Source of the DNA: Natronospira proteinivora
Lineage (GTDB): Bacteria; Pseudomonadota; Gammaproteobacteria; Natronospirales; Natronospiraceae
Direction of reading: 5' to 3'
NCBI RefSeq assembly: GCF_024170465.1
Contig: NZ_JALJYF010000001.1
Span: 1 to 64,000, forward strand
Length of the DNA: 64,000 nucleotides
How positions within the stretch are numbered: position 1 is the first letter of the stretch; every line of letters starts with the position of its first letter. Shown piece by piece: positions 1 through 64,000 of this stretch. The notes beneath the pieces were generated by a model. That model worked only from the letters and a program-made list of their open reading frames with translations, ran no database searches and was not told where the DNA came from. The position numbers were made by a program, and so were the translations under genes.

Positions 1-110
1 AGAAAGCTTCCAAGAAGAAAGCTTCCAAGAAGAAAGCTTCCAAGAAGAAAGCTTCCAAGAAGAAAGCTTCCAAGAAGAAAGCTTCCAAGAAGAAAGCTTC
101 CAAGAAGAAA
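1..110 (+). repeat. Perfect 15-bp tandem repeat (7 copies visible)
   Basis: The hexamer GCTTCC recurs at 6, 21, 36, 51, 66, 81 and 96, exactly 15 bp apart, with identical sequence between copies. The array probably continues to the left of the window. The period is a multiple of three, so copy-number change keeps the reading frame. Identity at every codon position, including silent ones, points to recent slippage or unequal recombination rather than selection on the peptide alone. Confidence 0.95.
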
Positions 111-125
111 ACTCGCCGCCGCTAA
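1..125 (+). CDS. Partial CDS: Lys-rich repetitive C-terminal tail
   Basis: Only the end of this gene is in the window. Codons run from base 3 to a TAA at 123-125 and encode repeated K-K-A-S-K pentapeptides ending in KKTRRR. Such strongly basic tails occur on histone H1-like/AlgP-type proteins and some nucleic-acid enzymes, and would bind DNA or RNA. The functional domain lies outside the window, so the protein cannot be named. An intrinsic terminator follows 20 bp after the stop, which supports a real transcribed gene end. Confidence 0.7.
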   Translation, partial: KASKKKASKKKASKKKASKKKASKKKASKKKASKKKTRRR

Positions 126-144
126 GGCAGCGAGTCTTGATCAT

Positions 145-174
145 AAAAAAGGCCGGCATTTGCCGGCCTTTTTT
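145..174 (+). terminator. Intrinsic terminator after the Lys-rich gene
   Basis: An 8-bp perfect stem (GGCCGGCA at 151-158 with TGCCGGCC at 161-168) is preceded by six A and followed by six T. It serves the rightward Lys-rich gene. The A tract on the other side makes it usable in both directions, so it can also end the leftward rnd transcript. Confidence 0.93.
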
Positions 175-193
175 GTGCTTGTAAGGAAAACCT

Positions 194-1339
194 TTAAGCG
201 GTTTTCAGTTTGCCCTCATGCACGGTCAGAGAGAGCCGGCCTTCCAGCAAATCCAGCAGGGACTGGCCTGCCATGGCCCCACGCCAACCCTTGAGGAAGG
301 GCAGATCCCGCTCGCCCTGGATCAGCGCTTCCAGCTGTTTACGGGTGGCCACCTGGGCCGGGCTCATATCGTGTTCGGCGCATCGGGCCCGGAGCAGCGC
401 CATTAGGGCATCCACCGTGGCGTCTTCCTCCGCCGAGAGCCGGTCCGGGCGACTGCTTACCGCCGGTGGTTCGGCCTTGATCCCGGACTGGGCACGTTCC
501 ACCAGTACTCGACCGTGTTTTTCACGCACGGCGTTGGGCAGGTCACGCATGTCGGCCATGTCTTCCACCTGGACTGGGGGGCGGCGGGCCAGGTCCACCA
601 GGGCTTGGTCCTTGACGATCCAGCGCCGGGGGCGATTGCGTGCCAGGGCTTCCTCTTCCCGCCATTCAGCCAATGCCACCAGAACAGCCAGCTGACGAGG
701 GCGCAGTTTTCGGTGTCCCTTGACCCGTTTCCAGGCATTGGCCGGGTCCGGCAGATAAAGGGCTTCCCGGGTTAACTGTTCGAATTCCTCATCCAGCCAG
801 GTCAGACGCCCCGAGTCTTTCAGCGCTTGCTGCAATTGCTGATACACCGGGCCCAGGTAGCGGACATCATCGGCGGCATACTCCACGGCGGCCTCGGGCA
901 GGGGGCGGGCCCGCCAGTCGGTCCGGGTATGGCCCTTGGCCAGCTCAACGCCACAGAGGCTCTGGACCAGATTGGCATACCCCACCTGGTCCCCATGGCC
1001 CAGCATGGAGGCAGCCACCTGGGTATCGAAGACCGGCTGGGGCAAAGCGCCCCACTCGTGATGAAAGACTTCCAGGTCTTGGCGGGCGGCGTGAAAAACC
1101 TTGAGGACCTTGGGGTCCAGCATCAGTGCTTTCAGCGGCGCCATGGCCTCGCCCTTCAGGGCCAGGGGATCGATGCAGGCCAAGTGATCGCCCGCGGCAA
1201 TCTGGATCAGGCAGAGCTCCGGCCAGTAGGTCTCCTCGCGGATGAACTCGGTATCCACGGCCAGCCAGTCGGCGCCACGGATTCTTTCCACGAAGTCTTT
1301 TAGGGCTTCGGCCTGATTGATGAACTCGGTTTCTGCCAT
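194..1339 (-). CDS. rnd: Ribonuclease D
   Basis: A 3'-5' exoribonuclease that trims tRNA precursors and other small RNAs in the cytoplasm. The 381-aa product has family length. The DEDD-type exonuclease domain covers about residues 1-190: D29 and E31 (DTE, Exo I), an aspartate in FHAARQDLEVF (Exo II) and YAADDVRYL (Exo III, tyrosine-type). An HRDC domain follows at about 210-290, with a second HRDC-like region to the C terminus. It starts at ATG 1337-1339 and is read away from the small membrane-protein gene on its upstream side. Confidence 0.96.
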   Translation of the reverse strand: MAETEFINQAEALKDFVERIRGADWLAVDTEFIREETYWPELCLIQIAAGDHLACIDPLALKGEAMAPLKALMLDPKVLKVFHAARQDLEVFHHEWGALPQPVFDTQVAASMLGHGDQVGYANLVQSLCGVELAKGHTRTDWRARPLPEAAVEYAADDVRYLGPVYQQLQQALKDSGRLTWLDEEFEQLTREALYLPDPANAWKRVKGHRKLRPRQLAVLVALAEWREEEALARNRPRRWIVKDQALVDLARRPPVQVEDMADMRDLPNAVREKHGRVLVERAQSGIKAEPPAVSSRPDRLSAEEDATVDALMALLRARCAEHDMSPAQVATRKQLEALIQGERDLPFLKGWRGAMAGQSLLDLLEGRLSLTVHEGKLKTA

Positions 1340-1421
1340 GGAGCGGCGTCCCGTTTGGAAAATGAAACAGCGGGAAATGGTAGCATGCTGGCTTTTGACG
1401 GGCAGCGAAGGGGCACCACAC

Positions 1422-1940
1422 GTGCGCGACTGGTTTCAGACAGGCTGGCATATCCTGGTGTTTCGGCAGGGCCCGCAGGACCTTCCCCCGGGGCATGGCT
1501 GGATGTTGATCGCCTTGCTGGCGTATCTGCTCAGCGGTGCTGTGTTGTCCTTGCTGCGGGATGTCTCCCATCCCATTGCCGGTCTCTTGCTGCTGGATAT
1601 CGCCATCACCACCGGCTTTTTCATCCTGGTCTTGTATGGTCTGGGACGGAGCGCACGTCTACCCCAGTCCCTGCAGGCGGTGTGGCTGTGTGGTACCGGC
1701 CTGAACCTGGTGGGAATGATCTTCGCCCCGGCCCTGGCCGAGCCGCCGGCGGACGGCAGTCTATGGCTGGATATTGCCGTGGTTGTGAGTCTTTCCCTAG
1801 TGTTCTGGAGCATTGCCCTGCTGGCCCATATACTGCGGCATAGTCTGGAGTGGCCCTTCCACCGGGCCTTGGCCCTGGCGGTTCTGTATTCCGTGTTTAA
1901 TATCATGAGTACCTTCTATGTCTTCCCCCCCAATGGCTGA
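1422..1940 (+). CDS. Small multi-pass membrane protein, unknown function
   Basis: I do not recognise this protein. From GTG 1422 it gives 172 aa with four to five hydrophobic segments (about residues 27-45, 52-74, 85-106, 115-139 and 148-165), so it should sit in the inner membrane. The frame stays open further upstream (ATGs at 1317, 1362 and 1374), but GTG 1422 has a purine-rich GAAGGGG about 9 bases before it. Its 3' end overlaps the mpl start by 23 bp, suggesting co-transcription with mpl-ubiX and translational coupling. No catalytic motif is visible. Confidence 0.6.
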   Translation: MRDWFQTGWHILVFRQGPQDLPPGHGWMLIALLAYLLSGAVLSLLRDVSHPIAGLLLLDIAITTGFFILVLYGLGRSARLPQSLQAVWLCGTGLNLVGMIFAPALAEPPADGSLWLDIAVVVSLSLVFWSIALLAHILRHSLEWPFHRALALAVLYSVFNIMSTFYVFPPNG

Positions 1941-3312
1941 TTCGGCCACCGACCGGCATCTGCATATCCTGGGTATCTGCGGCACCTTCATGGGGGGTGT
2001 GGCGGCCCTGGCCCGGGAACTCGGCTATCGCGTGACCGGTTCGGATCAAAATGTCTATCCGCCCATGAGCACACAGCTGGAGGCCCTTGGCATTGAGTTG
2101 ACCGAAGGCTGGGAGGCCGATCAACTGGACCCCGCGCCGGATGAAGTGGTGGTGGGCAATGCCATGACCCGGGGCAAGCCGGTGGTGGAAGCGCTGTTGG
2201 AAGGCGCTATTCCCTATACTTCCGGCCCGGCCTGGCTTGCCCGGGCCCTGCTGCGGGATCGCTGGGTGATTGCCGTGGCCGGTACTCACGGCAAGACCAC
2301 CACCGCCGGTATGGTGGCCTGGATTCTCGAGTACGCGGGTCTTGCCCCGGGGTTTTTGATCGGCGGGGTGCCGGGTAATTTCCCGGTCTCGGCCCGGCTG
2401 GGGGAGACGCCGTTTTTCGTGATCGAGGCCGATGAATACGACAGCGCCTTTTTCGATAAGCGTTCGAAGTTTGTTCACTATGCGCCCCGCACGGCCATTC
2501 TCAATAATCTGGAATTTGATCACGCGGACATCTTTGACGATCTGGCCGCCATCCAGCGCCAGTTTCATCATCTGGTTCGCACCATCCCGGCTTCCGGCCT
2601 GATCATTCGGCCCCGGGATTGCCCGGCCCTGGACGAGACCCTGGCCATGGGCTACTGGACACCCACCCTGTCCGTGAACGATCCGGCCCAAGGGGTGGCG
2701 GCCAGCAATGAAAGCGAGGGGGCCACCGCCTTTGATGTGACCGTCGCCGGCGAAGCGGTAGGCCGGGTCAGCTGGTCCATGCGGGGTGTCCACAATCGGG
2801 ACAATGCCCTGGCCGCCATTGCCGCGGCCCGCCATGCCGGTGTGGCCCCCGCCGTGGCGGTGGAGGCCCTGTCCCGGTTCAAGGGCATGCGTCGTCGTCT
2901 CGAATCCCTGGGCGAGATCAACGGCATCCAGCTATACGATGACTTCGCCCATCATCCCACCGCCATCCGCACCACCCTGGAGGCCTTGCCGCCGGGGCGG
3001 CGGATTGCCGTGCTGGAGCCCCGTTCCAATAGCATGCGCATGGGAGCCCACCGGGAGGCTTTGCCGGAGGCATTGGCGCTGGCGGACCAGGTCTATCTCT
3101 ACGTGCCGGCCCATCTGGAGTGGGATGGCCGGCGGCTGGAGGCAGTATTAGGCTCGCGGCTCAAGGTCGCCAGGGAATCCCAAGCATTGCTGGAATGGCT
3201 GCCGAAGGAATTGCAGGCCGGGGATCAGGTGGCCATCATGAGCAACGGCGGCTTCGAAGGCATTCACCAGAAGCTGGTTCATCTCTTGCAGGAGCGCAGC
3301 AATCATGGCTGA
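1918..3312 (+). CDS. mpl: UDP-MurNAc:L-Ala-gamma-D-Glu-meso-DAP ligase
   Basis: Mpl joins recycled murein tripeptide to UDP-N-acetylmuramic acid using ATP in the cytoplasm, a shortcut in peptidoglycan recycling. The 464 aa are the usual length. The N-terminal nucleotide-binding domain has a glycine-rich GICGTFMGG (about 19-27). The Mur-ligase P-loop AGTHGKTTT is at about 121-129, the central domain has EADEYDSAFFDKRSKF, and the C-terminal domain has DDFAHHPTAI and RSNSM. The start could be ATG 1918 or ATG 1933. It overlaps ubiX by 8 bp, so the two are co-expressed. Confidence 0.95.
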   Translation: MSSPPMADSATDRHLHILGICGTFMGGVAALARELGYRVTGSDQNVYPPMSTQLEALGIELTEGWEADQLDPAPDEVVVGNAMTRGKPVVEALLEGAIPYTSGPAWLARALLRDRWVIAVAGTHGKTTTAGMVAWILEYAGLAPGFLIGGVPGNFPVSARLGETPFFVIEADEYDSAFFDKRSKFVHYAPRTAILNNLEFDHADIFDDLAAIQRQFHHLVRTIPASGLIIRPRDCPALDETLAMGYWTPTLSVNDPAQGVAASNESEGATAFDVTVAGEAVGRVSWSMRGVHNRDNALAAIAAARHAGVAPAVAVEALSRFKGMRRRLESLGEINGIQLYDDFAHHPTAIRTTLEALPPGRRIAVLEPRSNSMRMGAHREALPEALALADQVYLYVPAHLEWDGRRLEAVLGSRLKVARESQALLEWLPKELQAGDQVAIMSNGGFEGIHQKLVHLLQERSNHG

Positions 3313-3925
3313 GGACTATCGCGGTGACATCACTCTGGCAATGACCGGTGCCTCCGGGGCCCAGTACGGTTTGCGACTCCTGGAGTGCCTGCTTCAGGGC
3401 GGCCATCGGGTTCATTTGATGATCTCCAAGCCGGCCCAGGTAGTGATCGGCACGGAGACCGATGTGGCATTGCCGGGACGACGGTCGGAGATGGCCCGCT
3501 TTCTCAGTGAGTACGCGGGCGTCTCCCAGGACCGGCTGCGGGTCTATGGTCAGGATGAGTGGACTTCACCGGTGGCCAGTGGCTCCGGTGCCCCCGCCCG
3601 GATGATCGTTTGCCCCTGCAGCACGGCCACCCTGTCCAATGTGGCCATGGGGGCCAGCCGCAGTCTGATTGAGCGGGCTGCGGATGTGGTGATCAAGGAG
3701 CGGGGCAGACTGGTGATGGTGGTGCGGGAGACGCCCTTCTCCGAGATCCATCTGGACAATATGAGTCGTCTGGCCCGGATGGGGGTGACCATCCTGCCGG
3801 CCAATCCCGGTTTTTATCATCGGCCGGATTCGGTGGAAGCCCTGGTGGACTTCGTGGTCGCCCGAACCCTGGATCAGCTGGGTATTGATCACCAGCTGAT
3901 GGCGCGTTGGGGTTCCGGCGACTAG
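3305..3925 (+). CDS. ubiX: Flavin prenyltransferase UbiX
   Basis: UbiX attaches a dimethylallyl group to FMN, making the prenylated flavin that the UbiD decarboxylase needs in ubiquinone synthesis. The 206-aa product has the expected GASGAQYGLRLLE motif near the N terminus (about residues 15-27), an FMN-binding PCSTATLSNVAMGASRSLI stretch and the C-terminal NPGFYHRP signature. It overlaps mpl by 8 bp. Its TAG stop (3923-3925) overlaps the stop of the convergent amidohydrolase, so the genes meet tail to tail with no spacer. No ubiD lies in the window. Confidence 0.95.
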   Translation: MAEDYRGDITLAMTGASGAQYGLRLLECLLQGGHRVHLMISKPAQVVIGTETDVALPGRRSEMARFLSEYAGVSQDRLRVYGQDEWTSPVASGSGAPARMIVCPCSTATLSNVAMGASRSLIERAADVVIKERGRLVMVVRETPFSEIHLDNMSRLARMGVTILPANPGFYHRPDSVEALVDFVVARTLDQLGIDHQLMARWGSGD

Positions 3926-5295
3926 TCGTCCCCATCCCGGGCATAGCGTGCCTCAATGGCCCGCAGCCCCTCACCGATGGCTTCCTGGTCCAGCCAGTGG
4001 GTGGTGGTCATTACCCCTGCCGGGTCCCGCAGATGGTCCAGATCCTCCAGCGGGTTGCCCCGCAGCAGGACCAGCTCAGAACGCATCCCTTCCTGAACCT
4101 GACCCCATTCCCTTTCCTGACCGAAGAAGCGGGCCGGATTCACCGTGCCGCTGCGAAGAATCTCATAGCGGCTGAGTCCGGCATCTTCCATGATGGCGAT
4201 TTCATGGTGAATGGAGAAGCCGGGGACATTGAATATCTGGGGGGCATCCGAACCCAGTAACAGTTCCGCGCCGGCATCCCGCAGGGCCAGCAGGAATTGC
4301 TTGCGAGTCTCCACATAGGCTTGGGCGGCTTCGCGGTCGTAATCATCGGCCGACTGGCTGTCACGAACCCGATCAATCCAGCTGTTTATCATGTCCTCGG
4401 GCAGATAACGGAATTCCGGTCGCTGCTGGCGAATCGTTTCCGGATCCTTGATCAGTACATTGTGCATCAGGGTTTCGGTGGGGACGTTCCAGACACCCGC
4501 CTCCCGGGTGGCTTCGGCGATGGCTTCCAGCCGCTCCGATTCAGCATGGGGGGCCAGGCGATAATCAAAGAAGCCCGGCTCGCTTTCTTCCACCACTGCC
4601 GAGGGGACCCAGGCGCGTGGATAGCGGTCCAGATGATCGATGCTGGCATAGCCGGCCTCCAGGGCCCGCTGGATGCCCACATCCACCGGCACATGGCCGG
4701 CAAAGGGGATGCCGGCCTCATCGGCGGCCTTGGCAATGGCATCGAACTCGGCGCGGGTCAGGCCCGGGTGAATCTTGAGAAAGTCATAACCGGCGTCGGC
4801 CTGTTCCCTGACCATGCGGGCGCCATCCTCGGGGCCATCCACACTGTTGCCGTTCAGGGAGGGGCCGGAGGTGATCAGCCGCGGGCCGGTGATCTCCCCC
4901 TCGGCCAGGGCCTGGCGCAGGTCCAGGTGCCAGGGCTCGCCCAGCATGCCCCGGGCCAGGGTGATGCCGTTGGAGAGATACAGAAAAAGGATATCCTCTC
5001 GCAGCTGCATGGGCTGGTCCTCACCCGGCACATGGGCATGCATCTCCGCCAGACCGGGCATGAGGTAGCGGCCCTGGCCTGAAATCACTTTGGCCTCTTC
5101 GGGCAGGTCCTGCTCGCCACTGGGATGGATGGCCTGGATGCGCCCGTCACTGATGAAGACATCCTGCGATTCCACCACCCGTTCTTCATCCATGGGCAGA
5201 ATGTTGACCTGCTGGATCACATAGGGATCACCCTGGGCGGCCCCCATGGGCAATAGACCGATGCTGAGCATCAGCATGAGAATCAGATAGCGCAT
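3922..5295 (-). CDS. Exported amidohydrolase
   Basis: A metal-dependent hydrolase of the amidohydrolase (imidazolonepropionase/prolidase-like) superfamily. The start is placed at ATG 5293-5295 because AAGGAGAG lies 6 bases upstream. The product is then 457 aa and begins with a signal peptide (hydrophobic MRYLILMLML..., likely cleaved after AAQG), so it acts in the periplasm or on a membrane. Metal-ligand motifs are MHAHVPG, FAGHVPVDVG, SIDHLDR and a late LLLGSDAPQ aspartate. A separate N-terminal beta-sandwich segment precedes the barrel, as in the family. The substrate cannot be told; dipeptides or cyclic imides are possibilities. It converges on ubiX. Confidence 0.85.
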   Translation of the reverse strand: MRYLILMLMLSIGLLPMGAAQGDPYVIQQVNILPMDEERVVESQDVFISDGRIQAIHPSGEQDLPEEAKVISGQGRYLMPGLAEMHAHVPGEDQPMQLREDILFLYLSNGITLARGMLGEPWHLDLRQALAEGEITGPRLITSGPSLNGNSVDGPEDGARMVREQADAGYDFLKIHPGLTRAEFDAIAKAADEAGIPFAGHVPVDVGIQRALEAGYASIDHLDRYPRAWVPSAVVEESEPGFFDYRLAPHAESERLEAIAEATREAGVWNVPTETLMHNVLIKDPETIRQQRPEFRYLPEDMINSWIDRVRDSQSADDYDREAAQAYVETRKQFLLALRDAGAELLLGSDAPQIFNVPGFSIHHEIAIMEDAGLSRYEILRSGTVNPARFFGQEREWGQVQEGMRSELVLLRGNPLEDLDHLRDPAGVMTTTHWLDQEAIGEGLRAIEARYARDGDD

Positions 5296-5450
5296 GGTGT
5301 CTCTCCTTGCTGGCAAGTCCTTCCAGCATAGCCGACATCCGCCTCGCCACCAGGTTCCGGAACCCGGTGACCATATGTTATTCCAATAGGGTGAGGGCAG
5401 GCCACTTCGTGGATTGTACTGAGCGAAAATAAATCAGGGAGAGGTGAACG

Positions 5451-6056
5451 GTGAGCGACGAGAAAAAAGAAATCCCCCTTTTCCCCCTGAAAACGGTGCT
5501 GTTTCCCGGTGGGCCCTTGAGTCTGAGAATCTTCGAGCCCCGTTATCTGGACATGATCAGTTACTGCATGAAGCACGATGCCGGTTTCGGCGTGGTGCTG
5601 ATTCAGGCCGGGGAAGAGGCCGGCGAAGCCCGGTTCCACAAGCTCGGTACCCTGGGGCGGATACGGGATTGGGATCGCCTTGAAGACGGTCTGCTGGGCG
5701 TGACGGCCCTGGGAGAGGCCCGTTTTGAACTGCGCGATACCCACCAAGCGGCGGATGGTTTGTATTGGGGGGCCGTGGACTGGCTGGAATCGCCACAAGC
5801 CGCGCCCTTGCCCGGGGCGTTCGGGCATCTGGCCCAACTGCTGCGTCAACTATTGCCCCAGCTTCCCGCACCCTGGCGGCTGGTGACCCCCCGTTATGAC
5901 GATGCCGACTGGGTCGGCTTTCGACTGGCCGAGATCCTGCCCATCAGCCTGACGGACAAACAGGCGCTTTTGGAAATGCGCGACAGCCGGCAACGCCTGG
6001 AGGCCCTGCAGGGATATCTGGAGCATCGTGACCTCTTGGACGAAGAGGATGCCTGA
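5451..6056 (+). CDS. LON N-terminal (substrate-binding) domain protein
   Basis: A 201-aa stand-alone copy of the LON substrate-binding domain, without the ATPase or protease parts. The diagnostic start IPLFPLKTVLFPGGPLSLRIFEPRY is at about residues 8-32, followed by the GVVLI strand. The GTG start at 5451 has GGGAGAGG about 8 bases before it. Such proteins are common in proteobacteria; a role in protein quality control is assumed, not shown. Divergent from the amidohydrolase and convergent with hemL. Confidence 0.88.
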   Translation: MSDEKKEIPLFPLKTVLFPGGPLSLRIFEPRYLDMISYCMKHDAGFGVVLIQAGEEAGEARFHKLGTLGRIRDWDRLEDGLLGVTALGEARFELRDTHQAADGLYWGAVDWLESPQAAPLPGAFGHLAQLLRQLLPQLPAPWRLVTPRYDDADWVGFRLAEILPISLTDKQALLEMRDSRQRLEALQGYLEHRDLLDEEDA

Positions 6057-6087
6057 GTTCTGGCGGTGGGCCGCCCGCCGGCCAGGC

Positions 6088-7365
6088 TTATAGCCTGGCC
6101 ATGACGGTGCGGGCCGCGTCCACCGTGGACGCGATGTCTTGTTCGCTGTGAGCCGAGGAGACAAAGCCGGCCTCGAAGGCGGAGGGGGCCAGGTAGACGC
6201 CTTGTTCCAGCATGCCGTGGAAGAAGCGTTTGAAGCGATCCTGGTCACAGGCCGAGACCTGGCTGAAGCGGCTGATGGGGCCTTGTTCATCGGTGAAAAA
6301 GAGGCCGAACATGCCCGGCACCCGATTGATCCGCAAGGGGATGCCGGCTTCCCGGGCTGCCTCCAGCAGGCCATCACACAGCTGGGCGGTGCGCTGGTCC
6401 AGGCGGGCGTGGAAACCCGGCTCGCTGATGATATCCATCATGGCCAGACCGGCGGCCATGCCCAGGGGATTCCCCGACAGGGTGCCGGCCTGATAAACAG
6501 GGCCCATGGGGGAGAGATATTCCATGATCTTTTGCTGGCCGCCCAGTGCCCCCACCGGCATGCCACCGCCCACGATCTTGCCCAGGGTGGTCAGATGGGG
6601 GGTGACACCGGCCCATTCCTGGGCCCCGCCCGGGGCCAGGCGGAAACCGGTCATCACCTCGTCGAAGATCAACACCGCCCCGTATTCTTCGCAGACCGAC
6701 TTCAACCCTTCCAGGAAACCCGCTTCCGGCGGGATGCAGTTCATATTGCCGGCCACCGGCTCGACAATGATGCAGGCGATCTCATCGCCCTTCTCGGCGA
6801 AGGCTTGGCGCACCGCATCCAGGTCGTTATAGGGCAGGGTCATGGTCAGATCGGCCAGGCCGGCGGGTACGCCGGGGCTGTTGGGCACCCCCTGGGTGAG
6901 GGCGCCGGAACCGGCCTTGACCAGCAGGGAATCGGAATGGCCGTGGTAGTTGCCCTCGAACTTCACCACCCGTTCCCGGCCGGTGTAGCCGCGGGCCAGG
7001 CGGATAGCGGTCATGGTGGCTTCGGTGCCGGAATTCACCATGCGGACCCGTTCAATGGAAGGCACCAGCTCACAGATCCGCTTGGCCATGGCGGTTTCCA
7101 CTTCCGTGGGCGCGCCGAAGGACAGGCCCCGGCTGGCGGCCCGCTGGACCGCCTCGATCACCTCGGGGCGGGAATGGCCGCCGATCATGGGTCCCCAGGA
7201 GCCCACATAGTCGATGTAGGCGCGCCCGTCACTGGCATGCACCCGGGCGCCCTGGGCGCTCTCCACGAACAGGGGCTCGCCACCCACGCCGGTGAAGGCG
7301 CGAACCGGCGAGTTCACGCCGCCGACAATGTATTGTTTGGCTTCTTCGAACAGGGGATGGGTCAT
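6088..7365 (-). CDS. hemL: Glutamate-1-semialdehyde 2,1-aminomutase
   Basis: A PLP enzyme converting glutamate-1-semialdehyde to 5-aminolevulinate in the C5 heme pathway. The 425-aa length is typical. The PLP lysine is K263 in [19 protein letters not shown] (about 234-242) holds the PLP-nitrogen aspartate and [10 protein letters not shown] (111-120) the phosphate-binding loop. It reads leftward downstream of thiD-thiE, but 124 bp of leader with two tandem duplications separates it from thiE, so it may have its own promoter. Confidence 0.97.
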
Positions 7366-7366
7366 G

Positions 7367-7432
7367 GTCTTGTCCTGATTTTGTCTTGTCCTGATTTTCC
7401 GGTTTTACAGCGGGTTCAAAACGGGTTCAAAA
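7367..7432 (-). repeat. Two adjacent tandem duplications in the hemL leader
   Basis: A perfect 16-bp unit (GTCTTGTCCTGATTTT on the plus strand) is duplicated at 7367-7382 and 7383-7398. A perfect 11-bp unit (CGGGTTCAAAA) is duplicated at 7411-7421 and 7422-7432. Read on the hemL strand, the first duplication places AGGACAAGAC twice before the ATG, so the Shine-Dalgarno-like sequence is doubled. Confidence 0.9.
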
Positions 7433-7489
7433 ATCCGCGCTTATCCTAACAGCGTGGCCCAGTCCCGGCCCAGGCCGGCGTGCAGCGGT

Positions 7490-8140
7490 CTAGTCACCCG
7501 AGGCCGAGACGGCGTCATTGAAGGCGCGGTCAAGGGCGGCGACATTATCTTTTGGGGCCCCACGCCAGACGGCGCCGATCACTGCGGCCAGCCGGGCGCC
7601 GGTGGCGGCCACATGTCCGGCGTTGGCCAAGGCAATGCCGCCGATAGCGCAGATGGGGCGGTCCAGCTCCCGGGCCGCCATTTCCAGCAGGGGCAGGGGG
7701 CAGTGAACCGCATCGGGTTTGGTGTCGGATGGAAAGACACTGCCGAAGGCCAGGTAGTCGGCCCCCTCGGCCGCGCCCTGTCGGGCCCGGTCCAGTTCGT
7801 TGTAGCAGGACAGGCCAATGATGGCCTGGTCCCCCAATCGCGCGCGGGCTTCGCCCAGGTCCCCGTCATCGCGGCCCAGATGGAGGCCGTCGGCGGCGAT
7901 CGCCTCGGCGAGGGCCAGGTCATCATTAATGATCAGGGGACGGTCATGCTGGCGGCAGAGGGTTTGCAGGGCCTCGGCTTGCCGACGCCGTTTGCGCGAA
8001 TCACTGCTCTTGTCCCGATACTGGATCATGGCCGCACCACCGGCCAGGGCCGCGCTGACATCCGCCAGCAGGCGTTTATCGTCGGCATCATGGTGGTCGG
8101 TGAGCACATAAATGCCCCGGGGGATGGACGGGCTGGCCAT
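7490..8140 (-). CDS. thiE: Thiamine-phosphate synthase
   Basis: ThiE joins HMP pyrophosphate and thiazole phosphate to make thiamine phosphate. The 216-aa TIM-barrel protein shows QYRDKSSDSRKRR near residue 40 (diphosphate contact), INDDLALAEAIAADGLHLG with the Mg-binding aspartates, and a C-terminal GGIALANA phosphate loop. Its ATG directly follows the thiD TAA with no gap (TAAATG), so the two are one operon and probably translationally coupled. No TPP riboswitch was recognised upstream of the pair. Confidence 0.95.
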   Translation of the reverse strand: MASPSIPRGIYVLTDHHDADDKRLLADVSAALAGGAAMIQYRDKSSDSRKRRRQAEALQTLCRQHDRPLIINDDLALAEAIAADGLHLGRDDGDLGEARARLGDQAIIGLSCYNELDRARQGAAEGADYLAFGSVFPSDTKPDAVHCPLPLLEMAARELDRPICAIGGIALANAGHVAATGARLAAVIGAVWRGAPKDNVAALDRAFNDAVSASGD

Positions 8141-8944
8141 TTAGCGACCCCGGTCGTCAGTGTCGCTCAGGCGGTTGGGAATGTACTGGCCCTTGCCCAG
8201 CCGCCAGCCCTGCTTGAGGGCCTGCCAAGTCCATTCCTGGGCGCGGCTGACCGCATCGGCCGGGGCATGGCCATGGGCGATTTCGGCGGCGATGGCCGAG
8301 GCCAGGGTGCAGCCCGAGCCGTGGTATTGATCCGGCAGTCGCTCCCAGCGGAAATCCTGGCGGAAGTCGTCCGGGCCGAAGAGATGGTTGTCGACGGCCG
8401 GCGTTTTCTCGTCCGCCCCTTTCTGCAGGACCCAGGGGGCGCCCATGGCAATCAGTCCATCGGCCCGCCGGGCCAGGGAATCCGCGTCCGGCACCAGGGA
8501 GCGGGCCTCGCTGGCATTGGGTGTGACCACCGTGCTCATGGGGATCAGCTGGGTCTTGAGGGTCTCGATCAGGTCTTCTTCCGCCAGCCGGGCCCCGCCG
8601 GCGGCCACCAGCACTGGATCCAGCACGATGGGCAGCTCCGGGTGGCTCTCCAGCACGTCTGCCACCGCCCGGCCCACCTCGGCATTGCCCAACAGGCCGA
8701 TCTTGACCGCCGCCACCGGCAGGTCATCCAGCACCGTGGCGATCTGCTCCGCCACAAGATCCGGGCTGGCCACCTCCACCCGATAGGCGTTGAGGGTGTC
8801 CTGCACGGTCAGGGCGGTGATCACCGGCGCCGGGTGGCAGCCCAGGGCGGAGACGGCCTGGGTATCGGCCGTCACCCCGGCACCCCCGGAGGGGTCGTTG
8901 CCGGCGATGATCAGAACAATCGGTGGTTGGTGTTTGTCAGTCAT
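8141..8944 (-). CDS. thiD: Hydroxymethylpyrimidine/phosphomethylpyrimidine kinase
   Basis: ThiD phosphorylates HMP twice to give HMP pyrophosphate for ThiE. The ribokinase-fold protein has the N-terminal signature AGNDPSGGAGVTADTQ and the C-terminal GSGCTLASAIAAEIA anion hole with the catalytic aspartate replaced by the usual cysteine-type loop. The start is set at ATG 8942-8944 (267 aa, MTDKHQPP), which matches family N termini. No Shine-Dalgarno is seen, and a perfect TATAAT lies 6 bases upstream, which suggests a leaderless transcript. Divergent from rubredoxin. Confidence 0.94.
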   Translation of the reverse strand: MTDKHQPPIVLIIAGNDPSGGAGVTADTQAVSALGCHPAPVITALTVQDTLNAYRVEVASPDLVAEQIATVLDDLPVAAVKIGLLGNAEVGRAVADVLESHPELPIVLDPVLVAAGGARLAEEDLIETLKTQLIPMSTVVTPNASEARSLVPDADSLARRADGLIAMGAPWVLQKGADEKTPAVDNHLFGPDDFRQDFRWERLPDQYHGSGCTLASAIAAEIAHGHAPADAVSRAQEWTWQALKQGWRLGKGQYIPNRLSDTDDRGR

Positions 8945-8950
8945 GACGCC

Positions 8951-8956
8951 ATTATA
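8951..8956 (-). promoter_or_regulatory. Perfect -10 box (TATAAT) immediately before thiD
   Basis: On the minus strand TATAAT ends 6 bases before the thiD ATG. A start site 6-7 bases after the -10 would fall on the start codon. The -35 region is weak: no good TTGACA at 16-18 bases. The assignment therefore rests on the -10 alone. Confidence 0.45.
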
Positions 8957-8967
8957 ACGCACAGGAC

Positions 8968-8996
8968 TTGGCGTCCATCCCCTCCCGTGGGAGAAT
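8968..8996 (+). promoter_or_regulatory. Candidate promoter of rubredoxin
   Basis: TTGGCG (8968-8973) and GAGAAT (8991-8996) are separated by exactly 17 bp. Each matches four of six consensus bases. A transcript would start near 9003, giving a leader of about 34 nt before the rubredoxin ATG. Confidence 0.4.
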
Positions 8997-9036
8997 TCGC
9001 CGCCATCGCCCAGTCGTCGAAATCTTTGAGGTCAAT

Positions 9037-9201
9037 ATGAAAGCATATATGTGCGTTATCTGCGGATATGTCTATGAGGAAGAAAAAGGCGATCCCGAGT
9101 CCGGCATCGAGCCCGGCACCAAGTGGGAAGACGTGCCGATGAACTGGGTATGCCCGGATTGCGGGGCGGGTAAGGAAGACTTCGAGATGATCGAGATCTG
9201 A
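9037..9201 (+). CDS. Rubredoxin
   Basis: A 54-aa one-iron electron carrier of the cytoplasm. The iron is held by four cysteines: C6 and C9 in CVICGY, and C39 and C42 in CPDCG. The start is ATG 9037, where the family begins ([10 protein letters not shown]), with TGAGG about 7 bases upstream; an in-frame upstream extension lacks similarity to the family. No rubredoxin reductase, alkane hydroxylase or rubrerythrin is nearby, so its partner is unknown. It is monocistronic and followed by a strong terminator. Confidence 0.97.
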
Positions 9202-9227
9202 TCGCGGCTATTAATGTTCAGCCAATC

Positions 9228-9261
9228 AAAAAAGCCGGCCCAAATGAGCCGGCTTTTTTTT
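9228..9261 (+). terminator. Bidirectional intrinsic terminator, rubredoxin / TraB-like gene
   Basis: The stem GCCGGC (9234-9239) with GCCGGC (9248-9253) is extended by six A on the left pairing with the T run at 9254-9261. The symmetric A/T flanks let it stop both convergent genes. Confidence 0.93.
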
Positions 9262-9278
9262 GCGGTGTGCGGTGTGGG

Positions 9279-10184
9279 TCAATAGCGACTGACTTCGTAG
9301 CCGGCTTCCCGCAACAGGTTTACCACGCCTTCGTCACCCACCATATGCAGTGCACCCACGGCGACAAAGTGGTCCTTGTCGCTTTCGTTCAGGATGCGGG
9401 TGAGATCGTCCATCCAGTTGTGATTGCGGTCGGTGACGATGCGCTGATAGACCTCCGGGTAATCGGAAAAATCATCCATGAGCGCGGCTTCCAGCTCTTC
9501 CAGGCTGCCGGATTCCCAGGCATTGATCAGTGCTTCGATCTGGGCTTCCATGTCATCGATTTCTTCCAGGGTCTGCATCAGGAAGTCCACCTGGATCTCT
9601 TCATCCAGATCATCGAAGAGGCTGAGCTGGTACTGCATGGATTCCAGTTCCACGATGGACTTGTGCTCGTCCCCGGCACGGTTCAGGAAGTAGCTTTCCA
9701 CGCCATGCTCGGCGGTGTAGCCCATACGCTCGAATTCGGACACGGTGAGCACCAGGGCAATCAGCCAGGGGCGCAGCATGCTCATCTGGTCCAGGTCGTA
9801 GCCATTGGCGGAGGCCAGCTCGCTGGCCCGGGCATAGCGTTCCTCACCCAGCACATCCTCCAGGGAGACACCATCCGGCAGCATGCCGGTATTGATCATC
9901 ATCTGCTGCTGGACTTGCTGGTCTACATTGACGGTGTCAATTTCCACCACCAGGTACTGGGCCTGTTCGAAGGCCTCTTCCACTTCATCGGCCAGGGGGT
10001 AGTGGTCCTCGGTGAGGACATGCACGGTGCCGAACAGCCAGACGGTGTTGTTTTCACCTTCCACCTTCCAGAAGCTGGGTGCCTTCTCGGACAGGTCGGC
10101 ATCGTCGGCCAGTACCGGCGCGACAAAGGTAAAGGCCAGGAGAAGGGCCAGGCCGATCTTGAAAAGACTCAATCGTTTCATCAT
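9279..10184 (-). CDS. TraB/GumN family exported protein
   Basis: A 301-aa protein with a signal peptide (MMKRLSLFKIG then a hydrophobic run to VLADD). Family marks are WLFGTVHVL at about residues 49-57, a central MLRPW region and the C-terminal FVAVGALHMVGDEGVV, with the conserved GxxH pairs thought to bind metal in this TIKI-like/TraB fold. Some relatives act as metalloproteases; activity here is inference. It is strikingly rich in Asp and Glu, as exported proteins of salt-tolerant bacteria often are. It is last in the leftward cpdA-aldolase-TraB group. Confidence 0.88.
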   Translation of the reverse strand: MMKRLSLFKIGLALLLAFTFVAPVLADDADLSEKAPSFWKVEGENNTVWLFGTVHVLTEDHYPLADEVEEAFEQAQYLVVEIDTVNVDQQVQQQMMINTGMLPDGVSLEDVLGEERYARASELASANGYDLDQMSMLRPWLIALVLTVSEFERMGYTAEHGVESYFLNRAGDEHKSIVELESMQYQLSLFDDLDEEIQVDFLMQTLEEIDDMEAQIEALINAWESGSLEELEAALMDDFSDYPEVYQRIVTDRNHNWMDDLTRILNESDKDHFVAVGALHMVGDEGVVNLLREAGYEVSRY

Positions 10185-10261
10185 GGTTCACATCCCTTGC
10201 TGCTGCATTGTCATGGGACAGAGTATACCTCTGCAGGGGGGCGTTCTTCAGTGAGACGGCT

Positions 10262-10879
10262 TCAGGCCAGCAAATCATCCAGCGTGAGCAGGCCGGCCTG
10301 GAGGGCCACAAATGCCGTTCGGGCCGATTGCTCCAGAGAACAACTCCACTTGTAGGCCCTGTCCAGGTTTTCTCCCCGGGCGTAAAGACCGTGGCCCCGA
10401 ACGATACAGATGGGGGCTTCACTCAATGCCTCGGCGACCCGCTGGGGGGCTTCTTCGGTGTATCGTTCATAGGCTACATCCAGTACCGGGACCCGGCCAA
10501 AATACAGGCTCCCCTCGAAATCCGGGGGCCGGAAATCGCCGCCCTTGAGGGTCAGGCCCACGGCATGGTGGCCATGGCTGTGAAGCACCGCCCCAATATC
10601 CGGCCGACTGGCCTGCACCGCCAGGTGCAGGGGCGCATCCAGTGAGGCCCCGTCAGGGATGGCCTGGCCTTCCCGGCAGGCAATCAGGGCCTCGGCTTGC
10701 AGGGTGTCGGCACAGGCGCCGGCGGGGGTGACCCAGATGGTCTCGCCATCCTGCACCGAGGCATTGCCGCTATGACTGTCGTTGTAGCCGTTCTGGCGGA
10801 GCAGCCGGTAATAGAGGATCAATGCGAGCCTGGGATCATCGGGAATGGCCGGATTGTTCACGCTGGGATCGATGTGCAT
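10262..10879 (-). CDS. Class II aldolase/adducin family protein
   Basis: A 205-aa zinc enzyme of the fuculose-phosphate aldolase fold. Zinc ligands are visible as H100 and H102 (HSHGHH) and H163 (GHGLY). GNASVQDG near residue 38 forms the phosphate-binding strand. The catalytic glutamate position just before the zinc site appears to be aspartate (D81, in SLDAPLH), which may alter activity. The substrate could be a sugar phosphate or methylthioribulose phosphate; no other methionine-salvage gene is nearby. It lies between cpdA and the TraB-like gene, in the same direction, 30 bp after cpdA. Confidence 0.85.
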   Translation of the reverse strand: MHIDPSVNNPAIPDDPRLALILYYRLLRQNGYNDSHSGNASVQDGETIWVTPAGACADTLQAEALIACREGQAIPDGASLDAPLHLAVQASRPDIGAVLHSHGHHAVGLTLKGGDFRPPDFEGSLYFGRVPVLDVAYERYTEEAPQRVAEALSEAPICIVRGHGLYARGENLDRAYKWSCSLEQSARTAFVALQAGLLTLDDLLA

Positions 10880-10909
10880 AGACTCGGTTTGCCGGGCAAA
10901 GACCCATGA

Positions 10910-11674
10910 TTATGCCTCAATGGCTTCCGGCAATTCGACCAGCTCGTCCTCGATCTGTCCATCGTCCCCCAGATAGAGCAGGCGATAGGCCGGGGGTGCG
11001 TCCGGGTCCACGGCAAAACCTTCGCTGCCCGGCAGGAACTGGGCGCAGGTGGAGGGGGTCCCGATCAGTTCCAGGTGCTGGTGGCGCCTGCGGGTATTCT
11101 GATGGGCATGTCCCCAGATCAGGGCCTTCACATGGGCGTGATTGGTCAGCAGATCCAGCAGGGCCTGTCCGTTTTTCAGGCCTACGGTATCCAGCCAGGG
11201 GGTGCCCACCGGGATGGGAGGATGATGCACGGCCACCAGCGTGGGCCGGCGATGGTTCTTTTTCAGCCGTGCTTCCAAGGACTGCAATTCACTGTCGGCT
11301 ACATGGCCGGCGGCGGAGCCTGGCAGGTGGCTGTTGAGCTGCATGATATCCCAGCCGTTGAGCCGGACCTGGGCGTCCAGGCGGAAAGGGGGGCGGGAAA
11401 GGCTGGCTTCCAGCAGGTCGGGCACATCATGGTTGCCGGGCAGGCATAGAACGGGGACGGAAAAGCCGCCGAAATACTCGATGAAATGTTCATAGGCCGC
11501 GCTTGTTTCTTCCTGAACCAGATCGCCGGTGACCAGAATGGCCTGGGCGTCAGAATGGTGCCGACGCAAGTGCGCCAGCACATGACTCAGGGTGGCGGCT
11601 GTCTTGGTCCCGCGCAATGCACCCTCTCCACTCGCAAAGAGGTGGGTATCCGTGAGGTGTATGATTTTTTCCAT
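10910..11674 (-). CDS. cpdA: 3',5'-cyclic-AMP phosphodiesterase-type metallophosphatase
   Basis: A calcineurin-like phosphoesterase that probably degrades cAMP. All five metal motifs are present in order: LTDTHLF (D, H), TGDLVQEE (GD), PGNHDVPD (GNHD), AVHHPPIP and WGHAHQNTR (GHxH). The start is ATG 11672-11674, giving 254 aa beginning MEKIIHLTDTH; AGGGG lies about 9 bases upstream. Divergent from the methyltransferase and first of a leftward operon. Assignment to CpdA rather than another class III phosphodiesterase rests on length and motif pattern. Confidence 0.88.
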   Translation of the reverse strand: MEKIIHLTDTHLFASGEGALRGTKTAATLSHVLAHLRRHHSDAQAILVTGDLVQEETSAAYEHFIEYFGGFSVPVLCLPGNHDVPDLLEASLSRPPFRLDAQVRLNGWDIMQLNSHLPGSAAGHVADSELQSLEARLKKNHRRPTLVAVHHPPIPVGTPWLDTVGLKNGQALLDLLTNHAHVKALIWGHAHQNTRRRHQHLELIGTPSTCAQFLPGSEGFAVDPDAPPAYRLLYLGDDGQIEDELVELPEAIEA

Positions 11675-11774
11675 GTTCGGGACCCCTAATCCCGGCCAGC
11701 GGCCCTTAAAATCTAGCATACGCCAAGGCAGGATACTGTGACCGATTACTCAGTTATTCAATAGAGGGTTCATT

Positions 11775-12437
11775 ATGTCCAACAAGACCACTCCGGTCAG
11801 TGATTTGTTACATGATTATTTATTGGATATCTCCCTGCGGGAGCCGGATGTCCTCAAGCGGCTGCGGGAAGCAACGGCCCGATTGCCCGAGCGCAATATG
11901 CAGATCGCGCCGGAGCAGGGCCAGTTCATGCAGCTCCTGCTGAATCTGATGTCTGCTCGTCGTTGCATAGAGGTGGGGACGTTTACCGGTTACTCAACCC
12001 TGGCCATGGCCCAGGCCTTGCCGGAGGATGGTCGCCTGCTGGCCTGTGATGTCAGTCGGGAGTGGACCGATATGGGCCGCCCCTACTGGGAGGAAGCCGG
12101 CGTGGCCAGTCGTATTGATCTTCGGATTGCCCCGGCCGAAGACACCCTGAAAGCCGAATTGGAGGAAGCCGGGGGCAATGTCTGGGATTTCGCGTTCATC
12201 GATGCCGACAAACCTGCTTACCCGCGTTATTTTGATCTCTGCCTGGCCCTGCTGCGTCCAGGGGGGCTGATTGCGGTGGACAATACCCTTTGGGACGGCA
12301 AGGTCGCCGATCCGGCGGTGAATGACGAGGATACCCGGGCCATCAGGGCCTTTAATGAAGACTTGCTGTCCGACGAACGGGTAGAGATAAGCCTGGTGCC
12401 CATCGGAGACGGGTTGACCCTGGCCCGCAAGCGTTGA
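11775..12437 (+). CDS. SAM-dependent O-methyltransferase (COMT-like)
   Basis: A 220-aa class I methyltransferase of the caffeoyl-CoA/catechol O-methyltransferase family. The SAM-binding motif I is IEVGTFTGYSTLAMA (about 74-88), followed by LLACDVSREW (motif II acid loop), WDFAFIDADKPAYPRYF with the metal-binding DADK, and IAVDNTLWDGKVADP. These enzymes are usually divalent-metal dependent and methylate vicinal phenolic hydroxyls; the natural substrate is unknown. It has its own upstream region and is convergent with the thioredoxin-like gene. Confidence 0.9.
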   Translation: MSNKTTPVSDLLHDYLLDISLREPDVLKRLREATARLPERNMQIAPEQGQFMQLLLNLMSARRCIEVGTFTGYSTLAMAQALPEDGRLLACDVSREWTDMGRPYWEEAGVASRIDLRIAPAEDTLKAELEEAGGNVWDFAFIDADKPAYPRYFDLCLALLRPGGLIAVDNTLWDGKVADPAVNDEDTRAIRAFNEDLLSDERVEISLVPIGDGLTLARKR

Positions 12438-12462
12438 TGCTGCCGCCTCTGGATCCGCTTGC

Positions 12463-13029
12463 TCAGCCGGTCTCCCGCCACTTGATGGAGCAGCCCATGC
12501 TGGGGGTTTGATCCTCGGGTTCCGGGCCGATACCGGTACGGGCAATTCGGATCATGGCCTCGTAGAGTTCGCGCGGGGTGTCGTCGCTGCGCCGGTGACG
12601 GCCGCTGGCATCCAGCCTGCCCCGGTATTGGAGCTTGAGATCAGCGTTAAAGCCGAAGAAGTCCGGGGTGCAAACGGCCCCGTAGAGGCGGGCCACGTCC
12701 TGGCTCTCATCCAGCAGATAGGGGAAATCGAAACCGGCCTCCTCGGCCAGGGCTTTCATCTTGTCAAAGCCGTCTTCGGGGTAGGCCTCGGTGTCGTTGG
12801 ACATGATCGCCACGCTGTTCACACCGTGGGCTTGCAGGTCCCGGGCGTCGCGTACAATCCGATCCAACACGGCCTGAACGTAAGGGCAATGATTGCAGAT
12901 GAACATGAGCACGGTGCCGTTTTCGCCCCGGCAGTCCTCCAGGGCCCATTCCCGGCCATCCACGCCGGGCAGGGTGAAATCCGGGGCCGGTCGGCCGAAA
13001 TCGCAATCAGGGGTTTCCAGGCGGGCCAT
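12463..13029 (-). CDS. Thioredoxin-fold/AhpC-TSA-like protein
   Basis: A 188-aa cytoplasmic redoxin. APDFTLPGVDGREW near residue 14 starts the fold. The redox centre is ICNHCPYV (CxxC, about residues 44-51), with the cis-proline in AVCTPDFFGF and a conserved C-terminal GCSIKW with a third cysteine. This family is related to resA/peroxiredoxin proteins; target and reductant are unknown. It has no signal peptide. Divergent from metK, with a shared 220-bp upstream region. Confidence 0.9.
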   Translation of the reverse strand: MARLETPDCDFGRPAPDFTLPGVDGREWALEDCRGENGTVLMFICNHCPYVQAVLDRIVRDARDLQAHGVNSVAIMSNDTEAYPEDGFDKMKALAEEAGFDFPYLLDESQDVARLYGAVCTPDFFGFNADLKLQYRGRLDASGRHRRSDDTPRELYEAMIRIARTGIGPEPEDQTPSMGCSIKWRETG

Positions 13030-13140
13030 GCTTGATCTCCTCTGAAGGGCACTGGGAAACTGTTGCCAAGCCTCCCTGTAAGCCGTGCCATGGTCAAGGG
13101 GGGAGGCATCATCTTATACCGTATTTCTATGAAGCAATGG

Positions 13141-13169
13141 TCGAGAAAACGTGACGGGCCTTGTAGAAT
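13141..13169 (+). promoter_or_regulatory. Candidate metK promoter
   Basis: TCGAGA (13141-13146, four of six) and TAGAAT (13164-13169, five of six) are 17 bp apart, 80 bp before the metK ATG. The leader then contains a CCCGGG-type hairpin near 13201-13219. I did not recognise a SAM riboswitch here. Confidence 0.4.
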
Positions 13170-13249
13170 GGGGCATTCTGTGCGTTTTGGCTCAATTTGG
13201 CCCCCGGGGTGAGCCCGGGTGTCGCCACAACCCCAGGAGATGACCTGGC

Positions 13250-14428
13250 ATGTCGAAAAACTATCTGTTCACTTCGGAATCGGTGTCCGAAGGGCATCCG
13301 GACAAGATTGCGGATCAAGTCTCCGACGCGGTGCTGGACGCATTGCTGGCTGAAGACCCCCGGGCCCGGGTGGCTTGCGAGACCCTTGTCAAGACCGGTT
13401 TCGTGATCATTGCTGGTGAAATCACCACCAGCGCCTGGGTGGACCTGGAAGACCTGGTTCGCAAGACCATCGTGGACATCGGCTATGACAGCTCCGAATT
13501 GGGCTTTGATGGCCATACCTGTGCGGTGATGAATGCCATCGGCAAACAGAGTGAGCATATTGCCCAGGGCGTGGACCGGGCATCCGAAGAAGAACAGGGC
13601 GCTGGTGACCAGGGCCTGATGTTCGGTTACGCCAGCAACGAGACCGATGTCCTGATGCCGGCACCGATTTCCTTTGCCCATCGCCTGGTGCAGAAGCAAT
13701 CGGAAGTGCGCCGCGCCGGCAAGCTGAACTGGCTGCGCCCGGATGCCAAGAGCCAGGTGACCTTCCGTTACGAGAATGATCGTCCGGTGGGCGTGGACAC
13801 CGTGGTGCTCTCCACCCAGCACGGGCCGGATGTGAGCAATGAACAGCTCCGCGAGGCGGTGATCGAGGAGATCATCAAGCCGGTATTGCCCGCCAAGTGG
13901 ATCGACGACAAGACCCGCTATCTCATCAACCCGACGGGCCGCTTTGAGATTGGCGGACCGGTGGGCGATTGCGGTCTGACCGGCCGCAAGATCATTGTCG
14001 ATACCTATGGCGGCATGGCCCGTCATGGGGGCGGGGCCTTCTCCGGCAAGGACCCCTCCAAGGTGGACCGTTCCGCCGCCTATGCCGCCCGCTATGTGGC
14101 CAAGAACATTGTCGCCGCCGGGCTGGCGGATCGCTGCGAGATTCAGCTGTCCTATGCCATTGGCGTGGCCGAGCCCACCTCCATCAGCGTGGATACCTTC
14201 GGCACCGGGCAGGTGGACGACGAGAAGCTCACAACCCTGGTCCGGGAGCATTTCGATCTGCGTCCCTACGGCATTCTCAAGATGCTGGATCTGGTGCGGC
14301 CCATTTACCAGGCCACCGCCAGCTACGGCCACTTCGGCCGGGAAGACGGGGATTTCCCCTGGGAGAAGACGGACAAGGCCGAATTACTCAAGGATGCGGC
14401 CGGGCTCAAGGCCGCACGACAGGCTTAA
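13250..14428 (+). CDS. metK: S-adenosylmethionine synthetase
   Basis: MetK makes SAM from methionine and ATP. The 392-aa protein has the N-terminal [21 protein letters not shown] motif with the ATP-binding histidine, the DQGLMFGYA loop (GDQG), [22 protein letters not shown] with the catalytic lysine, and YAIGVAEP. The ATG at 13250 has AGGAGATG upstream. The next gene, ahcY, is 111 bp downstream and separated by a SAH riboswitch, so the two share a pathway but ahcY has separate control. Confidence 0.98.
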
Positions 14429-14444
14429 GTTTTGATGCAAATCC

Positions 14445-14521
14445 GGGTCGAGGAGCGTTGCGACGGGTCAACCCGCCAGGCTCGACACAGGGATGCAATT
14501 GTAGGAACGGCGCTCGCTTCA
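14445..14521 (+). promoter_or_regulatory. S-adenosylhomocysteine (SAH) riboswitch
   Basis: The leader of ahcY matches the proteobacterial SAH riboswitch. Stem P1 pairs GTCGAG (14447-14452) with CTCGAC (14481-14486). The conserved GAGGAGCGTTGCGAC core follows, then a CGGGT/ACCCG hairpin and CCAGGCTCG. A pseudoknot forms between GAGCG (14453-14457) and CGCTC (14511-14515) inside the conserved AACGGCGCTCG. It ends 19 bases before the ahcY ATG, so SAH binding probably exposes the ribosome site and turns ahcY on. This class is known to sit before SAH-recycling genes. Confidence 0.93.
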
Positions 14522-14539
14522 GAACGATGGAGTTAAACT

Positions 14540-15955
14540 ATGAACGCTGTGGTAACAAACCGTAAAGACGGCGATTTTCACGTAGCCGACCTGTCCCTGG
14601 CGGATTTCGGTCGCAAGGAAATCGCCATTGCCGAAACCGAAATGCCGGGGCTGATGGCCCTGCGCGAGAAGTACGTCCAGGAAAAGCCCTTGAAGGGGGC
14701 CCGCGTGGCCGGTTCTCTGCACATGACCATTCAGACCGCGGTGCTGATCCAGACCCTGGAAGCCCTGGGTGCCGAGGTCCGCTGGGCCTCCTGCAACATC
14801 TACTCCACTCAGGATCATGCCGCGGCCGCCATTGCCGATGCCGGCACCCCGGTATTTGCCTTCAAGGGCGAAACCCTGGATGAGTACTGGGAATTCACCC
14901 ATCGCATCTTCGAGTGGGAAGGCGAGGGCGCCAACATGATCCTGGATGACGGCGGGGATGCCACCCTGCTGATCAACCTGGGTGCCGAGGCGGAAAAAGA
15001 TCCCTCCGTTCTGGGCAATCCCGGGAGTGATGAGGAAAAGGCCTTGTTCGCCGCCATCAAGAAGCGGTTGGACGAAAAGCCGGGCTGGTATGCCAAGGTC
15101 AAGTCCCAGCTGAAGGGCGTGACCGAAGAAACCACCACCGGGGTGAACCGCCTGTATCGCATGCAGAAGGACGGCACCCTGGATTTCCCGGCCATCAACG
15201 TCAACGATTCTGTGACCAAGTCCAAGTTCGACAACCTCTATGGTTGCCGTGAATCATTGGTGGACAGCATCAAGCGGGCCACTGATGTGATGGTGGCCGG
15301 CAAGGTCGCCGTGGTCTGCGGTTATGGCGATGTGGGCAAGGGCTCGGCCCAGTCCTTGCGTGGCCTGGGTGCCACGGTGTGGATCACCGAAATCGATCCT
15401 ATCTGTGCCCTGCAGGCATCTATGGAAGGGTATCGCGTGGTGCGGCTGGAAGATGTGCTGGATCAGGTGGATATCTTTGTCACCGCCACCGGCAACTTCA
15501 ACGTCATCAGCGCCGATCAGATGGCCAAGATGAAAGACCAGGCGATTGTCTGCAACATCGGTCACTTCGACAATGAAATCGATGTGGCCGGTCTCAAGCA
15601 GTACGACTGGGAAAACATCAAGCCCCAGGTGGACCATGTGATCTTCCCCGATGGCAAGCGGATCATCCTGCTGGCCGAAGGGCGTCTGGTGAACCTGGGC
15701 TGTGCCACCGGCCACCCCAGCTTCGTCATGTCGGCCAGCTTCACCAACCAGGTGATGGCCCAGATGGAGCTGTTCAACAAGCCGGATGAGTACGACAACA
15801 AGGTCTATGTCCTGCCCAAGCATCTGGACGAGGAAGTGGCCCGTCTGCATCTGGACAAGATCGGTGCCAAGCTGACCCGCCTGTCCAACGAGCAGGCCGA
15901 CTACATCGGCGTGCCCCAGGAAGGGCCCTACAAGCCGGATTATTATCGCTACTGA
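14540..15955 (+). CDS. ahcY: Adenosylhomocysteinase
   Basis: NAD-dependent hydrolysis of S-adenosylhomocysteine to adenosine and homocysteine, relieving product inhibition of methyltransferases. The 471 aa include the insertion typical of the long bacterial form. Visible motifs: [15 protein letters not shown] with substrate contacts, [22 protein letters not shown], the Rossmann loop [28 protein letters not shown] and the C-terminal YKPDYYRY with the tail Lys-Tyr that reaches into the partner's NAD site. Controlled by the SAH riboswitch in its leader and ended by a terminator. metF, which often follows, is absent. Confidence 0.98.
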
Positions 15956-15983
15956 TAATTAAGTCGGCTTGGCAGGATCAGGA

Positions 15984-16009
15984 GGGGCCCGGTTTCGGGC
16001 CCCTTTTTT
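15984..16009 (+). terminator. Intrinsic terminator after ahcY
   Basis: An 8-bp GC stem, GGGGCCCG (15984-15991) with CGGGCCCC (15996-16003), loop GTTT, followed by six T. Confidence 0.95.
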
Positions 16010-16019
16010 GATTGAGCTT

Positions 16020-16096
16020 GTAGGAGCGGATTTATCCGCGAAGGCGTTCGGAGGCCGCGAGGCGTTCTAGTCAATCGCGGATAAATCCGCTCCTAC
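16020..16096. repeat. REP-like double-palindromic element
   Basis: Two perfect 22-bp inverted arms (16020-16041 and 16075-16096) begin GTAGGAGCGG. Each arm is itself palindromic (GCGGAT-TT-ATCCGC). The 33-bp spacer is GC rich. This layout, and the GTAGGAGCGG core, is that of extragenic REP/REPIN sequences of Pseudomonas and Xanthomonas relatives, which are moved by RAYT transposases. Located between ahcY and the thioesterase; no RAYT gene is in the window. Confidence 0.85.
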
Positions 16097-16135
16097 GGCG
16101 CGTTCATCCTCCCCGTTTTCCAATGGAGCGCAAAC

Positions 16136-16579
16136 ATGTACGAGAAGGAATACGAAATTCGCTGGGTGGATCTGGACCCTAACGGCCATATGCGCCACAG
16201 CGCTTATCTGGATTACGGTGCTCAGATCCGTCTTTCAGCCATGGCTGAATATGGTTTGAGCATGGTCGAGATGGCCAAGCAGGGTGTTGGTCCGGTGCTG
16301 TTCAAGGAAGCCATCGAGTATCGCCGCGAGATTCGCGGTGGCGAGACTATTCGGGTAGCGACAGAACTGAGTGGCCTGTCGGTGAACGGCAAGCATTGGC
16401 GCATGCGTCACTTGATCAAAAAGGCCGATGGGGAACTGGCTGCAGTGATCGAGGTTCAGGGGGCGTGGTTGGATCTCAAGGCCCGCCGCGTGGCTCCGGC
16501 GCCGGAGACGATCCAGGCCATGGTGGGCCGCATGCCGCGATCCGAGGATTTCGAGGAATTCGATTCCAGCAAGCGCTGA
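16136..16579 (+). CDS. Hotdog-fold acyl-CoA thioesterase family protein
   Basis: A 147-aa single hotdog domain of the 4HBT/YbgC type. The active-site segment is IRWVDLDPNGHMRHSAYLDYG (about 8-28), with the aspartate and the GHM/NxxY pattern of the family. It would hydrolyse acyl-CoA thioesters in the cytoplasm; the acyl chain is unknown. The ATG at 16136 is preceded by TGGAG. It is monocistronic, just right of the REP-like palindrome, and convergent with the SAM hydrolase gene. Confidence 0.88.
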   Translation: MYEKEYEIRWVDLDPNGHMRHSAYLDYGAQIRLSAMAEYGLSMVEMAKQGVGPVLFKEAIEYRREIRGGETIRVATELSGLSVNGKHWRMRHLIKKADGELAAVIEVQGAWLDLKARRVAPAPETIQAMVGRMPRSEDFEEFDSSKR

Positions 16580-16614
16580 TGGTGCGGGCCTTGCCGACTT
16601 GATTCGGTCCACCT

Positions 16615-17334
16615 TTAGGTGAGGCTCACCTCATTGCCGATCTCCAGTTGGAGGCTGTCGGCCGCGCTGGCCTGATTGATGGCGATCTCCACCAGGCCCA
16701 TGGAATTGCAATACCACAGGGGTTCGCCCGGCGGTACGCTGGAAAAGGTAAAGCCGTGGGACAGGGGCCGCCCCCCGACCGTGACTGTCTGGTCTTCCTG
16801 CAAGCGACCGGCAGGTATGCCGGTGACGCAATTGCCGTAGCCATCAATGTAGATGATGGAGGCTTCCGGGCAATGGGCCTGGATCGGGTCATAAAGGGGG
16901 CGGGCACCGATGGCGGTTGGGCTATAACCGGCGGCCAGCTGTCCAGCAAAAGGGGCAAACAGGTCGCGGCCATGAAAGCTGCTGGAAAGGGGGGCGGGAT
17001 GCCAGGTAATCTCCCACCATTGGGCCGACGCATCGGTCTCGGTCACGCTGCTGAGCAAACCGTTATCCGGGCCCACGAACCAGATGCCTCGACTCTCGAC
17101 GGCTACCGGGTAACGGGCACTGCCCACACCCGGGTCGACGACGGCCAGACAGATGTCGCCGGGTAGAAATTGCCGGGATAAGGCGCTTAGCAGCCGTCCG
17201 GCGGAGGCCGGTTGAAAACGGGGAGCGTCATGCATCAGGTGGATGAAGGGTTGATTGCTGTAGCGCCGGGCGGCGGCTTCCAGCTCACCTTGATAGGGCC
17301 CCTGGTGTTGAAAGTCGGTAAATGCGAACAACAT
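16615..17334 (-). CDS. SAM hydroxide adenosyltransferase (DUF62 family)
   Basis: Members of this family use water to split SAM into adenosine and methionine, and are related to the fluorinase/chlorinase enzymes. All family marks are present: FTDFQHQGPYQGE at the N terminus, VVDPGVGS, FVGPDNGLLS (SAM-binding loop), SSFHGRDLFAP with the water-activating Arg/His pair, IDGYGNCVTGI, and a C-terminal NSMGLVEIAIN. The start is ATG 17332-17334 (239 aa), with AAGAAGGAT 6 bases upstream. It is transcribed alone, 0.7 kb past ahcY on the other strand. No halide-binding extension is seen, so hydrolysis is more likely than halogenation. Confidence 0.9.
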   Translation of the reverse strand: MLFAFTDFQHQGPYQGELEAAARRYSNQPFIHLMHDAPRFQPASAGRLLSALSRQFLPGDICLAVVDPGVGSARYPVAVESRGIWFVGPDNGLLSSVTETDASAQWWEITWHPAPLSSSFHGRDLFAPFAGQLAAGYSPTAIGARPLYDPIQAHCPEASIIYIDGYGNCVTGIPAGRLQEDQTVTVGGRPLSHGFTFSSVPPGEPLWYCNSMGLVEIAINQASAADSLQLEIGNEVSLT

Positions 17335-17514
17335 GCTGGTATCCTTCTTTGGCCGGTTCAAAGCGCCGTTACACAGGATTCATTCGGATAGTGTAGCCTT
17401 TAATGATTAGGGGGAAGGTACCGCTCAACTGAATACTGCCCTTGTGTGTCTGCGGGTGCCCGTGGTGATGGGCCAAACGCAGGCCAGGGGACGATAGCTT
17501 GCCAGGGGAATACA

Positions 17515-18606
17515 TTGAAAGTCCTGCATGTGTTTGACCAGATCGACGCGGGCGAGCGCCATCAGTTGCTCGGGATGAAGGCGCGCGGCGTCGAGCTGAT
17601 GGTGGTTTGTGCCCGTGGCGCGGAATTCCAGGCTGATCTGGAACAGGCCGGTATTCCGGTGCATCACATCCAATGGCGTCGTCGTCTGGACCGACAGGCA
17701 ATTGCCACCTTGCGTGAACTGGTTCGCCGCGAGGTACCGGATATAGTCCATGTCTATGTCAAGCGGGCCCTGTCCAACGTGATTCGCGCGATTGATGACC
17801 TGCCGCCGCGGCTGGTGGCTTATCGGGGCATTGTGGGCAACCTCCACTGGTTGGATCCCTCCTCCCGCCGGACCTTTCTTCATCCTCGCGTGGATCGGAT
17901 TATCTGTGTCTGTGAGGCCATTCGCCAGGATCTGCTGGCCAACCGTCTTTGGGGCTGGCATTTGCCGGAGCACAAGGTGGTGACGGTTCACAAGGGGCAT
18001 TATGTGGATTGGTGGCAAAATATGGCCCCTCCGGAGAACCTGAGTGAGGTGGGTGTGCCGCCGGAGGTGCCGGTGATCGGCTGCGTGGCCCAGATGCGCA
18101 AACGCAAGGGTGTGCCGGTGCTGGTTGAGGCCCTGGAGCAAATGGAGAACCGCCGTGCCCATCTGGTGCTCATCGGCCGGGTGGGGGATCGACGGGTATC
18201 GCGTTGCATTGCGCGCAGTTCGGTGCGCGAGCGGATTCATCTGTTGGGTTGGCGCCAGGATGCAGCCCGTCTGGCCGGGGCCTTTGATGTGTTTGTGCTG
18301 CCGTCTCTACGTCGCGAGGGTTTGCCCCGGGCCGTGATCGAGGCCATGTGCCAGAAGGTGCCGCCGGTGGTCACCAATTCCGGGGGCAGCCCGGAATTGA
18401 TTGAGGACGGGATCAGTGGCCGGGTGGTGCCGCCGGGGGATGCCCCTGCCCTGGCCATGACCCTGGATCAGCTTTTGGCCGATGACGACTTGCGCCGGCG
18501 CATGGGCGAGGCGGCCGAGGCCCGGATTCGACAGGCCTTCCAGCCGGAGCGAACGGTGGCCGAGACCCTGGCCGTTTATGAAGACCTGATGACGCCTTCG
18601 AACTGA
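17515..18606 (+). CDS. Glycosyltransferase, family 4 type (GT-B)
   Basis: A retaining GT-B glycosyltransferase. From TTG 17515, with AGGGGAA 5 bases upstream, it is 363 aa and opens LKVLHVFDQIDAG as such enzymes do; the frame is open further upstream to an ATG at 17446. The C-terminal half has VIGCVAQMRKRKG, IHLLGWR, and the donor-binding FVLPSLRREGLPRAVIEAM with the E-x7-E pattern, then TNSGGSPELI. It likely acts on the cell envelope (LPS or exopolysaccharide). No other sugar genes are next to it, so acceptor and donor are unknown. Confidence 0.85.
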   Translation: MKVLHVFDQIDAGERHQLLGMKARGVELMVVCARGAEFQADLEQAGIPVHHIQWRRRLDRQAIATLRELVRREVPDIVHVYVKRALSNVIRAIDDLPPRLVAYRGIVGNLHWLDPSSRRTFLHPRVDRIICVCEAIRQDLLANRLWGWHLPEHKVVTVHKGHYVDWWQNMAPPENLSEVGVPPEVPVIGCVAQMRKRKGVPVLVEALEQMENRRAHLVLIGRVGDRRVSRCIARSSVRERIHLLGWRQDAARLAGAFDVFVLPSLRREGLPRAVIEAMCQKVPPVVTNSGGSPELIEDGISGRVVPPGDAPALAMTLDQLLADDDLRRRMGEAAEARIRQAFQPERTVAETLAVYEDLMTPSN

Positions 18607-18790
18607 CAGAAGCAGGGCGTGGGGCCGAACTTGCCGTTTGGCTCCCAATCGGCGAAAATTGCGCTTTCGAATTTTCCTGAAGTCTTCGTGTTTCCCGCCG
18701 ACGCAACCGGTGCCGGCGGCCCCCTGGGCCGGCTGCGGCGTCTTGGTGATCAAGCGTATATCGGTGGGCACCCGCTAACCGGGAGCTTGC

Positions 18791-20800
18791 ATGCCCTCAC
18801 GTAGAGAACTCGCCAACGCCATCCGTGCTCTGAGCATGGATGCGGTCCAGAAAGCCAATTCCGGTCATCCCGGTGCCCCCATGGGCATGGCGGATATCGC
18901 CGAAGTCCTCTGGAATGATTTTTTCCGCCACAATCCTCTCAATCCCAAATGGGACAACCGGGATCGCTTTGTCATGTCCAACGGACATGGCTCCATGCTG
19001 GTCTACTCGGTACTGCATCTCACCGGCTATGACCTGCCCATGGAGGAGCTGAAGAATTTCCGCCAGCTTCATTCCCAGACCCCCGGCCACCCGGAATACG
19101 GCTATGCACCCGGGGTGGAGACCACCACCGGTCCCCTGGGCCAGGGCCTGGCCAATGCCGTGGGCATGGCGCTGGCGGAGAAGGTCCTGGCGGCCCGCTA
19201 CAATCAGCCGGGTTACGGTATTGTGGATCACTTTACCTATGTCTTTCTGGGTGACGGCTGCCTGATGGAAGGCATTTCCCATGAGGCCTGCTCCCTGGCC
19301 GGCACCCTGGGTTTGGGCAAGCTGGTTTGTTTCTACGACGACAACGGCATTTCCATCGACGGCGAGGTGGAGGGCTGGTTCACCGACGACACCCCCGCCC
19401 GCTTCGAGGCCTATGGCTGGCATGTGGTGCGGGACGTGGATGGTCACGACCCGGCAGCCGTTAAGGCGGCCATCGAGCAGGCCCAGGCCGAGACCGGCAA
19501 GCCCAGCATGATCTGCTGCAAAACCGTGATTGGCTTCGGCTCCCCCAACAAGAAGGGGACTGCCGGGATCCACGGCGCCGCACTGGGTGACGAGGAAGTG
19601 GCCGCCGCCCGCAAGGCCCTGGATTGGCCCCATGAACCTTTTGAGATTCCAAGCGATATCCGGCATGGCTGGGATGCCCGCAGTGATGGCCAAGTGGTGG
19701 AAGATGCCTGGCGCAGTCTGTTCGAGCGTTACCGGGAAGATTACCCGGCCCTGGCGGCGGAGTATCAGCGCCGCATGAATGCCGAGTTGCCGGGCGACTG
19801 GGAAGCCATCTGCGGTGAATTAATCACCAAGATGGACCAGGCCGGCGAGAAGATGGCGACCCGCAAGGCCTCCGGCAAATGCCTGGACGAGCTGGGCCAC
19901 GCCCTGCCGGAATTGATCGGCGGTTCGGCGGACCTGAGTGGTTCCAACAACACCCAGTTCAAGGAAGCCAAGACCATCACGGCGGCCGATCCCGACGGCA
20001 ACTATGTCTTCTATGGTGTGCGTGAGTTTGCCATGTCGGCCATGGTCTCCGGCCTGACCCTGCATGGCGGCTTTGTGCCCTATGCCGGAACCTTCCTCAC
20101 CTTCTCCGACTACGCCCGCAATGCGGTGCGCATGTCGGCGCTGATGAAGGTGGGCTCCATCTATGTCTATACCCATGACTCTATCGGTCTGGGGGAAGAC
20201 GGGCCCACCCATCAATCGGTGGAGCATCTGGCGTCTCTGCGCCTGATTCCCAATATGACCCTGTGGCGGCCCTGTGACACGGTGGAGACCGCCGTGGCCT
20301 GGCAGGATGCCGTGGAGCGTCGTGACGGACCCACTTGCATGGCCCTGTCCCGCCAGGGATTGCCGTATCAGCCCCGCAGTGGTGAGACCATCGGCCAGAT
20401 TCGCCGGGGCGGCTATGTCTTGTCCGACAGCGACGGCGAGCCGGAGCTGATTCTCATGGGCACCGGTTCCGAGGTGGCCCTCTGTGTCGAGGCGGCTGAA
20501 CAGCTGCGTCAGGACGGGGTCAAGGTACGCGTGGTCTCCATGCCCTCGGTTTGCCTGTTCCAGCGCCAGGAACGTGACTATCGCCGCGCGGTACTGCCCG
20601 AGACGGTGCGCGCTCGGGTGGCGGTGGAAGCCGGCGTCACCGAAGGCTGGCACCGCTGGGTGGGTGAAGACGGCGTGGTGGTGGGCTTGGACCAGTTTGG
20701 TGAGTCCGCTCCGGCCGACGATGTCTTCCGGCATTTCGGATTCACCGTGGAGCGGGTGGTGGAAGCCGCCCGCGAGAGCCTCAAGAATCTCAATAACTGA
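18791..20800 (+). CDS. tkt: Transketolase
   Basis: A TPP enzyme of the pentose phosphate pathway that moves two-carbon units between sugar phosphates. The 669-aa length is standard. The TPP/Mg motif [13 protein letters not shown] runs through [10 protein letters not shown] (about 156-196); other marks are [10 protein letters not shown] at the N terminus, [22 protein letters not shown]-like [10 protein letters not shown] with the catalytic Glu, and [15 protein letters not shown]. It is first in tkt-gap-pgk, 29 bp before gap. The 184-bp upstream region shows no convincing promoter by eye. Confidence 0.98.
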
Positions 20801-20829
20801 TTTATAGAACCCTGAAGGGAGTAGATGTC

Positions 20830-21837
20830 ATGGCGATCAAGGTAGCAATCAATGGTTATGGCCGTATCGGCCGCAATGTGCTGCGGGCCCTGTATGAAGC
20901 GGGCCGTACGGACGAAATCCAGGTGGTGGCCATTAACGATCTGGGTGATGCCCAGACCAATGCCCATCTGACCCGTTTCGATACCGCTCATGGCCGGTTT
21001 CCCGGCGAAGTGAAGGTGGAGGGCGACAACCTGGTCGTCAACGGTGACAAGATCAAGGTGCTGGCCGAGCGTGACCCGGCCAATCTGCCCTGGGGCGAGC
21101 TGGGCGTGGACCTGGTGATGGAATGCACCGGTTTGTTCGCCAAGAAGGACAAGGCTGCCGCCCATATCAAGGCGGGCGCCAAGAAGGTACTGATCTCCGC
21201 CCCCGCCGGCAAGGATCTGCCCACCATCGTTTACGGCGTCAACCATGACAGCCTCAAGGCCGATGACACCGTGGTGTCCAACGCCTCCTGCACCACCAAC
21301 TGCCTGGCCCCGCTGGTCAAGCCGCTGAATGACAAGATCGGGCTGGAATCCGGCCTGATGAACACCATTCATGCCTACACCAATGACCAAGTGTTGACCG
21401 ATGTTTATCACTCGGACCTGCGTCGGGCCCGTTCAGCCACCATGTCCATGATCCCCACCAAGACTGGGGCCGCCGCGGCCGTGGGTCTGGTGCTACCGGA
21501 ACTGGACGGCAAGCTGGACGGCTTTGCCGTGCGGGTGCCCACCATCAATGTCTCCATGGTGGATCTGAGCTTCACCGCTTCCCGGGAAACCACCGTGGAA
21601 GAGGTCAACAGTGTGCTCAAGGAAGCCGCCGAAGGCCCCCTCAAGGGTGTGCTGGCCTTCTGTGAGGATCCCCTGGTGTCGGTGGACTTCAACCACGACC
21701 CGGCTTCCTCCACCGTGGATGCCGGTCTGACCAAGGTGCTCAACGGCAAGCTGGTGAAGGTCTGTGCCTGGTACGACAACGAGTGGGGCTTCTCCAACCG
21801 GATGCTGGATACTGCCCTGGCCGCGATGAAGGCCTGA
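20830..21837 (+). CDS. gap: Glyceraldehyde-3-phosphate dehydrogenase, type I
   Basis: Oxidises and phosphorylates glyceraldehyde-3-phosphate with NAD in glycolysis. The 335 aa start with the Rossmann motif [10 protein letters not shown]; the catalytic cysteine is C154 in [13 protein letters not shown], and the C terminus has [21 protein letters not shown] lies just before the ATG. It follows tkt by 29 bp; pgk follows after an 84-bp gap holding a strong hairpin. Confidence 0.98.
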
Positions 21838-21864
21838 GGTCAAAACGGCCCTGTTTCACCCTGA

Positions 21865-21889
21865 CGGGCGCCGATACTCTCGGCGCCCG
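21865..21889 (+). promoter_or_regulatory. Intercistronic hairpin between gap and pgk
   Basis: A perfect 10-bp stem (CGGGCGCCGA at 21865-21874 with its complement at 21880-21889) and 5-nt loop lie between two operon genes. Only a broken T run follows, so full termination is unlikely. An mRNA-stability or partial-attenuation role fits the higher expression usual for gap. Confidence 0.6.
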
Positions 21890-21921
21890 CTTCTGTTTCA
21901 AGCAACTGATGGAGGCTGGCA

Positions 21922-23124
21922 ATGACCATCCTCAAGATGACGGACCTGGATCTTCGCAATAAGCGCGTGTTGATTCGCGAGGATCTGAATGTGCCGGTCA
22001 AGGACGGCAAAGTCAGCAGTGATGCCCGGATTCGGGCTTCATTGCCCACCATCAAGGCCGCCCTGGAGGGCGGTGCCCGGATCATGCTCATGTCCCATCT
22101 GGGGCGACCCACCGAGGGTGAATATGACCCGGCCCAGTCCCTGGCGCCGGTGGCGGATCGCCTCACCGAGCTCCTGGGGCGCAAGGTACGCTTGGCTGAG
22201 GACTGGATCGACGGGGTGGACGTGGCTGAAGGCGAGGTGGTCCTGTGCGAAAACGTGCGATTCCTCAAGGGCGAGAAAGCCGATGATGAAGCACTGGCCC
22301 GGAAGATGGCCGCCCTCTGCGACATCTATGTGATGGATGCCTTCGGCACGGCCCATCGGGCCCAGGCCTCCACCCATGGGGTAGCCCGCTTTGCCCCGGT
22401 GGCCTGCGCCGGGCCGCTGCTGTCCCGGGAGCTGGATGCCCTGGGTCATGCCCTGGAGGACCCCAAACGCCCGCTGGTGGCGATTGTGGCCGGCTCCAAG
22501 GTGTCCACCAAGCTTACCGTGCTGGAAAGCCTCAGCAAGGTGGTGGATCGCCTGATCGTGGGGGGGGGCATTGCCAATACCTTCATCGCGGCTGCCGGTT
22601 ACGATGTGGGCAAGTCCTTGCACGAGCCGGATCTGATTCCCGAGGCCAAGCGGCTGATGGAGCAGGCCCGCGCCAAGGGCGGCGAGATTCCGGTGCCTAC
22701 GGATGTGGTGGTGGCCACGGAATTCGACGCCAGTGCCGAGGCGGATGTGAAGCCGGTGGATGAGATCACGGCCGACGAAATGGTGTTGGATATCGGCCCT
22801 GACACGGCCGAAGCCTTTGCCGGCAGCCTCAAGGAAGCCGGGACCATTGTCTGGAATGGGCCGGTGGGTGTGTTCGAGTTTGATCAATTCGGTCAGGGCA
22901 CACGCGTATTGGCCGAGGCCATTGCGGAGTCACCCGCATTTTCCATTGCCGGCGGTGGCGACACCCTGGCAGCCGTGGACAAGTACGGTATCGCCGATCA
23001 GGTTTCTTATATCTCCACGGGTGGGGGTGCCTTTTTGGAGTTCTTGGAAGGCAAGACCCTGCCGGCGGTGGCAGTGCTCGAAAGCCGGGCCAATGAGAAG
23101 GTGGCCGCAGGCAGTCAAGGCTGA
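21922..23124 (+). CDS. pgk: Phosphoglycerate kinase
   Basis: Transfers phosphate from 1,3-bisphosphoglycerate to ADP. The 400-aa two-domain protein shows [12 protein letters not shown] at the N terminus (substrate aspartate and asparagine), [39 protein letters not shown] and the C-terminal GGGDTLAAV with ATP contacts. GGAGG precedes the ATG by 8 bases. It ends in a strong terminator, which separates it from pyk. Confidence 0.98.
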
Positions 23125-23157
23125 TTGCGTTGACGGCTTAGTGGGCAGTTCCCAGTT

Positions 23158-23187
23158 AAAAACACCGCCTTCGGGCGGTGTTTTTTT
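23158..23187 (+). terminator. Intrinsic terminator after pgk
   Basis: The stem CACCGCC-TTCG-GGCGGTG (23163-23180) has a stable UUCG tetraloop, five A before it and seven T after it. Confidence 0.96.
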
Positions 23188-23266
23188 ATGCCATATAAAA
23201 ACCTGTCGTATTAGAGGCTTCTTCGAGGCTATCGCCTAGTAACCATAATAGCTGGAAACGACCAGC

Positions 23267-23448
23267 CCTCTATATCGGCAAAGTAATCGAAGCCAAAGCC
23301 GACTCATACCGACACTACTTTCAGTCTGGAGGATCGAGTACAGGGTGGAACTGGCCAGGGCTGTGCGCGACAGGGATGTCGCACCCAGAGCCCCAGGGAT
23401 GGGTCCATGCGTCCCTGGACAGTTCCACCCTGTACTTGAGCCGTGAAG
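23267..23448 (-). repeat. Structured repeat, copy 1
   Basis: Read on the minus strand it begins CTTCACGGCTC and ends near TAGAGG. Its outer stem is a perfect 15-bp pair (23339-23353 with 23420-23434), extended by CCAGGG/CCCTGG after one mismatch. Inside are CCAGGGA...TCCCTGG and a terminal hairpin with stem GCGACA/TGTCGC. The same order of blocks occurs in copy 2 on the opposite strand. The tail (23267-23300) is nearly identical to the tail of copy 2. Confidence 0.9.
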
Positions 23449-23641
23449 TTTAAACAGAAACCTATATCCTCAGCTGGCGGTAGCTTGAACGGTCCCGAAA
23501 ATGCTAATGAAAAACACTTTAAACGGACCCAGTTCGAACACGGTTCAGTGTTTCAATGGCTCAAACATCCAACAATGTCAGATTACAACCCTACGAGGAG
23601 ATTCACGCCTTGCCAGCCGAAGGGAGTGGACTGCTTTCAGA

Positions 23642-23826
23642 GCTTCACGGCTCGATCACAAGGTGGGATGTTCCAGGGACGCCGTGCACCCATCCCTGGG
23701 GGCTCTGACGAAAACATCCTGTTTTCGACAGCCCTGGAACATCCCACCTTGCGCTCGATCCTCCAGACTGAAAGCCGCGGAGGGGGTGAGCTGGCTTTGG
23801 CTTCGATTGCTTTGGCGATGTAGAGG
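23642..23826 (+). repeat. Structured repeat, copy 2 (inverted relative to copy 1)
   Basis: It starts GCTTCACGGCTC, then has a perfect 20-bp outer stem (23659-23678 with 23732-23751), the inner CCAGGGA...TCCCTGG, a terminal hairpin with stem CGAAAACA/TGTTTTCG around loop TCC (23709-23727), then CTCGATCCTCCAGACTGAAAG and a tail ending TAGAGG. Single-stranded and core blocks are conserved with copy 1, while both the outer and the terminal stem differ in sequence yet remain paired. Confidence 0.9.
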
Positions 23827-23930
23827 ATTCTCCATTGTCGGCCTTATGGATTGATCTTAGCCCAGCTTCTTGTCGCGGACGTCAATCAGCTGCAAGTGCC
23901 ATGAGAAACAGGTTGTGAACTTCCATTGGG

Positions 23931-23942
23931 CCGAATATTCGG
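23931..23942. promoter_or_regulatory. 12-bp perfect palindrome upstream of pyk
   Basis: CCGAATATTCGG lies 72 bp before the first possible pyk start. Its size and position suit a repressor or activator site for a dimeric regulator. A chance palindrome cannot be excluded. Confidence 0.35.
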
Positions 23943-24013
23943 TCTAGATGTTATATTCCCCCTAGGCGTCGATTGAGGCGCTGACATGATCGGCTCCCTT
24001 CTCACTGCCATGA

Positions 24014-25450
24014 ATGAACGGTTTTCCTATGCCAAGAAGAACCAAGATTGTCGCCACCCTGGGTCCCGCGGTGGATTCGCCGGAACAAATGCTGGCGCTG
24101 GTAAAAGCCGGCGTGGACGTGGTGCGCATCAACTTTTCCCACGGCAGCGCCAGGGATCATGGCCGCTTGGTGGCCCTGGCCCGGGATGCCGCCGAACAGG
24201 CCGGACGAGACGTGGGCGTGTTGGCGGACCTTCAGGGGCCGAAGATTCGGATCGATGCCTTTGTTGATGGGGCGGTTGATCTCAAGGAAGGGCAAGCCTT
24301 CGCCCTGGACGCGGAGCTGGATCCCGCAGGCGGCGATGACACGGTGGTGGGTCTGACCTACAAGAACCTGCCGGTAGATGTTTTTCCGGGAGATGTTCTG
24401 CTCCTGGATGACGGCCTGATTGCCCTGCGGGTGGAATCCATCGACGGCAGCCGCATTCATACCCGCGTGGAAATGGGCGGCAAGCTGTCCAACCACAAGG
24501 GGATCAATCGCCAGGGGGGCGGCTTGTCGGCACCGGCTCTGACCGAAAAGGACCTGGAGGATATCAAGACCGCCGCCGAGCTGGATGTGGATTATCTGGC
24601 CCTGTCCTTTCCCCGTTCCGGTCAGGATGTGGACCAGGCCCGGCAATTGCTGCGGGATGCCGGTGGCCAGGGCGGGGTGGTGGCCAAGATTGAGCGCAGT
24701 GAAGCGGTCACCAATCTGGACGAGATTGTGGTGGCCAGTGATGCGGTGATGGTGGCGAGGGGTGATCTTGCGGTGGAGATCGGTGATGCCGAGCTGGCCG
24801 CGGTTCAAAAGATGATCATCCATCGGGCCCGGGAATTGAACCGGGTGGTAATCACCGCCACCCAGATGATGGAGTCCATGATCAATCAGCCGCGCCCCAC
24901 CCGGGCCGAGGTGCTGGATGTGGCCAATGCGGTGCTGGATGGGACCGATGCCGTCATGCTGTCGGCGGAGACCGCCACCGGGCAGTTTCCCATTCGGGTG
25001 GTGGAAGCCATGCATGGGGTTTGCGTGGGGGCTGAGAAGCAGCGCCGTACCCAGCGCTCCCGGCATCGCCTGGACAGTCGCTTTGAGCGGATTGACGAGG
25101 CGGTGGCCATGGCCGCCATGTATACCGCCAATCACCTGGAGACTCGTGCCATCGTCGCCATGACGGAATCCGGATCCACGCCACTGTGGATGTCCCGGAT
25201 TCGTTCCGGGATCCCAATCTATGCCTTGACCCGTCACCGGAGTACCCGCCGTCGGGTCACCCTCTATCGGGGGGTGTATCCGGTGGATTACGACATTCTC
25301 CATCATGACCCGAAACGCATTATCGAAGATGCTGTGCGAGTGCTTCGAGATATGGGCGCTGCCGAGGCCGGTGATCAGCTGATTTTCACCAAGGGGGATT
25401 TTGAAGGGGTGTCGGGCGGCACCAACGCCATGAAGATTGTGACTGCCTGA
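24014..25450 (+). CDS. pyk: Pyruvate kinase
   Basis: Last ATP-forming step of glycolysis, phosphoenolpyruvate to pyruvate. The 478-aa protein has RRTKIVATLGPA at the N terminus, VRINFSHGS, the ADP/Mg motif in LGVLADLQGPKIR-type sequence, the active-site loop VVAKIERSEAVTNLDEI with the catalytic lysine, VMVARGDLAVEIG and TATQMMESMI. The start may be ATG 24014 or ATG 24029; the second gives the usual short N terminus and neither has a clear Shine-Dalgarno. It is separated from pgk by the repeat island. No fba gene follows. Confidence 0.97.
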   Translation: MNGFPMPRRTKIVATLGPAVDSPEQMLALVKAGVDVVRINFSHGSARDHGRLVALARDAAEQAGRDVGVLADLQGPKIRIDAFVDGAVDLKEGQAFALDAELDPAGGDDTVVGLTYKNLPVDVFPGDVLLLDDGLIALRVESIDGSRIHTRVEMGGKLSNHKGINRQGGGLSAPALTEKDLEDIKTAAELDVDYLALSFPRSGQDVDQARQLLRDAGGQGGVVAKIERSEAVTNLDEIVVASDAVMVARGDLAVEIGDAELAAVQKMIIHRARELNRVVITATQMMESMINQPRPTRAEVLDVANAVLDGTDAVMLSAETATGQFPIRVVEAMHGVCVGAEKQRRTQRSRHRLDSRFERIDEAVAMAAMYTANHLETRAIVAMTESGSTPLWMSRIRSGIPIYALTRHRSTRRRVTLYRGVYPVDYDILHHDPKRIIEDAVRVLRDMGAAEAGDQLIFTKGDFEGVSGGTNAMKIVTA

Positions 25451-25459
25451 ACCAACTCC

Positions 25460-26077
25460 CTAGCCCAGATGCGTGATGGACTCGCTCAACCATTGATCCA
25501 GCCCGGAGAAGCATTTTCTGGCTGCCTTAACCGGGCTGTGGTCTCTGTCTTCCGGCAAGGGGTAATGATCCAGCCAGTGGGAGAAGCGCTGCCATTGGGC
25601 TTCACGGCTCCGGCCATAGGCCTGGACGAAATGAACCGCCTTGCGACATGCCCGGGGTAGGGCCAGCTGCAGATGTTTCTCGGCAACCTCGCTGTTCCAG
25701 GCCAGATATTCGCCAAAAAAACTCACACCCAGGGCATCGGCTTCATTTTGAATGGGGGCCATCAGAGCCAGTGGCGGAAAGGGGGCGGGCGTGCTCTTCA
25801 GAATGATCAGGTCCCGCTCGATCCAGCGGGATTTATTGATGACCATCTCCGGAAGCGTATGGTGTCCTCCCTTTGGGCAACGACTGAGCATGATTTCCAT
25901 CAGTCGGAAGTAGGAAAAGAGGTGGCCCAGCAAGTGCCGATAGACCCGTGCTTCAACCAGGTCGGCGAAAGTGCGGGCAAAGAGGGGATTGCGCTGGAAT
26001 CGTTCCCGCACATCCGCAGTTTCACTTAGTAGCTGGTGGCTCAAGCCACTGTTTGACTCAAGGGCAAGGCGAACCAT
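25460..26077 (-). CDS. Heme-oxygenase-like protein lacking the proximal histidine
   Basis: A 205-aa all-helical protein that resembles bacterial heme oxygenases (BphO/HemO type) near its N terminus: LLSETADVRERFQRNPLFA followed by YRHLLGHLFSYFRLMEIML, as in T-A-x-x-H-x-x-L plus Y-x-x-L-L-x-x-x-Y. At the proximal heme-ligand position an arginine (ADVRERF) replaces histidine, and the distal glycine-rich kink is not clear. It may bind another ligand or be non-enzymatic. The ATG at 26077 overlaps the upstream MAPEG gene by 37 bp; a TTG at 26044 would give a 4-bp overlap. Last of a three-gene leftward operon. Confidence 0.6.
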   Translation of the reverse strand: MVRLALESNSGLSHQLLSETADVRERFQRNPLFARTFADLVEARVYRHLLGHLFSYFRLMEIMLSRCPKGGHHTLPEMVINKSRWIERDLIILKSTPAPFPPLALMAPIQNEADALGVSFFGEYLAWNSEVAEKHLQLALPRACRKAVHFVQAYGRSREAQWQRFSHWLDHYPLPEDRDHSPVKAARKCFSGLDQWLSESITHLG

Positions 26078-26451
26078 ATGAGTATTCCGGACATGGCCAG
26101 CAAGGAAATCCAGCTAAGCAGCATACCCCAGAATCGTCCGAAGCTGATACCGGCGGTTTGACTCAGGCCCCAGGCATGAAGCAGACGACCCAGTATCAAG
26201 CCGCCCCCCAGCAGATAGAGCGTGGCCGGATGCAGGCCCTGAACCTCCAGCAGTGCCAACAGAATAAGCCCCAGGGGCAGGTTCTCCACCGCATTGCCGT
26301 GGGCCCGCATGGCCAGGGCCAGGTCTTCCTTGCCGCCATTGTTGATGCCCACCCTATGTCGGCGGCGAAGCGGGGCAATGCGTGCCGCCAGGGCAATCAT
26401 CAATAGGGCGCCGAGTCCGGCGTAGAGACTGGTAACCGGTAAGGCAATCAT
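26041..26451 (-). CDS. MAPEG family membrane protein
   Basis: A 136-aa integral membrane protein with four hydrophobic helices (about residues 3-25, 50-70, 76-95 and 108-130) and the family signature RAHGNAVENLPLGLILLALLE, where Arg-x-x-x-N/E-x2-P contacts glutathione in eukaryotic relatives. MAPEG proteins include microsomal glutathione transferases. Its start overlaps the gamma-glutamylcyclotransferase stop by 4 bp (ATGA), so the two genes are translationally coupled, and both can be linked to glutathione. Confidence 0.9.
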   Translation of the reverse strand: MIALPVTSLYAGLGALLMIALAARIAPLRRRHRVGINNGGKEDLALAMRAHGNAVENLPLGLILLALLEVQGLHPATLYLLGGGLILGRLLHAWGLSQTAGISFGRFWGMLLSWISLLAMSGILIWFALPLSQTVA

Positions 26452-26987
26452 GGTCCGCCCTCTTTTTGTTGGTAGCCATTGATGGCTTCGGCCAATCCCG
26501 GGTTATTCTCGATTATGGCCGAGGTCAGGCGTCGCCGGTAGTCCATGGGAAGCGCATGTTCCCGGGCGCCGTCCAGAATATGACGCACATAATGCCAGTC
26601 GGTGATGAGGTCGTCCCGGGCGGCCTTGGGGTGATAGGTGTGAACCTCATCGTGAATCACTTGGCCATCAGGCCAGATCAGCTCGATGGGGCCGCGCCGA
26701 TAATCCCGTCCTTCGTCCTCGATCTCATCCAGGGTTCGGGCCTCGGGCTGGCCCCCATGGGCAACCCACTGGGCGGGGATATCGTATACCACGCCCCAGA
26801 CCGTTTCGCTGCCGCCGGGCAGAATACCCGCCGCTGCACAGTTGTTGATCCCGCCCCAGACCGGAAAGGTGAAACGAAAGGGCTGACGAGTGCAGGCAAC
26901 ACCCAGAATACGGGCATTGCCCTGCAACCGCGCCTGACTGTTGAGGCGTTGCGAGGAAAGATTGGAACCATACTGAAAAATACGCAT
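26448..26987 (-). CDS. Gamma-glutamylcyclotransferase-family protein
   Basis: A 179-aa protein whose N terminus MRIFQYGSNLS is the substrate-pocket signature of the GGCT/AIG2 fold (YGSNL). RFTFPVWGGINNCAAAGILPGG and VWGVVYDIP follow in the order typical of the family, and the acid EARTLDEIEDEG probably supplies the catalytic glutamate. Such enzymes release 5-oxoproline from gamma-glutamyl peptides such as glutathione parts. It is first in the GGCT-MAPEG-heme-oxygenase-like operon and divergent from the penicillin acylase. Confidence 0.85.
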   Translation of the reverse strand: MRIFQYGSNLSSQRLNSQARLQGNARILGVACTRQPFRFTFPVWGGINNCAAAGILPGGSETVWGVVYDIPAQWVAHGGQPEARTLDEIEDEGRDYRRGPIELIWPDGQVIHDEVHTYHPKAARDDLITDWHYVRHILDGAREHALPMDYRRRLTSAIIENNPGLAEAINGYQQKEGGP

Positions 26988-27145
26988 TGGAAGAACTTAC
27001 CCGAGGGCTCCGGGGGGTGGCAAGATCGGAATCGGCAGTCATTGCTGTGGCCGGGCCCATGACAAACGCCACTCAAGCTGCCAATCTGATTATCATGCAG
27101 TGGTGATTTCATTCCGGTACAGGCCGGCTTGAGGGAAGGAGACAG

Positions 27146-29512
27146 GTGGTGAAGCGGATCCTTGGATGGTCGATAGCCCTGATCGGGCTCAGTGTTGCTG
27201 TGGCGGCAGTAGCCTTTTTCCTGGCCCTGCGGGCCAGCCTACCGGATCTGGACGGAGAATTGACCGTGGCCGGCCTGACGGATGAAGTCACGGTACTGCG
27301 GGATGAGCAGGGAGTGGCGACCTTGCGTGGTCACAGGTCCGAGGATCTGGCTTTCGCCACTGGCTTTGTGCATGCCCAGGACCGTTTCTTTCAAATGGAT
27401 ACCCTGCGTCGTTCTGCTGCGGGGGAACTGGCTGCCCTGTTCGGCGATGCAGCCCTGGATTTTGACCGGGAGCGACGTCGCTGGCGGGGACGGGATCATG
27501 CCAGGGCCACCCTGGCCCTCCTGCCCCATGAGGAGCAATCCCAGGTTTCCGCCTACACCGAGGGTGTCAACGCCGGTCTCTTGGCCCTGGGGGCGCGGCC
27601 CCCGGAGTATTGGTTGCTGAGGCAGCAGCCCGAGCCCTGGCAGCCCGAGGATAGCCTGCTGGTGGGTTTGTCCATGTTTTTCTACCTGACTGATGAGCGG
27701 GGAGATCGGGCCCACCGCCTGGATCAAATGGCGGCAGAACTGCCCTCATCGGTGGTGGATTTGCTGCTGGATCGTGCCGATCCCCGGGCCGCTCCCATCG
27801 TGGAAGAAGCATTGCCTCGACCCGCTCCTCTGCCTGAGCCTGACACATTCCAGGTCCGGGATTTCGAGGAAGTGATAATGGACCATGACCGCCTTTTTGG
27901 CGGTGTTGAGCCTCTGCCGGGCAGCAATAGCTGGGCTGTGGCTGCTTCCCTGAGCGAGGATGGCCGTGGCTTGCTGGCCGGTGACATGCATCTGGGTATC
28001 AGCCTACCCAACACCTGGTATCGCCTGAATCTGGAAAGATCGGGCGCCGATCCGCGGAGCATTCGGGGTGTCAGTCTGCCCGGGGTGCCCGGGGTGATCG
28101 CCGGTAGCAATGGCTCGGTGGCCTGGGCTTTCACCAACAGTTACGGGGACTGGTCCACCCGTGTTCGCGTGGAGTGGGTTGATGAGGCACAACAGCGCTA
28201 TCAAACACCCGATGGGGAACGGGATCTGGAGGTTCACGAGGAAACCATTGAGGTGAAAGGTGGTGAGGATGAGATCGTTCCCTATACCTGGACCGAATGG
28301 GGGCCGCTGCTGGAAATCAATGAGGAGGAAGCCCACGCCCTGGTCTGGACCGGCATGCTGCCGGGAGGGCTAGGGTACGGTTTTCCGGCTCTGCATGAAG
28401 CCGAGAGTCTGGCAGAAGCCCTGGATGCTGCGGCTGGATTGGGTATGCCGCCCCAGAATATTCTCGTGGTGGACCGGGCAGGCGATATCGCCTGGGGTAT
28501 TGCCGGCCGCATCCCGGAAAGGGGCAACTGGATTGAGAGCGGGCAGCGACTGCCCGATTCCTCCGATTTCCAGTCCCACTCCGGCTGGCTGTCGCCGGAA
28601 AGCTATCCCCGGGTGGTGGCACCGGAAAGGCAGCGCCTCTGGACCGCCAATGCCCGGGTCGCCGGAGGCGATCACCTGGAACAGGTGGGCGATGGCGGTT
28701 ATCCGGCCGCGGCCCGTCAGCGCCAGATCCGGGATCGACTGTTCGAGGCCGAACGCTTTGACGAGGCGGCCATGTTGGCCATCCAGCTGGATGATGAAGC
28801 CCGTCTGCTCTATGAGTGGGTCCCTTTGGCCATCGAGACCGCCGATTTCGCGGGCAACAGCGAAGCCCGGGATCGTTTTCGTCGGGAGATTACCCATTGG
28901 CATGGGCATGCCTGGCCGGAGTCCTCGGGCTATCTCTTCCTGCGCAGTTTCCGGCAGGCGGTCCATGCCCGTGTGCTGGCCCCGCTTGTGCACCCGCTCA
29001 TGGAAGAGGCGCCCGCATTTGATTTACGTCCCATCCGAAATCGGGAGCCTTTGGTTCGACGGCTGCTCTCGAAGCAGCCCGAGCATTTGCTTGCGCCTGC
29101 CTTCGATAGCTGGGCGGAGCTGATGGTGGATGCCATGGATGCGGTGATCGATCGCCACGAGCTGGATGGGGATGCGGCCCTGATGACCTGGGGAGAATAC
29201 AACGCCACCCGAATTCGCCACCCCCTGAGTGATGCCCTGCCGGGCCTTGGGCGTTGGCTGGATTTGCCCGAGACCTGGTTGCCCGGTGATCAGCATATTC
29301 CGCGTGTTCAACTGGGCAACTTTGGGGCTTCCCAGCGCATGGTGGTGAGCCCGGGTCATGAAGACGATGGGATCTTCCACATGCCCGGGGGGCAGAGCGG
29401 TCATTTCCTCTCGCCTTGGTATGATGCGGGGCACGAAGACTGGGTGGAGGGTCAGGCGACCCCATTCCTTCCGGGTGAAACCCGTCACAGCTTGCGCCTT
29501 CGGGGAGAGTGA
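27146..29512 (+). CDS. Penicillin acylase family protein (Ntn hydrolase)
   Basis: A 788-aa exported Ntn hydrolase. The N terminus has a basic start and a hydrophobic segment (about 5-28) acting as signal or anchor. The alpha-chain part has GVATLRGHRSEDLAFATGFVHAQDRFFQMD. The self-processing nucleophile is S260 in LPGSNSWAVA, followed by LLAGDMHLGISLPNTWY, PGVPGVIAGSNGSVAWAFTN and the C-terminal YNATRIRHPLS and MVVSPGHED. Relatives hydrolyse amides, including beta-lactam side chains and acyl-homoserine lactones (PvdQ/QuiP type); the substrate cannot be told. GTG start at 27146 with GGAGACAG upstream. It leads an operon of four packed genes. Confidence 0.92.
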   Translation: MVKRILGWSIALIGLSVAVAAVAFFLALRASLPDLDGELTVAGLTDEVTVLRDEQGVATLRGHRSEDLAFATGFVHAQDRFFQMDTLRRSAAGELAALFGDAALDFDRERRRWRGRDHARATLALLPHEEQSQVSAYTEGVNAGLLALGARPPEYWLLRQQPEPWQPEDSLLVGLSMFFYLTDERGDRAHRLDQMAAELPSSVVDLLLDRADPRAAPIVEEALPRPAPLPEPDTFQVRDFEEVIMDHDRLFGGVEPLPGSNSWAVAASLSEDGRGLLAGDMHLGISLPNTWYRLNLERSGADPRSIRGVSLPGVPGVIAGSNGSVAWAFTNSYGDWSTRVRVEWVDEAQQRYQTPDGERDLEVHEETIEVKGGEDEIVPYTWTEWGPLLEINEEEAHALVWTGMLPGGLGYGFPALHEAESLAEALDAAAGLGMPPQNILVVDRAGDIAWGIAGRIPERGNWIESGQRLPDSSDFQSHSGWLSPESYPRVVAPERQRLWTANARVAGGDHLEQVGDGGYPAAARQRQIRDRLFEAERFDEAAMLAIQLDDEARLLYEWVPLAIETADFAGNSEARDRFRREITHWHGHAWPESSGYLFLRSFRQAVHARVLAPLVHPLMEEAPAFDLRPIRNREPLVRRLLSKQPEHLLAPAFDSWAELMVDAMDAVIDRHELDGDAALMTWGEYNATRIRHPLSDALPGLGRWLDLPETWLPGDQHIPRVQLGNFGASQRMVVSPGHEDDGIFHMPGGQSGHFLSPWYDAGHEDWVEGQATPFLPGETRHSLRLRGE

Positions 29513-29514
29513 TC

Positions 29515-30792
29515 ATGTTTTTGCGGACTGCATCAGGCTGCTTGGTTCTGGGCCTGATAATCGGGTTGATGTTATCGGCCTGTGGGGGTGAGGAGCCAGG
29601 ACTGCGGCATCAGCCGGTGTCGGTGCCGTCGGAATCGGAGAGCTTCGCACCACGTCTGTCGGTGCAGGGGGATCAACTGTATCTGTCCTGGCTCGCGGTG
29701 ACCGACTCGGGCGAGCATGCCCTTCGCTTTGCTCGATATGAAGACAATGATTGGTCCTCGGTTCGGACGGTGGCCCAGGGTAAGGACTGGTTTGCCAACT
29801 GGGCCGATACCCCGGGAGTACGGCCGGTGGGGGCCTGGTTGTTTGCCCATTGGCTGGTTCGCAGCGGGCCCGGCACCTATGACTATGACATTCACGCCGC
29901 CTGGTCCAATGACGAGGGAGAAAGCTGGGGAGAGCCCTTCATTCTGCACCGTGATGGGGTACAGGCAGAGCATGGTTTTCTGTCCTCGGTGGTGTTGCCC
30001 GACGGCGACCTTGCCGTGACTTGGCTGGATGGCCGTCATATGGCGGGGAGCATGACGGGCGAGGCCGGCCACGACCATCATGAACACCATGAACACAACG
30101 GACCCATGACGTTGCGTTGGCAACGATTGGTTCCAGGTCAGCCCGTGAAGCATCAGGATCCGAGCCAGGAACTGGATGATCGGGTCTGCGATTGTTGCAT
30201 GACTGCCAGTGTGCTGGATGAACAAGGGCCCTTGGTGTTTTATCGCGACCGGAGCGAGTCGGAGGTTCGGGATATCGCCTGGCAGCGTCCCTGGCTTGAG
30301 GATTCCGAGTCAGCGGAGCAGTCACCCGATGGAGGGGCGGTGGCAGACGATGATTGGGAAATTGCCGCCTGCCCGGTGAATGGTCCTGCTGCGGCACGGA
30401 GTGGTGATTCCGTGGGAGTTGCCTGGTTTACTGCCGCGCAGGAGCAGCCCCGGGTCTTGTTCACCCATGGCCGGGCAAATGAATTTGCCGATGCCAGACG
30501 TCTGGATGAGGGGCGGGCACTGGGGCGAACAACCTTGAGTGATTGGCCCGAAGGGGGCTGGCTTGCCGTCTGGATGGAGCGATTGGACGACGATACCGCC
30601 TTGCGTGCGCGTTTGCTGGATGAAACGGGCAAGCAGGCGGTTCAGACTCTGGCCTCGATCCCAGGCAGTCGACAGAGCGGCTTTCCCGTGTCCGTGAAGC
30701 AGGGTGATTCGGTCTTTCTTGCCTGGACTGACATGGATACTCAAGGAAAACGTCGATTGCGCTTGGCCCGACTGTCTCCGGGAGAGCGCTGA
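29515..30792 (+). CDS. Cys/His-rich lipoprotein, sialidase-like beta-propeller
   Basis: A lipoprotein with signal and lipobox LSAC (cysteine at about residue 23), then a roughly 400-aa beta-rich region with sialidase/BNR-like Asp-box echoes (AAWSNDEGESWGEPF). Two unusual metal-type motifs stand out: a His/Glu run HDHHEHHEH at about 182-190 and VCDCCMTA (about 225). GPLVFYRDRSE after the CxCC is typical of a little-known propeller family often auto-named exo-alpha-sialidase. No sialidase Arg triad could be assigned. ATG 29515, or GTG 29509 overlapping the acylase stop. It ends overlapping the kinase ATG by 1 bp. Confidence 0.75.
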   Translation: MFLRTASGCLVLGLIIGLMLSACGGEEPGLRHQPVSVPSESESFAPRLSVQGDQLYLSWLAVTDSGEHALRFARYEDNDWSSVRTVAQGKDWFANWADTPGVRPVGAWLFAHWLVRSGPGTYDYDIHAAWSNDEGESWGEPFILHRDGVQAEHGFLSSVVLPDGDLAVTWLDGRHMAGSMTGEAGHDHHEHHEHNGPMTLRWQRLVPGQPVKHQDPSQELDDRVCDCCMTASVLDEQGPLVFYRDRSESEVRDIAWQRPWLEDSESAEQSPDGGAVADDDWEIAACPVNGPAAARSGDSVGVAWFTAAQEQPRVLFTHGRANEFADARRLDEGRALGRTTLSDWPEGGWLAVWMERLDDDTALRARLLDETGKQAVQTLASIPGSRQSGFPVSVKQGDSVFLAWTDMDTQGKRRLRLARLSPGER

Positions 30793-32315
30793 TGATCGGG
30801 GCGGGGCTGGTTCTCCTGTCCACTGGTGGGGCCTTGGCCCGCTGGTTCTGGAACCGCTCCATTCAGGGCTTATTGGCACTGTTGACGATCCTGGCCGGAC
30901 TGTCGGCCTTGTCGATTCTCTTATTGTATTTTTACCTGGATGACGCAGTGGATCGACAGATGCTGCTGTCGGTGGCCTTATTGCTATTGTCGGTGGGGGC
31001 ACTGATTTTTCTCAGCATCCGCTTTGCCCGGGCATTTATTCGCCGCAACATCACCCCTTTGCTGGTGGGCCTGGACCGCATGTACCGAGATGAGAAGCCA
31101 CGGGTGGATGTCAGTGGCATGACGCAGGAAATGCGTCGCATTGCCCAGAGTCTGGAATCGGTGGATTCGATACGTCGCGAAGATGAGGCCCGCTTGAGAC
31201 TGCATCTGGAAAAAGTCCCCCTGGCAATCGTGGAATGGGATCGGGGCTTTCGGGTGATGGATTGGTCCAGGAGTGCCCAGGCCTTGTTCGGCTGGTCGGC
31301 TGAACAAGTGACGGGGCTCAGGGCCACGGACTGGTCATTTGTCTATGAGGATGATCTGCCTGATCTGGAAAGTTACTTGCGCCAATTGATGTCCGGCGGC
31401 CAGGACCGTTTTCGTTTCGAAACCCGGAACTGGACCCGGGAAGGACGAGTGATTCACTGTGCCTGGTTTACAACGGTGTGCCGGGACGAGCAGGGTAAAA
31501 TTCAATCCTTTCTCACTTTCGTCATGGATGTGAGTGATCGGGTTTTGGCGGAAGAAGAACTACGTAACGTCAACCAACAGCTAGAATGGCGAGTCATGTT
31601 GCGGACCCGGGAGCTGGAATTGATTAACCGGGAACTGGAATCCTTTTCCTATTCCGTGTCCCATGACCTACGGGCCCCTTTAAGGGGTATTGATGGTTTC
31701 TCCCAGGCTCTGGAGGAAGATTACGCAGAGCAGCTGGATAAAACCGGTCACCATTACATCGAGCGGATTCGCCATGGTGCCCGACGCATGGGACAGTTGA
31801 TCGATGATCTCCTGCAGCTTTCCCGGGTCAGCCGTTTTGAGCTGGATCTTAAGCCTGTCTCCATTACCGAGCTGGCTACCCGGGTTTGCCAGGAACTGGA
31901 TGAGGCCCAGGCGGATCACCCGGTGGAATGGCAGGTGGAGGCGGGGCTGGAAACCCGGGCGGATCCGGCCATGGCCCGATTACTATTGGAAAACCTGCTC
32001 GCCAATGCCTGGAAATTCACCGCCCGGCAGCCCCATCCCCGGGTGGTTCTGGGTCGGGAACAGCAGGATGGAACAGAGGCGTTTATACTCCGGGATAATG
32101 GCGCGGGTTTTGACCCGGAGCAGCTTGATCGCCTGTTTACGCCTTTTCAACGCCTCCACAGCCAGCATGAGTTCGAGGGCACCGGCATTGGCCTGGCTAC
32201 CGTGCATCGCATCATTCAGCGTCACGGTGGCCAGATCAGAGCGGAGGGGGCACCCGGGAAGGGCGCGCGCTTTATTTTCAATTTTGGCAATTGGGTTTAC
32301 GACAATGACAAATGA
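30792..32315 (+). CDS. Membrane-bound PAS sensor histidine kinase
   Basis: A 507-aa kinase. Two membrane helices (about 23-47 and 58-78) enclose a very short periplasmic turn, so it probably senses within the membrane or cytoplasm. A linker is followed by a PAS domain at about 135-250 and a coiled coil (250-285). The HisKA box SFSYSVSHDLRAPLRG has phospho-acceptor H291. The ATPase domain shows the N box (LLENLLANAWKF), DNGAGFD and GTGIGLATV. The HisKA sequence is of the Cph1/phytochrome-associated type. It overlaps the lipoprotein stop by 1 bp and the regulator start by 11 bp. Confidence 0.93.
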   Translation: MIGAGLVLLSTGGALARWFWNRSIQGLLALLTILAGLSALSILLLYFYLDDAVDRQMLLSVALLLLSVGALIFLSIRFARAFIRRNITPLLVGLDRMYRDEKPRVDVSGMTQEMRRIAQSLESVDSIRREDEARLRLHLEKVPLAIVEWDRGFRVMDWSRSAQALFGWSAEQVTGLRATDWSFVYEDDLPDLESYLRQLMSGGQDRFRFETRNWTREGRVIHCAWFTTVCRDEQGKIQSFLTFVMDVSDRVLAEEELRNVNQQLEWRVMLRTRELELINRELESFSYSVSHDLRAPLRGIDGFSQALEEDYAEQLDKTGHHYIERIRHGARRMGQLIDDLLQLSRVSRFELDLKPVSITELATRVCQELDEAQADHPVEWQVEAGLETRADPAMARLLLENLLANAWKFTARQPHPRVVLGREQQDGTEAFILRDNGAGFDPEQLDRLFTPFQRLHSQHEFEGTGIGLATVHRIIQRHGGQIRAEGAPGKGARFIFNFGNWVYDNDK

Positions 32316-32763
32316 AATGGCCGGTCGATCGGAAATACTCGACAATCCCATCCTCTTGGTGGAGGACAGCCCCGATGATGTGGAATTGACCATCCGGGCG
32401 CTGCGGCGTAATAAGGTGGAAAACGAGATCTTGGTGGCCGAGGATGGCCAAAAGGCCCTGGAGATACTGGGCATTGCCACGGAGGGAGGGGTTGTCATTG
32501 ATCCACTGCCGGCCCTGGTATTGCTGGATATTCAGCTACCGAAGCTGGATGGGCATCAGGTGCTCAGGCGAATTCGCGCCGATGAGCGGACTCGCTTTCT
32601 ACCCGTGGTGGTGTTGACGTCCTCGGTGGAGGAGCGGGACCGGGCCGAGGCCTACTCCCTGGGGGTGAACAGCTATGTACAAAAGCCCATTCATTCCGAG
32701 GTGTTCACCGAGGCGGTGGGACGACTCGGGCTTTACTGGTTAGTGGACAACAAGGCCTTTTAG
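32305..32763 (+). CDS. Single-domain response regulator (Rcp1 type)
   Basis: A 152-aa receiver with no output domain. The acid pocket is D21 with D24/D25, the phospho-acceptor D75 (LLDIQLPKLDG), T105/S106 and K127 (VQKP). The extended alpha4 insert and ILLVEDSPDDVELT start match the Rcp1 family that pairs with phytochrome-type kinases. It starts at ATG 32305, inside the kinase gene, or at ATG 32317. It probably signals by protein contact rather than DNA binding. Confidence 0.92.
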   Translation: MTNEMAGRSEILDNPILLVEDSPDDVELTIRALRRNKVENEILVAEDGQKALEILGIATEGGVVIDPLPALVLLDIQLPKLDGHQVLRRIRADERTRFLPVVVLTSSVEERDRAEAYSLGVNSYVQKPIHSEVFTEAVGRLGLYWLVDNKAF

Positions 32764-32776
32764 GTTGAGCGAAATT

Positions 32777-33475
32777 TCACCGGGAAACGGGACGTTCCGA
32801 CAGGCCAGTGGTGACCAGTTGGTGGATGGGGCGTGACTCGATCCAGTCAATCAGAGCGTGCCATTGTCCCCGGTCCTTCCGGGTCTGTTTTTCCGGCAAT
32901 TCAAAAATCCCCAAACCGTGCTCCACGGCGTGGACATAATTCTGGCTATCTCGCAGGGAGGCCACGAAGGGAATGTCCAGATTGCTCAAAAAGCGTTCCA
33001 GCTTGGCATAGACCTTCGTGTTCTGGCGCACCCGGTTGGCGACCACCGCAATCCGGTCCCCCCGGCGACTGACCCGGGCCCGAATCAGCAGGTCCCCGAT
33101 ACAGCGGGAGGCGGCATGGATGTCGATATTGGAGGGCAGAACCGGAATGATGATGGCCTGGGCACCACGGGTGGCCTCGGCAATTCGGTGGTTATCCAAT
33201 GCCGCAGGGGTGTCAATGACCAGGCGTTCCGTGCCTTCCGGTGGCCGTGTCTGCCAGACCCGGGTGGTGCCGGGCACCGCCTCCGCTGCGCGAATACCTT
33301 CAATCCGGGGCCGATCCGGTCCACGCAGTTGCAGCCACTGCCAGCTGGATCCCTGCAGGTCATAATCCATCAGAGCCGTTCGATGGCCCTGATGGGCAAA
33401 ATAGCTGGCCAGGTTGGTCGCCAGCGTGGTTTTGCCACATCCCCCCTTGGGATTGATGACTACGATGCGTCGCAT
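32777..33475 (-). CDS. Orphan ParA/MinD-type ATPase
   Basis: A 232-aa deviant Walker ATPase: MRRIVVINPKGGCGKTTLATNLA with both signature lysines, LMDYDLQGSS (Walker A' aspartate) and RLVIDTPAAL (Walker B). It lacks an N-terminal DNA-binding domain. No parB or partner gene is adjacent, so it is not the chromosomal parAB pair; such orphans position cargo such as chemoreceptors, pili or plasmids. It faces the response regulator gene tail to tail with 13 bp between. Confidence 0.87.
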   Translation of the reverse strand: MRRIVVINPKGGCGKTTLATNLASYFAHQGHRTALMDYDLQGSSWQWLQLRGPDRPRIEGIRAAEAVPGTTRVWQTRPPEGTERLVIDTPAALDNHRIAEATRGAQAIIIPVLPSNIDIHAASRCIGDLLIRARVSRRGDRIAVVANRVRQNTKVYAKLERFLSNLDIPFVASLRDSQNYVHAVEHGLGIFELPEKQTRKDRGQWHALIDWIESRPIHQLVTTGLSERPVSR

Positions 33476-33555
33476 TATGTCACTTCCCTTGCCGATTACG
33501 CTCTTGCGTCGATCAGCTTGCAGTCAATGATTCTTACATATTAGCAGATCGTGAA

Positions 33556-35298
33556 TCAGTGGCGAGTATTGAGTCGGCGAAGCAGATCCGGGGTGCGGGC
33601 CGGGTCGGCATTTCTCAAAAAGGCACGGGTTTTCCCCCGAAGTTCGCGGAGATTGGTGCGGGTGATCACCCGTTTGACCTCCAGCAGGGTGGAGGGGTGC
33701 ATGGAAAACTCACGCAGCCCCAAGCCCAGCAGGAGTCGGGTGTATTGAGGGTCCCCGGCCATCTCGCCGCACATGGATACCGGAATGCCTGCCCGGCGGC
33801 CCGCCTGCAGGATATTGGAGATCAGCTTCAGCACCGAGGGGTGAACCGGGTCGTAGAGGTAGTTCACATGGTCGTCCACCCGGTCAATGGCCAGGGTGTA
33901 CTGGATCAGGTCATTGGTGCCGATGGAGAGGAAATCCACCTGACGGGCGATCTGGTGCGCAGTGAGCGCCGCCGAGGGGACTTCGATCATGGCCCCTATG
34001 GGCACGGCCGGGTCGTAATCCTGGCCCCGGGCGTCCAGGCTTTGCTTGGCCACCTCAATCATTTGCTGGGCCTGGAGGACTTCCTGGGTGGTGGCCACCA
34101 GTGGCAGCATGATCCTGAGCGGGGCGTCGGCCGAGGCCCGCAGCAGGGCCCGAAGCTGCTTGAGAAAGACATTGGGCTCACTCAGGCTGAAGCGGATGCC
34201 CCGCAGGCCGAGCGCCGGGTTGTGGGCATCCTCCGGGCCGTGATCTCGCCCCAGGGCGCGCTTGTCGGCCCCCAGGTCCAGTGTCCGGATGGTCACCGGC
34301 AGGCCATCGGCCGTGGCCAGCAATTCCTGGTAGCGTTCATACTGCTCATCTTCACTGGGGAAGTCCGGCCGGTTCATGTAGAGAAACTCGGTCCGGTACA
34401 GGCCGATGCCGTCACCGCCGGTTTTACGGAAGAGCTTGAGATCCTCCGGCAGCTCGATATTGGCCATCAACTGGATGCGGGCGCCATCCAGGGTTTCTGC
34501 CGCCTGTCCCCGCAGGCTTTTCAGTTCCCGGACATGCTTGAACAGCTCCCGGCGCTTGCGGCGATAGTATTCGATCTCGCGTTCGGCCGGGTTGGCAAAC
34601 ACGGCCCCCTTGAGCCCGTCCACGATCAACGGTTCCCCGTCCCGGAGCAGCTGCCGGGCCCGGTGCAGGCCCACCACGGCGGGAATCCCCAGGCTGCGCG
34701 CGATAATACTGGTATGGGATAGCGGTCCGCCGGATTCGGTGATCAGGGCGCGAACCCCCCGACTCTGCATCAGCACTACATCCGCTGGGGAAATATCCTC
34801 GGCCACCACCACGGGATAGGCGCTGGCTTCCCGCTGCTGTTCATTCCAGAGTTCGTCCCCTCGAATCAGCAGGCGTTGGACCCGATTCACCACATGGTCC
34901 ACATCATCCCGGCGGGTTCGCAGGTAGGGGTCTTCCATTTCATCAAAGACGGCCACCAACTCGTCTCGTTGACTCTGCAGGGCCCATTCGGCATTGCATT
35001 GCTGCTCGCGGATGATACTTTCCACAGCCTCTGACAGAGCCTCGTCGTCCAGCATCAGCAAATGGGTATCGATGAAGGCCCCGATTTCCGCCGGGGCGTG
35101 TTCGGGGATCTGGTCCCGGACGGCACGTAGTTGCCGCTTGGCGGCCTGCCGGGCTTGTTCGTAGCGGTCCACTTCATTGGGGATTTCCGACTGGGGGAGG
35201 TTGTATTCCAGGATCTCCAAGGGCTCGCCATCAGCCACATGGGCTTGGCCAATGACAATTCCCCTGGAGACGCCTATCCCGGTCAGAAGCAGACTCAA
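33556..35298 (-). CDS. ptsI: PTS enzyme I (phosphoenolpyruvate-protein phosphotransferase)
   Basis: Takes phosphate from PEP and passes it to the HPr-like protein encoded just upstream. The 580-aa protein has the phospho-histidine in GGPLSHTSIIARSLGIPAVVG, the PEP-binding GIGLYRTEFLYM, GLRGIRFSL, and FLSIGTNDLIQYTLAIDR with the catalytic CGEMAGDP cysteine. There is no N-terminal GAF domain, so it is EI-like rather than a full PtsP. With no sugar EII gene here, it most likely feeds the PTS-Ntr regulatory chain. 15 bp after npr. Confidence 0.95.
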   Translation of the reverse strand: MSLLLTGIGVSRGIVIGQAHVADGEPLEILEYNLPQSEIPNEVDRYEQARQAAKRQLRAVRDQIPEHAPAEIGAFIDTHLLMLDDEALSEAVESIIREQQCNAEWALQSQRDELVAVFDEMEDPYLRTRRDDVDHVVNRVQRLLIRGDELWNEQQREASAYPVVVAEDISPADVVLMQSRGVRALITESGGPLSHTSIIARSLGIPAVVGLHRARQLLRDGEPLIVDGLKGAVFANPAEREIEYYRRKRRELFKHVRELKSLRGQAAETLDGARIQLMANIELPEDLKLFRKTGGDGIGLYRTEFLYMNRPDFPSEDEQYERYQELLATADGLPVTIRTLDLGADKRALGRDHGPEDAHNPALGLRGIRFSLSEPNVFLKQLRALLRASADAPLRIMLPLVATTQEVLQAQQMIEVAKQSLDARGQDYDPAVPIGAMIEVPSAALTAHQIARQVDFLSIGTNDLIQYTLAIDRVDDHVNYLYDPVHPSVLKLISNILQAGRRAGIPVSMCGEMAGDPQYTRLLLGLGLREFSMHPSTLLEVKRVITRTNLRELRGKTRAFLRNADPARTPDLLRRLNTRH

Positions 35299-35313
35299 AT
35301 CCCTTACTCCTCT

Positions 35314-35604
35314 TTATTCGCCTTCGTCGAAGCGGTTCTCTACCAGGCCCTTGAGCCGGCGGATGGCCTCGAACGCATCCGGGCCCTCCGCACGAATATG
35401 GATAGTGCTTCCCTTGCTGGCTGCCAGCATCATCAGACCCATAATGCTCTTGCCGCTTACATCCCGCTGTTCCCGCTGTACCCGGATATCCGACTTGAAG
35501 CGGGAGGCCAGGGTGACAAAACGGGTGGCGGCCCGGGCGTGCATGCCCAGCTTATTGCAGATGGTGACATCGGCTTCCACCCGCTGATCGGCCTGCTCGT
35601 TCAT
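35314..35604 (-). CDS. npr: HPr-family phosphocarrier (NPr)
   Basis: A 96-aa HPr. The phosphorylated histidine is in NKLGMHARAATRFV (about residue 22). KSIMGLMMLAASKGS is at the site of the Ser-46 region of HPr; no HPr kinase gene is visible. The start is ATG 35602-35604, with GAGGGTG about 5 bases upstream that overlaps the rapZ stop region, so npr is coupled to rapZ. Carries phosphate from EI to PtsN. Confidence 0.94.
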   Translation of the reverse strand: MNEQADQRVEADVTICNKLGMHARAATRFVTLASRFKSDIRVQREQRDVSGKSIMGLMMLAASKGSTIHIRAEGPDAFEAIRRLKGLVENRFDEGE

Positions 35605-35613
35605 GCTCACCCT

Positions 35614-36471
35614 CTAGTCCAGACTGACATGCCGGGTGACCACCTGTCCCCATTGCTGTTTGAAGTGGGTCGCCAGTCGGTCCACCACATAGACCGAGCG
35701 GTGCTGTCCGCCGGTACAGCCCACTGCCACAGTGACATAGCTGCGCCGCCCCACTTCGAAGGGGGGCAACCATTGTTCCAGAAAATCGATCAGGTCGCCC
35801 ACCATTCTTTGGGCCAGATCCGAGGCATCCAGGTAATCGATCACCTCCTGATCCCGGCCGGTCCGGGGCCGCAGGGCGGGTTCCCAGTGGGGATTGGGCA
35901 GACAGCGGACGTCGAAGACAAAGTCCGCATCCCGGGGCACGCCATGCTTGAAGCCGAAGGACTCGAACATCAGGGATAGGGCTGTGTTGCCTTCGTGGTT
36001 CAGGCGATCATGAATAAGTTCCCGCAGGCGGTTGGCGGTGAGCCGGGAGGTATCGATCACCAGATCGGCCCGCTCGGCAATACTGGAGAGCAGCCGCCGT
36101 TCCTCCTGGATGGCGTCCGGCAAGGTTCGCTCTTGGCCAGACAAAGGATGTCGGCGGCGGGTTTCGCTGTAGCGACGCAGAAGAATATCCTCGTCTGCGT
36201 CCAGGAAGATCAGTTCGCAGTGAATCCCGTCCCGGTTAAAGTCGGCCAGCAGGTCGGGCAGGCCTTCCACTTCCTCCGGCCGATTACGGGCATCCACCCC
36301 CACCGCCATCTGTTCGTATTCGGGGTCGCCGGTGGCCATGGTTTCCCGAATGAAGTTACGCAGGACCGCCACCGGCAGATTGTCGATGCAGTAATAGCCC
36401 ATGTCCTCCAGCATGTGCAGGGCCACGCTCTTGCCGGAACCGGACAGGCCGCTAAGGATGGTGAGCTTCAT
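35614..36471 (-). CDS. rapZ: RNase adapter protein RapZ
   Basis: RapZ binds nucleotide and, in E. coli, directs RNase E to the GlmZ small RNA to control amino-sugar synthesis. The 285-aa protein has the P-loop GLSGSGKSVALHMLED (about 7-22), DNLPV, FLDADEDILLRRYSETRRRHPL and the C-terminal GCTGGQHRSVYVV conserved in the RNA-binding half. The start is ATG 36469-36471, with GGGAG 7 bases upstream. It lies between ptsN and npr as in other gammaproteobacteria. Confidence 0.96.
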   Translation of the reverse strand: MKLTILSGLSGSGKSVALHMLEDMGYYCIDNLPVAVLRNFIRETMATGDPEYEQMAVGVDARNRPEEVEGLPDLLADFNRDGIHCELIFLDADEDILLRRYSETRRRHPLSGQERTLPDAIQEERRLLSSIAERADLVIDTSRLTANRLRELIHDRLNHEGNTALSLMFESFGFKHGVPRDADFVFDVRCLPNPHWEPALRPRTGRDQEVIDYLDASDLAQRMVGDLIDFLEQWLPPFEVGRRSYVTVAVGCTGGQHRSVYVVDRLATHFKQQWGQVVTRHVSLD

Positions 36472-36574
36472 TCGAGGTCTCCCTGGCGTTGGGGCCATCT
36501 CTGGCGCCAATATAACAGAGCCGGCGGGGCTCAATGCAGCACTTCGCCGGAATGGGCCGGGGCGGGGTGGATGG

Positions 36575-37060
36575 TCAGGCGGATGCCTGGGTTTGGTCTT
36601 TGTCCGCTTGGATCAGCAATTCGTAAACCGTCTCGGCGTTGTCCGCCTGTCTCAGACGATCACAGAATTCCGCCTGGGAGAAGAGCTGAGCCAGGGCGGC
36701 CAGAGCATTGAGATGTTCTTCCGCGCAATGGGTGGGGACCAGCAGGGCAAACAGCATGTCCACCGGGCCGCCATCGGTGGCGTCAAAATCCACCGGCTCG
36801 TCCAGGCGAATGAAGGCGCCAATGCTGTAGTTCAGGCCTTCAATACGGCCATGTGGGATGGCCACACCGGAGCCGATGGCCGTGCTACCCAGCCGTTCCC
36901 GGCTGATCATGCTGGAAAAGACCTGGCCACGGTTCAGGGCCTGGGCATCCTTGGCGAGTAGCTCGCTGAGAATTTCCAGGGCGCGCTTCTTGCCTCCCGC
37001 CTGAGTATGGGCGTCGATCCGTTCGGGGGCTATCAAGTCACTGATCTTCATGGGCTGCAT
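36575..37060 (-). CDS. ptsN: PTS-Ntr EIIA component PtsN
   Basis: The regulatory end point of the nitrogen PTS; its phosphorylation state tunes potassium and nitrogen responses. The 161-aa EIIA has the phospho-histidine in GSGVAIPHGRIEG (about residue 70) and a family N terminus MKISDLIAPERI. The start is ATG 37060 or ATG 37051. It sits between hpf and rapZ in the rpoN block; a 10-bp inverted repeat lies in its upstream region. Confidence 0.95.
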   Translation of the reverse strand: MQPMKISDLIAPERIDAHTQAGGKKRALEILSELLAKDAQALNRGQVFSSMISRERLGSTAIGSGVAIPHGRIEGLNYSIGAFIRLDEPVDFDATDGGPVDMLFALLVPTHCAEEHLNALAALAQLFSQAEFCDRLRQADNAETVYELLIQADKDQTQASA

Positions 37061-37102
37061 GCTTCGGCTTATGTCTCATCGCCAACCTCCGGAACTTGGA
37101 AC

Positions 37103-37144
37103 GGGGCCGGGAAAAGCGGCACAGTCTAGACCTCTCCCGGCCCC
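37103..37144 (-). promoter_or_regulatory. Hairpin between hpf and ptsN
   Basis: A perfect 10-bp inverted repeat (GGGGCCGGGA at 37103-37112 with its complement at 37135-37144) encloses 22 bases, 43 bp before the ptsN start. There is no T run, so it is more likely a stability or processing hairpin than a terminator. Confidence 0.5.
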
Positions 37145-37203
37145 GGCTCAAGCTTTGATCACGTTCAGGGCCTAACGATTATCGGATCCCGGTATCGGGG
37201 CAT

Positions 37204-37554
37204 TCAGCTTGGCCCCAACTCATCGGGCGTGGGTGGCAGGCGATCGGCCTTGTCCACGGCCGCAGCCCGGTGATCCCGGGCCTTCTCCTTGTGCTTTTTC
37301 ACCTGCCGGTCCAGCTTGTCCACCAGGCGGTCAATGGCGGCGTACATATCCCCCTCCTTGGCATCGGCAAACAGGGGCTTGCCCACCACGTTGACCTTGG
37401 CCTCGGCCTTATGATCCAGCTTTTCGACTGTCAGAATCACGTGCATGCCGTTGATATGGTCGTAATGGCGCTCCAGGCGCTCCATCTTGGTATCCACGTA
37501 TTCGCGCAGGGAAGGGGTGATATCCACGTGATGGCCGGTCAGATTCATTTGCAT
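37204..37554 (-). CDS. hpf: Ribosome hibernation promoting factor
   Basis: Binds the 30S decoding region and helps form inactive ribosome dimers in slow growth. The 116 aa are the short HPF form. The family start MQMNLTGHHVDITPSLREYV and the basic helix DRLVDKLDRQVKKHKEKARDH are clear. The start is ATG 37552-37554, with GAGGAG about 9 bases upstream. It follows rpoN by 235 bp, as in Pseudomonas and E. coli. Confidence 0.96.
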   Translation of the reverse strand: MQMNLTGHHVDITPSLREYVDTKMERLERHYDHINGMHVILTVEKLDHKAEAKVNVVGKPLFADAKEGDMYAAIDRLVDKLDRQVKKHKEKARDHRAAAVDKADRLPPTPDELGPS

Positions 37555-37789
37555 GGTGTTGCACTCCTCTCGTGATGCGTCACGCAACGCCACGGACAAT
37601 CCCGCCGGCCGGCCCGCTGTCAGATGCCGGGGATGCTATCCGTCGCCGCGTGACGAATCGCCACGGGCCGAATTCGCTGCGCGGGGCAGGCTGATGTCCG
37701 CCTGCCAAGGCGCTGCCGCGCTCCAGCGCCGGGACCAGCAGGCACTCGGTCCAGCCGATCCCGTTCCACCACGCGGTCCGCGCAGCGGC

Positions 37790-39235
37790 CTAGGCGTTGA
37801 CCCGCTTGCGTTCATGGGAAGGGGGGATCCCCATCGCCTCCCGATACTTGGCCACGGTGCGTCGGGCTACCTTGAAGCCGGCGTCCTTGAGGTCGTTCAC
37901 CAGGCGGCTGTCGCTCAAGGGTTTGGCCGGGTTTTCTTCGGCAACCATGCGCTTGATCCGGGCCCGCACGGCGGTGGCGGAGGTTTCCCCGCCGTCCGAC
38001 CGTGCCAGCTGGGTCGAGAAGAAGTACTTGAATTCAAAAACGCCCTTGGGCGTGAGCATGTATTTCCGGGTGGTGACCCGGGAAATGGTGGATTCATGCA
38101 GGTCCACCATTTCGGCAATCTCCGCCAATACCAGCGGCTTCATGTATTCCTCGCCCTTGTCGAGGAAGTCCTGCTGATGTTCGATGATGGCCGAGGCCAC
38201 CCGGAGCAGGGTGTCATTCCGCATCTCCAGGCTGCGAACCAGCCAGCGGGCTTCCTGGAGTTGGCCGCGCATGGCCTGAAAGTCGCCACCGCCCTGGCTG
38301 CGTTTAGCGACCATGTCGGCGTAGAGACCATTGACGCGGATACTGGGGGTGATCTCGTGATTGAGGGCCACCACCCAGCGGCCTTCCCGGCGTTCCACCA
38401 CCACATCGGGGACCACATATTCGGTTTCGGCCGCCTGGATGCGGGTGCCGGGGTAGGGATTAAGGCTGCGAATCAAGGACAGGGCGGTCTGGACCGTTTC
38501 AGGGTCCGTGCCCATGCTGGTGGCCAGCTTGACGACAGGCTTTTTCACTATCTCGTCCAGATGCTTGTCCACCAGGGCCTCGGCGACCCCGGTTTCTGCC
38601 CCTTCTCGGGCCAGGGCCTGCAGCTGTAGCAATAGGCATTCCCGAAGGTCGCGTGCCCCCACCCCGGGTGGATCGAAGGTCTGGATGCGGCGGATGACCA
38701 TCTCGATTTCATCGTCGCCGATGGTTTCGTCCCCGTTTCTCAATTCGGCCAGGCCCTGATGCAGGTCGGACAGGGATTCCCGCAGGTAGCCGTCTCCGTC
38801 GATGCCGTCAATGACCGCCTCGGCGATGGCCTGGTCGGTCTCACTGAAAGGTGCCATCTCCAGCTGCCAGTGGAGATGGTCGTGCAGGGAGGTGCCTTCA
38901 GCATTCTCCGCCCGGCGATCTTCCTGAATCTCTTCCTGCCAACCACCGCCGGTGCCGCTGGAATAAAAATATTCCGGGGACTCGAAGCGGGTTTCCACCT
39001 CATTGGGAGCGGTGTCTGACTCGGCCGTTGAGCCTTCCTGGCTTTCCTTGTTTTTCTCTTCCTTACGGCCGCTGTCGTCTTCTTCGCTCTCCAGCATCAC
39101 ATTGCTATCCAGCGCCTGGCGGATTTCGGTTTCCAATTCTATAGAGGAGAGCTGCAGCAGACGGATGGCCTGCTGGAGTTGGGGGGTCATGGCCAGTTTC
39201 TGGCCGATCTTTAATTGCAGCGCAGGCTTAAGCAT
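37790..39235 (-). CDS. rpoN: RNA polymerase sigma-54 factor
   Basis: Alternative sigma factor that needs an AAA+ enhancer-binding protein to open promoters. The 481-aa protein has the Gln/Leu-rich region I (LKIGQKLAMTPQLQQAIRLLQLSS), an acidic region II (about 45-110), and the RpoN box ARRTVAKYREAMGIP near the C terminus that reads the -24 element. It lies between lptB and hpf, the normal order. 99 bp after lptB. Confidence 0.98.
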   Translation of the reverse strand: MLKPALQLKIGQKLAMTPQLQQAIRLLQLSSIELETEIRQALDSNVMLESEEDDSGRKEEKNKESQEGSTAESDTAPNEVETRFESPEYFYSSGTGGGWQEEIQEDRRAENAEGTSLHDHLHWQLEMAPFSETDQAIAEAVIDGIDGDGYLRESLSDLHQGLAELRNGDETIGDDEIEMVIRRIQTFDPPGVGARDLRECLLLQLQALAREGAETGVAEALVDKHLDEIVKKPVVKLATSMGTDPETVQTALSLIRSLNPYPGTRIQAAETEYVVPDVVVERREGRWVVALNHEITPSIRVNGLYADMVAKRSQGGGDFQAMRGQLQEARWLVRSLEMRNDTLLRVASAIIEHQQDFLDKGEEYMKPLVLAEIAEMVDLHESTISRVTTRKYMLTPKGVFEFKYFFSTQLARSDGGETSATAVRARIKRMVAEENPAKPLSDSRLVNDLKDAGFKVARRTVAKYREAMGIPPSHERKRVNA

Positions 39236-39334
39236 TGGTTTTTTCTAGTAATGAATGGGAGTGCAAGGTGTCCTCCGACAGGCCTGAACGGTGCCTTGGG
39301 CCGCTTGGGAGCAATGCATCGGCGCTTCCTCTCT

Positions 39335-40063
39335 TTATAGACGAAAATCTTCGCCCAAGTAGACTTCTCTGACCTGACGGTGAGCAAGAACATCATCAGC
39401 GGTGCCTTCCGCGATCACCGAACCTTCACTAATGATGTAGGACCGTCCGCAGATGCCCAGGGTTTCCCGTACATTGTGATCGGTGATGAGTACGCCAATG
39501 CCCCGGTCCCGCAAATGCCTGATGATTCTCTGGATTTCCCCCACGGAGATGGGGTCGACCCCGGCGAAGGGTTCATCCAGCAGCATAAAGGCTGGCTCGG
39601 TGGCCAGGGCTCGGGCTATTTCAACCCGGCGGCGCTCGCCCCCGGACAGGCTCATGCCCAGGCTTTCCCGGACATGGCTTACATTCAATTCTTCCAGCAG
39701 GCTTTCCAGTATCCGTGCCCGGCCGGCCCGGTCCAGGTCCCGGCGGAGCTCCAGGATGGCCCGGATATTCTGCTCCACGCTGAGCTTTCGAAACACCGAG
39801 GCCTCCTGGGGCAGATAGCCCAGTCCGGCCTGGGCCCGGGCATGGACGGGTAGATGGGTCACATCCCGACCGTTCATCTCAATGTGGCCGGCATCCGCCT
39901 GGACCAGGCCCACAATCATGTAGAAAGAGGTGGTCTTGCCGGCCCCATTGGGGCCCAACAAGCCGACAATCTCCCCCGGCGCCACCGACATGCTCACATC
40001 CCGCACGGCGTGGCGTTTGCCGAAGCGTTTGGCCAGGCCAATGGCTTTGAGCTGCTCAGTCAC
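39335..40063 (-). CDS. lptB: LPS export ABC transporter ATPase LptB
   Basis: Powers LPS extraction from the inner membrane together with LptFG. The 242-aa ATPase has Walker [12 protein letters not shown], signature [15 protein letters not shown], Walker [14 protein letters not shown] and the switch histidine in LITDHNVRE. The start is GTG 40061-40063, preceded by GAGGAGGAG about 8 bases upstream, and overlaps lptA by 8 bp. LptF and LptG are not in the window. Confidence 0.97.
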
Positions 40064-40604
40064 CGCCGTTCTCCTCCTCACCGTTTTGCTGGAACCGGGT
40101 ACGTACCCGGCTCTCCTCGTCTTCGCCCCGCTGGGCGCGGACCTGCTCGGTGGGCATGTTGTAATCGATATGGGCGGCGCTGATCAGCTGGCGACCCTGT
40201 TGCAGCTCGGCCTCGTCGATTAGCTGCAGGTGTTCGGTGTCGAAGCGGTAATGAATCTGTCGGGCCTGGCCCCGGGTATCAGGGCCGCTTTCATGGATGA
40301 CTCGCAGACGCACCGGTTCGCCGTCAAACTCGGCTCGTTCAGGATCGCCGTCGGGGGTCTGGTGAAAACGCATCCGGTCAGCGTGAATGGTCATCTCCTG
40401 GTGGCGCATGACCACATTGCCCCGGTAGGTCACTACTCCAGCCCGGCCATCGCCATCGAAGTCATCGGCTTCGATTTCCAAGTCCTCCACTGCGGACGCG
40501 GGACCGGCAAGCAACAGGGTAAAGCACAGCAGGGTGGCGAGGAGGGTACTCCGCCGTCCTAGGGGGCTGCGTCGGGCGAGCGTGTTAATCATTGGACATC
40601 CCAT
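40056..40604 (-). CDS. lptA: LPS transport periplasmic protein LptA
   Basis: Forms the periplasmic bridge for LPS. The 182-aa protein has a signal peptide (hydrophobic run [14 protein letters not shown] ending ASA) and the beta-jellyroll signature [38 protein letters not shown] Glu/Arg-rich tail closes it. Start at 40604, or at ATG 40592 nearer the usual N terminus. It overlaps lptC and lptB at its ends, so lptC-lptA-lptB form one unit. Confidence 0.92.
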
Positions 40605-41142
40605 GGCGGGTTCTTACCTCCTCAAGGATACGCAGCCGGTCCTCGGCCAGTTCGGCAATCAGGCCCCGTCCCGTGGTGACGGTGTCTTGTCGCTCTATTC
40701 GGACCGGGTCGTCGGTTTCGGCACGATCGATTTCCGGCAGGAACAGCAGGGTGTCGGTGAATATTCGGCTGACCGGTCCCTGTGACGGCTCCCGCAACAC
40801 GCGAACATCTCCCCGTAAATGGATTTCGCTATGGTCGCCGGTGATCAGTCCGTGATCCGCCTTCAGGGTCCAGTTCAGTTGCTCGGGGCCTCGCTGATGG
40901 GCCAACACGGTATCCAGTTCGGTTCGCTCATCATCGGGAAAATGGGCCATGCGGGTGGCTTGCAGGTCCAGTATTCGCTGCCCGGCGGCATCGAAACGTT
41001 CCATCAAAACCCCTTCCATCCAGTAGTCGGGACCGGTCGGTGCCTCAGGGGGGGCTATGACATCCGGGGCGGGATCATCCAGTTGCCATATCAGGATCAG
41101 GACAATGCCCACGCCCATCAGAATGGCGATCAACCAGCGCAT
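40585..41142 (-). CDS. lptC: LPS export protein LptC
   Basis: Inner-membrane-anchored partner of LptA. The 185-aa product has one N-terminal helix (about residues 4-21) and then a periplasmic jellyroll, with DYWMEGVLMERFDAAGQRILDLQATRMAHFPDD in the conserved strand region. Its ATG overlaps the kdsC stop by 1 bp and its stop overlaps the lptA start region, showing tight coupling. Confidence 0.93.
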   Translation of the reverse strand: MRWLIAILMGVGIVLILIWQLDDPAPDVIAPPEAPTGPDYWMEGVLMERFDAAGQRILDLQATRMAHFPDDERTELDTVLAHQRGPEQLNWTLKADHGLITGDHSEIHLRGDVRVLREPSQGPVSRIFTDTLLFLPEIDRAETDDPVRIERQDTVTTGRGLIAELAEDRLRILEEVRTRHGMSND

Positions 41143-41678
41143 CAGTTACCCGCGTACTCGTCGCTGTGGCCCTGGGCGGTGAGAATTCGGTCGCACCATT
41201 CACGGGCCGCGCCGAATCCACCCGATTGACGGCTTTGCCAATGGCACATGGCCTGCACCGTGGGGTGCGCATCGGCGGGGGCGGCCGCCAGGGCAACGTT
41301 GTTCATGACGCCCAGATCCACCACATCATCGCCCATGAAGGCGCAGGCCTCAGGAGGCAGCTCCAGGGATTGGCGGATCTGCTCAAAGCAGGGCGCCTTG
41401 TCTTCCACCCCCAGGTGGAGATGCCGGATGCCCAGCTGCTGCATGCGCGCTTCCACTGCCTGCGAGTGGCGCCCGGAGATCACCGCCACCTCAATGCCGT
41501 GGCGCATCAGTGCCTTCAAGCCATGGCCGTCCCGGGTATGGAATACCTTCAGTTCCAGTCCGTCCGGCCCCATGTACAGCCGACCATCGGTCAGCACACC
41601 ATCCACATCAAAGCCCACCAGACGGATCCGGCGGGCTTTGTCGGTGAGACTTGTCTCGCTCAGCGACCCGGCCATCAA
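41142..41678 (-). CDS. kdsC: KDO-8-phosphate phosphatase
   Basis: HAD-family phosphatase giving free KDO for LPS inner core. The 178-aa C0-type HAD has the nucleophile motif VGFDVDGVLTDG, motif II VISGR, a conserved lysine (EDKAP) and motif IV FMGDDVVDLGVM. It starts with an ATGA overlap to kdsD (41675-41678). With kdsD it forms the KDO branch of the operon. Confidence 0.96.
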   Translation of the reverse strand: MMAGSLSETSLTDKARRIRLVGFDVDGVLTDGRLYMGPDGLELKVFHTRDGHGLKALMRHGIEVAVISGRHSQAVEARMQQLGIRHLHLGVEDKAPCFEQIRQSLELPPEACAFMGDDVVDLGVMNNVALAAAPADAHPTVQAMCHWQSRQSGGFGAAREWCDRILTAQGHSDEYAGN

Positions 41679-42676
41679 ACCACCCCGGCCCGCAGCATGT
41701 CGTGCATATTCAATGCCCCCACCAGGCGACCATTCGTATCGGTGATCAGCAGCTGGTTGATGCGCTGGGTCTCCATTAGTTTCAGGGCCTCGCCTGCCAG
41801 CATTTCCCGGTTCACGGTGCGGGGGGCCGGAGTCATGACATCCCGAATGGGTGTGTTGTGTACATTCAATTGCCGGTCCAGGCTGCGGCGTAAATCACCA
41901 TCGGTAAAAATACCCAGTACCTGGCGCTCTTCATTGACCACCGCAGTCATGCCCAGGCCCTTGAGGGTCATTTCCAAAAGGGCGTTGCGCATGGGGGTGT
42001 CCGCCTGAACCGCAGGCACAGCATCGCCGGAGTGCATCAGGTCCTCAAGGCGCAGTAACAGACGCCGACCCAGACTGCCCCCCGGATGGGAGCGGGCGAA
42101 GTCTTCCTGGGTGAAGCCGCGACTCTCCAGCAGGGCTACTGCCAGGGCATCCCCCATGGCCAGGGAGGCCGTGGTACTGGAGGTGGGGGCCAGATTCAGT
42201 GGGCAGGCTTCTCTTGCCACCGAGACATCCAGATTGGCATCAGCAGCCCGGGCCAGGGTGGAATCAGGCCGACCGGTCATGCTGATCAAGGGCACCCCCA
42301 ATCGTTTGATCAGGGGCAGGATGGTCAGCACTTCGCCGGTCTCGCCCGAATTGGACAGGGCCATGACCGCATCTTCCCCCGTGATCATGCCCAGATCGCC
42401 ATGACTGGCTTCCCCCGGGTGGACGAAAAAAGCCGGTGTGCCGGTGCTGGCCAGGGTGGCGGCTACCTTGCCGGCAATGTGACCGGATTTACCCATGCCG
42501 GTGACCACGATGCGGCCCCGACAGGCCAGGCAGATCTCCCAGGCCCGGATAAAGTCATCCCCCAGGCGTTTCACCAGATCCCGGACCGAGTCGGCTTCCA
42601 GCTCCAGCACATCCTGCGCCAGTCGTAACGCTCGCTCGGGGGTGGCCGTTTCGCTGTCCGTCTTGGGGTTTGCCAT
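41675..42676 (-). CDS. kdsD: D-arabinose-5-phosphate isomerase
   Basis: Converts ribulose-5-phosphate to arabinose-5-phosphate, first step toward KDO. The product has an SIS domain (VVTGMGKSGHIAGKVAATLASTG and ALSNSGETGEVL) and two C-terminal CBS domains (DLMHSGDAVP... and DVMTPAPRTV...). The start is ATG 42674-42676 (333 aa), with AAGGA about 10 bases upstream; an ATG at 42709 overlaps the antiporter stop (TAATG) and is possible. It heads the KDO-Lpt-rpoN run. Confidence 0.95.
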   Translation of the reverse strand: MANPKTDSETATPERALRLAQDVLELEADSVRDLVKRLGDDFIRAWEICLACRGRIVVTGMGKSGHIAGKVAATLASTGTPAFFVHPGEASHGDLGMITGEDAVMALSNSGETGEVLTILPLIKRLGVPLISMTGRPDSTLARAADANLDVSVAREACPLNLAPTSSTTASLAMGDALAVALLESRGFTQEDFARSHPGGSLGRRLLLRLEDLMHSGDAVPAVQADTPMRNALLEMTLKGLGMTAVVNEERQVLGIFTDGDLRRSLDRQLNVHNTPIRDVMTPAPRTVNREMLAGEALKLMETQRINQLLITDTNGRLVGALNMHDMLRAGVV

Positions 42677-42708
42677 GCCGTTCGATTCCTTGTTCGGTTC
42701 AATTCTCA

Positions 42709-43686
42709 TTATCGCATGACCACTGGATTTGTCAGAAATAGACTGGCCTGATAAGCGATAAACATCAGCAACAGGGTTAGGCCGGCCATACGGGTAATGC
42801 GGCGATGACCGCCAAAGCCCCGCGCCAGGATCACCACCAGCAGGGTCAGACCCAGCATGACGGGGATGTCCCGGCTCATGACACCGTCGGGAAGGGGACC
42901 GGGAGCCAGCAGGCCGGGGATGGGCAAAACCACCAGCAGGTTGAACAGGTTTGAGCCCAGCACATTGCCCAGAACCAGATCGTAGTGACGCTTGAGCACG
43001 GCCGCGATGCAGGTGGCCAGCTCGGGCAGACTGGTGCCGATGGCAACAATGGTCAAGCCGATCACCAGGTCACTGACGCCGAAGGCCTCGGCCAGGCCCA
43101 CCGCGCCCCAGACCAGCAGCTGGGCGGCGCCCAAAAGGACCACCAGGCCCAGCGCCAGTTGCCCCAGTGCCGACCCCAAGCGCTCGGCTTGCGGCACCTG
43201 GGCGGAGAGATCGGTCACCATGGGGTCGTCGGCCTCGGGATTGCGGGCGATTTTCACCGTCCAGATCAGGGCCAGGACCATCAACAGAAACATCAACAGA
43301 GCTTCGGTCCGTTCTAGTTGCCCATTGGCCAGGAACAGGACGCAGAGGAAAGTGACCAGTACAAGCAACGGGAGCTCGCGCCGCAGGGTGCTGGAAGTCA
43401 GGGTCAGGGGACGAATCAGGGCGGTAACACCCAGAATCAGGCCGATATTGGCGATGTTGGAGCCCACCGCATTGCCCACCCCCAGGCCGGGATGGCCCTG
43501 CAGGGCGGCTAGGGCGGAGGCGGCGATTTCCGGTGCCGAGGTGCCGATGGCCATGACCGTCAGGCCGATCACCAGGGGGGTAATGCCCAGGCTGCGAGCG
43601 GTGGCGGCAGCACCTTCCACGAAGCGGTCCGCGGCCCAGATGGTCAGGGCGAAGCCGCCAACGATGGCCAGCAGGAACAGCAGCAT
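42709..43686 (-). CDS. yrbG: Calcium/sodium antiporter, YrbG type
   Basis: A 325-aa cation exchanger of the CaCA family. Two repeats of five helices each carry the alpha motifs: GTSAPEIAASALAALQGHPGLGVGNAVGSNIANIGL in the first and GTSLPELATCIAAVLKRHYDLVLGNVLGSNLFNLL in the second, in antiparallel layout. The start is ATG 43684-43686, with GGAGC 6 bases upstream. Divergent from ibaG. YrbG is usual next to kdsD in this lineage. Confidence 0.95.
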   Translation of the reverse strand: MLLFLLAIVGGFALTIWAADRFVEGAAATARSLGITPLVIGLTVMAIGTSAPEIAASALAALQGHPGLGVGNAVGSNIANIGLILGVTALIRPLTLTSSTLRRELPLLVLVTFLCVLFLANGQLERTEALLMFLLMVLALIWTVKIARNPEADDPMVTDLSAQVPQAERLGSALGQLALGLVVLLGAAQLLVWGAVGLAEAFGVSDLVIGLTIVAIGTSLPELATCIAAVLKRHYDLVLGNVLGSNLFNLLVVLPIPGLLAPGPLPDGVMSRDIPVMLGLTLLVVILARGFGGHRRITRMAGLTLLLMFIAYQASLFLTNPVVMR

Positions 43687-43869
43687 GCAAAGCTCCGATG
43701 CAGGGGATGCCCGCATTGTAAGCGATTTTCAAGGGCTTGCAGGGCCTGTCGGAGATGGTGGCATGAATAGGAATTATGCCCTGCATCCTTTATCATTGGG
43801 CCGTTTCCTGTCCGGGACAGCCGGGCAGATCGTCTAGCCCTATTTCACGGCAAGTATCCGAGGACGTTT

Positions 43870-44109
43870 ATGGATCCCCAGGCGGTTAAATCCCTAATCG
43901 AGGCGGGCATGCCCGAGGCTCAGGTGGAGGTGCGTGGTGAAGACCATACCCATTTCGAGGCGATCATCGTTTCGCCGGTCTTCGAGGGCAAGCGCACCCT
44001 CCAGCGCCATCAGATGGTCTACAAGACCCTGGGCGAAAAAATGGGCCGTGAAATCCATGCCTTGTCCATGCAGACATTGACACCCGAGGAAGCCCGGCCG
44101 GCCTCCTAA
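43870..44109 (+). CDS. ibaG: BolA-family protein IbaG
   Basis: A 79-aa BolA/IbaG protein, which with monothiol glutaredoxins helps carry Fe-S clusters. The signature VRGEDHTHFEAIIVSPVFEGKRTLQRHQMVYKTLG has the conserved histidine used as cluster ligand. GAGGA lies about 7 bases before the ATG. It precedes murA by 28 bp, as in E. coli and Pseudomonas. Confidence 0.96.
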   Translation: MDPQAVKSLIEAGMPEAQVEVRGEDHTHFEAIIVSPVFEGKRTLQRHQMVYKTLGEKMGREIHALSMQTLTPEEARPAS

Positions 44110-44125
44110 GCACCTCCCGTAATAA

Positions 44126-45397
<1,272 letters not shown>

Positions 45398-45474
45398 GGT
45401 CATTCCAGCACCTGAAAATGATAGCCGGCCCCCGGCGCCCTGCCGGGTCGTGAATCGGAACATTACCGTTGACC

Positions 45475-45493
45475 GCCGGCCAGTGTGGCCGGC
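45475..45493 (+). promoter_or_regulatory. Hairpin in the hisG leader
   Basis: GCCGGCCA-GTG-TGGCCGGC is a perfect 8-bp stem with a 3-base loop, ending 21 bases before the hisG ATG. No T run follows. It could affect translation of hisG or protect the 5' end; no leader peptide rich in histidine was seen. Confidence 0.45.
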
Positions 45494-45514
45494 CATCAAA
45501 CAGAGCTGATCATC

Positions 45515-46186
45515 ATGTCCGAGCCATTGACCATTGCCGTCTCCAAGGGACGGGTGCTCAAAGATACCCTGCCGCTATTGGCGGCGGCGGGTATCGAGTT
45601 GGCCGAGAACCCGGAGGAAAGTCGTCGCCTGATTCTGTCCACCCGGGGAGGCCAGGTCCGGATCCTCCAGGTGCGGACCAGCGATGTGCCCACCTATGTG
45701 GAACATGGGGCCGCCCATCTGGGGATCGTGGGCAAGGATGTGCTGCTGGAACATGACGGCAGCAGTTTGTATGAACCGCTGGATCTGGATCTGGCCCATT
45801 GCCGGCTGATGGTGGCCCGTCCTGTAGGTGCGGAACGCCCCGCTCGCCGTTTGCGTGTCGCGACCAAGTTTATTGCCTCGGCCCGCCGCCACTATGCCGC
45901 CCAGGGTATTCAAGTGGAACTGATCAAGCTCTATGGTTCGGTGGAGCTGGGCCCCCTGGTGGGGCTGTCGGACGAGATCGTGGATCTGGTGGACACCGGC
46001 AACACCCTGCGGGCCAATGGTCTGGAGCCGGTGGAGACCGTGGCCGACATCAGCGCCCGCCTGGTGGTCAACAAGGCTGCCATGAAGACCCGTTACCGGG
46101 AGATCCGCAGCATTGTGGATGCCATGGGCCGGGTGGTCCGGGAGCGGGCCGCGGATCGTGCCGACACCGCGGAGGGTACGGCATGA
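45515..46186 (+). CDS. hisG: ATP phosphoribosyltransferase, short form
   Basis: First step of histidine synthesis. The 223-aa product ends after the two catalytic domains and lacks the C-terminal ACT-like regulatory domain of the long form, so it should need HisZ for activity and feedback control; hisZ is not in the window. Marks are [25 protein letters not shown] and the PRPP loop [17 protein letters not shown]. The start is ATG 45515. It overlaps hisD by 4 bp (ATGA). Confidence 0.95.
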
Positions 46187-47487
46187 GCCTGATCAATCGC
46201 CTGGAGACAAGTGCGGCTGATTTCGATGCTCGCCTGGGTACGCTGCTGGATCGGGAAGATGCCGCCTCCCTGGCCATTGAGGAGCGGGTCCGGGAGATTG
46301 TCGCCTCGGTCCGCCGGGACGGCGATGCTGCAGTGCTGGATCTGACCCGTTCCCTGGACCGGATTCGCTGTGATTCGGTGGCCGAACTGGAGGTTCCGGC
46401 CGAGCGGTTGCGCTCGGCCCTGGAGAATCTCTCGCCGGCGCCCCGGCGTGCCCTGGAGTTCGCCGAGCGGCGTATTCGCCGCTATGCCGAGCAGCAGAAG
46501 GAGTCCGGTTGGCTCAGCGAGGACGAATTCGGCAATCAGTTGGGCCAGCGGGTGACCCCGCTGGATCGGGTAGGTGTCTATGTGCCGGGGGGGCGGGCGG
46601 CCTATCCCTCTTCGGTGCTGATGAATATCGTTCCGGCCCGGGTAGCCGGAGTGGGGGAAATCATCATGGTGGTGCCGGCCCCCGATGGCATCATCAATGA
46701 TCTGGTGCTGGCGGCGGCTGCCCTGGCCGGGGTGGACCGGGTGTTCACCGTGGGTGGCGCCCAGGCGGTGGCGGCCCTGGCCTTCGGCACCGACACCATT
46801 CCCCCGGTGGACAAGATCGTGGGCCCGGGTAACGCCTATGTGGCCGGGGCCAAGCGCCAGGTCTTCGGGCGGGTGGGCATCGACAGCATTGCTGGTCCTT
46901 CCGAGGTGGCGATCTATACCGATGGCAGTCTGGATCCGGACTGGGCGGCGCTGGATCTATTCGCCCAGGCCGAGCATGACGAGCTGGCCCAATCCATTCT
47001 GATCTGTCCCGATACGGCTTATCTGGATCGGGTAGAGGCCGCCATGGAGCGTTTGATCGCGGACATGCCCCGGGCGGAGATTATCCGGGCCTCCCTGCAG
47101 GGTCGGGGCGCCTTGATCCAATGCCGGGATCAGGCAGAAGGCCTGTCAGTGGTCAACCGCATCGCCCCGGAGCACCTGGAACTGGCGGTGGCCGAGCCCG
47201 AGGCCCTATTGCCCGAGGTTCGCCATGCCGGGGCCATTTTCATGGGCCATCACAGCCCCGAGGCCTTCGGCGACTATTGCGCCGGGCCCAACCACGTCCT
47301 GCCTACCTCCGGTACGGCGCGTTTTTCCTCGCCGCTGGGCGTTTATGATTTTCAAAAACGCAGCAGCATTATCCATTGCAGTCAGCGCGGGGGGCAGGCC
47401 CTGGCCGGGCCCGCCCGTGCTTTGGCCGAGGCCGAGGGGCTGGATGCCCACGCCCGTTCCGCGGCGGTGCGGGGTGAGCCCGAATGA
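46183..47487 (+). CDS. hisD: Histidinol dehydrogenase
   Basis: Zinc- and NAD-dependent oxidation of histidinol to histidine. The 434-aa protein has [57 protein letters not shown] and the zinc/catalytic segment [10 protein letters not shown], then [10 protein letters not shown]. The start is ATG 46183, overlapping hisG; the frame remains open further upstream inside hisG but that part is not hisD-like. It overlaps hisC by 4 bp. Confidence 0.97.
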
Positions 47488-48560
47488 GTCGGGTCGCGGA
47501 CTGGATCCGTCCCGAGATCCTGGCCGCCAAGCCCTATCAAGTGGCGGATGCCCGTGGCCTGATCAAACTGGATGCCATGGAGGCCCCCTCGGGGCCGCCC
47601 GCTGATGTGCAGGCCGATTGGCAGACCTGGCTGGGGGGTGTGGACTGGCATCGCTATCCGGATGGCACCGGGCAGGGAGTCAAGCAGGCCTTGAGGGCCC
47701 ATTTCGAGATTGGCCCCGAGCTGGGGATTCTTCTGGGGAACGGCTCGGATGAGATCATCCAGATGCTGACCCTGGCCCTGGCCCGTCCGAGAGCAAGTCT
47801 GCTCACCCCCGCCCCCGGTTTTGCCATCTACGGCGTGGCCGCGCGCACCGCCGGCATGGCGATTCATTACCTGGCCCTGGATGAGACGGATTTTTCCCTG
47901 GATCCGGATGCGGCCATTGCCGCCATTGAGCGCCATCAACCCGCCCTGGTGTTCATCGCCAATCCCAATAATCCCACAGGCAACTTCTTTCCCCGTGAGA
48001 CCCTGCACCGGCTGGCCGAGGCCACCCCCGGCTTGCTGGTGGTGGATGAGGCCTATTTTCCCCATAGCCGTGCGCATTGCCTGGACATGGCCGGGCGGCC
48101 GGATAATCTGGCGGTGATGCGGACCCTGTCCAAGGCGGGCATGGCCGGGCTGCGACTGGGCTGGCTGGTGGCGGACCCGGCCTGGATCGACGCCCTAGAG
48201 CGTATTCGCATGCCCTACAACATCAATGCGTTCACCCAGGCAGCGGCCGAGTTTGCCCTCAAGCAGCCCCAGTGGTGGCAGGCCCTGGCCGCCGAGTTGC
48301 GGGAACGCCGGGACCGCCTGGTCGAGCGGCTTGGGCAGGATGATCGTGTACAGGTCTGGCCCAGCGAGGCCAATTTCGTGCTGCTTCGGGTGCCCGATGC
48401 AGTGGCTGTATTCGAGGGGATGAAGGCCGAGGGCGTGTTGGTTAAATGCCTGCACGGCCAACATCCGGCCCTGCAACATTGCCTACGACTGACTGTGGGC
48501 AGTGAAACCGAGAACGAGCACATGCTGGCCGCCCTCGATGTGGGGCTGAGGGCCTGCTGA
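47484..48560 (+). CDS. hisC: Histidinol-phosphate aminotransferase
   Basis: A PLP enzyme converting imidazole-acetol phosphate to histidinol phosphate. The 358-aa fold type I protein has [34 protein letters not shown] and the PLP lysine in [14 protein letters not shown]. It begins in an ATGA overlap with hisD, so hisG-hisD-hisC are translated as one chain. Convergent with the degS-like gene, 12 bp apart. Confidence 0.96.
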
Positions 48561-48572
48561 AGTCAGGCCGTA

Positions 48573-49700
48573 TCAGTCGCCGCTGATCATCTGCCGATCG
48601 GCAATCACCGCATCCACCTGCATGATCTCGCCGTCGCGAATCAAGCGAATGGTGGCCACTTCCCCCGGCTGCAGGCCGGCCACCTTGTTGAGGGTGTCGT
48701 AGTAGTCACTGACGGGTTCGCCGTTAATGCGGGTGATCACGTCCCCCGGCCCGATGCCGGCCCGGGCGGCGGGCCCGCCGCGTTGTACATTGGTAATGAC
48801 AACGCCCTGTTCATCCGGCGGCAGGCCGAAGGATTCCGCCAGTTCAGGCGTTAGCGGCTGCAGCTCCACGCCCAGATAGCCACGAATCACCCGGCCGTGC
48901 TCGATCAGCTGGTTCATTACACCGCGGGCCAGGTTGACGGGCACGGCAAAGCCAATCCCGCTGCCGCCGCCGTTTTCCCCCGATAGCATGGCGGTGTTGA
49001 TGCCGATCAAGCGACCCCGGGTGTCCACCAGGGCGCCGCCGGAATTGCCCACGTTGATGGCGGCATCGGTCTGAATGAAATTCTCAAAGGTGGTGATGCC
49101 CAGCTGACTGCGCCCGGTGGCACTGACAATCCCCTGGCTGACGGCCTGTCCCAGGCCCACCGGGTTGCCAATGGCCAGGGCCACATCACCTACCTGCAGG
49201 CGATCGGAACGACCGAACTGGATGACCGGCAGGTTCTGGGCTGGAATCTGCAACAGGGCCAGGTCGGTTTCCGGGTCGGTCCCTACGATTTCGGCGGCCT
49301 CGATGCTGCCGTCATGAAGGGCGACCCGGATTTCTTCGGCACCCTCGATTACATGGTTGCTGGTGAGGATATGTCCTGATTCAGAGACGATCACCCCGGA
49401 GCCCAGGCTGCTTTCGATCCGGTCCCGGTGTCCGCCGGGGCTATCATCAAAGAAACGCCGCCAGAATGGTTCCGACATCATGCCGGGATGGGTTTCGCCG
49501 GGGACACGCCTGGCGGTATGGACGTTGACCACCGAGGGGGCGGAGCGCTCCACGGCCGGTGCGAAGCTTTCGATGCTGTCTCGCTCGGAGAGCAGTTCCG
49601 GCCGGAAATACACCACCACAAAGGCTGCCGCCAGGCCCAGAATCACCGATTTGGCCAGAAAATCGATCCAGGCTACCAAAGGTCCCGACGGCTTCTTCAT
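48573..49700 (-). CDS. degS: DegS/AlgW-type periplasmic serine protease
   Basis: A membrane-anchored trypsin-like protease with one PDZ domain, likely the site-1 protease that starts the sigma-E envelope stress response. From ATG 49698-49700 (375 aa; AGGGGA upstream) it has one membrane helix (about 12-30), then the triad: H in LTSNHVIEG, D in PETDLALLQI, S in NVGNSGGALVD. The PDZ domain is at about 265-360 (GYLGVELQPLT). It lies after hisC, the location of algW in Pseudomonas. rseA/rseP are not in the window. Confidence 0.93.
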   Translation of the reverse strand: MKKPSGPLVAWIDFLAKSVILGLAAAFVVVYFRPELLSERDSIESFAPAVERSAPSVVNVHTARRVPGETHPGMMSEPFWRRFFDDSPGGHRDRIESSLGSGVIVSESGHILTSNHVIEGAEEIRVALHDGSIEAAEIVGTDPETDLALLQIPAQNLPVIQFGRSDRLQVGDVALAIGNPVGLGQAVSQGIVSATGRSQLGITTFENFIQTDAAINVGNSGGALVDTRGRLIGINTAMLSGENGGGSGIGFAVPVNLARGVMNQLIEHGRVIRGYLGVELQPLTPELAESFGLPPDEQGVVITNVQRGGPAARAGIGPGDVITRINGEPVSDYYDTLNKVAGLQPGEVATIRLIRDGEIMQVDAVIADRQMISGD

Positions 49701-49893
49701 TCCCCTGCGCTCCTCTGGCTGGCAGTCCGGCGATAATTCAGGGTCGCTAAGGTAGTCGTCCGGGCGCTGGAAGGCAAGCTGTGCCGGACTCACGGTTGTC
49801 CCGGAGCAGCCCTCGGGCGGTCATTTGGTAATATGCCACGGCGTATAGCGTCATTCCCGTCCTGGGCAGTGGCGATTTCAGGATTGAACTGTG

Positions 49894-49899
49894 TATAAT
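49894..49899 (+). promoter_or_regulatory. Perfect -10 box in the petABC upstream region
   Basis: A consensus TATAAT lies 186 bp before the petA ATG. The -35 is weak, with TGGCGA about 18 bases upstream matching only in part. A transcript from here would have a leader of about 180 nt that is GC rich and carries no clear open frame. Confidence 0.45.
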
Positions 49900-50084
49900 C
49901 GCGGCTTTATTTCTGCGTTTTTGGTTCAGCGGCGTTTGTGCCCGGTTCAAGCGCCGGAAGAACGCGCTCAACTGGGTCCCGAAGGGGATTCGCCTGCGGG
50001 GCAGCCCTTAAGCCCGCGTGGCGACGTCTCTGGCGGACCAAGACGATCAAGATTCCGTATAAAGAGCTCCAGGAGATCCGGAGA

Positions 50085-50675
50085 ATGAGCAACGGCGTTG
50101 ATAAGAACAGACGTCATTTCCTCACCGTGGCGACCTCCGTGGTGGGTGGCATCGGTGTCGCCGCCATGGCCGTGCCGTTTTTTGCCTCCATGCGGCCCAG
50201 CGCCAAGGCCCGGCTGGCGGGTGCCCCGGTGGAAGTGGACGTGAGTAAGCTCGAAGATGGCGAGCGGGTAACCCTGAGCTGGCGTGGCCGGCCGGTGCAG
50301 GTGGTACGCCGGGGTGAGGAAGCTATCGCCCGGCTGTCTGAAATCCGCGATCGCCTCCGCGACCCGGATTCGGAACGTTCCGATCAGCCAGAGTATGCAA
50401 CCAACGAGTATCGCTCGCTGAAGCCGGAATTCCTGGTGATGGTGGCGGTCTGCACGCACCTGGGTTGCTCCCCCCAGTTCATCCCGGATCCTGGGGATGC
50501 CGCCATGGGCAGCGACTGGCCGGGGGGCTATTTCTGTGCCTGCCATGGCTCCCGTTTCGATCTGGCGGGTCGGGTCTACCGGAATGTACCGGCGCCCACC
50601 AATATGGATATCCCGCCCCATCGCTATCCCGATGACAACACCCTTATCGTTGGTGAAGACGCAGAGGTCGCCTGA
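50085..50675 (+). CDS. petA: Ubiquinol-cytochrome c reductase, Rieske iron-sulfur subunit
   Basis: The 2Fe-2S subunit of complex III. The 196-aa protein begins with a twin-arginine-like membrane segment (NRRHFLTVATSVVGGIGVAA), so it is probably Tat-exported and stays anchored. The cluster motifs are CTHLGC and CACHGS. The start is ATG 50085, with GGAGATCCGGAG upstream. Its stop overlaps the petB ATG by 1 bp. Confidence 0.97.
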   Translation: MSNGVDKNRRHFLTVATSVVGGIGVAAMAVPFFASMRPSAKARLAGAPVEVDVSKLEDGERVTLSWRGRPVQVVRRGEEAIARLSEIRDRLRDPDSERSDQPEYATNEYRSLKPEFLVMVAVCTHLGCSPQFIPDPGDAAMGSDWPGGYFCACHGSRFDLAGRVYRNVPAPTNMDIPPHRYPDDNTLIVGEDAEVA

Positions 50676-52069
50676 TGCAGAACAAGACGAACCAGGGTGG
50701 CGGATCCGTGGCTGACTGGATCAACGACCGCCTGCCTTATCGTGAATTCATTGAAAGCCAATTGACTGGCTACTATGCCCCGAAGAACTTCAACTTCTGG
50801 TATTTCTTTGGTTCCCTGGCCCTGTTGGTGCTGGTGATTCAGATTGTCACCGGCATTTTTCTGACCATGAGCTACAAGCCCTCCGCGGAGGATGCCTTTG
50901 CCTCCGTGGAATACATCATGCGGGATGTGGAGTGGGGGTGGTTGCTGCGTTATATGCATTCCACCGGTGCCTCCATGTTCTTTGTGGTGGTCTATCTGCA
51001 CATGTTCCGGGGGCTGATGTACGGCTCCTACAAAAAGCCTCGGGAGCTGCTGTGGATATTCGGCGTGCTGATCTACGTGGTTCTGATGGCCGAAGCCTTC
51101 ATGGGTTATCTGCTGCCCTGGGGACAGATGTCCTACTGGGGTGCACAGGTGATCATCTCCCTGTTCGGGGTGCTGCCTTATATCGGTGAGCCCTTGACCA
51201 TCTGGATTCAGGGTGACTACCTGATTTCCGACGTCACGCTGAACCGCTTCTTTGCCCTGCACGTGGTTGCCTTGCCGTTGGTGCTGATTGGTCTGGTGTT
51301 TTTCCACCTGGTCGCCCTGCGTCAGACCGGGTCCAATAACCCGGACGGCATCGAGATCAAGGAAAACCTGGATGAGAACGGCAAGCCGAAAGACGGCATT
51401 CCCTTCCATCCCTACTACACCATCAAGGACCTGGTGGGTGTGGGTGTGTTCGCAGCCGCATTCGCTGCCATCGTGTTCTTTGCGCCCACTTTCCTGGACC
51501 TGTTCCTGAAGCCGGCCAACTTTGTGCCTGCAGATCCCTTGCAGACACCCGAGCATGTACCGCCTGTTTGGTACTTTACGCCCTTTTACGCCATTCTGGC
51601 GGCCATCCCCAATCAGCTGGGTGGTTTGGTTGCCATGGGTTTGGCTATTGGCATGCTCTTTGTGCTGCCCTGGATTGACCGTCATCCGGTCAAGTCCGTG
51701 CGTTATCGGAGTGTGCTATATAAGCTGCTGCTGGCCAGTTTCGCGGCGTCCTTCGTGGCCCTGGGGTATCTGGGCTTGCAGGGGGCGGCGCCGATTTATG
51801 CGGAACTTTCCCTGCGTTTCACCCAGCTGTACTTCCTTTTCTTCATCATCTCCTGGGTGTATTCCAGTGAACGCAGTGCCAATTTCTATTACGGCGCCTT
51901 TGCCGTGATCATGGGGCTCTTCCTGCTCATGGACCTGGTGCGGGATACCCAGGCCCTGAGCTGGTGGACATTCCTGATCCCCTTGGTGCTGTGTGCGATC
52001 CTGCTGTTGCTGCCGCCCCATACTCGACTCAATGAATCCAAGCCGGTGCCGGAGAGGTTGACCTCATGA
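50675..52069 (+). CDS. petB: Cytochrome b subunit of complex III
   Basis: An integral membrane cytochrome b of 464 aa with both heme-b histidine pairs on helices B and D (RYMHSTGASMFFVVVYLHMFRG and LHVVALPLVLIGLVFFHL). At the quinol-oxidising site the usual PEWY is PVWY (PPVWYFTPFYA), a variant known from some beta- and gammaproteobacteria. The last part adds helices to give eight or more. One-base overlap with petA and ATGA overlap with petC. Confidence 0.97.
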   Translation: MQNKTNQGGGSVADWINDRLPYREFIESQLTGYYAPKNFNFWYFFGSLALLVLVIQIVTGIFLTMSYKPSAEDAFASVEYIMRDVEWGWLLRYMHSTGASMFFVVVYLHMFRGLMYGSYKKPRELLWIFGVLIYVVLMAEAFMGYLLPWGQMSYWGAQVIISLFGVLPYIGEPLTIWIQGDYLISDVTLNRFFALHVVALPLVLIGLVFFHLVALRQTGSNNPDGIEIKENLDENGKPKDGIPFHPYYTIKDLVGVGVFAAAFAAIVFFAPTFLDLFLKPANFVPADPLQTPEHVPPVWYFTPFYAILAAIPNQLGGLVAMGLAIGMLFVLPWIDRHPVKSVRYRSVLYKLLLASFAASFVALGYLGLQGAAPIYAELSLRFTQLYFLFFIISWVYSSERSANFYYGAFAVIMGLFLLMDLVRDTQALSWWTFLIPLVLCAILLLLPPHTRLNESKPVPERLTS

Positions 52070-52824
52070 TGAGAACGATCAAGAAACTGACGCTGAGTGC
52101 GCTCTTTCTGATGTTGGTGGCTCCCGGTGCCGCCATAGGGTTCGCTGACTCTGATGGTGGCTTCAAGCCCCGAGTGGCGAATAACGATGTGACCAACCAG
52201 GCATCGTTGCAGCGTGGTGCCAAGTACTACATGAACTATTGCCTGGGCTGTCATTCGATGGAGTACAAGCGTTATCAGCGGATTGCTGATGACCTGAATC
52301 TGCCGGAAGACATCATGCTGGAGAATCTCGCTTTCACCGGTGAGGAATTGTCGGACATGGTGAATATTGCTATGCCTCCGGATGATGCAGAGGACTGGTT
52401 TGGTCTGGACGTTCCGGATTTGACGCTGGTGGGGCGCAGCCGCGGTGCGGACTGGATTTACAACTTCCTCCATACCTTCTATCTGGATGAAAACACCATT
52501 ACCGGCACCAATAACAAGATGCTGGAAAATGCCGCCATGCCCCATGCGCTCTGGTCCCTTCAGGGCATTCAGAAGGCAGTGTACGAAGAAGACGATGATG
52601 GTGATGAAGTCTTCGTCGGGTTTGAAATCGTCCAGGAAGGTCGTATGTCGGCCCAGGAATACGATCGCATGGTCCTGGATATCGTGAACTTCCTGGATTA
52701 CGCGGGTGAACCCATTCAGACCAAGCGCAAGCGTATTGGTGTCTGGGTGTTGATCTTTATTGGTGTGTTCACCTTCCTGTCCTGGTTGCTGTACAAGGAA
52801 TACTGGCGCGACATCAAAAAATGA
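52066..52824 (+). CDS. petC: Cytochrome c1
   Basis: A 252-aa heme-c subunit. A signal peptide (LTLSALFLMLVAPGAAIG) leads to the heme site YCLGCHSMEYKRY (CxxCH). The axial methionine region is AAMPHALW. A single C-terminal helix (WVLIFIGVFTFLSWLLYKEYW) anchors it in the inner membrane. It ends the petABC operon; sspA follows 39 bp later and may be co-transcribed. Confidence 0.97.
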   Translation: MMRTIKKLTLSALFLMLVAPGAAIGFADSDGGFKPRVANNDVTNQASLQRGAKYYMNYCLGCHSMEYKRYQRIADDLNLPEDIMLENLAFTGEELSDMVNIAMPPDDAEDWFGLDVPDLTLVGRSRGADWIYNFLHTFYLDENTITGTNNKMLENAAMPHALWSLQGIQKAVYEEDDDGDEVFVGFEIVQEGRMSAQEYDRMVLDIVNFLDYAGEPIQTKRKRIGVWVLIFIGVFTFLSWLLYKEYWRDIKK

Positions 52825-52863
52825 TGTCTCGCCAGCACCGAGCTGCGGCTCAGGAGTGCTCAG

Positions 52864-53484
52864 ATGGCAGTGGCTGCCAATCGACGTTCAGTAATGACGC
52901 TATTTTCACATCCCGATTCCATTGATAGTCATCGGGTTCGTTTTGTCCTGTCGGAAAAGGGCATCAACCACGAAAAAGTATCGGTGGATGGTGGGGAGGT
53001 CCCGGAGGACCTGATTGATCTCAATCCATACCAGTCGCTGCCCACGCTGGTAGATCGGGATCTGGTGCTCCATGGGCCGGCGGTGATTATGGAATATCTG
53101 GACGAACGTTTTCCCCATCCGCCGCTGATGCCAGTGGATCCGGTGGGACGGGCCCAGGTGCGCCTTCTGGTTTATCAGACCGAGCAGGACTGGAATCGTC
53201 TGGCAGAGGTGATCGAGTCCGGTACCGCCAAGAAGGTGGAGGCCGCAAAGAAGGAATTGACCGAGAGCGTGGTGGCCGCCGATCCCATGTTCTCCGGTCA
53301 GGCCTTGGTGGAAGGTGAATTGAGCCTGGCCGACTGCAGTGTGGCGCCGGTTTTGTGGCGGCTGTCCCGTTACGGGATCAAGCTGCCGCCCAGGGCCCGG
53401 AATCTCAAGGCTTATACCGATCGGTTGTTTGCCCGGGCCTCCTTCCAGGATAGTCTGACCCCCAAGGAGCGGGATCTTTCCTGA
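52864..53484 (+). CDS. sspA: Stringent starvation protein A
   Basis: A glutathione-transferase-fold protein that binds RNA polymerase and affects stress and stationary-phase genes. The 206 aa have an N-terminal thioredoxin-like domain (MTLFSHPDSIDSHRVRFVLSEKGI) with the usual loss of the catalytic GST residue and an all-helical C-terminal half. The start at 52864 gives a short extra N-terminal piece; an internal ATG at MTLFSH is an alternative. Standard petABC-sspA-sspB order. Confidence 0.95.
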   Translation: MAVAANRRSVMTLFSHPDSIDSHRVRFVLSEKGINHEKVSVDGGEVPEDLIDLNPYQSLPTLVDRDLVLHGPAVIMEYLDERFPHPPLMPVDPVGRAQVRLLVYQTEQDWNRLAEVIESGTAKKVEAAKKELTESVVAADPMFSGQALVEGELSLADCSVAPVLWRLSRYGIKLPPRARNLKAYTDRLFARASFQDSLTPKERDLS

Positions 53485-53493
53485 TTTCGTTTG

Positions 53494-53533
53494 CATCTGC
53501 CGCCTACGCCCTTGATGGTGTCGGCGGCAGATG
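53494..53533 (+). terminator. Hairpin between sspA and sspB (partial terminator)
   Basis: A perfect 11-bp stem (CATCTGCCGCC at 53494-53504 with its complement at 53523-53533) and an 18-base loop are followed by TTTCTAT. The T run is short, so it may reduce rather than stop transcription into sspB. Confidence 0.6.
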
Positions 53534-53571
53534 TTTCTATCGGTTTCCCATTTTCTTGATTCGGGGTATTG

Positions 53572-54018
53572 ATGATTTCACGCAGACCCTATCTGATTCG
53601 CGCCATGCACGAATGGATGGTGGATAACGGCGAAACCCCGCATCTGCTGGTGGATGCCGAGCGGGAAGGGGTGCAGGTGCCCATGGATTACGTTCAGAAC
53701 GGCAAGATCATTCTGAACATTAGCCCCACTGCCGTGGAAGCCCTGTCCCTGGGAAACCAGGAGGTTGCCTTCAATGCCCGCTTCGGTGGTCAGCCCATGC
53801 AGGTTGCGGTGCCCAGCGAAGCGGTGCTGGCCATTTATTCCCGGGAATCGGGGCAGGGAATGCTCTTCAACGAGGAAGACGATGGCCCCACGCCTCCGGA
53901 CGGTGGTGGTGACGGGCCCGGGAAAGGGGATGAGGGTGCTGACAAGGGCAAGGATGGTGATGAGACGTCCGGGCCGGGCAAGGAGAGTAAGCGGCCCAAC
54001 CTGCGGGTGATCAAGTAA
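53572..54018 (+). CDS. sspB: ClpXP specificity-enhancing factor SspB
   Basis: Delivers ssrA-tagged proteins to ClpXP. The N-terminal 110 residues are the SspB substrate-binding fold (RPYLIRAMHEWMVDNGETPHLLVDA). A flexible Asp/Gly-rich tail of about 35 residues (GPTPPDGGGDG...) leads to the C-terminal ClpX-docking peptide RPNLRVIK, the conserved XB motif. The start is ATG 53572; an in-frame TTG lies one codon earlier. Confidence 0.95.
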   Translation: MISRRPYLIRAMHEWMVDNGETPHLLVDAEREGVQVPMDYVQNGKIILNISPTAVEALSLGNQEVAFNARFGGQPMQVAVPSEAVLAIYSRESGQGMLFNEEDDGPTPPDGGGDGPGKGDEGADKGKDGDETSGPGKESKRPNLRVIK

Positions 54019-54046
54019 AACGGTGAGTCGGGGGCAATCCGCCGCC

Positions 54047-55441
54047 TTAATCCGGGAATAACTTGCCCGGGTTGAGGAAGCCGTTGGGATCGAACACGGC
54101 CTTGATACCCTTCATCAGGGCCAGTGACTCCGGCTCGATCTCCAGGCCAACAAATTGTTTCTTGTCGAAGCCGATGCCATGTTCGCCCGAGAGCGTGCCT
54201 CGAAGCTTCAGTACCAGCGCGAAGACTTCATTCAGGCATTCATCCACCACCGCCATCTGATCGGAATCATCTGGATCCACCAGCAGATTGACATGGATGT
54301 TGCCGTTGCCGGCGTGGCCAAAATTCACGATCAGGATCCCGTACTGCTCTGACAAGGCCTCCAGGCCGCTGACCAGGGCGCCCATCTGGGAAACCGGCAC
54401 CACCACGTCTTCGTTGATCTTCTTGGGCGCGATCTTTCGCTGGGCGGGGGAGAGGGCCTTGCGGGCGGCCCAGAGGCCGCGAATTTCCTCTTCGCTGGCC
54501 GCCACTTCCAGTGACTGCAAGCCCTCGCCTTTGGCGGCGTTGGCTACCGCATTCTGGGCCTGATCCAGGCGTGCTGGGTTCCCGTCTACTTCAATCATGA
54601 GCATGGCGCCGGCATTCGCCGGTAATTCCACTTGGGCATAATCCCGGATCATGCGAATGGCCTGACCATCAATGAATTCCAGCACGCAGGGCGTCTCGGG
54701 CTGGGCCATGATCCGGGAAACCGCGCGGGCGGCGGCGGTCATGTTGTTGTAGGTGGCTCGCAATGTTCGCCGGCCCGCCGGCTTTGGCGTCAGTTTCAGG
54801 GTGGCCTGGGTGATCAGACCCAGGGTTCCTTCCGAGCCCACCAGCAATCGGGTCAGGTCGTAGCCCACCACCCCCTTGGTGGTATGCACCCCGGTATGGA
54901 TGATCTCACCTTGGCCGGTGACGGCGGTCAGCCCCAGGATGTTGTCCCGAGGGGTGCCGTATTTCACAGCTCGGGGTCCGGCGGCATTGCAGGCCAGATT
55001 GCCGCCGATGCTGCAGTAATCGGCAGAGGTGGGGTCTGGTGGCCAGAAGAAACCGTATTCATCCAGGGCCCGTTGCAGGGTCCCGTTGGTGACGCCCGCC
55101 TGGACTACCGCCAGGCGGTCATCCGGATTGATCTCCAGAATGGCGTCCATCCTTTCCATGGAAATCACCAGGCCGCCGGCCAGCGGCACGGCGGCCCCCG
55201 CCGTGCCGCTGCCCCGTCCCCGCACTACCACCGGGAGTTTCAGTGTCTGGCAGGCTTGAACCAGGGCGGCGACCTCTTCGTCATTATGGGGAAAGGCCAC
55301 CGCTTGGGGGCAGACATGCCGGCGGCTATTGTCATAGCCATAGGTCCAGCAGTCAGCGGGATCGGTCAGCAGGCGGTCAGGCGCCACGGCGTCAGTCAGG
55401 CGTCGAACATCATTTGGCTTTAAGACATTCGCCTGGTTCAT
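54047..55441 (-). CDS. FAD-binding 2-hydroxyacid oxidase, GlcD/Dld-like
   Basis: A flavoprotein of the vanillyl-alcohol oxidase family, probably oxidising D-lactate, glycolate or D-2-hydroxyglutarate. From ATG 55439-55441 it is 464 aa. The N-terminal FAD domain has VVVRGRGSGTAGAAVPLAGGLVISM and DPTSADYCSIGGNLACNAAGP; the C-terminal cap has FGHAGNGNIHVN with metal/substrate histidines and GTLSGEHGIGFDKK. No glcE/glcF partner is present, so it is a single-subunit type. First reading leftward beside gmhA, 18 bp from it. Confidence 0.9.
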   Translation of the reverse strand: MNQANVLKPNDVRRLTDAVAPDRLLTDPADCWTYGYDNSRRHVCPQAVAFPHNDEEVAALVQACQTLKLPVVVRGRGSGTAGAAVPLAGGLVISMERMDAILEINPDDRLAVVQAGVTNGTLQRALDEYGFFWPPDPTSADYCSIGGNLACNAAGPRAVKYGTPRDNILGLTAVTGQGEIIHTGVHTTKGVVGYDLTRLLVGSEGTLGLITQATLKLTPKPAGRRTLRATYNNMTAAARAVSRIMAQPETPCVLEFIDGQAIRMIRDYAQVELPANAGAMLMIEVDGNPARLDQAQNAVANAAKGEGLQSLEVAASEEEIRGLWAARKALSPAQRKIAPKKINEDVVVPVSQMGALVSGLEALSEQYGILIVNFGHAGNGNIHVNLLVDPDDSDQMAVVDECLNEVFALVLKLRGTLSGEHGIGFDKKQFVGLEIEPESLALMKGIKAVFDPNGFLNPGKLFPD

Positions 55442-55483
55442 CTGGGTATCCGCGTCATTCGCCAAGGACCGTGAGTCATGGGC

Positions 55484-56453
<970 letters not shown>

Positions 56454-56457
<4 letters not shown>

Positions 56458-58355
56458 TCCAGCTCCAGGTCCACCGCCGCCGGTGCTTCGATCTCCTCGC
56501 TGATATCCCGGGGTTCCATGGGAACCGGAATCCCGCGCACAAACTGGGCCCAGCCGAGTTCCCGCTGAATACGGTTGTTGTCATCCAGGCTGAGCACCCC
56601 GGTCATGGCCGCCAGCGGGGGCTGAAGGGGTTCCTCGAAATTCATCAGGATCGGCACCAGGCGATAGGCATCAAAGCCCAAGGCGAAGAGTCGACCATGC
56701 TGCTCGAAGAGCTCCGGCCAAAGGCGTGCCACCCTTTCCCGTTCGGCCCGGGCATCACCGGCTTCGGCAATGCTCCAGGGCATGTCGGCGAAGCGGATAC
56801 CGTCCAGATCACTGTCCGGCGCCTGCCCGGGGCGATAGACATGAGAGCTGGCATAGACCGGTACCCCCAGGGCATGATGAAAGCGCAGCTGGGGGCGTAT
56901 CAGAGAGGCTTGTCCATCCTGGGCTGCCAGGAAGATGGCGTCGATATCCCCTCGTCGCCGGGGTTCGAATTCCAGACTTTCATCGATGACCTGGGCTAGT
57001 TGGCGACGACGATCCTGGCTGCGGTTCAGGCCCAGCACCCGGGTCAGGCCGCCGGAGAAATCCCGAGCTTGGGGGCGAAAGGCATCATAGTCCAGAAGTT
57101 CGCCTCCCATCTCCTCCAGGGATTCGCGAAAGGCATCCAGCATGCGGTAGCCCCACTCACTGTCTGGAATCAGCGCAATGGCCCGACCCTCGCCCTCACG
57201 GAACACCCGGCGAGCCACCTGGCGCGCCTCGGCTTCCGGCTGCAGGCCAAACTGGATCAGATCCGGCCCGCCGGCCTGCTCGTCCAGCAGATAGTTCAGG
57301 CCCAGTACGGGCACTGGCCGCTCCTCTTCCAGTAGGGCTGACAGGGCAGGGCGTGTCAGGGGCCCCACCACCAAGCCGGCCCCGTCTTCCACGGCCTGAC
57401 GGTAGATTTCACCAATCCGTTCCGGGGCGTTGCCGGTGTCGTAGACGCGCACAATGGGGCGACGATCCGCCGGTTGGTTGAAATGGGCCGCCAGGAAACC
57501 GTCCCGGGCCGCTTCGGCCGGTGCACTGAAGCGACCGCTCAGGGGTAGCAGCAGTGCAATTTGCTCCGGGTAACGGAACCGTTCCCGTTGCTCCGCCAAT
57601 AGTTGGTCCATCAGTTCCGTCGCCGGGTGATCCCGGTGCAGGGCGGCCCATTCTGAAACCGTTCGATCGAACTGGTCCGGGCGCTGCCAGCTCTCCTGTC
57701 CGGCTCGGGCCAGGTTCAGCCAGCCGGCCACCAGCGGCCGTCCGGCGGCGGCTTCCTGCCCGGGCAGACTGGGCAGGCCAAGCAGCCGGTCCCATAAATC
57801 CTGCAGGGCATTCAGCCGCGCTTCGCCTGTTAGCAGGTCCGCCTGGCGCTGGATATCGGCAATACCGCCGATCACATTGTCCATGGAGAAGTGGGCTTCG
57901 CCGCGGACCGCCAGAAGCGTCGGCAAGACTTCGCGGGGCACGCCTTCCTCGCGCACATCCAGCCGGGCCAGGGCCTGACGGGGGCGGTTGTCGGCCAGGT
58001 CGGCCCGGGCCAGGACAATCGCCAAGCGAAAGCGGGTCGCCCGGTCCAGCTCCGCCGGTGCCAGGCTTTCCACCAGGCTGCGGGCTCGCTCGGTCTCGCT
58101 GGCTTCGATCCAGGCTTCGGCGGCCCGGATCATCCATTCCGCCCTCTGGATCTCGTCACTGGCCCGGGCAATGTCCTCATAAATTTCGGCGGCGGCCGCC
58201 GGGTCGCCGGTGTCCCGGAGCAGCTGCGCGCTATCGCGCATCAGCTCGATTTCCTCTTCCGGTAGCGGGTCGGGTTCCACCGGGGTGGGCGCGCAGGCCC
58301 ACAGTAGAACCATCAGGGCGGCCAGCAACAGCGGCAGCATCCATCGTCGAGACAT
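56454..58355 (-). CDS. lpoA: Penicillin-binding-protein activator LpoA
   Basis: An outer-membrane lipoprotein that reaches through the periplasm to activate PBP1A. From ATG 58353-58355 it is 633 aa with a lipoprotein signal (MLPLLLAALMVLLWAC; lipobox cysteine). Other in-frame ATGs lie at 58382 and 58400. The N-terminal half is TPR-like (AAEIYEDIARASDEIQRAEWMIRAAEAWIEA). The C-terminal half is a periplasmic-binding fold (QIALLLPLSGRFSAPAEAARDGFLAAHF, VGPLTRPALSALLEE). It is strongly acidic. Divergent from rsmI. Confidence 0.93.
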
Positions 58356-58464
58356 TCTTGGCGGTATTGGGTGGATTGGCATATCGTGTGTGCTCTTCAT
58401 GACGCGCGATCAATGGGTCATTTTATCAGCGCGCGTAACAGGAATCTTTAATGAGGCGCTTATT

Positions 58465-59310
58465 GTGCAGCAAAGCGGTACGCTTTACATCGTGGCTACG
58501 CCCATCGGCAATCTTGATGACGCCTCCCCCCGCCTCAAGACCGTCTTGAGCCGCGTGGATGCCATCGCCTGCGAGGATACCCGCCACAGCGGCCGCTTCC
58601 TGCAACATCTGGGGATACAAAAACCGCTGCTCTCCCTGCATGAACACAATGAAGATCAGCGCCTGCCGGCCTTGCTAGGACGCTTGCAGGGCGGCGAGTC
58701 ACTGGCGCTGATTTCCGATGCCGGAACCCCACTGCTCAGCGATCCCGGCTATCCGTTGGTTAGAGCCGCAGTTGCGGCGGGAATTCCCTTAAGCCCCATC
58801 CCGGGTCCCAATGCCGCGATCGCCGCCTTGTCGGTTTCCGGGCTGCCCCCCGAGCCGTTTCGCTTTCTGGGTTTTCCGCCGCGCCAGGGTGGTGCCCGGC
58901 GCAAATGGTTCCAGACTCTGGCCAAGGTGCCGGATACGCTGCTGTTCTATGAGTCCATCCACCGCCTGGGCGCCACCCTGGCCGATCTGGCCGAAGCCAT
59001 GGGGGGAGAGCGCCCGGCCATGGTGGGCAGAGAGCTGACCAAGCGGCATGAACAGCTTCGCCACGGCAGCCTGGACAGCCTGGCCGAATGGGCGGCCACC
59101 GCCAGTGAGGCGAAGAAGGGGGAGGCGGTGATCGTCGTAGGGGGTTGGTCCGGGGCGCCGTCGGAGGAGGCCAGTCTGGACGTGGATGCCCTGTTGAAGG
59201 CCCTGGATGCTGAGCTGCCACCACGAAAGGTTGCCACGGTGGCCGCCCAGGTCACGGGATTGAACAAGAATGCCCTGTATCAACGGCTGATGGAGCGGCG
59301 GCAGGACTGA
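58465..59310 (+). CDS. rsmI: 16S rRNA (cytidine-1402-2'-O)-methyltransferase
   Basis: RsmI methylates the ribose of C1402 in the decoding centre. The SAM-binding tetrapyrrole-methylase fold shows GTLYIVATPIGNLDDASPR, CEDTRHSG, ALISDAGTPLLSDPGYPLVR and PGPNAAIAALSVSGLP. The start is GTG 58465 (281 aa), with GAGG 8 bases upstream; the open frame runs further upstream but that part overlaps lpoA. It precedes rnpB. Confidence 0.95.
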   Translation: MQQSGTLYIVATPIGNLDDASPRLKTVLSRVDAIACEDTRHSGRFLQHLGIQKPLLSLHEHNEDQRLPALLGRLQGGESLALISDAGTPLLSDPGYPLVRAAVAAGIPLSPIPGPNAAIAALSVSGLPPEPFRFLGFPPRQGGARRKWFQTLAKVPDTLLFYESIHRLGATLADLAEAMGGERPAMVGRELTKRHEQLRHGSLDSLAEWAATASEAKKGEAVIVVGGWSGAPSEEASLDVDALLKALDAELPPRKVATVAAQVTGLNKNALYQRLMERRQD

Positions 59311-59325
59311 TTCACGCAAAAAGGC

Positions 59326-59354
59326 TTGAACCCGGATTCCTGGGGGTGTCTAAT
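59326..59354 (+). promoter_or_regulatory. rnpB promoter
   Basis: TTGAAC (59326-59331) and TCTAAT (59349-59354) are exactly 17 bp apart. The first base of the RNA, 59361-59362, falls 7-8 bases after the -10, as expected for a sigma-70 start site. Confidence 0.8.
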
Positions 59355-59361
59355 GCGCTCG

Positions 59362-59730
59362 GGAGTCGACCGGGCGGTCGCGGTGGCCTTCGGGCCACGG
59401 AGGAAAGTCCGGGCTCCGCAGGGCAGGGTGCCAGGTAACGCCTGGGGGGCGTGAGCCCACGGAAAGTGCCGCAGAAAACAAACCGCCGATGGCCTCTTCC
59501 GAGGCACAGGCAAGGGTGAAAAGGTGCGGTAAGAGCGCACCGCGCGCCTGGCAACAGTGCGTGGCACGGTAAACCCCACCCGGAGCAAAGCCAAATAGGG
59601 GAACCAGTGCGCCTCGAGCGCACGACGTGCGGCCCGTACGTGTTCCCGGGTAGGCTGCTTGAGGCGGGTGGCGACACCCGTCCCAGAGGAATGACCGTCC
59701 TCGACAGAACCCGGCTTACAGGTCGACTCC
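59362..59730 (+). ncRNA. rnpB: RNase P RNA, bacterial type A
   Basis: The catalytic RNA that matures tRNA 5' ends. The terminal helix P1 pairs GGAGTCGAC (59362-59370) with GTCGACTCC (59722-59730). Conserved cores are GAGGAAAGTCCGGGCTC with CCGCAGGGCAGGGTGCC (CR-I region), GCAGAAAAC-type and GTAAACCCCACCCGGAGCAA (CR-IV), and CCAAATAGGGGAACC. About 369 nt, standard size. Between rsmI and mraZ as in Pseudomonas. Confidence 0.98.
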
Positions 59731-59746
59731 CGTTTCATCCAAGACC

Positions 59747-59775
59747 GGGGCGCATTAGCGCCCCGTTCGCTTTTT
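59747..59775 (+). terminator. Terminator of rnpB
   Basis: GGGGCGC (59747-59753), loop ATTA, GCGCCCC (59758-59764), then GTTCGC and TTTTT. The T run is six bases from the stem, slightly further than ideal. Confidence 0.75.
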
Positions 59776-59963
59776 GGCCCCGTCAGCGCTGTTCCCCGGT
59801 GCTCAACCCCGCCGGATTCCCGCCACTTTGGTGGAAATCCGCTCCAAAGTCTTTATTTCCTCCTTAAGTAGTCCTCGTAACTCCCTGATTTTTCGATCCA
59901 TAAGGGCTCGGTATTTGCCTGTGGATATCGTCGTAACTATTTGACTGGCGGTGGGATTTTTTC

Positions 59964-59993
59964 TTGACAGGGGGTGAGAACGCTACCTATAGT
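59964..59993 (+). promoter_or_regulatory. Promoter of the mraZ/dcw cluster
   Basis: A perfect TTGACA (59964-59969) and TATAGT (59988-59993) are 18 bp apart. The start site should lie near 60000, just upstream of the MraZ boxes. Between the rnpB terminator and this promoter (59776-59963) I see no gene. Confidence 0.88.
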
Positions 59994-60002
59994 GTGACGA
60001 AG

Positions 60003-60027
60003 TGGTGAAAAGTGGGAAAAAATGGGT
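60003..60027 (+). promoter_or_regulatory. MraZ operator: three boxes with 10-bp spacing
   Basis: TGGTG at 60003, TGGGA at 60013 and TGGGT at 60023 are spaced exactly 10 bp apart. This matches the known MraZ target, TGGGN repeats separated by 5-nt spacers. The position just after the predicted start site suits autorepression of the cluster. Confidence 0.85.
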
Positions 60028-60081
60028 TAAGTGCCCTTCCCGCTCGGACCGATGGAGCGAGCAGAGGAGTGGACCAAGGAC

Positions 60082-60540
60082 GTGTTTAGAGGTGTCAACA
60101 ATATCTCGCTGGATACCAAGGGGCGGATGGCCATCCCCTCGAAGTATCGCGAGCATCTGCGGGAAGAGCACGAGGGGCAACTCGTGGTCACCGTGGATCG
60201 TGATGCCTGTCTGTTGATCTACCCCCATTCCGAATGGGAGGTCATCGAACACAAGCTCAATCGCCTGCCCAGCTTCAATCGCCAGGCCCGACGCCTGCAG
60301 CGCCTGTTGGTGGGGCATGCCACGGAAGTGGAAATGGATGGTCATGGCCGAGTCCTGCTGCCTGGCCCCTTGCGTGAGTTCGCGGGGTTGGAACGAAAGG
60401 TGGTCATGATCGGTCAGGGCAACAAGTTTGAACTCTGGGATGAGGCGCGCTGGAAGGAGCAGCGCGATGCCTGGATGCAGGAGGAGCTGGACGACGACAG
60501 CCTGGAATTGCCAGCCGAACTCGAATCGCTTTCCCTTTGA
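60082..60540 (+). CDS. mraZ: Transcriptional regulator MraZ
   Basis: Represses its own division/cell-wall operon in E. coli. From GTG 60082 it is 152 aa, matching the family start FRGVNNISLDTKGRMAIPSKYRE. Two AbrB/SpoVT-type DNA-binding swaps are seen: the one above and VEMDGHGRVLLPGPLREFA. The frame is open from 60031, and an ATG at 60052 is possible; the ribosome site is not decisive. First gene of the dcw run. Confidence 0.93.
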   Translation: MFRGVNNISLDTKGRMAIPSKYREHLREEHEGQLVVTVDRDACLLIYPHSEWEVIEHKLNRLPSFNRQARRLQRLLVGHATEVEMDGHGRVLLPGPLREFAGLERKVVMIGQGNKFELWDEARWKEQRDAWMQEELDDDSLELPAELESLSL

Positions 60541-60684
60541 GTCGGTTGATGTCTGTCGTTTTCCCCTCCTCCCCAAGTAAGGCCGGTGGTTCCGGCAAGC
60601 GATGGCGAGCACTGTGCCACCTCTCGTGGACAGCGTGCCCCGCCATTCGGACTCCGTCCCACGGGGACGGTGGAGGCCAGCGAA

Positions 60685-61629
60685 ATGGCGCCAACTGAGC
60701 AAAGCCAGCATAACCATCTACCGGTTCTGGCGGAGGCGGCCGTGGCGGGTCTCGCACCAAAGCCGGATGGCATCTATCTGGATGGAACCTACGGCCGGGG
60801 CGGACATGCTGCGCTGTTGCTGTCCCATCTGGGAGACGCGGGCCGCCTGATACTGATTGACCAGGATCCGGAGGCCATTGCTCATGCCGAATTACGGTTT
60901 GCGGGTGACCCCAGGGTACAGATTTTTCACCGTTCCTTTTCGGCGCTGGCGGAGATCGCCACCGAAGCCGGGGTGGTCGGGCAGGTGGATGGGATTCTAC
61001 TGGACCTGGGTGTGTCCTCGCCGCAGCTGGGCGACCCCGGGCGAGGGTTTTCCTTCTCCGCCGGCGGACCGCTGGACATGCGCATGAATCCCCAGGCGGG
61101 AGAGAGTGCGGCCCAATGGTTGGTCCGGGCGGATGAGAAAGAGATCGCCTGGGTACTCAAGACCTATGGCGAGGAACGCTTTGCCAGGCGGATTGCCCGG
61201 CGAATCGTGCAGACCCGAACAGAGGAAACAATTGAAGACACCGCCCGGCTGGCGGAGCTGATCCGTCAGGCGGTGCCGTCGTCACCGCCGGGACGGCATC
61301 CAGCTACCCGCTCCTTTCAGGCGATCCGCATCCATGTGAATGGAGAGCTGACGGCACTGGAGGCAGCCCTGGATGCCCTGGTTTCGGTTCTGGCACCGGG
61401 TGGGCGCGCGGCACTGATCAGTTTCCACTCCTTGGAAGACCGGCGAGTGAAGCAGTTTATTCGAGGCAATCAGGATCAGCCCAAGGTGGTGGCGGGCGTG
61501 CCCCTGCCGGAGGCCACGCCCCCACCCTTGCGTGCCGTGGGTAAGGCCATCCGGGCCAGCGAGGCGGAATTGGCGGCCAACCCACGGGCGCGTAGTGCGG
61601 TCCTGCGGATTGCGGAGCGGCGCGTATGA
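60685..61629 (+). CDS. rsmH: 16S rRNA (cytosine-1402-N4)-methyltransferase
   Basis: Methylates N4 of C1402, the same base whose ribose RsmI modifies. From ATG 60685 (GGAGG upstream) it is 314 aa with the family opening HLPVLAEAAVAGL, the SAM loop YLDGTYGRGGHA, DGILLDLGVSSPQL, RGFSF and the C-terminal ISFHSLEDRRVKQF. Overlaps ftsL by 4 bp (ATGA). Confidence 0.97.
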   Translation: MAPTEQSQHNHLPVLAEAAVAGLAPKPDGIYLDGTYGRGGHAALLLSHLGDAGRLILIDQDPEAIAHAELRFAGDPRVQIFHRSFSALAEIATEAGVVGQVDGILLDLGVSSPQLGDPGRGFSFSAGGPLDMRMNPQAGESAAQWLVRADEKEIAWVLKTYGEERFARRIARRIVQTRTEETIEDTARLAELIRQAVPSSPPGRHPATRSFQAIRIHVNGELTALEAALDALVSVLAPGGRAALISFHSLEDRRVKQFIRGNQDQPKVVAGVPLPEATPPPLRAVGKAIRASEAELAANPRARSAVLRIAERRV

Positions 61630-61892
61630 ACCTGCGAGTGAGCATTCTGTTGGCCTTGCTTCTGGTGGTGGTGACTGCCCTGAGCCTGGTTTGGGCGCGG
61701 CATGAGTCGCGAGTTCTGTTCGTGGAACTGCAAAGCCTGGAGTCCGAGCGGGATGAAATGAATATGGACTGGGGCCGTCTGCAGCTGGAGCAGAGTGCCT
61801 GGGCCACCAAGGCCCGAATTGAACGAATCGCCCGGGAAGAGCTGGATATGCAGCGCCCGGTGGATGTGGAAATGGTGTTGGTGGAGCCGTGA
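61626..61892 (+). CDS. ftsL: Cell division protein FtsL
   Basis: An 88-aa bitopic division protein. A short cytoplasmic start is followed by a membrane helix (ILLALLLVVVTALSLVW) and a coiled-coil periplasmic part (LFVELQSLESERDEMNMDWGRLQLEQSAW) ending in the conserved ARIERIAREEL. It recruits the FtsB/FtsQ complex. ATGA overlap with rsmH and GTGA overlap with ftsI. Confidence 0.95.
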   Translation: MNLRVSILLALLLVVVTALSLVWARHESRVLFVELQSLESERDEMNMDWGRLQLEQSAWATKARIERIAREELDMQRPVDVEMVLVEP

Positions 61893-63601
61893 GCGAGCAG
61901 CAGCAACAAGCCGGACGCTGGCGACGTGGGGTGGTCCTGGGCGGCCTCGCGCTGGTGGTCTTCGCTCTAGTAGCGAGGGCGGTGGAGCTGCAGGTCGTGG
62001 ATCGGGACTTCCTCCAGGACCAGGGGCAGGCACGGCATCTGCGGGTGCTGGAAGTGCCGGCCCATCGGGGCATGGTGGTTGACCGTCACGGCGAGCCCAT
62101 GGCGGTAAGCACCCCGGTGAACTCCATCTGGGCGCATCCGGGGGAGCTGCTGGCCGCAGAGGGCCGCTTGCCGGATCTGGCGGAAGCCCTGGGGCTGGAT
62201 GCCACCCGTCTGCGCATGCGCCTGGAAGCCCGGCATGACCGGGAATTTGTTTACCTCAAGCGCCACTTGGCGCCGGAGCAGGCCGATGCCGTGTTGAGTC
62301 TCGGTGTTCAGGGTGTCTACAGCCAGCGGGAATATCGCCGCTTCTATCCGGCCGGGGAAGTAGCCTCCCATGTGCTGGGTTTTACCAATATTGACGACCG
62401 GGGCCAGGAAGGCCTGGAGCTGGCCTTTGAAGGCTGGTTGCGGGGTGAGCCGGGGGCCAAGCGGGTGCTCCGTGATCGCCTGGGCCGGGTGATTGAAGAT
62501 GTGGAAAGCATCCGTCCGCCTCGTCCCGGTTCCGATCTGACCACCAGCATTGATCTGCGTCTGCAGTATGTGGCGTATCGGGAGCTGAAAGCCGCGGTGA
62601 GCGAGCATGGTGCCGAAGCCGGCTCAGTCATCCTCATGGATCCGTCCAGCGGTGAGATCCTGGCCATGGCCAGCCAGCCTGGCTACAACCCCAATAACCG
62701 GGCCGGTGTCGCCCCCCCCCAGATGCGCAATCGAGCCGTGATTGACCTGATCGAACCGGGGTCGGCCATCAAGCCCTTTATCGTGGCCGCAGCCCTGGAA
62801 GCCGGCGATATTCAGATCGATGATCGTTTCGATACCGCGCCGGGCCGCAAGCGTTTCGCCGGTCACACGGTCAGCGACATCCGTAGCTTTGGCGAGCTGG
62901 ATGTTACCGGGATTCTCAAGCGCTCCAGCAATATCGGCGCCACCCTGATTGCCGAGCAGTCGGATGCGGAAACCCTGTGGCAGATCCTGAGACGGATTGG
63001 TCTTGGTGAACTGACCACCAGCGCCTATCCGGGGGAAGCACCGGGCCGACTGCGGCACTGGCGGGAATGGCGTGAAATTGATCAGGTTACCGCGGCCTAT
63101 GGCTATGGATTGTCCACTACCCCTCTGCAGCTGGTGTCGGCCTATGCGGCCCTGGCCAATGGCGGCGTGCTGCCGGAAGTGAGTTTGATCAAGCGGGAAG
63201 AAGCCCCGGCCGGAAAGCGGGTGATGGACGAGGAAACGGCCGGGACGATCATGGGCATGCTGGAAACCGTTACCCAGCCAGGCGGTACCGGAACCCGAGC
63301 CGGCGTGGAGGGTTATCGGGTGGCGGGCAAGACCGGCACCGTCAAGAAGAGCGGTGCCCGTGGCTATGAGGATGACCAGTATCAGTCGGTGTTCGCCGGT
63401 GCCATCCCGGCTTCTCGGCCCCGCCTGGTGGGGATCGTCATGATTGATAACCCGCGCGGCGAGCAATTTTACGGCGGTGCGGTGGCCGGGCCGGTTTTCA
63501 GCCGGGTGATGGCCGATGCCATGCGCCTGCTGGACGTGCCCCGGGACCAGATTGAGCCGGAGCTGGATAGCGTGGTTGTGCGCGCGGGAGGGGCCTCATG
63601 A
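61889..63601 (+). CDS. ftsI: Peptidoglycan transpeptidase FtsI (PBP3)
   Basis: Septal class B penicillin-binding protein. The 570-aa protein has one N-terminal membrane helix (about 12-32), the dimerisation/pedestal region with RRFYPAGEVASHVLGF, and the transpeptidase domain: SxxK in EPGSAIKPF, SxN in KRSSNIG and KTG in GKTGTVKK. It starts at GTG 61889 in a GTGA overlap with ftsL, and ends overlapping murE. Confidence 0.97.
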   Translation: MSEQQQQAGRWRRGVVLGGLALVVFALVARAVELQVVDRDFLQDQGQARHLRVLEVPAHRGMVVDRHGEPMAVSTPVNSIWAHPGELLAAEGRLPDLAEALGLDATRLRMRLEARHDREFVYLKRHLAPEQADAVLSLGVQGVYSQREYRRFYPAGEVASHVLGFTNIDDRGQEGLELAFEGWLRGEPGAKRVLRDRLGRVIEDVESIRPPRPGSDLTTSIDLRLQYVAYRELKAAVSEHGAEAGSVILMDPSSGEILAMASQPGYNPNNRAGVAPPQMRNRAVIDLIEPGSAIKPFIVAAALEAGDIQIDDRFDTAPGRKRFAGHTVSDIRSFGELDVTGILKRSSNIGATLIAEQSDAETLWQILRRIGLGELTTSAYPGEAPGRLRHWREWREIDQVTAAYGYGLSTTPLQLVSAYAALANGGVLPEVSLIKREEAPAGKRVMDEETAGTIMGMLETVTQPGGTGTRAGVEGYRVAGKTGTVKKSGARGYEDDQYQSVFAGAIPASRPRLVGIVMIDNPRGEQFYGGAVAGPVFSRVMADAMRLLDVPRDQIEPELDSVVVRAGGAS

Positions 63602-64000
63602 TGACCGCTGAGCAGCTTAAGCCGCTTTCCCTGTCCATGCTACTGGACGGTATCGCCCCGATGAGCGAGGACGAGGATCTGGTGCCCGAGCATCTCAGCC
63701 TGGATAGCCGGCAGATCGCCGAGGGCGGGCTGTTTCTGGCTTGCCGGGGCAGTGGCGGCCATCACGGTCTGGACCACGTGGAGCAGGCCGTGGCACAAGG
63801 GGCCGTGGCCCTGTTCTGGGAGCCGGCTGCGGATCGCAAGCCGCCGGCACTGGATATTCCCGTGATTGCGGTGCCCGAACTGTCCCGGCAAGCAGGCCGG
63901 ATCGCGGCCCGATTCTACGGCGATCCTTCTCGTCATCTGCGGGTGATCGGTGTGACCGGCACCAATGGCAAGACATCCATTGCCCATGTCCTGGCGTCGG
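63598..64000 (+). CDS. murE: UDP-MurNAc-tripeptide synthetase (partial, cut by window end)
   Basis: Adds meso-diaminopimelate to UDP-MurNAc-L-Ala-D-Glu. Only the first 134 codons are here. They include the N-terminal substrate domain (HLSLDSRQIAEGGLFLACRG, the S-R-x-V/I motif) and the ATP-binding GVTGTNGKTS P-loop start. The start is ATG 63598, overlapping ftsI by 4 bp, or ATG 63601. DAP rather than lysine is inferred from the gammaproteobacterial context. Confidence 0.92.
   Translation, partial: MMTAEQLKPLSLSMLLDGIAPMSEDEDLVPEHLSLDSRQIAEGGLFLACRGSGGHHGLDHVEQAVAQGAVALFWEPAADRKPPALDIPVIAVPELSRQAGRIAARFYGDPSRHLRVIGVTGTNGKTSIAHVLAS

Follow-up and report, generated by a model that had tools for sequence, protein, structure and literature searches.

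Inverted structured units with CsrA-type loops in a dispersed element between pgk and pyk of Natronospira proteinivora: a possible transposon-spread CsrA decoy

The element between pgk and pyk

The stretch of Natronospira proteinivora DNA analysed here (the window; 64,000 nt) carries pgk at 21922–23124 and pyk at 24014–25450, with a 560-bp repeat element in the gap between them. A preliminary description of this DNA placed two inverted copies of a repeat at 23267–23448 and 23642–23826, which are indeed present, and suggested that they split a glycolytic run. The position between pgk and pyk stands; the splitting does not, since the insertion lies behind the pgk terminator and leaves the gene order unbroken. 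The features of the locus are as follows, R1 being a covariance model described in the next section.

23158..23191, + strand: intrinsic terminator of pgk, an inverted repeat followed by a T-run, with the element directly behind it
23267..23826, unstranded: complete repeat element of 560 bp, its 40-nt ends 88% complementary; the genome has about 33 such places
23267..23826: terminal inverted repeats of the element, with ends CCTCTATATCGGCAAAG.../...CTTTGGCGATGTAGAGG
23337..23353, + strand: 5' arm of the unit A outer stem, 17 bp perfect, partner 23420–23436
23345..23428, + strand: structured unit A, full length by R1 (80.3 bits, E 3.6e-17); in the training set
23367..23382, + strand: hairpin 1 of unit A, GCGACAGGGATGTCGC, loop motif CAGGGATG (CANGGANG), from sequence, fold and loop statistics
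23392..23403, + strand: hairpin 2 of unit A, CCCAGGGATGGG, loop motif CAGGGATG, from sequence and loop statistics
23420..23436, + strand: 3' arm of the unit A outer stem, partner 23337–23353
23449..23642, unstranded: internal spacer between units A and B, poorly conserved among seven aligned full-length copies
23659..23678, - strand: one arm of the unit B outer stem, 20 bp perfect, partner 23732–23751
23663..23747, - strand: structured unit B, full length by R1 (88.7 bits, E 3.1e-19); outside the training set
23689..23700, - strand: hairpin 2 of unit B, CCCAGGGATGGG on the minus strand, from sequence and fold
23709..23727, - strand: hairpin 1 of unit B, CGAAAACAGGATGTTTTCG on the minus strand with a CAGGATG loop, from sequence and fold
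23732..23751, - strand: other arm of the unit B outer stem, partner 23659–23678

Unit B is inverted with respect to unit A, and a repeat search returned the inverted matches 23267–23306/23787–23826 (88%), 23318–23364/23728–23774 (83%) and 23409–23448/23643–23682 (80%). Perfect inverted repeats of ≥14 bp (loop <80) number only four in the 64-kb window, and both outer stems are among them. They had been given earlier as perfect over 15 and 20 bp; the longer was recovered as such, while the shorter measured 17 bp. The terminal hairpins, GCGACA/TGTCGC in one copy and CGAAAACA/TGTTTTCG in the other, are unlike in sequence and fully paired in each, just as had been reported. RNA folds of units A and B gave z = -7.8 and -8.4, and the whole 611-nt stretch treated as single-stranded DNA gave z = -14.6. 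An AnGGA motif is common to both hairpin loops of each unit. A consensus scan found no promoter inside the element, and Rfam returned no match at the element at gathering threshold. Elsewhere the window holds an SAH riboswitch (14444–14522, 58.6 bits) and an RNase P RNA of class A (59362–59734, 324 bits).

Repetition, structure and mobility of the unit family

BLAST with the 560-bp query gave 77 matches in this genome, which were merged by position, by hand, into about 33 places. Full-length copies are 74–80% identical, partial copies and single ends also occur, and in several other copies longer terminal inverted repeats (TCGTGGAATTCCG...) continue outward. An intrinsic terminator reads toward the copy within 150 nt in 7 of 19 copies, as against 1.2% of random placements, the latter falling across the window on intergenic and coding DNA alike.

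In two congeners (G001, G002) and a related genus (G003), it is chiefly the core of the unit that occurs. The pgk-pyk neighbourhood is kept in these three and in the more distant G004, and the gap, which spans 890 bp here, measures about 213–370 bp in G001–G003 and about 10 bp in G004; being much shorter in the relatives, it represents the site without the element. The preliminary description had proposed to look for empty sites in related strains; at pgk-pyk the element is absent from both congeners and the related genus. The window copy combines inverted terminal repeats with this element-free site in relatives; no target duplication was recognised for it or for the other copies in this genome.

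In each unit two short hairpins are enclosed by a long outer stem that is near-perfect, the constant part reading outer stem–CAGGGtGTC–hairpin 1–AAGCC/AGAGCC–hairpin 2–TTCACGGCGTCCCTG–outer stem. Model R1 was built from 46 units. Double changes occur in 22 of the 26 pairs of their alignment (306 cells vs 84 shuffled), and its covariation score is 0.655, compared with 0.171 when shuffled and at most 0.19 when slid. The alignment of 88 distinct further units, which was fitted to the model, has double changes in 23 of 26 pairs (811 cells vs 230 shuffled). Unit B was outside the training set yet scored 88.7 bits, which lends the model independent support. It had been proposed at the outset that a covariance model be used to search this genome and its relatives, and that copies should recur elsewhere with their stem changes paired. 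The search detected the unit in many genomes, copies recur both in this genome and in others, and the two alignments covary.

The distribution of the unit is broad within one class. Positives for R1 were 71 of 369 sampled gammaproteobacterial genomes, or 63 of 271 genera, usually with many copies per genome (survey counts are lower bounds and reach at least 11–12), while a draw of 398 genomes across the phylum gave 32 positives, all Gammaproteobacteria. A pattern scan of GTDB genomes found the unit in Aliidiomarina, Idiomarina, Pseudidiomarina, Rheinheimera, Alkalimonas and Arsukibacterium, as well as in Halorhodospira, Natronospira, Sedimenticola, Stenotrophomonas and others. With the window unit as query, no match was found in plasmids or phages. 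The Aliidiomarina-type core was found on two near-identical plasmids of Alphaproteobacteria and on one Shewanella plasmid; this core gave no match in phages, and none was found in 5,426 E. coli genomes. Plasmid units (L262:1500–1560 on pDCA of Ancylobacter; L263:1490–1560 on a Shewanella aestuarii plasmid) lie near ISAs1 and IS256 transposases, and the S. aestuarii unit has an A+T-rich outer stem with the apical core unchanged. Pattern matches in viral contigs lacked the structure and were dismissed as chance.

Genome G265 holds eight nearly identical, dispersed copies inside elements with the terminal inverted repeat (TIR) CAGCAATTCCCA and 9-bp target duplications, examples being TTATTGTTC, GGGTTCGGT and GTTAAATTG. 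The 11-base TIR end occurs there at 248 sites, compared with 1 for the reversed control. These copies have the characters by which MITEs are recognised, namely terminal inverted repeats, target site duplication and no coding capacity, and in several of them arrays of extra GGA hairpins, on the opposite strand, are nested in the hairpin-1 loop. The MITEs at loci L232, L243, L246, L250 and L255 measure 212–398 bp. The mobile-element reading of the preliminary description is upheld by the multiple copies, the free orthologous site in relatives and the MITE context with 9-bp duplications in G265, and we regard the family as almost certainly a repeat or mobile element.

The outer stems behave differently from the cores they enclose. 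Among 11 copies compared in genome G324, the core is 96% and the hairpin-1 stem 100% identical, while similarity in the outer stems of 26–32 bp and the flanks does not reach past the few innermost pairs (51% over 12 columns). Compensatory drift is an unlikely source of this pattern, as it would have altered hairpin 1 too. At pgk-pyk of G002 (L138) there is a perfect hairpin of 30-plus bp with the apex AACAGGGATGTT on the minus strand; its 5' arm matches the local family, hairpin 2 is missing, and the 3' arm reproduces the 5' arm exactly through hairpin 1. The plain pgk terminator of G001 (L139) has grown outward to form a perfect palindrome some 22 bp long (GCTCCCATACGAAAACACCGCC-TTCG-...) where relatives have a T-run, a natural case of outward palindrome extension. 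Self-templated copying of arms would explain the G324 stems, the rewritten arm of G002 and the palindrome of G001 alike, and locus-specific outer stems around common cores fit hairpin template switching as far as sequence comparison can indicate. The preliminary description had attributed the retention of shape to selection or to template switching; the stem patterns agree with arm correction, the mechanism being one that we infer. On balance, we lean towards the view that the outer stems are rebuilt by arm copying. If this is true, shape would be passed on without stem sequence. The pattern of unique perfect stems around a common core opens hairpin template switching to direct tests in natural genomes.

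Loop motif, RNA-level signal and proposed role

Both hairpin loops read CANGGANG, the recognition consensus of RsmE/CsrA, with both N positions free. Counts over the 88 distinct units are C85 A85 N G88 G87 A88 N G82 for hairpin 1 and C87 A88 N G88 G88 A88 N G88 for hairpin 2; model R1 itself rewards this consensus, and the units collected without it are the BLAST-derived ones of this genome (both hairpins) and, for hairpin 1, the pattern-derived set. The RsmE consensus has been given as A/UCANGGANGU/A, quoted from Schubert et al. 2007 (PMC6849547). For CsrA, high affinity goes with an ANGGAN hexaloop, RUACARGGAUGU was obtained by SELEX, and the repeats of CsrB read CAGGA(U/A/C)G (PMC7652899), a form shared by the Natronospira-type hairpin 1 loops CAGGATG and CAGGACG. 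The distance from GGA to GGA is 20 nt in unit A and 19–21 nt in 87 units, and a CsrA dimer bridges sites 10–63 nt apart with an optimum of >18 (PMC7652899). ANGGAN loop, C-G closure and sites 10–63 nt apart, the sequence criteria for a CsrA-binding RNA, are all found in the units. Two observations count against a CsrA reading: hairpin 1 often has 5–7 bp of G-C, where CsrA SELEX ligands have mostly weak stems (PMC7652899), and GGA hairpins of the opposite strand are nested in hairpin 1 in G265. The CsrA of this genome has L4 and R44. Among well-assembled genomes, CsrA is present in 57 of 58 family-positive and 223 of 256 family-negative ones (p = 0.009); as CsrA is very common and genome reduction confounds the comparison, this co-occurrence is weak evidence. 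We judge from the sequences that the units probably bind CsrA.

A second line of evidence concerns the strand. In stems chosen by Watson-Crick pairs only, mismatches on the AnGGA strand comprise 51 G-U and 10 A-C pairs, the ratio being 26:1 among the non-independent copies of this genome and 25:9 elsewhere (p = 0.009). Such asymmetry is expected of an RNA and not of a DNA palindrome, so the bias points to selection at the RNA level, which likely acts on the units. Together with the strong covariation, it bears out the reading as a structured RNA family, which the preliminary description had offered as an alternative to a mobile element; the two readings are supported together.

The genomic context is less directional. 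Convergent genes flank 21 of 53 classified units, gene 3' ends are preferred, and orientation is mixed, with 29 units sense and 24 antisense to the upstream gene (gene calls followed a simple longest-ORF rule; 22 units lying in ORFs that are probably spurious were excluded). A role confined to sense 3'UTRs was rejected, as gene orientation lends it no support. In six genomes of Rheinheimera, Arsukibacterium and Alkalimonas, a unit forms a conserved island of the intergenic region behind the same gene, which from its protein sequence we take to be ilvD. About 100 columns are nearly invariant within an otherwise diverged region; those that vary are the free N positions in the loops and positions of hairpin 1, where the changes are paired. 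Judged by this conservation, the unit at its fixed site behind ilvD is under constraint across three genera.

Three other explanations may be weighed against these data. Decayed insertion sequence remnants, whose paired stems reflect chance or homogenisation of inverted repeats rather than selection, were already disfavoured and we consider them highly implausible. The copies here are old (74–80% identity), many are truncated, and arm correction alone can keep stems perfect; homogenisation nevertheless leaves unexplained the conservation of CANGGANG in both loops with its free Ns, the many genera, the G-U excess and the ilvD site.

A locally acting structured RNA that stabilises or terminates mRNA 3' ends, with GGA loops serving a non-CsrA protein or tertiary contacts, is in our view improbable. 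It would draw on the position at gene 3' ends, the very stable stems and the conserved site behind ilvD, and YPAL elements have been reported to alter how stable upstream transcripts are (PMC2229807). No U-tract follows the outer stem, however, the sense of the upstream gene is not preferred (29 vs 24), and loop and spacing fit CsrA specifically.

More serious, if still unlikely, is a purely selfish DNA repeat of MITE or REP-like kind, whose transposase recognises single-stranded or cruciform hairpins and the loop motif and whose RNA has no role. The clear MITE of G265 with its TIR and 9-bp duplications, the many copies favouring gene 3' ends and convergent genes (21/53) as REPs and YPAL do, and the nested insertions in hairpin loops are all in keeping with it. 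It does not predict a motif that is exactly CANGGANG with free N positions at a fixed spacing of 19–21 nt, nor a strand-specific excess of G-U over A-C, nor a unit kept at one site across genera. Moreover, the unit occurs inside and outside the TIR context of G265 and is therefore not the end recognised by that transposase, and the single Y1 (RAYT) transposase that this genome encodes has GTAG REPs at its flanks, which are unrelated to the unit.

The explanation we prefer, with reasonable though not high confidence, is that the element is a non-autonomous MITE-like repeat of CsrA-site units that serves as a CsrA sink or tether and has arm-copied stems. Two inverted structured units would make up one interspersed element. 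In RNA of the AnGGA strand, two short hairpins with CANGGANG loops would cap a long outer stem, at a spacing that would let a single CsrA/RsmA dimer hold the pair. With the units in inverted orientation, one complete unit would be read whichever side transcription comes from. Transcription would arise mainly by read-through at gene 3' ends, and copies in this genome, being often behind terminators, may be little transcribed. Once transcribed, the units would capture CsrA, serving either as a weak, dispersed sink or as CsrA-tethered 3' ends. Transposition would spread the copies, selection would maintain the apical core, and hairpin template switching, with one arm templating the other, would preserve the perfect outer stem and renew it out of local sequence.

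Sink function is the weakest of these steps, and we advance it tentatively. More speculative again is the combined proposal of a distributed, transposon-spread sponge with dual CsrA sites that tunes a global regulator, each copy gaining a fresh locus-specific stem by hairpin-primed copying of its flank. CsrA ranks among the chief post-transcriptional regulators of Gammaproteobacteria. The element may be a transposon-spread CsrA decoy; if so, the CsrA network would be under an unrecognised load, or receive an unrecognised input, from the dozens of mobile dual-site modules in a genome, and this would be a clear example of transposons carrying a regulatory RNA decoy.

Comparison with known systems

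Among Rfam families the closest in anatomy is TwoAYGGAY (RF01731), which has two adjacent hairpins with AYGGAY loops, an outer stem, and a CGG then a GCGUC segment; the units likewise have two neighbouring GGA-loop hairpins within an outer stem. They align end to end to RF01731 at 26–35 bits (best 34.8, window unit 26.3), all scanned units lying below its gathering threshold of 43 bits. A whole-genome search with RF01731 gave no match, as did the positive control for the family. Gardner and Eldai proposed from motif matches that TwoAYGGAY binds CsrA (PMC4333381). The second hairpin is much shorter in the units, which also occur in multiple copies in Gammaproteobacteria and, in one genome, are carried by MITEs, whereas TwoAYGGAY is not described as dispersed or mobile in the literature we found. 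The units probably work like TwoAYGGAY and are its distant kin, to judge from these alignments. In Oceanococcus (L129:67–123, minus strand) another hairpin pair, with loops CCACGGATGG and GACAGGAAGTC, stands beside a unit and scores 43.6 bits, above the TwoAYGGAY threshold.

The reverse strand of Ysr224 (RF02770), a Yersinia sRNA, has the same order of parts: a hairpin with an AGGGAU loop, a GAGCC linker, a CATGGATG hairpin and an outer stem. Matches to RF02770 fall exactly on units of several genomes, on the antisense strand, at 22–33 bits. The difference is that Rfam models the strand opposite to the AnGGA strand of the units, and the threshold of 70 is missed. If our reading is true, it would provide a common explanation for the weakly supported TwoAYGGAY and Ysr224 families. 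A further Rfam match, to the Vibrio antisense RNA V_AS9, lies outside Vibrio in Aliidiomarina sanyensis (L085:3347–3450, 55.5 bits).

Two groups of mobile palindromes also resemble the element. YPAL/RU-2 of Yersinia comprises mobile palindromes of about 168 bp with internal inverted repeats, at or near dyad symmetries; the comparison is by description only, and the account consulted mentions no CsrA motif (PMC2229807). The GTAG and CGTC REPs (Di Nocera et al. 2013, PMC3733652) share dispersed intergenic palindromes at gene 3' ends, frequent head-to-head pairs and paired variation of stems. Membership in the GTAG REP/RAYT system was rejected, the units having no GTAG tag and the RAYT of this genome being flanked by GTAGGAGCGGAT-type REPs; mobilisation by RAYT was likewise set aside, since its flanks hold this separate GTAG REP family. 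Nor do the units, by their anatomy, belong to the CGTC REPs, which are marked by a CGTC tag, an 8–9 bp A/T-started stem and a CCA tail (PMC3733652). A GTAG-type REP pair does occur in the window at 16020–16096 (GTAGGAGCGGATTTATCCGCGA, 22-bp perfect arms, 33-nt spacer), and the same REP type flanks the single RAYT of the genome (G000:C2:423060–423386).

The unit core sequence was not found in the published literature searched, and a mobile, dispersed CsrA-site element appears undescribed in the literature we found. The nearest functional counterparts would be the sponge RNAs CsrB, CsrC and RsmX/Y/Z, which have GGA hairpin loops of the same consensus and would sequester CsrA in the same manner. 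They differ in being regulated sRNAs from single loci with many sites, whereas the units offer two sites each in dozens of dispersed copies.
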